From Clostridiales bacterium (GTDB taxonomy: Bacteria > Bacillota > Clostridia > Christensenellales > Pumilibacteraceae): 35,491 bases of DNA. The translations under genes were made by a program, and so were the position numbers. The notes beneath the pieces were generated by a model that ran no database searches, was not told the origin of the DNA, and was given only the letters and a program-made list of their open reading frames with translations. This document shows positions 1-35,491 of this stretch, in pieces (positions within the stretch are counted from its first letter, which is position 1; each line of letters begins with the position of its first letter). The stretch is from contig JAIDCZ010000018.1 of the NCBI GenBank assembly GCA_029055565.1, forward strand, positions 1 to 35,491. The letters are read 5' to 3'.

Positions 1-2310
1 CACCGCTGTGCCCTCCACCTGGGCGATAAACGCCGAAAGCAGGTCGCGCAGCGCTTCGTCCACGGGCAAAAGTCCGTATATATCGGATGCCGCCGCCGTA
101 CTGCAATATGCGGCAAGCTCGTTGCGGTAGTCGCGCACAGCGCCGCCGTTTACGCTAAAACTGCAATCGACAGAGTATTCGCCTGCGTCGTCCTTGTCGG
201 AAATAAGCGCCGCAATCGAGGTGCGGCCGTTCCAGTTGGTCGCTCCCAACATATTTGCAAACAGCATCGGCGAGCTGTCGTTGCCCGCATACACACTGTT
301 TTGCAGACTGTCGAGCTTGACGTGATAGTATCCGTCAACAAGCTCCACCGCCGCATAATGGGGATACGCGCCGCCGCTCGGCGTGCCGTACGCCGCATTG
401 CGCGGCATATCCATATCCTCGTCAATCGCGGATACGTCCTCGAACCTAACGTTTTTGATATATACGTTGTCCAAGCCGACGTCCGTAGTGTTGTCCTTTA
501 TATAGGACAGCGCAAAGCCGTGCTCGTCGCCTGCAAGCTCGGCGTATAAATAGCATGTTTTCCAGCCGCGGGAGCTGCCCGAAATTTGCTTGACTATCAT
601 CTTGCCGTCCCAAACCGCCGACAAAATATCTATGCCGGTTTCCGTTTGGCTGTAATAATCGAAAGCAAGCACCTTGCCCGCAGGCATTTTTACTGCGGCG
701 TACAGCGCAGACATCGAGTTGGGCTTTTCGGCATTGGATGAACACAAAACCTCAGCGTCCGCAGATACGTTTTCTCTCGGCTCCGTTTTGAGTATAAACG
801 GCCACATCATGTCGTTTTCAGTTTCGCCGTACCAGTTGACGTACATGTCGTCGGTCGGCGTAAAGTTGTTGATTGCCGCGGCTATCTTTTCGTAATGGTC
901 GTCGGGCACGGTAATGTCCGGCTTGGATATCTCGCCTGTAATAGGCTCGTTATCCTCACCCGGCGTAAACGTTTGAACGTAATCGTCGCCTATATACCGC
1001 TCTATAAGCCGCTCCCAAATTTCGGCGGCGGGTATTGCGCCGGCCTCGACATGCGCTATCGCGCCGTAACGGTCAATAACGATAGTCGTGGGAAAGTTTG
1101 TTATTTGAAAGCGCACGGTAAACGAATTGTTGTCGCGCATCATCGGGAATGTGTATTCGTTTGCTTCCCTATAACTTGCTACCAATGATTCGGAATCGCC
1201 GCCCATGTAGTTGCTTATAGCAAGCAACTCTATTTTATCGCTGTATTTTTGATAGACCTCTTCCATGGCGGGCATTTCTTGCACACAGTACGTGCATTTT
1301 GTACCCCAGTTGTTTATGATGACCGCTTCCTTGGTTTCCAGCAATTCGGCAATGGAATATCCCTTCCTTGCGCCGTCCACCTCGTAAGGCGTTGTCCATA
1401 TATAATCGTGAATTATATCGCCTACCTTGTAAATCTTATCGGCGGGCGCCGGCTCGGTTATTACCGCCGAGCTAAGCACCGCCTCGCCCTGTCGTACCGT
1501 GGCGGTAAGATTGGGTGTGCTTTTTACGGTATAGCCTTCCTGAACGCTCGGGATGCGCACGGTATAGCTGTCCGCGGGCAACGAGAACGCTAGTACGCCG
1601 TCGTTATCCGTCTTGCCCGTGCTTTTGACCTGGCCGTCGCTGTTAAGGATAAATACAGCTACGTCCTTGAATTTAAGTCCGCCCTCGCTGCGCACAGTAA
1701 CGGAATACGCCGCGCTCTCGCCGTTGCGCAGCTCGATTATTGCGTTAGGCGCTTTGCCCGTTACAGTCTTGGTGTCGGTATAAATGTTGCCGTCGGGAAG
1801 GTTGGACACCGTTACGGCGTAATCGTCGTAATCGAGCTCGCACGACGCCTTTCCGTCCGCGCCGGTAATAGCCGTAAAGACAGTGCTGTCGTTAGCCCAC
1901 GTGACGGTTACGTTTTGCGCGGGAGCGCCCGTTTTGTCCTTTACTTCGGCAGTGTACGTTACGCGCATTACCGTCAGCGTTACGCTAAGCCCTACGCGCA
2001 CGTCGGGCGTTACGGTTATGTTGGGATACGCCAGCCCTTCGGGCATTCCGCTGATAACAATCTTGTACGTGCCTTGCGGTATTTTTACGGCGGCCAAGCC
2101 GTCGCCGTCGGTTTTGGCGCTGCCCTTGGTCTTGCCCGATTTTTGCCAAGCAACGGTTACGCCTTGCAACGGTTGCTCGTCGGGCGAAAGCACGGTTATA
2201 TTGTATTCGACTTGGGGCCCGTCGTCAGACCCGCAACCGATAACGCAAAAAACCGCCGTGCAAAGCAGCATTATTGTCGCCACTATAAATACTAAAAGCC
2301 GTTTTTTCAT
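1..2310 (-). CDS. Surface lipoprotein with thioredoxin (TlpA-like) domain, C-terminus off the window
   Basis: The frame is open from ATG 2310 to the left edge (770 residues, no stop), so the C-terminus is missing. The signal peptide ends in a lipobox, V-I-G-C with C26, so the protein should be lipid-anchored outside the membrane. Three carboxypeptidase-regulatory-like beta modules follow (about 36-112, 117-192, 198-280). A TlpA-type thioredoxin domain (about 290-440) has the redox pair C339-T-Y-C342 and the expected cis-proline P407 (F-P-T-T). Residues about 500-625 look like a jelly-roll binding domain (L548-A-F-D-Y-Y and a late Y-I-K-N-V-R-F). Residues 626-770 are not recognised. A GAGAGG ribosome site precedes ATG. 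The family suggests thiol-disulfide exchange on surface proteins; the substrate is unknown. The tryptophan of the usual W-C-x-x-C lies four residues before the first cysteine (W-G-T-K-C). Confidence 0.88.
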   Translation of the reverse strand, partial: MKKRLLVFIVATIMLLCTAVFCVIGCGSDDGPQVEYNITVLSPDEQPLQGVTVAWQKSGKTKGSAKTDGDGLAAVKIPQGTYKIVISGMPEGLAYPNITVTPDVRVGLSVTLTVMRVTYTAEVKDKTGAPAQNVTVTWANDSTVFTAITGADGKASCELDYDDYAVTVSNLPDGNIYTDTKTVTGKAPNAIIELRNGESAAYSVTVRSEGGLKFKDVAVFILNSDGQVKSTGKTDNDGVLAFSLPADSYTVRIPSVQEGYTVKSTPNLTATVRQGEAVLSSAVITEPAPADKIYKVGDIIHDYIWTTPYEVDGARKGYSIAELLETKEAVIINNWGTKCTYCVQEMPAMEEVYQKYSDKIELLAISNYMGGDSESLVASYREANEYTFPMMRDNNSFTVRFQITNFPTTIVIDRYGAIAHVEAGAIPAAEIWERLIERYIGDDYVQTFTPGEDNEPITGEISKPDITVPDDHYEKIAAAINNFTPTDDMYVNWYGETENDMMWPFILKTEPRENVSADAEVLCSSNAEKPNSMSALYAAVKMPAGKVLAFDYYSQTETGIDILSAVWDGKMIVKQISGSSRGWKTCYLYAELAGDEHGFALSYIKDNTTDVGLDNVYIKNVRFEDVSAIDEDMDMPRNAAYGTPSGGAYPHYAAVELVDGYYHVKLDSLQNSVYAGNDSSPMLFANMLGATNWNGRTSIAALISDKDDAGEYSVDCSFSVNGGAVRDYRNELAAYCSTAAASDIYGLLPVDEALRDLLSAFIAQVEGTAV

Positions 2311-2321
2311 AATCCTCTCTC

Positions 2322-2355
2322 AAAAAAATGGCGCCGAAAAACCGTTTTCGACGCC
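2322..2355 (-). terminator. Terminator-like hairpin in the leader of the thioredoxin lipoprotein
   Basis: On the minus strand, 2355-2345 pairs with 2340-2330 as an 11-bp stem closed by a 4-nt loop. One pair is G-U in this RNA, and would be a mismatch in RNA of the other strand. The stem is followed at once by A and seven U (2329-2322). It lies between the promoter at 2369-2397 and the GAGAGG ribosome site, so it could attenuate the gene or protect the mRNA 5' end. Confidence 0.7.
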
Positions 2356-2368
2356 GTTGTCATACTTT

Positions 2369-2397
2369 ATTATAGCATATGCAAAATCTAATTGCAA
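2369..2397 (-). promoter_or_regulatory. Sigma-A promoter of the thioredoxin lipoprotein gene
   Basis: On the minus strand, -35 TTGCAA (2397-2392), a 17-bp spacer and -10 TATAAT (2374-2369). Transcription should start near 2362, leaving a leader of about 50 nt that holds the hairpin at 2330-2355. Confidence 0.75.
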
Positions 2398-2410
2398 GTG
2401 TTTTGATAAT

Positions 2411-2715
2411 GCAGAATTAAGAATTCGGAATTCGGAACCTACTTCTTTGAAAAGAAGTAGGCAAGAAACTTTTACGCGTATGGTTGACATGTAATTATTG
2501 CGCAACATGCGTGCGGCGGTTCGCCTTTTACAAGGTTGAGATTCCTCGGCGGGCAAAAAATGCTCGGAATACCTTCGGTGCTTCGTAGGACAAAAAATAA
2601 TAAACTTTTGTCCTACGAAGCAAGCCCTTGGGCTTATTCAGAACAAGCGCGTAAGCGCGCAGTGAAGAATCTCTACCTTAATGCCGCGCAAGCGGCCATA
2701 TTGAACCCACCACGC
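2411..2715. repeat. Composite intergenic palindromic element, copy A
   Basis: This gap has no convincing gene. An AT-rich GAATTAAGAATTC-type lead is followed by a perfect 10-bp hairpin (2438-2447 with 2452-2461, loop TGAA). From 2532 to 2679 comes a large imperfect inverted repeat that opens AAGGTTGAGATTC and closes GAATCTCTACCTT, with inner palindromes such as GTCCTACGAAGC facing its complement. A short GCCGC/GCGGC-type hairpin follows (about 2683-2697). The first 60 bases or so of the AAGGTTGAG part recur at 14129 with about one difference. Other relatives lie at 6303 and 7589. The ORF at 2536-2754 runs through the repeat and is not believed. Confidence 0.7.
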
Positions 2716-2758
2716 AAAAAAATTTTTTTAAATACTCGTTTTACACCCCTATAATCGT

Positions 2759-2787
2759 TTGCATATTTATTTTATCGGGACTATAAT
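2759..2787 (+). promoter_or_regulatory. Sigma-A promoter of the MATE gene
   Basis: -35 TTGCAT (2759-2764), a 17-bp spacer and -10 TATAAT (2782-2787). The predicted transcript starts near 2794. This rules out the in-frame TTG at 2759 as a start codon and supports ATG 2810. Confidence 0.75.
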
Positions 2788-2809
2788 ATGTTTACGAATC
2801 GAGGCAATT

Positions 2810-4264
2810 ATGCAATCCGAAACAGAACGAGAATACACGGCGTCGAAAATAAGCGACGCGCGACCCAACAAACTGACCAACGGCAACGTGTGGAAGGTTT
2901 TACTTTTGTACGCACTGCCGCTGTTTGGCAGTGCGTTCGTACAACAGCTGTACTCGCTGGTGGATCTGCTCGTGGTCGGCAACTTTGCCGAAAACGGCGC
3001 GCTGGCGGTGGACGCCATAGGCAACGCGACGGTGTTCGTCAACATTCTGTTGGCGTTCGCATTGGGCGCGAACAACGGCTGTTCGGTAATCATTGCAAAG
3101 TACCACGGCAAAAACGACAAAAAGAGCCTACTGGAAACCGTAAGCACCGCAGTAATCTCCTACTCCGTGCTGTGCTTGGCAATAATGGTCTTGGGCTTTT
3201 CGCTCGGTCGGGTCGGACTGATAGGACTGGGCGCGCACAGCATGTACTTTAACGACTGCTTGACGTACTTGTACATATATATCGGCTCGATGCCGTTCGT
3301 GTTTTTGTACAACCTCGGCTGCGGCATATGCGCGGCGCTCGGCGACAGCAAAACGCCGTTTATATTCCTCGTAATCTCCTCGGCGCTGAACGTCGGACTC
3401 GACCTACTGTTCGTTTGGGGTTTGGGCCGCGGCGTGGCGGGCGCGGCGTGGGCGACGCTTATTGCGCAAGCCATATCGTGCGTGCTTACCGTCGTGGTGG
3501 TGTACAGAAAAATCCGCGCAATCAAGCCGGCCGAAAAACCGGCCAAGTTCAACAAAGCCATCCTCCGCGAGCTGACCGTAGCCTCCGTGCCGGTAATAAT
3601 GCAACAAAGTTTCGTGTCGGTAGGCAACTTTTTTGTGAACAAGTGCATTAACGGACTGGACGAAACCGGCGACGCCATTACCGGCTTTACCACCGCGTTC
3701 AAGCTGGTGACGATAGCGACTATGAGCATGGTAACCATGTCGGGCGGACTGACCAACTTCGCGTCGCAAAACGTAGCCGCCGACAAACCCGAACGCGCCC
3801 GAAAAGGGCTTTGGGTAATAATGGTCTATACCGCGGTCGCGGCGGTAATATTCTTGGCGCTGTTCGTAAGCTTCCCCGAATTCTTTGCTCGGCTGTTCGT
3901 GCAAAAAGAAAAGCTGACCCCCGCCGCGCTCGGGTACGCGGTGCGCTTTCTGTTTTTGGTATCGCTGTTTTTGCCGATAGTCGGCGTAAAGATAGTAGCC
4001 GACGGCATGGTGCGTGGTTGCGGCGGCAATCTCGGTTTTGCGGTAAGCACGTTTTCCGACTTGATTTTGCGCGTCGCGTTCGTATATATCCTTATCGACG
4101 TAGGGCTTGGCTTTGACGGAGTATGCTGGGCGTGGGCAATAGGCTGGGCAATAGGCATGCTCATTGCCGTGGCGTTTTGCGCGTTCGGGATGAAAAAAAT
4201 GAAAAAGTCTACCGCCGCACAATCACAGCCAGCCCAAGAACCCGAAAGCGCGCATGCGGCGTAA
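2810..4264 (+). CDS. MATE-family multidrug efflux transporter
   Basis: 484 residues, a usual length for the family. MATE pumps export cationic drugs or metabolites across the cytoplasmic membrane in exchange for Na+ or H+. About twelve hydrophobic segments are visible. Family marks are the early V-D-L-L-V-V-G-N-F stretch (about 53-61), the glycine-rich helix with A-L-G-A-N-N-G, and C-A-A-L-G-D-S-K-T-P-F near the middle. The tail ends in a short charged A/Q/P/E-rich cytoplasmic segment. The start was set at ATG 2810, which has GAGG five bases upstream and lies downstream of the promoter. The gene is monocistronic between repeat elements. The substrate cannot be told from sequence. Confidence 0.93.
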   Translation: MQSETEREYTASKISDARPNKLTNGNVWKVLLLYALPLFGSAFVQQLYSLVDLLVVGNFAENGALAVDAIGNATVFVNILLAFALGANNGCSVIIAKYHGKNDKKSLLETVSTAVISYSVLCLAIMVLGFSLGRVGLIGLGAHSMYFNDCLTYLYIYIGSMPFVFLYNLGCGICAALGDSKTPFIFLVISSALNVGLDLLFVWGLGRGVAGAAWATLIAQAISCVLTVVVVYRKIRAIKPAEKPAKFNKAILRELTVASVPVIMQQSFVSVGNFFVNKCINGLDETGDAITGFTTAFKLVTIATMSMVTMSGGLTNFASQNVAADKPERARKGLWVIMVYTAVAAVIFLALFVSFPEFFARLFVQKEKLTPAALGYAVRFLFLVSLFLPIVGVKIVADGMVRGCGGNLGFAVSTFSDLILRVAFVYILIDVGLGFDGVCWAWAIGWAIGMLIAVAFCAFGMKKMKKSTAAQSQPAQEPESAHAA

Positions 4265-4269
4265 AGACG

Positions 4270-4415
4270 GTGATATAGTTTGCTAACGCAAACGGCGATA
4301 TTTTTGCCCTACGGTCAAAAGTGATATTGCTTGCCGCGCAAGCAGTGATAAGTGATATTATATCAACCTTAACTTCGCGTAAGCGAATAACACTTCGCAT
4401 TAGGCGAAATATCAC
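4270..4415. repeat. GTGATAT-type modular palindromic repeat
   Basis: The element opens GTGATAT (4270-4276) and closes with the inverse ATATCAC (4409-4415). Between them (G)TGATAT-like boxes alternate with short palindromes, each different: GTTTGC/GCAAAC, TTTG/CAAA, GCTTG/CAAGC, and TTCGC/GCGAA twice. The separators are conserved and the hairpins vary. No gene is present in the 258-bp gap between the MATE and GGGtGRT genes. Confidence 0.65.
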
Positions 4416-4455
4416 GCTTTGCATATAACTTGCCGCATTTTGCGGCAAATAAAAC

Positions 4456-4485
4456 TGCGGCGAATGCTAACTTGCATACGCCGCA
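4456..4485. terminator. Bidirectional terminator between MATE and GGGtGRT genes
   Basis: TGCGGCG (4456-4462) pairs with CGCCGCA (4479-4485), extended inward by ATGC/GCAT. The plus side is followed by ATTTTTGTTTG, the minus side by GTTTTATTTG. It can therefore stop both convergent genes. A second small hairpin, TTGCCGC/GCGGCAA, lies just to its left. Confidence 0.75.
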
Positions 4486-4522
4486 ATTTTTGTTTGTTTT
4501 GCGTTATTTAATGATCATCGAC

Positions 4523-5521
4523 TTATTTAGCAAGGCTAACCGCAACGGCGCAAGCAACGGTGGCGCCGACCATGGGGTTGTTGCCCATGCCGATAAGTCC
4601 CATCATTTCGACGTGCGCGGGAACGGACGAGCTGCCCGCAAACTGCGCGTCGCTGTGCATACGACCCATAGTGTCGGTCATGCCGTACGAAGCGGGACCG
4701 GCCGCAACGTTGTCGGGGTGGAGCGTTCTGCCCGTGCCGCCGCCACTGGCAACGGAGAAGTACTTTTTGTCGTTTTCTTGGCACCATTTTTTGTAAGTGC
4801 CGGCCACGGGGTGCTGGAAGCGGGTCGGGTTGGTGGAGTTGCCGGTTATGGAAACGTCAACCTTTTCGTGGCGCATGATGGCCACGCCCTCGCTTACGTC
4901 GTCGGCGCCGTAGCAACGAACCTTGGCGCGCTCGCCGTCGCTGAACGGAACCTCGCGCACTATTTTAAGCTCGCCGGTAAAGTAGTCGTACTTGGTTTCG
5001 ACGTAGGTAAAGCCGTTGATACGCGAAATGATGTACGCCGCGTCCTTGCCCAAGCCGTTGAGTATAACGCGAAGCGGTTTTTTGCGCGCCTTGTTGGCGT
5101 TGCGTGCAATACCGATAGCGCCTTCCGCCGCCGCAAACGATTCGTGTCCGGCAAGGAAAGCAAAGCAGTCGGTTTCCTCGCGGAGCAGCATTGCGCCGAG
5201 GTTGCCGTGGCCCAAGCCGACCTTACGCTGATCGGCAACACTGCCGGGGATGCAGAACGACTGCAAGCCGAGACCGATACATTCCGCCGCTTCGGCCGCA
5301 CTCTTAACGCCCTTTTTGAATGCAATGGCACAGCCTACGGTGTACGCCCAAACCGCGTTTTCAAACGCTATGGGCTGAACGCCTTTTACTATCTCCTCAA
5401 CGTTCACGCCATGCTTCAAACAAATATCGCGCGCGTCCTCGAGCGACTTAATGCCGTACTGTTTAAGCTCGGCGTTGATTTTGTCTATTCTTCTTTCGTA
5501 TCCTTCAAACGTGATAGCCAT
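4523..5521 (-). CDS. GGGtGRT protein
   Basis: 332 residues. The motif that names this family, G-G-G-T-G-R-T, lies at 260-266. Other conserved-looking stretches are G-L-G-H-G-N-L-G-A-M (about 102-111), G-H-E-S-F-A-A-A-E-G-A and S-I-T-G-N-S-T-N-P-T-R. No signal peptide or membrane helix is seen, so it should be cytosolic. It follows the NifU-like gene by 14 bases, and its ribosome site AAGGAGGT overlaps that gene's stop codon, so the two are one operon. The biochemical role of the family is not known to me. The constant neighbour suggests work on, or use of, an iron-sulfur centre. Confidence 0.92.
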   Translation of the reverse strand: MAITFEGYERRIDKINAELKQYGIKSLEDARDICLKHGVNVEEIVKGVQPIAFENAVWAYTVGCAIAFKKGVKSAAEAAECIGLGLQSFCIPGSVADQRKVGLGHGNLGAMLLREETDCFAFLAGHESFAAAEGAIGIARNANKARKKPLRVILNGLGKDAAYIISRINGFTYVETKYDYFTGELKIVREVPFSDGERAKVRCYGADDVSEGVAIMRHEKVDVSITGNSTNPTRFQHPVAGTYKKWCQENDKKYFSVASGGGTGRTLHPDNVAAGPASYGMTDTMGRMHSDAQFAGSSSVPAHVEMMGLIGMGNNPMVGATVACAVAVSLAK

Positions 5522-5535
5522 GTTACTCTACCTCC

Positions 5536-6228
5536 TTACTCGTTGCGCGGCACTATATACTTAGCCGCGTTTTCAAAACGACCGTAGTGCTTTTTGGCCT
5601 TTTCCAGCGCTTCGTTGCCGCTTACGCCTTCCGACACAAGCTTCATCATAACGCCGAGGTTTACGTATTCGTAGCCGATGATCTCGCCGTTTTTGTCGAG
5701 CGCAACGCGGGTTACGTAACCCTCCGCCATTTCGAGATAGCGCGGGCCTTTGAGCTTGGTGGAATACATGGTGCCCACCTGACTGCGCAAGCCCTTGCCA
5801 AGGTCCTCGAGTCCGGCGCCGACGGGCAAGCCCGCGTCCGAGAACGCCGACTGACTGCGGCCGTAAACGATCTGCAAGAACAGTTCGCGCATAGCAACGT
5901 TTATGGCGTCGCAAACGAGGTCGGTGTTAAGCGCTTCGAGCAAAGTCTTGCCGGGCAGAATTTCCGCCGCCATAGCCGCCGAATGCGTCATGCCCGAGCA
6001 GCCGATCGTTTCGACCAAAGCTTCCTCGATAATGCCGTCCTTGATGTTGAGCGTAAGCTTGCAAGTGCCTTGCTGGGGCGCACAGCAACCGCAGCCGTGC
6101 GTAAGACCGCTGATATCCTTGATATCGTAGGCTTTGACCCACTTGCCCTCTTCGGGAATGGGCGCCGGTCCGTGATTGCAACCCTTAGCCACGCATTGCA
6201 TATTTTGTACTTCGCGTGAATATTGCAT
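5536..6228 (-). CDS. NifU-like iron-sulfur cluster assembly scaffold
   Basis: 230 residues, first gene of the operon with the GGGtGRT gene. NifU/IscU-type domains hold nascent Fe-S clusters for transfer to target proteins. Candidate ligand cysteines are C12 and C17, the cluster C46-x-C48-C49, C57, C77 in I-G-C-S-G-M-T-H-S-A, and C105. The G-C-S element is typical of the NifU N-terminal domain. The extra early cysteines and the long C-terminal part (about 125-230) differ from a classic IscU of about 130 residues and fit the subgroup found beside GGGtGRT genes. The start at ATG 6228 has GGAGGAG eight bases upstream. Partner and target are inference. Confidence 0.88.
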   Translation of the reverse strand: MQYSREVQNMQCVAKGCNHGPAPIPEEGKWVKAYDIKDISGLTHGCGCCAPQQGTCKLTLNIKDGIIEEALVETIGCSGMTHSAAMAAEILPGKTLLEALNTDLVCDAINVAMRELFLQIVYGRSQSAFSDAGLPVGAGLEDLGKGLRSQVGTMYSTKLKGPRYLEMAEGYVTRVALDKNGEIIGYEYVNLGVMMKLVSEGVSGNEALEKAKKHYGRFENAAKYIVPRNE

Positions 6229-6264
6229 AAAAACAACTCCTCCGTAAAAAGTTTTTGCTTTGTC

Positions 6265-6293
6265 ATTATAGCACAGCGTTAAAAAAAAGGCAA
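6265..6293 (-). promoter_or_regulatory. Promoter of the NifU-like/GGGtGRT operon
   Basis: On the minus strand, -35 TTGCCT (6293-6288), a 17-bp spacer and -10 TATAAT (6270-6265). The GGAGGAG ribosome site lies about 25-30 bases downstream of the -10 box. No operator-like repeat is seen. Confidence 0.72.
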
Positions 6294-6302
6294 TAGTTTT
6301 TC

Positions 6303-6490
6303 AATTAAGAATTGAGAATGCAGAATTGAGAATTATAAATAAGGTTGAGGATTTAAGTGATTGCCCTCATCTGCCCTTCGGGCACCTTCCCCCAAGGGAA
6401 GGGTACCACGCCGTGGTGGATGAGGGGCGACCTTAATGCGGCTTGCCGCCTCATTCTGCATTCTTAATTCTTAATTCTGAATTCGTAATT
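6303..6490. repeat. Composite intergenic palindromic element, copy B, with cloverleaf core
   Basis: AT-rich GAATTAAGAATTG-like arms face each other at 6303-6340 and about 6450-6490. The core at 6364-6426 is closed by CCCTCATC/GATGAGGG and carries three hairpins in a row: TGCCC/GGGCA, CTTCCC/GGGAAG and ACCAC/GTGGT. Drawn out, this is a four-way cloverleaf. A GCGGC/GCCGC hairpin follows near 6435. No coding frame is credible in this 323-bp gap. Confidence 0.65.
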
Positions 6491-6494
6491 ACCC

Positions 6495-6523
6495 TTGCTA
6501 TCTCTTTTAGTTTGCGCTATACT
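6495..6523 (+). promoter_or_regulatory. Promoter of the 339-residue propeller-like gene
   Basis: -35 TTGCTA (6495-6500), a 17-bp spacer and -10 TATACT (6518-6523). A second -10-like TATAAT at 6527-6532 lacks a matching -35. Either excludes the in-frame codon at 6495 as a start and supports ATG 6552. Confidence 0.65.
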
Positions 6524-6551
6524 ATATATAATATATAAAGGAAAAATCGAA

Positions 6552-7571
6552 ATGAACGGAAAATTAAATAAAGCATTGAAAATAACCGCTATCGTGATAG
6601 CAAGCATAGTCGCGCTGTTTTTGCTGTTGTACTTGATTTTGTTTTTTATAGGACTGGGCAAGTACGGCACGGCGCGAGACTTGCGCAAGTACGTGTGCGA
6701 CGTTGCCGAAATAAACAGCGGCTGGGCGCCGCAAGGCGTTGCCTATGCCGGCGACGGATATTATATCCAGACCGGCTACGACGGCGACAACGACGTAGTA
6801 GTCTATTTCGGCAAAGGCGAAAGCTTTAAGCGCATAGTCCCAATCGACCAAAACGGCAAGCCGGCTAAAGGCCATGCCGGCGGCGTGGCGTGCACCAAGG
6901 ACAACGTGTATATAGCCAACGATAACGCGCTGTTAAGGCTCGACCTAAACGCAATCAAGTCCGCCAAAGCGGGCGGCAAGGTGGCGGTGGCGCAGACCGT
7001 TGCAGTGGACAACCGCGCCGCGTACTGCTACAGCGACGATACCCACCTATACGTCGGCGAGTTTTACCGCGCCGGTAATTACGAAACCGAAAAGTCGCAC
7101 TACTATACCACCCCCAACGGAGAAAAGAACAAGGCAATAGTATCGTGCTACGCGCTGGACGATAACGGACTTATTTGCGCGGAAAACGTTCAGCCCTACC
7201 CCGAATACTGCATATCTTTAACCGGCCTCGTGCAAGGCTTTGCAATAAAAGACGGCACGGCGGTGCTTTCGCGCTCCTACGGTCTGGTCGATTCGGAATT
7301 GCAGTACCACACCCTTCCCGCCGAGCCTAGCGCACAAATAACGGTAGCCTTTAAAAAGAACGCGACCGCCGAAAGTAAGCAAGTGCCGCTGTACTACCTC
7401 GACGGCAAAACACTGTTCAAAACGCTTACCTTGCCCTCGTTTTCCGAGGACGTAACAATAGTGAACGACCGCGTAGTAGTGACCAACGAGGCGTCGGCCA
7501 ACAAGTACTTTATAGGCAAGCTGTTCAATGCCGCCAAGGTGTATTCCTACCCGCTGTACAAAAAAGCGTAA
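6552..7571 (+). CDS. Membrane-anchored protein, beta-propeller-like, function unknown
   Basis: 339 residues. A lysine-rich start and one hydrophobic helix (about 10-35) suggest an N-terminal anchor with the rest outside the membrane. The outer part has blade-like repeats of short beta strands: P-Q-G-V-A-Y near residue 60, G-H-A-G-G-V-A-C-T-K-D-N-V-Y-I-A-N-D near 112-128, and D-D-T-H-L-Y-V-G-E-F later. These resemble propeller proteins that start from an N-x-x-x-P-Q-G entry. No catalytic motif is evident. ATG 6552 was chosen because AAAGGA lies about nine bases upstream and the promoter at 6495-6523 precludes earlier starts. I do not recognise the family. The gene stands alone between two repeat elements. 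Confidence 0.75.
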   Translation: MNGKLNKALKITAIVIASIVALFLLLYLILFFIGLGKYGTARDLRKYVCDVAEINSGWAPQGVAYAGDGYYIQTGYDGDNDVVVYFGKGESFKRIVPIDQNGKPAKGHAGGVACTKDNVYIANDNALLRLDLNAIKSAKAGGKVAVAQTVAVDNRAAYCYSDDTHLYVGEFYRAGNYETEKSHYYTTPNGEKNKAIVSCYALDDNGLICAENVQPYPEYCISLTGLVQGFAIKDGTAVLSRSYGLVDSELQYHTLPAEPSAQITVAFKKNATAESKQVPLYYLDGKTLFKTLTLPSFSEDVTIVNDRVVVTNEASANKYFIGKLFNAAKVYSYPLYKKA

Positions 7572-7588
7572 AATAAAAGAAAAATAAA

Positions 7589-7683
7589 AAGGTTGAGATT
7601 CCTCGCGTTGCTCGGAATGACAAAAATTTATTTAATTGTCATTCAGAACAAGCGCGGAGCGCGCAGTGAAGAATCTCAACCTT
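7589..7683. repeat. Palindromic element, copy C, also a terminator for both flanking genes
   Basis: AAGGTTGAGATTC (7589-7601) pairs with GAATCTCAACCTT (7671-7683) over 13 bp. An inner stem GGAATGACAA/TTGTCATTC and a GCGC-rich hairpin lie between. The plus side is followed by ATTTTTT and the minus side by TTTATTTTTC, so it can end both the 6552-7571 gene and sbcC. AT-rich AATTCCGAATTCC repeats follow to 7724. Confidence 0.7.
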
Positions 7684-7724
7684 ATTTTTTAATTCCGAAT
7701 TCCTAATTCCTAATTCCGAATTAT

Positions 7725-10451
7725 TTATTGCACTATTCTGCTACCGTGCGAATCGGTGGCTTCCTCCACCGTTACGGTAAACGGCATGCGCGAAATAAGC
7801 GCTTCGGCGTGAGTGATTACGCCGACCAAGCAGTCCTTGCTTAGCGATTCCAGCGCGCTGTACACGACGTCTATAAGATCCTCGTCCAGCGTGCCGAAGC
7901 CCTCGTCCAAAAAGAAAAATGCGTTGTTGCCGCGGCTTTGGGTACGCGCAATGGCTATGGCCACCGACAGCGACGCCAAAAACAGCTCGCCGCCCGACAG
8001 AGTGTCCGTCTTGCGGATTTTGCCGCCGTTAAGATAGTCGGACACCATAAAGCCGCTGTCCTTGTCGTAGTACATGGTGTACTTGCCGCCCGACAGCTCG
8101 TTTAGGATTTCTGCCGCTATCGCGGTGAATTCCATAATGTACTCGGTGGCAACGAACTTGAGCATATCCCCGCCCTTGGTCATGCCGGCTATAACGCTGT
8201 ACAAGCCGGCGCGTTTTTTCAGTTCGGTCAGTTCTGCGTTCAGCTCGGCAAGCTCGGCGCACTTTTTTTCCAGCGCTTCCGCTTCCACTTGCTTAACGGC
8301 TATATCCTTGTTATACTCGGCAATGCGCGCCTTGACCCGCTCCAGCTCGTCGCGCTTTTCGGCGTACGCCTCCTCGTCGAAGTCCGGGCTGTCTACCGGA
8401 CAATCGGCCTTGGCTTGGGCAAGCGAAGCCTCTATCGCTTGAACTGCCGCCGTCGCCGCTTGCAGTTTTCCGACGAGTGCCTTGCGCTTTGCCTCCACCG
8501 CGTTTAATCTATTTTCCACCTCGGCAAGCTCGGTCTTGACCTTGGCAATATCGCCGTCGGTCTTGCCGCAGCGTTCGCCCAGCTCGGTTTTGTAGTTGTC
8601 CGACTTTTGTTTAAGCTCGACGAGCGCGCCCTCCAGCGCCTTACATTCCGCACCCAGCACGGCAATAGTCGGCGTATGCTTTGCAATCAAGTCGCGGGAA
8701 GCGTTTGTCTTGTCGGCCGCTTGCTTGCACTCGTCAAGCGTAGCGGTAAGCGCCTTGAACGTATCGGGCTTGACCCCCATTTCGGCAAGCTTGCGCTCCG
8801 TTTCGGCGCGGTCAAGCTCGGCAGTCTTTATATCCTTATCCAGATTGTCGTAAACGACCTTGGCGTGGTCGGAGCTTTTTACGCACTCGGAACGCGCGGC
8901 CTCGACGTCCTTCAACGCCTTTTTGGCTTCGTCCAATTCCGCCCTACGTTTTTCCACGTCGGTATCGCCCGCATCGTGCTCGCCGTCGTACGTCCCGCCG
9001 CACACCGGACAAGTATCGCCGTTATGCAGTTCGGCACGAACAGCCGCCGCGTGCGAGCATAGCTGTGCCGAAGCGAGCGCCGAAGCGCGGTTTTCCACAG
9101 TTTCGGTCGCTTGCCCGACGGCCTTATCCAGCTCGGCAAGGCGTGCGGAATACTGCTCTATCATGTCCAACTGCTTAGTGCGGGCTTCGGTATACTCTAC
9201 GATCTTGCCCGATATTTTTTGCTTGGTGCCGTCAAGCTCGGCATATCTGTCCAGCTCGGCAAGAAGCTTGTGCTTGGCCTCGGTTATATCCGCAACCGAC
9301 GCGCCGTCGCCCGACAGCGCGGACAGCGCAAACGTCAGCCCCGCCGATTTATTTTCCACGCCGTTTGCGGCGGTGCGGAACGCGTTTAGCGCTTGCTTAA
9401 GCGTTTGCGCGTCGCCGTGGTATGCTTGCTGTAAGGCTTGAAGCTTTTGCTCGGCCGCCGCAAGCTCCCCGCGCTTACCGTCCAGCGCCGACTGCTTGGC
9501 GGCGTTGTCCTTGACTGCTACTGCGTACTCGCGGTCGAGTGTGTTGAGCGCGGACAGTCTGTTCAACTCGTCGCGCAAAAACGCTTGCTTTTTTCCGTCC
9601 TCGGTATCGACCGATTTTTCAAAATCGTCAAGCTCGGTCTTAGCCTCGAACTCCCGCTTTTTTGCGTCGTCGGACTGGAACATAAGGTTGCGCACAGCGG
9701 TCTGTTTTTCGCGAACGCGAATAAAAATATCCCGCACTTTTTCCAGCTCGGTAAGCTCGGCGGTGCGCGTTGCCGCGTCCTTTTCGCTTGCCATCAGCTT
9801 GCCGCGAAGCGACTTGATTTCGTCCTTTTGCGCCTTTAGCATGTCCGGCGAAACGTCGCCCAGCTTGTCCTTTTCGCGCATGCGCGCGTCTATATCCTTG
9901 GCCATGTCGCGCTCGTGCTGGGACGCGAACCGCGACACCTTGTCAAACCGCATAAGCGAAAAAATCTTGCCCACCGCGTCGATCTGGTTTTTCGGTTTTT
10001 TCTTGAGGAACTCGGCGTACTCGCCTTGCTCGAGCAAGTACACGTTTTTGAACTCCGCCGCTTCCAGCCCGATAATGCCGCAGATAATGCCGTTTATGTC
10101 GTCGCTTTTGACGGAGATAGGTTCGCCGTTTTTGTACAGCGTACACTCACTGCCCGCCGTGCCGTCCGACTTGCGCTTGATAACGCGCTCCACTATATAG
10201 CGTTCGCCGTTTTCGGCAAACTCCAACACGACCCGCGCCGAATTGAGCGAAAGGTTGATAACGTCGCCCAAAAATCCCTTGGGACTTTTGCCGTACAGCG
10301 CGAGCATAATGCAGTCGAAAATAGTCGTTTTGCCGGCGCCGGTCTTGCCGCTGATACAAAACAGATTGCTACGCCCCGCCGCCTCGAAGTCGAGCGTTTG
10401 CTCCTCTATAAATGAATTTATGCCTTCTATAGTAAGTTTAATCGGTTTCAT
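7725..10451 (-). CDS. sbcC: Exonuclease SbcCD, subunit C (Rad50-like ATPase)
   Basis: 908 residues. SbcC is the SMC-type ATPase of the SbcCD nuclease, which opens DNA hairpins and trims blocked double-strand ends. Walker A is G-K-T-G-A-G-K-T (35-42). Long coiled-coil arms flank the zinc hook C481-P-V-C484, where two SbcC molecules join. The ABC signature L-S-G-G-E starts at 818, and Walker B F-F-F-L-D-E ends at 850, followed by the expected G-F-G-T-L-D. The length is near the 900-1050 usual for the family. The start ATG shares one base with the sbcD stop (TAATG), so the two are coupled. A machine that cuts hairpins sits here in a region full of palindromic repeats; that is context, not proof of a link. 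Confidence 0.96.
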   Translation of the reverse strand: MKPIKLTIEGINSFIEEQTLDFEAAGRSNLFCISGKTGAGKTTIFDCIMLALYGKSPKGFLGDVINLSLNSARVVLEFAENGERYIVERVIKRKSDGTAGSECTLYKNGEPISVKSDDINGIICGIIGLEAAEFKNVYLLEQGEYAEFLKKKPKNQIDAVGKIFSLMRFDKVSRFASQHERDMAKDIDARMREKDKLGDVSPDMLKAQKDEIKSLRGKLMASEKDAATRTAELTELEKVRDIFIRVREKQTAVRNLMFQSDDAKKREFEAKTELDDFEKSVDTEDGKKQAFLRDELNRLSALNTLDREYAVAVKDNAAKQSALDGKRGELAAAEQKLQALQQAYHGDAQTLKQALNAFRTAANGVENKSAGLTFALSALSGDGASVADITEAKHKLLAELDRYAELDGTKQKISGKIVEYTEARTKQLDMIEQYSARLAELDKAVGQATETVENRASALASAQLCSHAAAVRAELHNGDTCPVCGGTYDGEHDAGDTDVEKRRAELDEAKKALKDVEAARSECVKSSDHAKVVYDNLDKDIKTAELDRAETERKLAEMGVKPDTFKALTATLDECKQAADKTNASRDLIAKHTPTIAVLGAECKALEGALVELKQKSDNYKTELGERCGKTDGDIAKVKTELAEVENRLNAVEAKRKALVGKLQAATAAVQAIEASLAQAKADCPVDSPDFDEEAYAEKRDELERVKARIAEYNKDIAVKQVEAEALEKKCAELAELNAELTELKKRAGLYSVIAGMTKGGDMLKFVATEYIMEFTAIAAEILNELSGGKYTMYYDKDSGFMVSDYLNGGKIRKTDTLSGGELFLASLSVAIAIARTQSRGNNAFFFLDEGFGTLDEDLIDVVYSALESLSKDCLVGVITHAEALISRMPFTVTVEEATDSHGSRIVQ

Positions 10452-11659
10452 TATTCTTGCTCCGCTTCTTGCATCAGTTCGGCAAACGTCGCTTTAAGCT
10501 CGGCGCTCGGTTCGGCGTTGTACCTATGCTTGTAGTAGGCTTCAAAAATTTCCGCGTCGGATAGGTGCGCGCGGCGTTCGACGTTCACCTCGCCGCGAAG
10601 GGTGGCGGTAACCACCAAGTCGTTGAACGCGGGGTGCGAACGTATTTGCGCCGTTTCGTCGCGGGTAAGCGGTTCGCCGCTGTACTTGATGCGCACGTAG
10701 TCGTTGGCGTAAAACTCCAGCTTGCTCATGCATTCGTCAAAGTTGTCGGCGTCCGCCTCGGTAAGGTTCTTGCCGACGGTGAGTATCTTTTGCTCAACCG
10801 TCCGCTTTTGCGTGTCGATAATATTGACCGACTTGGTTCGACTTTCGTCGTAGGCGTACTGCAACGGCGAGCCGCTGTATTCGGCAAGCGGGCGCTTGCA
10901 AATTCTAAGATGCTTGTGCACGTGCCCAAGCGCAACGTAGTCCGCGCTTTCGGGCAGTACGTCGGTAGGCAGTGCCAAAAGCCCGCCCAACGATTCCGAC
11001 GAATTTTGCGCTGACTTGCTCAAAAACAAGTGCGTGCAAAGTATATTGTAGTTGTCGTCAAAAAACTCGCACGCGGAAGCAAGCGTTTGCTTAACGCGGT
11101 CGACGTAATCTATATTATAGTCTTGCTTGACCCAGCGCGAAAGCCGATTTTCCGAGGGGTACGGAACGAGCGCGATATTCACCTTTTCGCCCTCCTTTTC
11201 CACCGTCACACCGCCGTAATGCCCGACTATCTTGATGCGCTGTTTTTGTATGTAGTCGGCCGCGTCGAACAAACCGAACAGCGACGGAGGGGGCGTGGGG
11301 TCGGACAGCGTTTCGCCGTTAAGCGCGGAATAGTCCAGCTCGCCGGCCAGCACAATGCCCTGGAGATCGGCCAGTGGCTTGGCGGCGCACATGCGGCGCT
11401 CGTCGTCATGGTTGCCGGCCAGCGCAATAACGGCTCTTCCGCGTTCGGCAAGCGTAAGTATACTGCGGTAAAACACGCGCTCGGCCTCCGACGTAGGCAC
11501 AGACGTGTCGAAAATATCGCCCGCAATAAGCACGACGTCAATGTCCTCGGCGTCGGCAATTTCGGATAACTGTTTAATAACGTCGCACTGCTCGTCCAGC
11601 CGCGCGGCCTTATTCAGCTTTTTACCCAAGTGTAGGTCTGCCGTATGCAAAATCTTCAT
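10451..11659 (-). CDS. sbcD: Exonuclease SbcCD, subunit D (Mre11-like nuclease)
   Basis: 402 residues, a usual length. SbcD is the metallophosphatase-fold nuclease subunit and acts with SbcC on double-strand ends and hairpins. Metal ligands are in place: D8 and H10 in D-L-H-L-G, D48 in A-G-D-I-F-D, and N83-H84-D85 in G-N-H-D. Further ligands lie in C-T-H-L-F and G-H-V-H-K-H. The start at ATG 11659 has GGAGAG upstream. It is the first gene of the sbcDC operon and is read from the divergent promoter at 11709-11737. Confidence 0.96.
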   Translation of the reverse strand: MKILHTADLHLGKKLNKAARLDEQCDVIKQLSEIADAEDIDVVLIAGDIFDTSVPTSEAERVFYRSILTLAERGRAVIALAGNHDDERRMCAAKPLADLQGIVLAGELDYSALNGETLSDPTPPPSLFGLFDAADYIQKQRIKIVGHYGGVTVEKEGEKVNIALVPYPSENRLSRWVKQDYNIDYVDRVKQTLASACEFFDDNYNILCTHLFLSKSAQNSSESLGGLLALPTDVLPESADYVALGHVHKHLRICKRPLAEYSGSPLQYAYDESRTKSVNIIDTQKRTVEQKILTVGKNLTEADADNFDECMSKLEFYANDYVRIKYSGEPLTRDETAQIRSHPAFNDLVVTATLRGEVNVERRAHLSDAEIFEAYYKHRYNAEPSAELKATFAELMQEAEQE

Positions 11660-11684
11660 TTTTCTCTCCGAGCTTTAAAAACTG

Positions 11685-11713
11685 TTGAAAATTTCTTTGT
11701 TTAGTGGTATTAT
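11685..11713 (+). promoter_or_regulatory. Promoter of the dnaD-like/dnaI-like operon
   Basis: -35 TTGAAA (11685-11690), a 17-bp spacer and -10 TATTAT (11708-11713). The -10 lies inside the perfect palindrome GTATTATAATAC (11707-11718), which also supplies the -10 of the opposing sbcDC promoter. An alternative TATAAT at 11711-11716 would need a 20-bp spacer. Confidence 0.62.
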
Positions 11714-11737
11714 AATACATATCCATAATTTTTTCAA
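11709..11737 (-). promoter_or_regulatory. Promoter of sbcDC
   Basis: On the minus strand, -35 TTGAAA (11737-11732), a 17-bp spacer and -10 TATAAT (11714-11709). It overlaps the opposing promoter in the -10 region, so RNA polymerase can occupy only one of the two at a time. Confidence 0.7.
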
Positions 11738-11753
11738 GCAAAAGAGGCGCGAG

Positions 11754-13181
11754 ATGTTCAAACTGTCGTCGGAAGCAAGTCTTGACGGCGCTATAACCGT
11801 CGAAAATAAATTTATAGTCGAGTACATGCCGTACGCCGACGGCGATTACGTAAAGGTTTACCTTTACGGTCTTTCGCTTGCCGCACGCAAAAGCGACGCC
11901 GACGACAGCACCGAACGACTTGCAAGGCGACTGGATATGGACGAGAGCACGGTGGCCGCCGCTATAGACTACTGGACGGAGCAAGGCCTTATGTCGCGAC
12001 TGGGCGACGATATTTGTTACTTCTCCCCGCGCACCGCTCGGCCCAAAATCAAGCTTTTGGACGTGGATACCTACAAGGAGTTCAACCGCCAAGCCCAGCT
12101 GTATATATCCGCGCGCCAAATCTCGCCCAACGAGTACCACGACTATTACGCGCTGATGGAAAAACTGCACGTGGAATGGCAAGCGATGGTGCTGATAGTT
12201 AAGTACTGCGTCGACCTTAAGGGCGACAACGTGTCTTGTCCGTATATCCTTTCCGTAGCGCGCAACCTTGCCGAGGACGGCTACCGCACCGCCGACGACG
12301 TGGGCGAACGCTTGGACGAGTTTGGCGTTTACTACAACGACCTCCGCGCGGCGCTCGGCGCAATGGGCAAAAAGCACGTCGACCACGAGGCCGTTCAGCT
12401 ATACAAAAAATGGAAAATAGAATACAAGTTCGGCGCCGACGTAATTTTGCACGTCGCGCAAAACATGAAGCACGGCAGTATTGCACTGCTGGACGATAAG
12501 CTTACCCAATACAGCAAGCTCGGGTTCTTTACCTCGGACATAATAGACAAGTACGAGGAGGACCGCAAAAACCTTTACAAGCTGGCAAAAGCCGTAAACA
12601 AGGCGCTGGGCGTGTACTACGACAACACTGACCCCGAAATAGCCACCTACGTCAAGCCGTGGCTGGCGCTCGGGTTTGACGGCAAGGCAATCCTCGCCGC
12701 CGCCGACTACTGCATGAAAAAGGATATGAAACGGCTGTCCGACCTCGACGCCGTTATCCGCGATCTGTTTGAGCGCGGACTTACTACCGAAAAGCAAGTA
12801 AAGGATAGCGTAAACTACGAAAACCGCCACGACGGCGATATAGAAAAGCTGTTGAAAACGCTGGGCGTACGCGGCGCCGTAAAGGACGTTCACCGCGCAT
12901 ACTACGCCAACTGGGCGGAAAAATGGAGCATGCCCCAAGCGCTGATCGACTACGCCGCGGAGCTTTCCGTCGGCAAAGACAACAAGTTCGCTTTTATGAA
13001 CGCAGTGCTTTCCGCTTGGCACAATTCGGGCGTGACCGACGTGCAAAAGGCCAAGGCCGCCGCGCCTACCGCCGGCGACAAAGCCGCGCCCACCGCCGCA
13101 ACAACCGGCATGGTATTTGAAAAGTACACCGAGGAACAGCTTAACAGTCTGTTTACGCCTATCACAGAAGAGGATGATTGA
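11754..13181 (+). CDS. DnaD-like replication initiation protein
   Basis: 475 residues. DnaD/DnaB-type proteins of Firmicutes help open the origin and recruit the helicase loader. The N-terminal part has a winged-helix look (L-A-R-R-L-D-M-D-E-S-T-V-A-A-A-I-D-Y-W). Two DnaD/DnaB_2-type helical modules follow, one around Y-Y-A-L-M-E-K-L-H-V-E-W, the other around W-L-A-L-G-F-D-G-K-A-I and ending near R-G-L-T-T. An alanine/proline linker leads to a conserved-looking end, Y-T-E-E-Q-L-N-S-L-F. ATG 11754 has GAGG six bases upstream; the earlier in-frame TTG at 11685 lies in the -35 box. The next gene overlaps the stop by one base, and the helicase-loader pairing strongly supports the role. Confidence 0.9.
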   Translation: MFKLSSEASLDGAITVENKFIVEYMPYADGDYVKVYLYGLSLAARKSDADDSTERLARRLDMDESTVAAAIDYWTEQGLMSRLGDDICYFSPRTARPKIKLLDVDTYKEFNRQAQLYISARQISPNEYHDYYALMEKLHVEWQAMVLIVKYCVDLKGDNVSCPYILSVARNLAEDGYRTADDVGERLDEFGVYYNDLRAALGAMGKKHVDHEAVQLYKKWKIEYKFGADVILHVAQNMKHGSIALLDDKLTQYSKLGFFTSDIIDKYEEDRKNLYKLAKAVNKALGVYYDNTDPEIATYVKPWLALGFDGKAILAAADYCMKKDMKRLSDLDAVIRDLFERGLTTEKQVKDSVNYENRHDGDIEKLLKTLGVRGAVKDVHRAYYANWAEKWSMPQALIDYAAELSVGKDNKFAFMNAVLSAWHNSGVTDVQKAKAAAPTAGDKAAPTAATTGMVFEKYTEEQLNSLFTPITEEDD

Positions 13182-14062
13182 TGAACGCTTACCAACGCGC
13201 AGTTAAGGAAATTACCGATCGTCGCCGCGACGATTTGGACTACGGCTTGTCCGTTTGGCGCAACGCGCTCAACGGCGACGAAAAGCTTCGCGCCGCAAAC
13301 GCTCGGTACCAAGCCGAGGCCGTAAAAAAGGCGCAAAAGCTCCCCAACGACTTGGACGCGGCGCGCAAGGATCTGGAGGCCAACGCCAAACGACTGGGCC
13401 TTACCAAGCAAGCGGTGGAGCCGCCGCCGCGGTGCAAGGCGTGCCACGACACCGGCTACGCCGACGGTAAATATTGCAAGTGCGTAGTTAAGCGCGTAAT
13501 ACAGTCGGAGGCCGAAAACCTTGCCCTACCCCAAACGGACTTTGCGGCCGCCAAAAAGTCGGCGCCCAAAGCAATATCCAAGCTGTACGACAAAGCCGAA
13601 AAATACATGGACGAGTTTCCGCAAAACAAAAAACCGTTCTTTATTATAATCGGCAGTGCGGGCACCGGCAAGACCGTACTTGCCTCGGCAATAGCTACCG
13701 AAATGCTGACGCGCGGCGCGGCTACCGTTACGGTAAGCGCGTTCGAAATGGTTAAGCGCGCCAAGGACTACCACACGCAATTTGCCATAGACGACTACCG
13801 CGATCTGTTTACGCCGATGCTGGACTGCGACCTACTGGTGATTGACGACCTCGGTACCGAAACGGTGCTGAAAAACGTAACGCGCGAATACTTTTACACC
13901 ATAGTCAACGAGCGCTGGTTGCACGGGCGCAACACAGTAATTACGTCCAACCTTACGCCCAACGACATGCTCACCCGCTACGGCGAAGCGGTGTTCTCAC
14001 GGCTGTGCGACAAGAACAAGTCCAACCTTTTCACCGTCACCGCACCCAATGCGAGAATATAA
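13181..14062 (+). CDS. DnaI/DnaC-like helicase-loader ATPase
   Basis: 293 residues. This AAA+ family loads the replicative helicase on DNA. A helical N-terminal part carries a zinc-binding group C85-x-x-C88 and C99-x-C101. Walker A is G-S-A-G-T-G-K-T (158-165), Walker B is L-L-V-I-D-D (218-223), and a sensor-1-like T-S-N-L-T (255-259) follows. The start ATG overlaps the upstream stop (TGATG). The in-frame TTG one codon earlier was rejected because GAGG and the overlap favour ATG 13181. It ends at a strong terminator. IstB-type transposon ATPases share the core, but the zinc group and the DnaD-like partner favour a chromosomal helicase loader. Confidence 0.93.
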   Translation: MNAYQRAVKEITDRRRDDLDYGLSVWRNALNGDEKLRAANARYQAEAVKKAQKLPNDLDAARKDLEANAKRLGLTKQAVEPPPRCKACHDTGYADGKYCKCVVKRVIQSEAENLALPQTDFAAAKKSAPKAISKLYDKAEKYMDEFPQNKKPFFIIIGSAGTGKTVLASAIATEMLTRGAATVTVSAFEMVKRAKDYHTQFAIDDYRDLFTPMLDCDLLVIDDLGTETVLKNVTREYFYTIVNERWLHGRNTVITSNLTPNDMLTRYGEAVFSRLCDKNKSNLFTVTAPNARI

Positions 14063-14063
14063 C

Positions 14064-14089
14064 AAAAAAGCCGCACTCGCGGCTTTTTT
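14064..14089 (+). terminator. Terminator of the dnaD-dnaI operon
   Basis: GCCGC (14070-14074) pairs with GCGGC (14079-14083) around the loop ACTC, extended by six A-T pairs, followed by a T run to 14090. It begins two bases after the stop codon. Confidence 0.9.
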
Positions 14090-14090
14090 T

Positions 14091-14257
14091 AATTAAGAAT
14101 TAAGAATGCAGAATTAAGAATTATAAATAAGGTTGAGATTCCTCGGTGGGCAAAAAATGCTCGGAATACCTTCGGTGCTTCGTAGGACAAAAGAATTTAA
14201 TTTTTGTCATTCTGAACTACGCGAGGAATCTTATCCTTAACGCCGCGTAAGCGGCCA
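14091..14257. repeat. Composite intergenic palindromic element, copy D
   Basis: AT-rich AATTAAGAATGCAG repeats lead into AAGGTTGAGATTC at 14129. The element closes near 14238 with GAATCTTATCCTT, and a GCCGC/GCGGC hairpin follows at about 14242-14254. The first 60 bases or so from 14129 match copy A at 2532 with about one difference. No gene is seen. Confidence 0.68.
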
Positions 14258-14259
14258 CA

Positions 14260-14294
14260 AAAAACGGTACGACTTTAATTGTCGTACCGTTTTT
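14260..14294. terminator. Terminator of the DUF6273 lipoprotein gene
   Basis: A perfect 14-bp stem (14260-14273 with 14281-14294, core ACGGTACGAC) has A/T ends on both sides. On the minus strand it follows the lipoprotein stop by about 14 bases and ends in a T run. It could also work on the plus strand. Confidence 0.85.
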
Positions 14295-14307
14295 GCTGGT
14301 AGTATTA

Positions 14308-16251
14308 TTACGCAATGGTAAGCGCGCTTGCGGTAACGCGTATCGCCGGAACGACGCCTACCGATGCGGTATCGACTGACGAGAGTCCGCTTGCACCGCT
14401 CGGCGTTCCAATATCAACGTTTACCGCACTGTCCCATAAAGGCGAGCGAAGCCACCACTTTCCGCGACCGTACGTAGCCGGCTGGTAGCCCATCATATAC
14501 GTGCCGTTAGCGCGAGCGTAGTCGCTTACGAGGAGCATGCGCAATTCGTCTTGCTCGCCGCCATCGGCTACGAAGCCGTACGCGCTGTTGAGAACCTCTT
14601 TATAGCTGGGTAGGAAAACCTTGTCTTGCGTATTTTCGCATGCGTACATGTTTTCCGACTTGCCGGTAGTCGCCGCGCTGTTATCCACCGCGGTGGTTAT
14701 TATGCTCTGTTGCTGCGCCGCGCTGAACGCTACGTTGTAGAACGTGCCGTTAAGCCAAGTGCGAATATCGCTGTGCGCGTAGTTGTTGGAATACACGGTG
14801 GCGCCGCCTATCTCGCGGTTGTCTTGACTGCTGTAGTACGCGCCGTGGTCGATAATGGTATCGCAAAGCAAAAACGCCACGCCGTCATTATTTTCCAAAA
14901 CGCGCCATTTAATAGGCTCGACCTTAAAGTAGTACGTATTGCCGTCAACTATATTCTCGTCGTTAGCGAACTTGTAAGGGTCCCAAGTACCCATGCTGGT
15001 AGTGGCGGCCGTCACCTTGGCGTACCGAGCGCCGTCGTTGCCGGCATAATATCCGTTGGCGTCGGCAGTATTGCCCACCGTCACGTCGGCGGCCTTAAGC
15101 GATTGCGGGTACTCGCCGTAATACACGTACTTGCCCGCCTCTTGCGTTTGGCGCACGAAAGCGCAAGTGCCGCATGTATTGCCGGTGCCGAAATCATGTA
15201 CGCCCCAGCCTTGCGACTCCTCCGCAATTATCGAATGTCCGCATGTAGCCGCATGCCAGTGGTGCGTTTCGTTGCTCAACCACTGCGCCGCAAACTTATG
15301 CTCATGCGCAAAGGTGTGAGTTTTGGACGCCGCCGCCGAATCGTTATATCCCGCCGCCTTGGCGATTACCGTGTACGTCTTGGTGCTTCCGTCGGGAATG
15401 GCAAAGCCGTTGGCCGCAAGGTCGACGCTGTTGGCGGTTACCGTTACGGTAGTCGTTCCGTCGGAAACGACGTAGCTCGTTGCGTTTTGCACCGCCGCCC
15501 ACGTCAACGTAGTTCCGCCGACCACAAGCCCCATCGGCATAGAAAGCGTGGTCGGTTGCGGAGGCGTAACGCTCGGCGTATACACGAACGAAGCCGCCGC
15601 CGAATCGGTGTAGCCGGCCGCCTTGGCAACTACGGTGTACGTAATGCTTCCGCTCGTAGGAACCTTTAGTCCGTTGGTGGCAAGCGCTATGGCGTTGGTG
15701 CTGATCGACACCGTTTTGGTTCCGTCGGAAACCGCGTAGCTCGTTGCATTTTGTACCGCCGTCCACGAAAGAACGCCGTTGCTCACCCTAAGTCCACTGG
15801 GCGTGGCAAGCGCCGTAGGCTGCGGCGGAGTGGGATTGTCGTCGTCCGGATCGACAACCGGCGGCGCGGGATTTTCATTCGGTATAAACGTGTGCGTCGT
15901 GGGTATGGATTCGTTTTTGCCGACGGCGCGCGCAACTATCGTTACTGTAAGCGTGCCCGAGGTATACTGCACGCCGTTGAATTCGGCGCGAGTTGCGGGC
16001 GCAATGCAGAGGTACTGCGCATCGCCAAACACGACCAAGTACTCTTGCGCACCGTTTACGGCGCCCCATTCTATGGTAAGCCGACCGTCGGTCAAGTCCG
16101 TTCTGATAGTGTTTTTATCGACTGAAGCAAGTCTGTCGTCACCGCCGTTGCCGCCCAACTCGGGAAGATCGATTGACGAGCAAGCTGCGGCAAACGTGAT
16201 CATAAGTACTGACAAAAGTCCTATAAGTAGACTTTTACACCACTTTTTCAT
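14308..16251 (-). CDS. Surface lipoprotein: three Fn3-like modules, Cys/His motif, DUF6273-like domain
   Basis: 647 residues from ATG 16251 (GGAGAG upstream). The signal peptide ends in A-A-A-C24, a lipobox, so it should be lipid-anchored outside. Three fibronectin-III-like modules follow (about 44-122, 148-225, 236-313); the second and third are close copies, both holding V-Q-N-A-T-S-Y and A-K-A-A-G-Y. Residues about 316-365 carry a Cys/His pattern (H316-x-H, H-H-W-H around 330-333, C337, C360-x-x-C363) that could bind a metal. The rest (about 372-643) matches DUF6273 as I know it: Y-Y-G-E-Y-P-Q, I-K-W-R-V-L, I-R-T-W-L-N and W-W-L-R-S-P. The function of that domain is not known to me. The longer frame from 16398 was rejected because it begins upstream of the promoter. 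Confidence 0.88.
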   Translation of the reverse strand: MKKWCKSLLIGLLSVLMITFAAACSSIDLPELGGNGGDDRLASVDKNTIRTDLTDGRLTIEWGAVNGAQEYLVVFGDAQYLCIAPATRAEFNGVQYTSGTLTVTIVARAVGKNESIPTTHTFIPNENPAPPVVDPDDDNPTPPQPTALATPSGLRVSNGVLSWTAVQNATSYAVSDGTKTVSISTNAIALATNGLKVPTSGSITYTVVAKAAGYTDSAAASFVYTPSVTPPQPTTLSMPMGLVVGGTTLTWAAVQNATSYVVSDGTTTVTVTANSVDLAANGFAIPDGSTKTYTVIAKAAGYNDSAAASKTHTFAHEHKFAAQWLSNETHHWHAATCGHSIIAEESQGWGVHDFGTGNTCGTCAFVRQTQEAGKYVYYGEYPQSLKAADVTVGNTADANGYYAGNDGARYAKVTAATTSMGTWDPYKFANDENIVDGNTYYFKVEPIKWRVLENNDGVAFLLCDTIIDHGAYYSSQDNREIGGATVYSNNYAHSDIRTWLNGTFYNVAFSAAQQQSIITTAVDNSAATTGKSENMYACENTQDKVFLPSYKEVLNSAYGFVADGGEQDELRMLLVSDYARANGTYMMGYQPATYGRGKWWLRSPLWDSAVNVDIGTPSGASGLSSVDTASVGVVPAIRVTASALTIA

Positions 16252-16288
16252 GCCATTCTCTCCTATATACATGTAATAGGTAAGTAGT

Positions 16289-16317
16289 ATTGTACCATAC
16301 CCACCTAACGGTGTCAA
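16289..16317 (-). promoter_or_regulatory. Promoter of the DUF6273 lipoprotein gene
   Basis: On the minus strand, consensus -35 TTGACA (16317-16312), a 17-bp spacer and -10 TACAAT (16294-16289). It lies between the lipoprotein and the 518-residue gene, so the lipoprotein can be expressed apart from the giant-protein operon. No clear terminator separates the two. Confidence 0.82.
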
Positions 16318-16420
16318 TACTTTTTTCAAATTTCCCGCCAAACTTACGAATAACGTATAATGCCGCAAAACGACGACGCCCGCCTTGCGGATTGTCAAGA
16401 CGAGCGCCGTTTGTTGCTAT

Positions 16421-17977
16421 TTACTTTTTGTCGGCAGTGCCGAACGGATTTTTTGCGGTCGTTTGCGAAATGCGGATAAGGCCGCGTTTTACCAGTACGT
16501 CGTTGGATCTGTACGGAGTGGTGTAGTCCACCGGTCGGCGTTCCGTCCTTACCGCGCCGCGCTCTTGCATAACCAAGTCGATAAGCTGTTTGGCGTAAGC
16601 GGTGCGCCTATCGCTCTTTATGCGGAACAGCAACGGCGTTTTGCGACGGCTTGCCGTTTCGGACATGTTTTCCACGTTGTACTTGGACCCGTCGAACCGC
16701 GTGGGGTCGGCGGCAAGGTACATACACAGCGTTTTGCCGCGAACCGAGAACGTGGCCACAGTGGTTCTGCCCACGGCGTACGTTTCGCGCCGCCAGCTTA
16801 TTCTGCTCTTTACACCCTTGTAATTGAGTATATAGTTTTTCAGCTCGGAGTATCTGGCCTTGAGCGCGTCATCCGCTTGGATTATCCTTGCGGTAAAGCT
16901 GCGGTCAAACACCATTTTGCCCTCGGGCGTATCGAACGTTATGTCGTCGTCCGACTCGTCGTCCCCGCCGTCCGCAACTCCGTCGCCGTCAACCGTGTCC
17001 GCCACGGTAAGCTCGGGTTCGGGCTCCGGCTCAAGCTCGGGCGCTTCGCCAAGCACCGTTATGCGCAAGGCGCCCATAACGAACAGCTCGTCGGGCGTGC
17101 GCTCGGATAGGTCTATCGGCGAAGTGTCCACCTTGTCGTCCAGCACCATTACGTTAGCGTCCGCAAGCTGCAATACGAGGTACTTTGAGAACTCCAGTCT
17201 GCGCTCGGAGGTCAGCTTGTACAAGAACGGAGTTTTTTCAAATCGCTTTTTGTCCGACTTGTCTATGCCGCGATGCCGAGCGTTTTCGTAATTTTGGGGA
17301 TTGAGCGCATACGCCACGCACAGCGTTTTGTTGCGGAACAGCACTATGGCGAGCGTTTTGCGCCCCTTGTATATGCGCTGTTGACGAAAGCTGGACTTTA
17401 TCTTAACGCCCTTGAACTGACGGAAGTCGGCAAGCAGCGCGTTGTACCGAGCCTTAACCTCGTCGTCCGCCGCGCGGAGCTTGGCCTCAAAGCCTTGCGC
17501 GTAACGCACGTAGTACCGCTTGCGGTCGAACTCCTCGTCCAAGTATCCGAGCTTGCGGCGGGTGTACTCCGACATATCCGCGACGGCAAGGATTTCGTTT
17601 TGCGTAATATCCTCGCCCTCGCCGAGCGGCACTTCGGCGGGCACGGCGTTCTCGTCGTCGCTGTCGTCGCCCTCCGTGTCCTCGTCGTCAGTCACTTCCT
17701 CTTCCTCGTCCTCTTGATCGTCCGACTTAGGAGTGACGATGGGCACACCGCCCTCCATAAGCGAACCGTCGTCCGTTATGTGCTTTAGGTGGTTCAACAG
17801 CTCCAGCCGCTTGTTTTGCAACTGACTGGTGCAAAGCTTGCGCTCTTGCTTGCGCCTATACACCGCGAATATAACCGCGTTGGCGATAAGCAGTAAACCA
17901 ACCAGCACGCCTACCGCCACCATAACCGCCACTTGCGCCGGTGTAAAAATCGATTCCGATAAAAACGTTGCGCTCAT
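16421..17977 (-). CDS. Membrane protein with duplicated cytosolic domain and acidic linkers, coupled to the giant protein
   Basis: 518 residues. One helix (about 15-40) followed by R-R-K-Q-E-R-K puts nearly all of the protein in the cytosol. Residues 86-110 are almost all D and E. A domain at about 155-308 is repeated at about 357-505, joined by a second acidic linker (311-349). Shared marks are K-A-R-Y (176-179; 373-376), Y/F-K-G-V-K, a basic S-F-R/S-W-R stretch, G-R-K-T/G-R-T-T, N/G-K-T-L-C, T-P-(F/L)-L-(Y/F)-(K/R), and a closing G-A-L-R-I/G-L-I-R-I. I have seen similar domains near large clostridial surface proteins but know no function. The start overlaps the giant gene's stop (TAATG), and its ribosome site GGAGGAG lies within the giant's last codons, so the two are translated together. 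Confidence 0.88.
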   Translation of the reverse strand: MSATFLSESIFTPAQVAVMVAVGVLVGLLLIANAVIFAVYRRKQERKLCTSQLQNKRLELLNHLKHITDDGSLMEGGVPIVTPKSDDQEDEEEEVTDDEDTEGDDSDDENAVPAEVPLGEGEDITQNEILAVADMSEYTRRKLGYLDEEFDRKRYYVRYAQGFEAKLRAADDEVKARYNALLADFRQFKGVKIKSSFRQQRIYKGRKTLAIVLFRNKTLCVAYALNPQNYENARHRGIDKSDKKRFEKTPFLYKLTSERRLEFSKYLVLQLADANVMVLDDKVDTSPIDLSERTPDELFVMGALRITVLGEAPELEPEPEPELTVADTVDGDGVADGGDDESDDDITFDTPEGKMVFDRSFTARIIQADDALKARYSELKNYILNYKGVKSRISWRRETYAVGRTTVATFSVRGKTLCMYLAADPTRFDGSKYNVENMSETASRRKTPLLFRIKSDRRTAYAKQLIDLVMQERGAVRTERRPVDYTTPYRSNDVLVKRGLIRISQTTAKNPFGTADKK

Positions 17978-20900
17978 TATTCGGCTCCTCCTTCGGTTGC
18001 ATTCGGCTTTTTGGCAGTTGACTTTTTGGCGGTAGTCGTAGACTTCTTTGCCGCAGTCGGCTTATCCGCAGTCGATTTGGTTGCGGTCGACTTGGTTGCG
18101 GTCGACTTTTTGGCGCCGCTCGATTTTTGAGTGGGCGATTTTTGGATAGCGCCGGACTTCTTTGTCGTCGAAGTCTTTTTGGCCGTCGGTTTTTTCGTCG
18201 GCGCGTCTGCCGGTTGCTCGGCCGGTTTCTCGGCCGGTTGTTCCGTCGGCGTTTCCGCGTTTAGCGCGGTTTGGGGTTCGGAGCTTTCCGCCGCGCTTGT
18301 CGTTGCGGCTTGCTCGCCCGCTGGTTCGGCCGCTTGCTCGGCCGTTTCGCTCGTCGGCTCGGTCTGGGCGGTCGTCGGGGCTTGCTCGGCCGCTTTGGCG
18401 CCGTCGGCGTTTTCTATGGCTTGCATAGCTTCCGCGGCAATGCGCTTTTTGCGTTTGTTAAGCAAGATCTGAACGACTATCAACGCCGCCGCCGCTACTA
18501 CCAATACGCCTAGCACGGTGATAATTGCTATAAACACCGTATCGGAGCCGACTATCGACCACTTGATGGTGAACGGCTTGTCGTCGCCGGTTGCCCATTC
18601 GTAATTTTTGGTGTCCTTGAGCGTGATTTTGGCGTAGAACGTGCCGCCGTAGCTGTACGCGTTGTTTTCTATATTCATTACGCTCGAGTCGAAGCCGATG
18701 GGAATATAGATAATTGTACTGCCGTTGACGATTTTCGTACTGCTGTCGTGAGTGGGCTTGGCAATCTTTTTGCGCGCCACTACCCAAGTGAGTTGAAGGG
18801 TGCCGTCGCCGTCGGTATCGCCCGCGCTCCAGCAGTAGTTGTTGGCGTTGAAAAGCGTTACGGAAACGGTGTACGTGCCGGCGTAGAGCGCGAACACGGT
18901 AACGGAGTCGCCAAGCGACTGAATGTTACCGGCGTACGCAATTTGCATAAGCTGAGGATTGAACCCGACTATGCCCGAAGCGAGTACGGAGCCGGTGTAA
19001 ACGTCGTTTTTGCCGTTGCCGTCGGTGACGACGGTAAGCGACGGCGCCGTAACTACGAACTTGGCGATCTCGAACGCAACCGGTTCGCCGACGAACGCGC
19101 GGTAGTTTTGCGATTCGGCCACCGTTACGCGCACGTAGTAGGTGCCGGCGTTGCCGTTTTCGGGCACTGCGCTCGTGTACGTTTTGCCGTCCGCCGAGTA
19201 CTGATAGATAATGTTCTCACCCGACAAGACGGTTGCCGACGGCGCGTTGAGCGCGGGATCGTAGCGGCCGTACTGCCAGCCGACGATAACGAGGTCGGCC
19301 GTTTGCTTATTGCTCGCCTTGGTAATGGTAAAGGTGAGCGTGATAGAAAGGTCGGACGTGCTTGACCACACGTAGTTGGCGTGGTCGGTAAGCGATACGG
19401 TAACGCTGTGGTTGCCCGCGTCGGTAAAGGCGCACGCCGTCATTTGGTAAACGGACTTGTCGTACATGGGCTTGGTGCCTTGCTGACGAACGTCCACGCG
19501 CGGCTCGATAGGCGCGCCGGTGTAGACTGCCGAGCCGATAAAGAACGCGGTGGAATCCACTACCTTTTTGGCGATTTCGAAGTCTATGGACGGAGTGCCG
19601 ATAAGCCTATAGTTGGAGCTGGCGCCGACGAGCGTTGCAACGTACGCGCCGGCAGCAGTGGGAACGTCAAAGCTGTCGTAGCCGTTACTTCCGGTAAAGC
19701 GGATAACTAACTGCAAGTCGTTTTTGACGAACGCTTGGTCGGCGGCCGCGTTGGCTATTTTTATCTCGCCCGCCGTCGCGCCCTTGATGTTCTTGTCGCC
19801 GTAGGTTATGTTTTCTTGACGAACGAGCTCTACCTCTATTTCCAACGGATTGATTACGTACAACGCGCGGTGTTGGGTAAGCACGTAGTTGGTGCCGTCG
19901 TACGACTTGACGGTAATCCAGTAGGTACCGCCCGCCGCGCTCTTGGCGGTAGCGTCCGTTTCAAACACTATGCCAAGCACCGATTTGTCCTCGCCGTCCG
20001 CAAGGCCGACCGCCGTGTACTGCACGTCGGTAAGCACCGGCGTTACCGAGTAGTCGGACGACTTGCCGTCAATCGTTACTGTGACTGCGCGCTTGGTTAT
20101 GGTAAGCGTGCCGCGCGCCGCCTTTACTATATAGTTACTGCCCGCGTCTATGCCTATAACCTCGTCGTTGGCGTCGGTTGCAAGAATAATCTCGTACGCG
20201 CCGCCGGCGTTGTAGTTGGCATAGGACTGAGCGTAGTCGTAGCTGTATGCGCCGATAGTCGGACGGTAGCCGTACAGCAAGCCGCTTATGGTAAGCTCGT
20301 CAAAGCGGGTGTCACTGAGCTTGGTGCCGTAAATCATACTGCCGGACACCGAAGCGGTAACCGTTTTGGGCACTATGCGGAAGCTACCCACCGTCGCCTT
20401 GTCGGTAAAGTTTCTGCCGGTAAGGTCGGTTACGGTGGCGAGCAACCAGTACTCGCCCGCGTCGATAGCGCGCGACGCGGTATCGTACGCCACCCAGCCG
20501 GTAGCCGTGACTGCGGGAACGTTATCGTCCGTCTTGGGCATGCGGTACAATCTTACCGTGCCGTTGTAGCCGGCTTTGACCGTTATGGAATTCGCGTTGA
20601 ACGCGCCGCCGTAAACGACGTCGTCAACTACCGTCGGGAACTCCACTACCGGACTGTCCTCGGTGCCGTTGGCCGTTACGTCCTTGTTGATTTTCCAAGT
20701 AAGGGTGAGCGCGCCCACGGAGTCGTCGGAGAACTCGCCGCCGATTTCGCCCGTCTTATCCCACACGTTGTTGGTGGGGTCGATAAGTATAAACCGAACG
20801 TTGTACGTGCCGACGGCGGTCGCCGTAAAGGTGGCCTTGCCGTTGGCGGCCGTCATGTTGCCGCCTGTCGTAGTCAGCTCGGGGCGCATATACGCCGTTT

Positions 20901-23900
20901 CGTAGTCGATAACCACGTTTTGCGCACTGCCGTTAAAGGTGCAGTCGGCTATGCTCGTTTGCGGCGCGGTTATTACGCGCTTGGCTACGTAGAACACGTA
21001 GAATCTGCGCGTTATTACGTCGTCCACTCTGTACATAGCGGAAAGCACGTAGTAGCCGGCGTTGAAATTGGTAGCGTTGCTCAAATCGCCGTACTCGAGG
21101 TCGTCGTCCTTTTCAAAGCCGAGGCCCGCCTTACTGGCCGCCGCAAACGCCGCGCCGTTGGCCGAAAGCACCGGTGCGTAAGTGAGCGTAAGGCCAGTGG
21201 TAGCTTCGCCGCCGTTTACCAGCACGGTAACCTTGCTCGGCTGATCGCCGTAGGTAAAGTCCGCCATTTGAATGGTCATAACGACCTTGTTTTGGCTGAC
21301 CGCAAACGTAACGTTAATCTCGTCGGCAATGGCGCTGTCCAACGTTATGTTGCCGAGCGCGCTGTCCTTGAGCACGAACGAAATGGTGTACGTGCCGATT
21401 TCACGCCCGAAGGTGACGAACATCTTTTGGTTTTCCACGTAATAGGTGCCGAGCGTGTTTTTGTCGCCCGCCGGTATTTGCGTGCCGTCGCCGGTGGCCG
21501 AGGTGTACACGAAGCGCACTACCCTAAAGTAATCGTCCACGTACCGCTCGATATAGTTGGTAAACTTTTCGTCGTCAAGGTTATCCAGCGAGTACGAAAC
21601 GGTGTCCCAGCCGAGGTTGGCTTCCCTAAGCACGAGCTTGTTTACCGCGAACTTTAACGTGCAGCTATTGCCGCCGTCAAATACGTAGTTGCTGTTTGCG
21701 CCCAGCGTAACGGTAACGTTGTAGTTGCCCACAAAGGTAGGCGCCGCGCCGGCCGCTTGGTAGTTGCCCGTCTTTACGGTGTCGTAGCGGAGTGTGAACG
21801 ACGGTCTGTACGCCGCAGCGTCCACGTTAGCGTCGTTGCCGAATACGTCCACGAAGGTTATTACGGCGTTATGACTTTTGCCGTACAAGCCGCCGTTATA
21901 GTTGGTGCCGTCAAAGCCGAAGGTTTGGTCTTGAGTAGTCGCCTTTATCTTGCGCGGGGCAAGCTTGAGCGAGGCGTCTATTACGCCCACGATCTCGTAG
22001 TTTTGGAAGGTCGCGGCGGTGGGCGCGTATTCGTTTTCGCCCTCGCGCATGGCAAGCGATACGGTATAGGTGCCGCAGCTGCTGTCCCACGCCTTGTACG
22101 CAACGCCCTTGCCGTCCGTTATGGTGAATACTATATTTCTGTTGCCGAGCAAGGCGTTGAATTTGTCGTTGCCTTGCATACCGTTCACCACGTAGGTAAG
22201 CGTGCCCACGTTGTTCACGTCCCTATCGACGAGCGTGTCTATAGTCTGTCCGTATATATAGGAATACACGCCGCCTTGCGTAACGTGTGCGGAAAGCGTG
22301 AGCTTTGCCTTGCTTACGCAGAACTTGGGATTGGCCGCGTTGGTAAACGTAACTACGTAGTTGGTGTTGTTTGCCGCGGCAAAGGCAAACTCATGCTCGC
22401 CCACGTTTACGCCGTCGGGCAGACTTACCGTTATGCCGAGATTGGTGCGGTCGTCGCCCGAAGCGCCGAACACTACCTTTTCGTCCGCAACGTATATATA
22501 TGAATTTACGTTTTGGTTAAAGCTTAATACGAGCGCGTTGTGCGTTGCGTCGTGGCCGCCGAGGTAGTAGCACCACGCGTTGGCGTTGTGCTTGGCGGGG
22601 TCGGTTTTGTTGGCCTCGTCCCAGCCGACCATGGTCACGGTAACCTCGCGCTTTCTTATAGTCAAGGTAGCGCCTACCGCAACGATATTCACGTTGGCGT
22701 CCGACTTGCATACCGGAGTTATGGTGCACGACGAACCGGAAACCGCGGTCTGCGGCGTGTAGCCTACCGTAGAATATCCGACTACGTTGTCGTTGAGATA
22801 CGCGGCAAGCGTGCCGGCAAGCAACGTCGGGGAGATTGCACCGTAGGTAAAGCCGTCGAACCTACCGCTCTCCTCTGCGCCGCCCGCCGCCTTGTCGGTT
22901 GCCACTACGCCGGACAGCGTGGTGCCGAACTGAACGGCGGTAGCGTTGGCCGTAAGCGTGAGCGTGGCGGGAGTTATAGTGAACACTATATTAAGGTTGG
23001 CCGCGGTGTAGTTGGGATTGTCCGATCTGCCTATTGCTTGGTACTCGCCTACGCCCACTACTTGATTGGCTGCGATTGCGGCAAACTTGCCGTCTGCGCC
23101 CTTTTTGGTATAGGTAAAGGTGATGGGCGTTGCGGCGGTATCGTCCAGCGTTGCCACGTAGTAGTTGGTAGCGCCGCTGTACACCGTGCTTGCCGTATCT
23201 ATCCTTACGCCGTCCACGTCGTGGAAAACGCCGTACTGCTTAACGCCGAATATAGCCTTTGTTATTACGTACGAGCCGGCGTTATTGACCGTGCCGGCGT
23301 TGCCGATAGCCGTGGTATCCGCGCTCTCCTTGTTGGAGCAGTCGGCAAAGCTGACTTCGTAGTTAAGCTCGGCCACGCCCGCGCAGAACACGGCGTAAAT
23401 GGTGTAGCCCGTTACGTTGCCGTCGGCGTCGAACTTGACGTTGTTGGTATTTCTGTCCGCGCCCTCTCCCACGATAGCCGCGGTCTTGAGCGTAATCACC
23501 GTCTGGTTGTCGTTGTCGAAAACGCCGTTTGCGGGCGCAGTGCCATCGACGAGCTCTGCAGTATAAATAGATCCGCTCGTCACCGTAAATGTAAGCGTCT
23601 GCACTTGCTCGGTGAAATTGTCCGCGCCGCGAAGGTTGTAGGTGTTTTGCTTATCCGCAATGCTTACCGTAATCTTTCGCGGAACGACGGTGAGCATTAC
23701 GTCCTCGTACGTAACCGCGTAGTTGGTAAACGAATCAGAATCGGTAGCGCCGTTTGCTTTGCCGCTTACGTAAACGCGGTAGTCGCCCACGGTATTGCCC
23801 TTGACGTACACGGTGGCGTAGGTCGGCACTGCGCCGAGCGCGGTCACTATATCGTCCGCCGTCGCGCCGGCCTTGGAGCTGTTGACAACCAGCCCCTCGC

Positions 23901-26900
23901 TATTATCGGTAAAGGCGGGAACATCACTGCCGTACTGTATTTGCGCGGGAACCTCCGCCTTGACGGTAAGCGCGCGCTTGGCTACGCGGAACGCGTAAAC
24001 TGCGGTAAAGCCGTTGTAGTTTCTGGTATCCTCCATTGCAACGCCGAGCATGTAGTTGCCCGCGTTAAGGCCGTTGCCCGCAAAAAGCTCGGCTAACATG
24101 CCGGCAACGGTATCGGCCGCGTCGGCGGCAACCGTTTTGGTAAGCACGCTGTCGTCGTTGTAGAACAGCGTAAAGGTGATTTTGCCCACCGCGTTAGCAG
24201 ACTCGCCGGTGTACTTGAACGTAGCCTCCGGCTCGACTACGGCGTTGGCGCCGTCGGGGTCGAAGCCGTTTTCCACCTTGTAGCCGTAAGTCCAAGCGAC
24301 GGTCGTAACGGTCGCGCCTTGAAGCACTACGCTGTTGTTTTGGAAGTTGAACGCCGTCTTTAGCGCGTTGTCGGCCGCGGTAATAACCACTCGGCGGTAG
24401 TCGAGTACCGTCGCGTAGTTGGGATTGGAAAGCGCAAAGTACACGTAGTATCTGCCGGCGTCTCTATACGCGGGCGCCGTCGCACTTAGCGTTAGCTTTT
24501 CAAATTCCGACTTGGTGAGTACGGTCAACTGCGTAGTCGATACGCGGTACTCCACGGCAACGGAAGTGCCGTCGCTTGCGGTGGCAAATACAACGCCGTC
24601 AGTCGGGTCGCCGTTTTGCTCGACGGTATTAACGCCGTCTACTATAATGCCGTGCCACTTTTCGTCGTACTCGCCGGTATAGCCCGCAATCGTGGTTTTA
24701 ACGTTGAGCGCGGCGGGAGTTATCTCGTACTTGCCGCAAGTGCCGTTGGCCGAAGCGACGAGCTTGCCGCCCGCAACCGTCCAGCCGCCGACGAACTTAA
24801 CGTCGTACTTGTCGGTGAATATAGCCGTGCCGGAAATTGCGTAGCCGCCCGCCTTGCCGGTGGTGGAAGTGCCCACCTTTTCGTCGTGCGCGGTAGTGGA
24901 AACGGCAAATATATCGTCGAAGCTTTCTGTCGGCACGTAGTTGTAGGACGCGACGTAAGTTGACTGCGGCATCTCCACGGTAAAGCCTACGCCCGCCGTG
25001 CTTGCCGACGGAATACGGCTCAAGTTTTGCTCGTTGTACTCGACCGAAAGATCGTTAATATCCACAACCAGCGTAACCCTTTTGACGGTGAGCACGCCCG
25101 CTTCGCCTACGAAGTCGTAGTTGTCGCAAGTGAGCGTGGGCTTGCCCGCCTCTGTTGCGATAAAGTTGATTGCATGCGTGGCGGCAGTGGTTGCGGTATT
25201 GCTGTAGCCGTCCACCGAATACTTAACGTCGCCCGCAATATTGTAGAACGAATCGGCCGCATTGTAGAACAGATCGCGGTCGGCCTTGCCGCCGTTTGCG
25301 CCGACGAAGCCGGTAACCGTCCAGCCGCTGTTTGCTTTGCGCAGATTGCTAAGTCCGAACATGTACTCAATCGACGCGGGGTCGTCCTCGCCTATCATTA
25401 TAGTCAAGTCGAACTTAACTGTAAGCTCGGCCTTGCCGACGGTGACGGTAATATTTTTGGTAAGCGCGGTATGGTTCTTTGCGGTTACCTTTATTACGAA
25501 GTCGTACGAGCCGGCGTTCTTTATCGTCGGGCTTTGGGTAAACTCGGTAAAGGTAGCGCCGCCGTCGCTCGAGTACGACCACACCGGCGCGTTGGCCGCT
25601 ATTTCGGGATTGCCTATAACTACGGCGTAGCCGTCCTTAAGGAACTTTTGATTGCCGCCGTTGTAGGTAAGCGTTTGGGCGGCAATGGATTCGCCGTCCT
25701 CCTCGATTGCCTTGGCGGTTACGCTATACTTGTACGCCTCGTGCGTAATAGTGGTCGCGCCGTCGGCCGCCGCAGTCGTGCCAAACGTAATGGCATAGTT
25801 GCCGCCGCGCTTGGCGTTTATCGTAAGAACTATATAGTAGTCGCCTACGTCGGTCTTGCTCGTAATAGCCGCGTTGCCGTTCATTGCGGCGATTGTAAAC
25901 ACGTCGGCTTCGGTATCGACCGAAAATGCGCTGCCCTCGCCGCCGCTTGTAAGCGCTACGGTGTACTCAATATCGGCAATATCCTCGCTGTAAACGCTGG
26001 TCGGATTGGCGGTTACCGTAACGGTTATCGCGCGTTTTTGCACGGTAAGCGCCGCTGCCGTAACGGTGGTTATATTATAGTTTTCGCTTGCGCCGTCGTT
26101 GCCGTCAAACGCGGGAACGAGCGTGTACGTGCCGCCGTAAACTACGCCATGCGTATCGGTCAAAACGGTGGTGCCGGCCTTTACTTGCATTACTATAAAC
26201 GCCAAGCCGTCGCGGCTGTAGAACTGCGCCAAGGTTTGCGCGGTCAAGCAATCGCCTGCCGCAAAAATCAACTCGTCGCCGTACGTATGGGTCTGCGCCG
26301 TAGCGGTAAGCGTAACGTCCTTAGGCGTTATTTCAAAGTCAATCAAGTACTCGCCGAGCGCAAAGTTGTCGTCGTCACCCGCCGAAAATTCGACGGTGTC
26401 TATAGCGTACTCTGCCGCGTCGATAAACGCCGTTTTGTTCGGAATAGCTTGCGCCGCAAATGTAAGAGTGGGCGCAGTAGGCGTTTCGCTTGCAGTCTTT
26501 TTGGGCAAGTTGGTCACGGCTGTGGTCGGCTTTTGCTCGGCGCCGTTATAGGTAGCAGTAAACTTGCCGCCGTCCGTTTTGGTTTCGCCGCCGAACGTCC
26601 ATTCCAATATTATTTCGCGCTTTTTTACCGTAAAGCTGCGGGTGTCCGCCCACTTTTGGTAGGCTTCGGAATCGTCGAATTCTATAACGATTTCGGCCTC
26701 GTAGTCGCCCGCCGCCCACGGCAAGCCTTCCACGAGATCGGTTATCGGCGTAGGCTGGCGCTTGCCGCCCACTACCTTGTAGAACGTATAGGTGGGCGCC
26801 TTGTGCGCGGGGAGCTTGTCAATAACCTCGTCGCCTTGCGTTACCGCCGCGTCGTGATTTTTGTAATCGAAAACCTTGTTGTCGCCGTTGGCGTTGGTAT

Positions 26901-29900
26901 AGTCAAGCACCACCTTATCGGCGGAGGCAATAACGGTATCGCCTATCGCATAGCCGTTGTCGCCGTAGGTGTAGTCGGTTACGGTAAGCACCACGTCAAG
27001 CTGAGTGGCGGTAACCGCGTACAGCAAGTACACCCTGGCGCCGTCCGCCACGGTGTATTCCGTTTTGTACACCTTACCGTCGATTTGGGATATAAAGCTG
27101 CTCTTTAAAAAGCTTTTGCCGTCGGCGCCGTCCGGCTCCACAACCCATTCGTAGTTGTACTTATCGGTTGCGGTAAGCAACACGAAGTACTGACCGCGCA
27201 CGGTGTTGTCCGGTTGCGTAGCTTGCGTGTTATTCAGCCCGCCGTCGTCGCGCGAGCCGTACGCCACGGTATACGTCATGCCGTCGGTCGAGCCGGTGAA
27301 TATAGTGGACAGCGGGTCGTAGGTCTTGCCCGCTTCCATAGCGCGCATGTCCTTGAGCTGAGGCGCCGCAACGACCTTGCGGTTGACCGTCAAGCCGTCG
27401 TCCCAAGCGCAAGTGTAAGCCTCGGTATCGGTAAACGCGCTCTCCTTGCCGTCGCCCAGCCAGCAGTAGTCAGCCGAATCGGTAAGGGTAAACGTAACGG
27501 CGTAAACGCCGGCCGCGTAATACGTAAGCTTGCCGGTAGCCGTGTCGAACGCATACTTAGCTGTATCGCTCGTATCTACTGTAAGAGCCGCGGCACCGGC
27601 GGTAGTTCCGTCGGTAAACCACGCGCTGTCAAGCTTGGCGGTTACCGCCGCGGTAAACAGCGTGCCGTTTTTCCACTCGGCTTGCTCGGTAGCGGCGTTG
27701 CCGTACAGCGAAGCGCCGATCGTGGTCGCACCGCCGTTAAATTCCGCACTGCCAAACGCGCTCTTATCGAGGGTGGGTTTGGCAAGCGCCTTTTTGTTGA
27801 TAGTGAACTTAATGGAATAGTCCGATCTCGTATCGTCTATCTTGTAGTTGAGGTTGTTAAGCACCGCCGCGTAAACGGTGTACTCGCCCGCGCTCGCCTT
27901 GGTTATATCCGCAACGGCGGCACCGGCCTTTTCGTAGCCCAGCGTAACGGTTACGCCGTCGCCGGCCTCGGCGTTGTTCACCGTAGGCGCGGGCTGGGTA
28001 ACCTCGCCGTAGGTGGTTTGGTGCGCGGTCGCGCCCCAGCTTATTGCCACCGTCTTTTGCGTTATCTTAATAGTATAGGTAAGCGTTTCGTCGGCCGTGC
28101 CGGTCGCCCAAGCGTAGTTGTCGGCCGGCTTTACCGTAATCGTATACGCCGTCACTTGCGTTTTGTCGGAATTCCAAAGCACGTCCTTGCACAGCGGGTC
28201 GTTGCCGTTGCCGTCAAGCTCTATCTCCAAACGCAAAACGCCGTTAAAGTAGTAGTCGTTAAAGTCACGAATGAATTGGGAAAGCTTGTAGCCGTCGCCA
28301 CGGTACGTGACCTCTATATCGTTACCGGTTATAACCACGCCGTCGCCGCCGTCCAGCACCGGACGCGCAATGGTCTTGGCGTAAATCTCGAATACCGTTG
28401 CAATATTCGTAATCTCGGTCGCGCTCGTTTCGGGCAAGTAGTAGTTGGGCGCCGCCGTGCCGCCTATTGCGGAAACGACTATGCGGTAATACCCTACCGC
28501 CGTCACGCTCGAAATTTCGTCGAACGCCGCATTATCCTTATATAAGGTATAGCCGTCTACGGTAAGGTTTACGTTGTCGGTTGCGTACGCGTTTACCGTC
28601 GCCTCGGGCGTGGACTGCGCGGTCTTACCGCCGTCAAATACGTAACGCGGATACTTGGTATCGTCCGTCTTGTCGAACGTGCCGCCAAAGCTGTTAAAGC
28701 CGTCCGACCACGTTACCTTCATTGCCGCGCGGTTAAGCACGTACTCAAGCGTAAGCGTGCGTAGCTTGTCGGTCTCGGTCGTTGCGCCCGCCCACTCGTA
28801 GTTGTCATGATCGGCAATATCCACTTTTACGGTGTACTTGCCGGCATTGGTCACGCCGAATATATTTCGCGCGTTGGTGGGCGTGTTATCGTCGGGCACG
28901 GTAATGCCGCCGGACACCGGTGCGTGTCCCGCCTCCAAGCCGCCGACGGTAACCGTCGTTATCGTAAGCGCGTTAAAGTTCCAGTTGCCTATCGTCTTGT
29001 TTTGCGAAGCGGAATCGTAAGTATCGGTCATTCCGGTTATATCGACGTCGGTCAAAACGGTAAGCCGTTGCTTAGCCACGTAGCCTTGATAGGAATAAGT
29101 GTAAACGGCGTTGCCGGAATCGTCCGTCGGGTACCAAAGGCTGTTTGCGCCGTCCGTTTGTTGCCAAGAATAATTATTGTTGAGCGTTATCGTTACGGTG
29201 TAATCGCCCGCGTAGTTCACCTTGAACTTTCCGCCCGCAAAGCCGGTTACCGTTTCGACGGAAGCAGTGTTAAAGGTGACGTACTTAATAGTAACGGTTA
29301 TTATGGCCGAGCCGTCCGCCGCAGTGTTGGCCGAGTCGTCGCCTATCCAGTTTTTCAGCTCGTACTCTTTGCCGGTCGCGCCGTCGTCGTAAGTGTACAG
29401 CAATTTGGCGGTGGCGCCGGTCAGTACCCAGTCGGTCGCCGTCACGTCGAGATAGGGCGCGATTATGGGCGAGGCCGTTACCGAAATTTCCTTGCGCACC
29501 ACCGGCAGAGTAAAGTCAACCTTGGTGCCGGCAGTCGCCGCGGCAGTTTCCTTGCCGTCGCCCGCCGCCATGTTTTGGTTAGCGGTAAGCTCTATTACGT
29601 ATCTGCCTACCTCCAGCTTTTCGCGGTCGGTCGCAGTAGCGATAACCACTTCGTCGCCCTTGTTGTCCGTTTTGGTGGAATCGTATTTATAATACTTTAC
29701 GGTATAGTCGGTGGCAAGCGCGCCGGTATTGCTCGGGTAGTAGGTCGCGCTCTTGGAGTTTACGTTGATTTTGGGGTCGGCGCCGGTCGTGCCGTATAGC
29801 CAGCCTTGCGCGGTAAAGTCGAACGCTGAATCCTCGTTGGTCTTGATTGCAAAGGTCACCGTGTCGGTTAGCTTTTCGCCGGTCAGCTGATAGTCGTTGC

Positions 29901-31971
29901 GGTACTTGGCGGTCGCGTCGTTTTTGATTTCGACGGTTACCGAGTAATTATCCGCATGGCGGAATTTGGTGGCCGCGGTTACCGCGCCGCTACCGTCCGT
30001 CACGCTCAAAATATCGAGCGCCGCGTCGCCGTAAGGGAAGGTGCTCGCGCCGGCGTTGGGAACGATAAAGTCGTTAATCGTCCAATCGGTACGCGCAAAC
30101 GTTTTGAACGGTATGGTAGTGTTTATGGTGTACTTGGTTACTTCAAACGCCACCGCGTCGGAGGTAGCCGATTTATACCCGCCGTTTTCGTAGGTGGTGG
30201 CAACCGCGTAGTAGGTGCCGACATGCTTGGGCTTGCCGTCGGAATTGAGATCGGCGGCAGTCAACGGCGTGTTTACGGTTGCGTCGGTATACGCGCTGTA
30301 GTACTTCAAGCTGTAGTGCCACGCGTTGTCGTCGGTGGCGTATGCGTTGGCCGCGGTGGAAGCGGGCACTTCCGTCCACGTTTTGCCCATGTTCACTTCC
30401 GCGCCGCTCGCGGGATCGGCTATGGTCGCGCTAAGCGTGCCACTGCCGTTGGACGTGCCGTATTCGACGTCGGCAATGGCGGCAAGCGTGGCTTTGGGCT
30501 GACCCTTGTCTACTTGCACGGTAAACGTCATAGTCATGTTGTCGCCCGACTGCGTGCCGTTGAAGGGCGAACCCCACGCAAAGTCGCCGTCCTCGGGCAA
30601 TATAACCTTTATAATATACTGGAAGCCGGCAGAAGGGAAAGTGACGGTTACTTGCCCGCCCGAAACGTCGCCTACCATATCGTCAAGTTCCGCACTGCTA
30701 AGCGACGTGGTTGCGCCGGTTACGGTGTTGCGCTTGTCTATGGCGATATAGGGTGCGGGCGCGTCGCCCGTGTCGGTGTGAAGATTAGCAAAATCCCAGT
30801 CGGTTATATCTACGGTAGCGCCCTCGTTCCAGTCCACCGTCGTGCTTGTGGCGTTTATGCCGGCGGGGAATGTGGGCGTATGTATGGATATACGACCTAC
30901 ACTACTGTTAAAGGTTCGCGTTTGGGTAGAGCCTACGTCGGGATAGTTAAAAGTTATCTCTATCTTTTTGACCGACGTGCTAAGCACGGGCTTGCCCGCG
31001 GCGTCCTTTACTTCGTTGTCGTCGGCGTCCTTGCAAACGTAAGTAATGTAATCGGACGGAAATACGGAAAGCGGAACGGTAGCCTCGGCGCCGGAATCGT
31101 AATATACGGAAATAGACAAACCGTCGACGTTAAGCTGTTTGCTTCTTGCCACTTGCCGAGGAATGGATGTACCGGTTATGCGGTTGTTTATGTCGTCCGG
31201 CCGAGCAAACTTAATGTCGGTAATAAGCACCGACGTGGAAACCGTTTTGGCGTCACTGCCCTCGCCTATCTCGGCAAAAACGGTTATATCCTTGTCATAC
31301 GTTTGAGCACCGTTGATTATGGCTGTAGTCAATGCGGACGGAAAAAGGTCGCCCTCGACGCGGCTTACGTCTACCGTACCGCTAAGATTTACCGAGCCGT
31401 CATTGTACGTTCCGCGCACGGTAAGGCACGCCAAAAAGCTGTCGTCAAGACTGGTGGCGGTGGTGGTTTCAAAACCGGCCGTCGGGTGGTACTCGGCGGT
31501 TATGCCGCTCAATACCACGCGGTTGGGGTCGGACAAAGTATACGCCGCGGACGTGCCGGACTGGGAAGTCGGATCGTAGTCGCTGCCCGAGGGCGTGACC
31601 GTAGCGGTAACCGTGCGCGCCGTCTTGTTGCGCGTAAAGGCTACCGTCTCGCCGGTGGTCGCCTTGTTGCCGGTTACTTGAAGCGTGCGGGTCAAGTCCT
31701 CGCCGCCGTCGTTGTCGGTATACGTAACGGTCACGCGCACCATGCGGTACAGCGCGCTGTCCGGCGTGTTGGCCGTAAAAATCCAGTCGTTGTTAAACGA
31801 CACGGACACCGTTTTAAGCTCGTACTTGTACGAGGCTCGAACGCCGCCGCCCTCAGCCGTGGCGCCGAACCCAAAGTTAGCAAACAGCGCACAGCAAAAA
31901 AGAACGGCACTGAAAAGTATCGTTAACAGCGTAGTCAGCAAACGATTTCTTTTAGCGGTCATATGTTCCAT
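17977..31971 (-). CDS. Giant surface protein (4,664 residues) with MBG-like repeats, one C-terminal membrane helix and a basic cytoplasmic tail
   Basis: The signal peptide is residues 1-39 (K/R-rich start, hydrophobic core, A-T-A end). Then come some 4,400 residues of Ig-like beta modules of about 90-120 residues, probably about forty. Many open like MBG/YDG domains with T-Y-G-D (T1668, T1896, T3573, T4056) and are joined by (K/R)-R-x-(I/V/L)-T-V linkers. Another type ends N-Y-x-W-x-x-G and T-L-x-W-x-I. One helix (4479-4504) is followed by K-R-K-K-R, placing the last 159 residues in the cytosol: first an E/P/A/Q-rich part, then from about 4590 a K/A/T/P-rich stretch like histone H1 or AlgP. 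There is no LPXTG motif or lipobox. GGAGG lies nine bases before ATG 31971. Such proteins usually serve adhesion or envelope architecture; the ligand is unknown. No frameshift was seen in 14 kb. Confidence 0.93.
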   Translation of the reverse strand: MEHMTAKRNRLLTTLLTILFSAVLFCCALFANFGFGATAEGGGVRASYKYELKTVSVSFNNDWIFTANTPDSALYRMVRVTVTYTDNDGGEDLTRTLQVTGNKATTGETVAFTRNKTARTVTATVTPSGSDYDPTSQSGTSAAYTLSDPNRVVLSGITAEYHPTAGFETTTATSLDDSFLACLTVRGTYNDGSVNLSGTVDVSRVEGDLFPSALTTAIINGAQTYDKDITVFAEIGEGSDAKTVSTSVLITDIKFARPDDINNRITGTSIPRQVARSKQLNVDGLSISVYYDSGAEATVPLSVFPSDYITYVCKDADDNEVKDAAGKPVLSTSVKKIEITFNYPDVGSTQTRTFNSSVGRISIHTPTFPAGINATSTTVDWNEGATVDITDWDFANLHTDTGDAPAPYIAIDKRNTVTGATTSLSSAELDDMVGDVSGGQVTVTFPSAGFQYIIKVILPEDGDFAWGSPFNGTQSGDNMTMTFTVQVDKGQPKATLAAIADVEYGTSNGSGTLSATIADPASGAEVNMGKTWTEVPASTAANAYATDDNAWHYSLKYYSAYTDATVNTPLTAADLNSDGKPKHVGTYYAVATTYENGGYKSATSDAVAFEVTKYTINTTIPFKTFARTDWTINDFIVPNAGASTFPYGDAALDILSVTDGSGAVTAATKFRHADNYSVTVEIKNDATAKYRNDYQLTGEKLTDTVTFAIKTNEDSAFDFTAQGWLYGTTGADPKINVNSKSATYYPSNTGALATDYTVKYYKYDSTKTDNKGDEVVIATATDREKLEVGRYVIELTANQNMAAGDGKETAAATAGTKVDFTLPVVRKEISVTASPIIAPYLDVTATDWVLTGATAKLLYTYDDGATGKEYELKNWIGDDSANTAADGSAIITVTIKYVTFNTASVETVTGFAGGKFKVNYAGDYTVTITLNNNYSWQQTDGANSLWYPTDDSGNAVYTYSYQGYVAKQRLTVLTDVDITGMTDTYDSASQNKTIGNWNFNALTITTVTVGGLEAGHAPVSGGITVPDDNTPTNARNIFGVTNAGKYTVKVDIADHDNYEWAGATTETDKLRTLTLEYVLNRAAMKVTWSDGFNSFGGTFDKTDDTKYPRYVFDGGKTAQSTPEATVNAYATDNVNLTVDGYTLYKDNAAFDEISSVTAVGYYRIVVSAIGGTAAPNYYLPETSATEITNIATVFEIYAKTIARPVLDGGDGVVITGNDIEVTYRGDGYKLSQFIRDFNDYYFNGVLRLEIELDGNGNDPLCKDVLWNSDKTQVTAYTITVKPADNYAWATGTADETLTYTIKITQKTVAISWGATAHQTTYGEVTQPAPTVNNAEAGDGVTVTLGYEKAGAAVADITKASAGEYTVYAAVLNNLNYKIDDTRSDYSIKFTINKKALAKPTLDKSAFGSAEFNGGATTIGASLYGNAATEQAEWKNGTLFTAAVTAKLDSAWFTDGTTAGAAALTVDTSDTAKYAFDTATGKLTYYAAGVYAVTFTLTDSADYCWLGDGKESAFTDTEAYTCAWDDGLTVNRKVVAAPQLKDMRAMEAGKTYDPLSTIFTGSTDGMTYTVAYGSRDDGGLNNTQATQPDNTVRGQYFVLLTATDKYNYEWVVEPDGADGKSFLKSSFISQIDGKVYKTEYTVADGARVYLLYAVTATQLDVVLTVTDYTYGDNGYAIGDTVIASADKVVLDYTNANGDNKVFDYKNHDAAVTQGDEVIDKLPAHKAPTYTFYKVVGGKRQPTPITDLVEGLPWAAGDYEAEIVIEFDDSEAYQKWADTRSFTVKKREIILEWTFGGETKTDGGKFTATYNGAEQKPTTAVTNLPKKTASETPTAPTLTFAAQAIPNKTAFIDAAEYAIDTVEFSAGDDDNFALGEYLIDFEITPKDVTLTATAQTHTYGDELIFAAGDCLTAQTLAQFYSRDGLAFIVMQVKAGTTVLTDTHGVVYGGTYTLVPAFDGNDGASENYNITTVTAAALTVQKRAITVTVTANPTSVYSEDIADIEYTVALTSGGEGSAFSVDTEADVFTIAAMNGNAAITSKTDVGDYYIVLTINAKRGGNYAITFGTTAAADGATTITHEAYKYSVTAKAIEEDGESIAAQTLTYNGGNQKFLKDGYAVVIGNPEIAANAPVWSYSSDGGATFTEFTQSPTIKNAGSYDFVIKVTAKNHTALTKNITVTVGKAELTVKFDLTIMIGEDDPASIEYMFGLSNLRKANSGWTVTGFVGANGGKADRDLFYNAADSFYNIAGDVKYSVDGYSNTATTAATHAINFIATEAGKPTLTCDNYDFVGEAGVLTVKRVTLVVDINDLSVEYNEQNLSRIPSASTAGVGFTVEMPQSTYVASYNYVPTESFDDIFAVSTTAHDEKVGTSTTGKAGGYAISGTAIFTDKYDVKFVGGWTVAGGKLVASANGTCGKYEITPAALNVKTTIAGYTGEYDEKWHGIIVDGVNTVEQNGDPTDGVVFATASDGTSVAVEYRVSTTQLTVLTKSEFEKLTLSATAPAYRDAGRYYVYFALSNPNYATVLDYRRVVITAADNALKTAFNFQNNSVVLQGATVTTVAWTYGYKVENGFDPDGANAVVEPEATFKYTGESANAVGKITFTLFYNDDSVLTKTVAADAADTVAGMLAELFAGNGLNAGNYMLGVAMEDTRNYNGFTAVYAFRVAKRALTVKAEVPAQIQYGSDVPAFTDNSEGLVVNSSKAGATADDIVTALGAVPTYATVYVKGNTVGDYRVYVSGKANGATDSDSFTNYAVTYEDVMLTVVPRKITVSIADKQNTYNLRGADNFTEQVQTLTFTVTSGSIYTAELVDGTAPANGVFDNDNQTVITLKTAAIVGEGADRNTNNVKFDADGNVTGYTIYAVFCAGVAELNYEVSFADCSNKESADTTAIGNAGTVNNAGSYVITKAIFGVKQYGVFHDVDGVRIDTASTVYSGATNYYVATLDDTAATPITFTYTKKGADGKFAAIAANQVVGVGEYQAIGRSDNPNYTAANLNIVFTITPATLTLTANATAVQFGTTLSGVVATDKAAGGAEESGRFDGFTYGAISPTLLAGTLAAYLNDNVVGYSTVGYTPQTAVSGSSCTITPVCKSDANVNIVAVGATLTIRKREVTVTMVGWDEANKTDPAKHNANAWCYYLGGHDATHNALVLSFNQNVNSYIYVADEKVVFGASGDDRTNLGITVSLPDGVNVGEHEFAFAAANNTNYVVTFTNAANPKFCVSKAKLTLSAHVTQGGVYSYIYGQTIDTLVDRDVNNVGTLTYVVNGMQGNDKFNALLGNRNIVFTITDGKGVAYKAWDSSCGTYTVSLAMREGENEYAPTAATFQNYEIVGVIDASLKLAPRKIKATTQDQTFGFDGTNYNGGLYGKSHNAVITFVDVFGNDANVDAAAYRPSFTLRYDTVKTGNYQAAGAAPTFVGNYNVTVTLGANSNYVFDGGNSCTLKFAVNKLVLREANLGWDTVSYSLDNLDDEKFTNYIERYVDDYFRVVRFVYTSATGDGTQIPAGDKNTLGTYYVENQKMFVTFGREIGTYTISFVLKDSALGNITLDSAIADEINVTFAVSQNKVVMTIQMADFTYGDQPSKVTVLVNGGEATTGLTLTYAPVLSANGAAFAAASKAGLGFEKDDDLEYGDLSNATNFNAGYYVLSAMYRVDDVITRRFYVFYVAKRVITAPQTSIADCTFNGSAQNVVIDYETAYMRPELTTTGGNMTAANGKATFTATAVGTYNVRFILIDPTNNVWDKTGEIGGEFSDDSVGALTLTWKINKDVTANGTEDSPVVEFPTVVDDVVYGGAFNANSITVKAGYNGTVRLYRMPKTDDNVPAVTATGWVAYDTASRAIDAGEYWLLATVTDLTGRNFTDKATVGSFRIVPKTVTASVSGSMIYGTKLSDTRFDELTISGLLYGYRPTIGAYSYDYAQSYANYNAGGAYEIILATDANDEVIGIDAGSNYIVKAARGTLTITKRAVTVTIDGKSSDYSVTPVLTDVQYTAVGLADGEDKSVLGIVFETDATAKSAAGGTYWITVKSYDGTNYVLTQHRALYVINPLEIEVELVRQENITYGDKNIKGATAGEIKIANAAADQAFVKNDLQLVIRFTGSNGYDSFDVPTAAGAYVATLVGASSNYRLIGTPSIDFEIAKKVVDSTAFFIGSAVYTGAPIEPRVDVRQQGTKPMYDKSVYQMTACAFTDAGNHSVTVSLTDHANYVWSSTSDLSITLTFTITKASNKQTADLVIVGWQYGRYDPALNAPSATVLSGENIIYQYSADGKTYTSAVPENGNAGTYYVRVTVAESQNYRAFVGEPVAFEIAKFVVTAPSLTVVTDGNGKNDVYTGSVLASGIVGFNPQLMQIAYAGNIQSLGDSVTVFALYAGTYTVSVTLFNANNYCWSAGDTDGDGTLQLTWVVARKKIAKPTHDSSTKIVNGSTIIYIPIGFDSSVMNIENNAYSYGGTFYAKITLKDTKNYEWATGDDKPFTIKWSIVGSDTVFIAIITVLGVLVVAAAALIVVQILLNKRKKRIAAEAMQAIENADGAKAAEQAPTTAQTEPTSETAEQAAEPAGEQAATTSAAESSEPQTALNAETPTEQPAEKPAEQPADAPTKKPTAKKTSTTKKSGAIQKSPTQKSSGAKKSTATKSTATKSTADKPTAAKKSTTTAKKSTAKKPNATEGGAE

Positions 31972-31980
31972 TATCTCATT

Positions 31981-32060
31981 CCTCCGAATGCACTCGGTTT
32001 ATATATAATATAAGGTATAGTGCACGGCGTGCCGACATGTGTCCGGCGCCGTGCTTGCTA
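31981..32060 (-). promoter_or_regulatory. Leader or promoter region of the giant gene, with hairpin
   Basis: GCACGGCG (about 32022-32029) and CGCCGTGC (about 32047-32054) form an imperfect hairpin without a T run. Downstream on the minus strand is an AT-rich TATATTATATATAA stretch that could hold a -10 box, but no -35 hexamer fits it. The giant gene may have a weak or regulated promoter here, or be read from the promoter at 32397-32426 through the small coiled-coil gene. Confidence 0.35.
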
Positions 32061-32107
32061 ATTGTACGTATGCCCAATCGGCACGACTAATCACCCCGAA
32101 AATAAGG

Positions 32108-32338
32108 TTAATCGTCAAGACCGGCCAACTGGTCGTTCAGCTTGCGCAAGTTTTCGCGTTCCAGCTCTATCAGCTTGGTGTATGTACGAAAATACTCGGC
32201 GTCGGCATTGGACGGACGAGTGTTATTCAAGTACGCTTCCAGTATGGCGGACTGCGACCGATTGCGCTTTTTTTCCAGAGCGTCGATTTCCGCTTCGCTA
32301 TCCGCTATCGCCTTTTTTAATACGCTTTTTTTAGACAT
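32108..32338 (-). CDS. Small coiled-coil protein, unknown function
   Basis: 76 residues from ATG 32338, which has GGGAG seven bases upstream. The longer reading from 32386 lacks a ribosome site. The chain is highly charged and helical, with heptad-like spacing in two helices (about 5-33 and 43-74) around a short N-N-T-R-P-S-N turn; it should be a cytosolic coiled-coil hairpin. It lies 136 bases upstream of the giant gene, same strand, with no clear terminator between. It may therefore be the first gene of that operon, but this is inference. Not recognised as a named family. Confidence 0.7.
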   Translation of the reverse strand: MSKKSVLKKAIADSEAEIDALEKKRNRSQSAILEAYLNNTRPSNADAEYFRTYTKLIELERENLRKLNDQLAGLDD

Positions 32339-32396
32339 TTTATTTCTCCCACGCAAAAATAGTTGTGCCCATAATTTCCCCCGCACAACGATTACT

Positions 32397-32426
32397 ATTA
32401 TGCCATATTCAACAATTTTTTGGCAA
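32397..32426 (-). promoter_or_regulatory. Promoter of the small coiled-coil gene
   Basis: On the minus strand, -35 TTGCCA (32426-32421), an 18-bp spacer and -10 CATAAT (32402-32397). The first -10 base is off consensus. It may also drive the giant-protein genes. Confidence 0.6.
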
Positions 32427-32517
32427 CTGTTTTCAAGATACTTTTTTAAAAATAACCAAATTTTTTTCTTTCTTTTCCCCCGCCGATTTTGGGGCGGAAA
32501 AGTCCGGATTATCTATC

Positions 32518-32571
32518 AATTAGCGCAAGCGTCTTCGCGCTTCGCCACAACGGTGGCGCTCCATTAGCAAA
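32518..32571. repeat. AATTAGCGCAAGCG-type palindromic element, copy 1
   Basis: It opens AATTAGCGCAAGCG (32518-32531) and closes GGCGCTCCATTAGCAAA (32555-32571), with short palindromes between. A relative with the same ends but a different interior lies at 35214-35287. The rest of the 317-bp gap holds the promoter at 32397-32426, AT-rich filler and the hairpin at 32569-32602. Confidence 0.6.
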
Positions 32572-32602
32572 GGCCTTAAACGAAATTCGTTTAAGGCCTT
32601 TT
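32569..32602. terminator. Hairpin terminator after the DUF1963 gene
   Basis: AAAGGCCTTAAACGAA pairs with TTCGTTTAAGGCCTTT, a stem of about 15 bp with a minimal loop. The T runs on either side are short (three to four), so it is a moderate terminator. It lies some 50 bases past the DUF1963 stop. Confidence 0.6.
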
Positions 32603-32655
32603 CCGGCGGAGAGTTTTCCTCTTTATACGAACATAAATTAAGAAAAGGATGCGTT

Positions 32656-33654
32656 TTAAGTACACTGCATATCCATCTTAACGTGATTAAAGTTGCGTTC
32701 TTTTAAGTCTTTTACGCGAATGTAGAAATACAATGTTCCGCAATCTCCCCACATAAAATTATCGTCGTCTTGTACGCTGCCAATCTGCATGAGCAGCGTC
32801 CATTCGTCTTTTTCGTTTTCTTTTAAGCCTTGTATGTATCCGCCCGACTGAACATACGACGCCCAACCGCCGATCATAAAGCTGTCCGTGTTTTCCCATT
32901 GTAGCATATCGTAGGCATCGTCCATGCCACCAATGGGTCTATCACAGTATATTTCAAACGCTTCTTCGCAATCGTCCATATCGGGGTACGTTTTAGATAT
33001 CTTAGACGATACATAAAATTCTTTATATACTATTTCAAGCGTATCGGGCTTGGACGGCGCCGTCAATTCACCGGAGTTATCGAAGAACAGTATTTTGAAT
33101 GTTCTGTCTTGAGCAAATTCTTCTTCGCCGCGCTCGAAATTAGGGGCGTTGATTTCGTTGCTGTCGGCAAAAAGATACAGTAGCCCCGAATTAGGGAAGC
33201 CGCTTATTTTGCCGTCCGCATTTATCTCAGAAAAATCGATCTGCAAAAGAAAGGGCAGTGCGTGGTTTTTCCACGTCGGCCATACAAAATTTTCGGGAAC
33301 AAGCGGAAGTCCGCCGAATTTTGAAAACACATTTTGTTTTGTTTCCGTCAATTGCGCGCCTAACTTTGTAAACGGCTCGAATTTAGTAAGCCACTGATTG
33401 AACTGCTCGTCGGTAAATTCGGGTTTTGGTTTGGCGCTTTTTTGCGCCGCCTCTTTCTTTTTTAAACGGAAATAAACTCTCGTCATTATAAGTGCGCCGC
33501 CGTAAAACATGATAAACCATATAGGCAGTGTAAATCTGTAATTGTACGGAAACGCGTCAAGCGCGACCACGCCTATAAGATAAGTTAAAAGCGCGATAGT
33601 GCCTATACTATATAATATTATGGAACATATCAATGCACGTTTTTTATCAAACAT
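32656..33654 (-). CDS. Membrane-tethered DUF1963 (YwqG-like) protein
   Basis: 332 residues. Two hydrophobic helices (about 8-32 and 42-62) with basic flanks put both ends in the cytosol. The C-terminal part is a DUF1963/YwqG-type domain: F-S-K-F-G-G-L-P-L-V-P (110-120), F-L-L-Q-I-D-F-S-E-I (135-144), P-N-S-G-L-L-Y-L-F (154-162), and the closing W-G-D-C-G-T-L-Y-F-Y-I with M-Q-C-T at the very end. The domain's function is unknown to me. YwqG itself is soluble, so the membrane extension is unusual. ATG 33654 has GGAGG eight bases upstream. Base composition is more AT-rich than the genes to the left. Confidence 0.87.
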   Translation of the reverse strand: MFDKKRALICSIILYSIGTIALLTYLIGVVALDAFPYNYRFTLPIWFIMFYGGALIMTRVYFRLKKKEAAQKSAKPKPEFTDEQFNQWLTKFEPFTKLGAQLTETKQNVFSKFGGLPLVPENFVWPTWKNHALPFLLQIDFSEINADGKISGFPNSGLLYLFADSNEINAPNFERGEEEFAQDRTFKILFFDNSGELTAPSKPDTLEIVYKEFYVSSKISKTYPDMDDCEEAFEIYCDRPIGGMDDAYDMLQWENTDSFMIGGWASYVQSGGYIQGLKENEKDEWTLLMQIGSVQDDDNFMWGDCGTLYFYIRVKDLKERNFNHVKMDMQCT

Positions 33655-33681
33655 TTGTTATGCCTCCGAAAGTATATTTAA

Positions 33682-33710
33682 ATTATATCTTTCAAATAGT
33701 TTTTTGTCAA
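33682..33710 (-). promoter_or_regulatory. Full-consensus promoter of the DUF1963 gene
   Basis: On the minus strand, TTGACA (33710-33705), a 17-bp spacer and TATAAT (33687-33682). Both hexamers match the sigma-A consensus exactly, the only such case in the window, so strong unregulated transcription is expected. Confidence 0.88.
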
Positions 33711-33734
33711 TATGTGATTATAAAACCTACAAAT

Positions 33735-33783
33735 AAAAAAATGAACAGTACAATTCTTTCGTCATGAAAAGTCGTACTGTTCA
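33735..33783 (-). terminator. Terminator of the pyroglutamyl-peptidase-like gene
   Basis: TGAACAGTAC (33742-33751) pairs with GTACTGTTCA (33774-33783) over 10 bp around a 22-nt loop. On the minus strand a T run (33741-33735) follows, seven bases past the gene's stop. Confidence 0.8.
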
Positions 33784-33789
33784 CAAAAT

Positions 33790-34227
33790 TTATAATGCGG
33801 CTCTCACTTTTTCGATAAAATCTTCTGTAATATACTTTATGGAAGGTACATGGAAGAAAATCACATGATAATTGTATTTTCTTAACATATACCAATAGGC
33901 TTCATTGCATAAAGATTGGGTTGGCGTATTGCTTGTATTAGCAATAATTCCAACTTGATTCAGTTTCATCGCAATTGAATTAAAATCCACGCTTGAATAT
34001 AAACACATCTCGCCTTTTTGGGCAATACAATCTATTCTTATAGTCCCTTTTAGCTTTTTATCCAGTCCAAACATATAGACCAAATCATATGTACCACGAC
34101 TATTCTCAATATCAGTCTTTAATCCATCATACGAATTTGTTAAAAACAATTTATCACCGACAAGACTATTTACGATTTTATTAGCTGAATTACCGTTTCC
34201 CTTAAATGCAACATATAAAATTGACAT
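33790..34227 (-). CDS. Miniature pyroglutamyl-peptidase-like protein (C15 family)
   Basis: 145 residues, against about 200-215 for typical pyrrolidone-carboxylate peptidase (Pcp), which removes N-terminal pyroglutamate from peptides. The start I-L-Y-V-A-F-K-G matches the family's V-L-V-T-G-F opening. The active-site cysteine fits C107 in S-L-C-N, and the catalytic histidine fits H126 in F-F-H-V-P. The usual glutamate in G-R-x-x-I-x-x-E-R-V-A-I appears as D66 in I-R-I-D-C-I-A. The residues missing relative to Pcp lie mainly in the N-terminal half. ATG 34227 has AGGAG eight bases upstream. AT-rich composition suggests transfer. It may be an active reduced enzyme or one with changed chemistry; the family call is by eye. 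Confidence 0.62.
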   Translation of the reverse strand: MSILYVAFKGNGNSANKIVNSLVGDKLFLTNSYDGLKTDIENSRGTYDLVYMFGLDKKLKGTIRIDCIAQKGEMCLYSSVDFNSIAMKLNQVGIIANTSNTPTQSLCNEAYWYMLRKYNYHVIFFHVPSIKYITEDFIEKVRAAL

Positions 34228-34308
34228 TTATTTATCTCCTAAATACCGAAATGACATCGCAACGCGGGATTTCCTTGAAAGAATAAATTGATGTTTATCG
34301 TACAACTT

Positions 34309-34337
34309 ATTATAGCGTATTGGCTATATAAATGCAA
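34309..34337 (-). promoter_or_regulatory. Promoter of the pyroglutamyl-peptidase-like gene
   Basis: On the minus strand, -35 TTGCAT (34337-34332), a 17-bp spacer and -10 TATAAT (34314-34309). It leaves a leader of about 75 nt with no evident structure. The gap 34340-34506 holds only repeat-like sequence and the hairpin at 34424-34474. Confidence 0.75.
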
Positions 34338-34423
34338 GCATAAAATCAATCAAGCACCCGCCGCAAGAACGAGCCGAACAACGAAACCGAAACGGGCGCA
34401 CTTTTCATAACCGTATTCATCCG

Positions 34424-34474
34424 CTCCGCCAACGCAAAAACGCGCTCGTTAGAGCGCGCCCTGCGTTGGCGGAG
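34424..34474. terminator. Nested double hairpin after the 178-residue gene
   Basis: An outer 13-bp stem, CTCCGCCAACGCA (34424-34436) with TGCGTTGGCGGAG (34462-34474), encloses an inner 7-bp stem, CGCGCTC (34441-34447) with GAGCGCG (34452-34458). On the minus strand the inner hairpin is followed by TTTTTG, so it can terminate the gene ending at 34507. Confidence 0.65.
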
Positions 34475-34506
34475 CAGTCGTTAACCTAAAACGAATAATA
34501 TATTTG

Positions 34507-35043
34507 TTAAAGATACGATTTAATTGTCCTATCACTCCAAATATGCACTTCAATATATCGTTCGGGTCCGAACTCACCATTCTTATTCCATTCCTGCGGA
34601 AGTCCATATTTTTTTATAATTTCTAATATTTCGTCATATAAGTAAAGTTTTTTTCTATATTCTTTTCCATCGTTAATACGAGAACTGAATGTCGGGTGCG
34701 AATCTCCGTATGTGAATGACAATGTAGATAAATCAAATTCTTCTATGGGTATTTTTATAAACGCGCTGTTTTCATACCAAGACTTTAACCAATCACATTT
34801 TTCTACTACCATATAATGTGGCGAATTTTTTTCTATCTTTCCGCCCTTTTTCAAAAATTCATTCCGCAAAATACTTTCATAATACAGTCTATTTTCCATA
34901 TAGTCATCTTGACGTTTTGCACAAAATGAATTGGGATTGGTTATTTTTCTTTGGGCAATAATAGCTTTGGCTTGTTCAATCGGTAAATCGGACAAGTTCA
35001 TAAACGGTTTATAGTTTTTATCGAAATAGTGATATAAATCCAT
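34507..35043 (-). CDS. Conserved hypothetical protein, probably translated from a leaderless mRNA
   Basis: 178 residues, no signal peptide or membrane helix. Conserved-looking stretches are M-D-L-Y-H-Y-F-D at the start, H-Y-M-V-V-E-K-C-D-W-L-K-S-W-Y (about 76-90), F-T-Y-G-D-S-H-P-T-F (about 110-119), and G-L-P-Q-E-W-N ... G-P-E-R-Y-I-E-V-H-I-W (about 147-169). I have seen similar proteins in Firmicutes, annotated only as hypothetical. The first ATG is favoured because M-(D/E)-L-Y-H-Y-F is the start I expect for the family. No ribosome site precedes it, and the -10 box ends only nine bases upstream. Composition is AT-rich, like the neighbours. Confidence 0.8.
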   Translation of the reverse strand: MDLYHYFDKNYKPFMNLSDLPIEQAKAIIAQRKITNPNSFCAKRQDDYMENRLYYESILRNEFLKKGGKIEKNSPHYMVVEKCDWLKSWYENSAFIKIPIEEFDLSTLSFTYGDSHPTFSSRINDGKEYRKKLYLYDEILEIIKKYGLPQEWNKNGEFGPERYIEVHIWSDRTIKSYL

Positions 35044-35052
35044 AGCAATGTA

Positions 35053-35081
35053 ATTATAACAGACTTACATTAATTTTGCAA
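35053..35081 (-). promoter_or_regulatory. Promoter of the 178-residue gene
   Basis: On the minus strand, -35 TTGCAA (35081-35076), a 17-bp spacer and -10 TATAAT (35058-35053). The start site should fall near 35046, about three bases before ATG 35043, leaving no room for a ribosome site. Confidence 0.75.
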
Positions 35082-35213
35082 GAAAAATGTTTGGCACTAT
35101 GGCGGGTGCTTGATATATAACAAGTGCGCCGCTGAAAATAAATGAAGTCGTAAACTAATGAAGGAATGAATACGGCGCAAACGCCTAAGAAGCGACGCGC
35201 TGAAAAAACTTTT

Positions 35214-35287
35214 AATTAGCGCAAGCGACTTTATTAACGAAGTGACTTCGTTTTTCATGCCGCGTTAGCGGCGCTTCATTGCAAAAA
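35214..35287. repeat. AATTAGCGCAAGCG-type palindromic element, copy 2
   Basis: It opens AATTAGCGCAAGCG (35214-35227) and closes GGCGCTTCATTGCAAAA, like copy 1 at 32518, but the interior differs. It holds AACGAAG/CTTCGTT followed by TTT, and GCCGC/GCGGC. The rest of the 35082-35359 gap shows no gene. Confidence 0.6.
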
Positions 35288-35359
35288 CGGTTGTCAAATT
35301 TGCTCCGTCTTGCCGGTATTCTTGGGGATTTTCCTTATTTATAATGATCGATTAGTTTA

Positions 35360-35491
35360 TCAGTACATTGTTTCAAGTTCGTGCTGAATTTCCTCGGCGC
35401 GTGCAATTTGTTCGTTGAGTTTCCATTTGCCGATATTCTTTCCGTTCCTCAAAAACATTGAGCCGCATTGATGAAAATAGAATTCAATATT
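35360..35491 (-). CDS. C-terminal fragment of an unrecognised protein, start off the window
   Basis: An open frame enters at the right edge and runs 43 residues to TGA at 35362-35360. The fragment includes F-Y-F-H-Q-C-G-S-M-F-L-R-N-G-K-N-I-G-K-W-K and a charged helical end, E-E-I-Q-H-E-L-E-T-M-Y. The mix of residues looks coding, but there is too little to name a family. Confidence 0.5.
   Translation of the reverse strand, partial: NIEFYFHQCGSMFLRNGKNIGKWKLNEQIARAEEIQHELETMY

Follow-up and report, generated by a model that had tools for sequence, protein, structure and literature searches.

A giant surface protein and its small membrane partner as a probable two-chain transmembrane unit in an order of gut Clostridia

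Introduction

Giant surface proteins are usually regarded as self-contained fibres or adhesins. The stretch of DNA analyzed here (35,491 nucleotides in full, hereafter the window) raises the question of whether such a protein can be one chain of a larger unit. On its minus strand, a gene encoding a giant of 4,664 amino acids (aa) (positions 17977..31971) runs into a gene encoding a membrane protein of 518 aa (16421..17977), which we call the partner and which holds two copies of a domain of approximately 150 aa, termed D. An earlier note on this DNA proposed that the two proteins form a complex linking a surface fibre to a cytosolic double domain, and that a basic tail of the giant binds acidic stretches of the partner. 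Here, we show that, across many genomes of one order of gut Clostridia, such a giant has a genetic link to a cytosolic head; judging by the record titles, this order is known largely from metagenome assemblies.

Results

The gene pair and its locus

Both open reading frames (ORFs) described in the earlier note were present, on the minus strand, and they overlap by one base, in the TAATG of GCCGAATAATGAGCG. A ribosome-site-like sequence, AAGGAGGAG, precedes the start of the partner and lies within the last codons of the giant. The giant, defined by its ORF and translation, has orthologues in the loci L034, L036, and L037 (65–68% identity), together with more distant ones, and the partner, when used as the query, had a match in 34 of 61 genomes, its own included. 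The pair recurs in other genera of Pumilibacteraceae, the family of the window, and given this recurrence, the giant and the partner are not chance neighbors. The genome of the window also carries a second giant and D pair of another membrane class (3,365 aa and 324 aa; G000:C31, L055:2161-3135). Downstream of the pair, at positions 14308-16398 of the window, is a lipoprotein-like gene with a DUF6273 end; similar-looking genes adjoin the pair in L034, L035, and L036, and not in L037. By reading of the bases, a TTGACA/TACAAT-like element is located ahead of this lipoprotein gene, so the transcript of interest may comprise just the giant and the partner.

The giant and its conserved membrane end

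The hydropathy of the giant showed an N-terminal segment (aa 11–29) and one C-terminal region (aa 4469–4506; 18454..18567, minus strand, as are all the features below), the latter made up of two abutting hydropathy windows and followed by NKRKKR. The N-terminal segment lies in a predicted signal peptide region (aa 1–40; 31852..31971). Between these two ends, the ectodomain stalk (aa 41–4466; 18574..31851) carries repeated MBG-like domains. The Pfam model MBG_2 (PF18676) reached 24.3 bits against a gathering score of 25, with its best stretch at aa 3963–4034, and a profile iterated from this stretch gave 16 matches between aa 877 and 4379. Giants differ widely in size, and the 31 complete ones spanned 1,430–5,583 aa. 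An LPXTG-type motif ahead of a C-terminal helix is the mark of sortase-anchored surface proteins, and by reading, no such motif was found just before the C-terminal helix of the giant in the window or in the aligned relatives.

The identity of the giant to its distant orthologues in L039 and L040, which are of other genera, and in L043, which is of the genus of the window, was 17–32% in the stalk up to aa 4059 and 34–40% at aa 4060–4459, compared with 47–51% at aa 4400–4467 and 37–49% in the membrane region (aa 4468–4510). The membrane end of the giant is therefore better conserved than its stalk. The conserved membrane-proximal stretch (aa 4391–4467; 18571..18801) contains the pattern W.IVG..TVF, of which the W, G, V, and F were invariant in 18 of 18 rows; the C-terminal helix is preceded by WSIVGSDTVF in the window and by W.(I/V)(V/T)G...VF in the aligned relatives. 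Past the helix, the giant ends in a K/A/T-rich, predicted cytosolic tail (aa 4590–4664; 17980..18204), where the earlier note had placed it; 19 K, 17 T, and 13 A were counted among its 75 residues, with a net charge of +16, compared with only +6 for the whole tail past the helix. The region aa 4546–4664 was 3–12% identical in L037, L039, L040, and L043.

The partner and the D domain

The partner starts with a SIFTPAQ motif and a membrane helix (aa 1–36; 17870..17977), located by hydropathy and by alignment with relatives. The helix itself (aa 18–36) is the only one in the partner, and YRRKQERK occurs within a few residues after it, so the earlier reading of both proteins as having a single helix with basic residues on the cytosolic side agrees with the hydropathy. 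It is followed by an acidic linker (aa 86–110; 17648..17722; 72% D/E, net −18), the first copy of D (aa 157–305; 17063..17509), a second acidic stretch between the copies (aa 311–349; 16931..17047; 44% D/E, net −17), and the second copy of D (aa 356–502; 16472..16912). The composition of the two acidic stretches bears out their earlier description as D/E-rich, and both copies of D were located with profile searches.

D is a common domain that neither Pfam nor NCBIfam models matched: among 42 copies, no convincing match to either collection was found, and the Pfam model of DUF5655 (PF18899) matched none of these copies at E-values up to 1, nor the window partner. Similarly, a search of the D profile against the sequences of the PDB gave no match at E-values up to 1. 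A profile of 84 D copies was then compared with five DUF5655 domains using hhalign, which gave a probability of 96 and an E-value of 3e-9 over 111 columns, against a probability of 0.4 for an unrelated control profile. On this profile comparison, D is a remote relative of DUF5655. The DUF5655 profile itself had no convincing match in the PDB (best E-value, 0.21), and an AlphaFold2 model of the second D copy had a mean pLDDT of 96.3 and a pTM of 0.89. A class-wide search for D reached two proteins that pass the Pfam cut-off for DUF5655; these have weak, below-cut-off matches to nuclease domains at their N-termini and no predicted membrane helix, whereas most D proteins have one. In the window partner, the scan with domain models found no known signalling domain. 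Lap-type membrane receptors have HAMP, GGDEF, and EAL domains, and none of these c-di-GMP domains was matched in the window partner.

Pairing counted from D and from the giant

To count the pairs from the side of D, we took 134 non-redundant D genes, drawn from the window and from 140 fetched regions; of these genes, 125 were judgeable and nine were not. The fetched loci include the best 80 of 187, and the sample leans to window-like D; the loci L174–L216 were left out of this count. All frames were considered, because greedy gene picking loses D genes to longer antisense ORFs. A split pair was defined as a giant of at least 1,000 aa, or one cut by the end of the locus, with a C-terminal helix and directly upstream of D, and a fusion as a protein in which the last helix before D lies beyond residue 400. 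By these definitions, 60 of the 125 judgeable D genes immediately followed a giant that has a membrane helix at its C-terminal end, 13 encoded D fused to an ectodomain in one chain, and 52 had no giant directly upstream. The counts are kept as computed, and the split pair in L044 is absent from them because its chosen start overlaps the giant. In 20 of the 60 split pairs, the two genes shared 1 or 4 bases, and two of the 13 fusions (L069 and L072) also had a giant directly upstream. In the search for relatives, 25 of the 34 D-bearing genomes had at least one pair or fusion (two pairs were entered by hand), with up to three pairs per genome (G004 and G012). With greedy picking, a giant was directly upstream of 56 of 119 D genes, compared with two of 770 other genes with a length of 200 aa or more; this control carries little weight, since D was the criterion for choosing the loci and no more than one gene can directly follow each giant.

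We also counted from the side of the giant, using a C-terminal signature of the class found in the window (A5) and a second one (A6); strong matches were those with E-values no higher than 4e-30 (A5) or 1.1e-42 (A6). In the 61 genomes, A5 had 12 strong matches and A6 had 17. Across the order, A5 had 15 strong matches in 14 of 297 genomes, eight of them new, and A6 had seven in six of 297 genomes, three of them new. All 20 strong places of A5 adjoined D, as did 18 of the 20 of A6, the other two ending at contig ends (G010 and G014). In total, D was adjacent in 38 of 38 judgeable places, and neither giant signature was found without D among them. Because the search models were built from pairs, the search of the 61 genomes is partly circular (20 of its 27 judgeable matches are rows of the models); of the 38 places, 24 are model rows and 14 are not. 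Most of the weaker A5 matches in the 61 genomes fell on repeats within giants or within other large proteins. In G050, there were seventeen matches to the membrane-proximal repeat of the giant, in frames of 1,552–1,982 aa.

The earlier note had asked whether the pair stays adjacent across clostridial genomes. Seen from the giant, it does for the classes searched; seen from D, the 52 genes without an adjacent giant show that D is not specific to giants, and this count led us to reject the idea that every D must be linked to a giant. These genes count against the unit, as does L205 (L205:2672-3556; G962:C3), where the protein encoded upstream, which the D gene overlaps, has only 627 aa and a window-class membrane end. 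The protein in L205 indicates that the upstream member of the unit need not be a giant.

Co-diversification of the membrane segments

In the 60 pairs, the membrane segments of the giant and the partner fall into matching classes. Their distance matrices were correlated (Mantel r = 0.91, with none of 2000 permutations as high), and the correlation was 0.85 after the similarity of D was removed. The correlations of the two segments with D were 0.63 and 0.69. We also compared pairs within one genome with pairs elsewhere, a swap test that reduces the effect of the history of the organisms; here, closeness of the giants matched closeness of the partners in 294 of 314 comparisons, and D itself was concordant in 255 of 314. 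These results show that the membrane ends of the giant and the partner travel together. Co-diversification alone does not prove contact between them, and block inheritance of both genes without contact can also produce it.

Charges in the tail, the linker, and D

A net negative charge was present on the linker between the helix and D in 116 of the 121 D proteins: in 58 of the 60 pairs, in all 13 fusions, and in 45 of the 48 proteins that have D and no giant upstream. Copies of D were net positive in 168 of 169 cases, compared with 39% of 646 background segments, and the charge of D was not correlated with the size of the linker charge (rho = 0.07, n = 96). Since the linker is acidic in the single-chain fusions as well, and D is almost always basic, the conserved opposite charges sit inside one chain, the partner.

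The earlier note had instead placed the opposite charges on two chains, with the basic K/A/T tail of the giant binding the acidic stretches of the partner and so holding the complex together. The charges in the window (+16 in the tail, −18 and −17 in the stretches) suit this idea, and both features are kept in L034 and L036. However, these two loci and the window are the only three of 14 aligned giants with the tail; it is absent from the other 11, including that of L037, which is 65% identical to the window giant and whose partner still has a linker of net −19. In the 60 pairs, the part of the giant after the helix was at least 40 aa long in 14 and at most 20 aa in 34, and had a charge of +5 or more in 17, whereas the linker charge was −10 or lower in 52; the tail lengths were measured from where the best hydropathy window ends and may include a few helix residues. 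When all 60 pairs were taken together, the charges of tail and linker were weakly and negatively correlated (rho = −0.27, p = 0.03); when only tails of 20 aa or more were considered, there was no correlation (rho = 0.08, p = 0.68, n = 27). The expectation that the charge pattern would be kept across genomes did not hold, as the two charges do not clearly co-vary. With a rare tail, no clear co-variation, and acidic linkers that persist without a separate giant tail, charge pairing as a general mechanism was rejected and is largely refuted, and we regard it as highly improbable that it holds the complex together.

D in other proteins and its distribution

In three genes (L066:1431-3641, L083:15827-17272, and L079:2049-4175), D is on the C-terminal side of a SipW-type signal peptidase I; the match to the model TIGR02228 was over the cut-off in L066 and L083 and below it in L079, and by reading, the genes in L066 and L079 adjoin genes with SipW-substrate-like N-termini. 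In L087:1602-3362, D is fused to an EAL domain (E-value, 2e-20). By reading, this copy seems to lack the usual EAL catalytic motifs and looks degenerate. Next to this gene are a series of small genes with one helix each and a frame of more than 3,500 aa. An end resembling uL15 (ribosomal L15/L18e) follows D in a further group of proteins: it passed the Pfam cut-off in L050 and L036, fell short of the NCBIfam cut-off in L153 and L163, and was recognized by reading in L116, L132, L150, L060, and L082. The D gene of this type in L036 (L036:18064-19662) lies just upstream of a giant. In L127, L130, and L157, D is followed by an acidic region and then by a shared C-terminal stretch around GVMFRRR.RKVYWFDPDGK. 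Finally, a stand-alone D protein is encoded downstream of a gene of 674–698 aa in L119 (L119:5466-6404), L122, L124, L143, and L161; the 674-aa gene was considered as a part of the system and rejected, because in L119 it encodes a class I lysyl-tRNA synthetase. The theme common to the D proteins may be the building or governing of the cell surface from inside.

Within the order of the window, the profile search detected D in 139 of 297 genomes. In a sample of the phylum, D was found in one of 398 genomes, that of the window, and in none of the other 397; in the class, nine of 391 genomes had matches, of which seven belong to the same order (the window's own included) and two are the DUF5655 proteins mentioned above. 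Seven pattern matches were found in viral contigs, and none was a relative of D. The named D-bearing relatives include Pumilibacter muris and P. intestinalis, a genus that NCBI places in Pumilibacteraceae, and P. muris CLA-AA-M08 (L101) carries the unit, which makes the coupling idea testable in a named strain. A typical pair was also present in L108, a record titled Anaeroplasma bactoclasticum, although the name of this bin may be wrong.

Discussion

The coupling of the surface stalk to the cytosolic double domain, which the earlier note had suggested, is well supported by giant signatures that occur only beside D where this can be judged, by the fusions, and by the co-diversification of the membrane ends. 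The two genes probably specify one two-chain transmembrane unit, joined at the membrane, with D as the cytosolic head. The giant would be a type I membrane protein, with a signal peptide, an MBG-like stalk, one helix, and often only a short basic stop, and the partner a small single-pass protein with its N-terminus outside and its C-terminus inside, carrying a flexible, acidic linker and between one and three copies of D in the cytosol. The chains would pair through their membrane-proximal ends and membrane helices, giving the outside stalk, which may serve in surface adhesion, a cytosolic D head that some relatives carry on one chain. The basic, DUF5655-like D would most likely dock the base of the stalk to a polyanion, a scaffold, or other D proteins inside the cell; the possible surface-building theme of the D fusions favors such a docking role. 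The acidic linker would act as a spacer and perhaps shield D. Three fusions count against this topology: in L047, L068, and L081, two further hydrophobic segments lie between the N-terminal one and D, and if both span the membrane, D would be outside. The simple split-or-fused picture also does not explain L069 and L072, where a fusion and an upstream giant occur together.

It might be argued that the giant and the partner are merely co-expressed and do not touch, the giant being an adhesin and the partner a regulator or an unrelated D protein made from the same transcript. D proteins without a giant upstream, such as that beside the class I lysyl-tRNA synthetase in L119, are consistent with this reading, and block inheritance could account for the co-diversification. 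However, 13 single-chain fusions, the linkage of all judgeable giant signatures to D, and membrane segments that follow each other more closely than they follow D speak against it, and we consider it improbable. The unit could also work from the inside out, with D sensing a cytosolic signal and altering the retention or presentation of the giant, in the manner of a Lap-like receptor without being one. The EAL domain of the D protein in L087 and the three D proteins that match SipW-type signal peptidase models, two of them beside substrate-like genes by our reading, point in this direction, but the EAL copy looks degenerate by reading, the partner has no known signalling domain, and the D proteins with EAL or signal peptidase domains are not the partners of the giants; inside-out control seems rather unlikely.

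A broader form of the two-chain reading is possible, and we put it forward tentatively: the pair may represent, in gut Clostridia, a split transmembrane receptor of a new class, in which cognate helices hold a DUF5655-like D under the base of the stalk, and the same D docks SipW-type signal peptidases, a degenerate EAL protein, and membrane proteins with uL15-like ends to one cytosolic hub, giving an order-wide coupling of the surface to the cytosol. The natural single-chain versions suggest the role of the two-chain version. The literature entries consulted on DUF5655, Pumilibacter, giant proteins of Clostridia, the MBG domain, and giant adhesins of Christensenellales and Pumilibacteraceae do not describe such a pair. 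If borne out, coupling by a giant and a small partner would be a so far undescribed way of linking the surface to the cytosol.

Among known families, DUF5655 (PF18899) resembles D in the profile alignment (111 columns, probability 96) and differs in that its Pfam model matches none of the 42 D copies. Surface proteins with MBG repeats (MBG_2, PF18676) resemble the window giant, whose stalk has at least 16 MBG-like repeats, whereas the giant has a membrane helix and a separate cytosolic partner, and its MBG_2 score (24.3 bits) falls short of 25. No LapG-type protease was found among the eight window proteins scanned. In the Lap system, the receptor LapD controls a large adhesin together with a protease and c-di-GMP (PMC3032545, PMC3032553, PMC5231407); as far as the consulted parts of these sources describe it, the likeness lies in a membrane protein, cytosolic in part, that governs a large adhesin, and the difference in the use of a protease and c-di-GMP, since the window partner has no match to a c-di-GMP domain. 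Giants have also been described in Mobiluncus mulieris, whose adhesin has 7,651 residues and 51 Ig-like domains (PMC10619420), and in Apilactobacillus kunkeei, which has giant extracellular proteins (PMC12863079). Although the available parts of these two reports mention no cytosolic partner chain, the window giant shares with both cases the thousands of residues of a surface protein, and with the Mobiluncus case the repeated domains.
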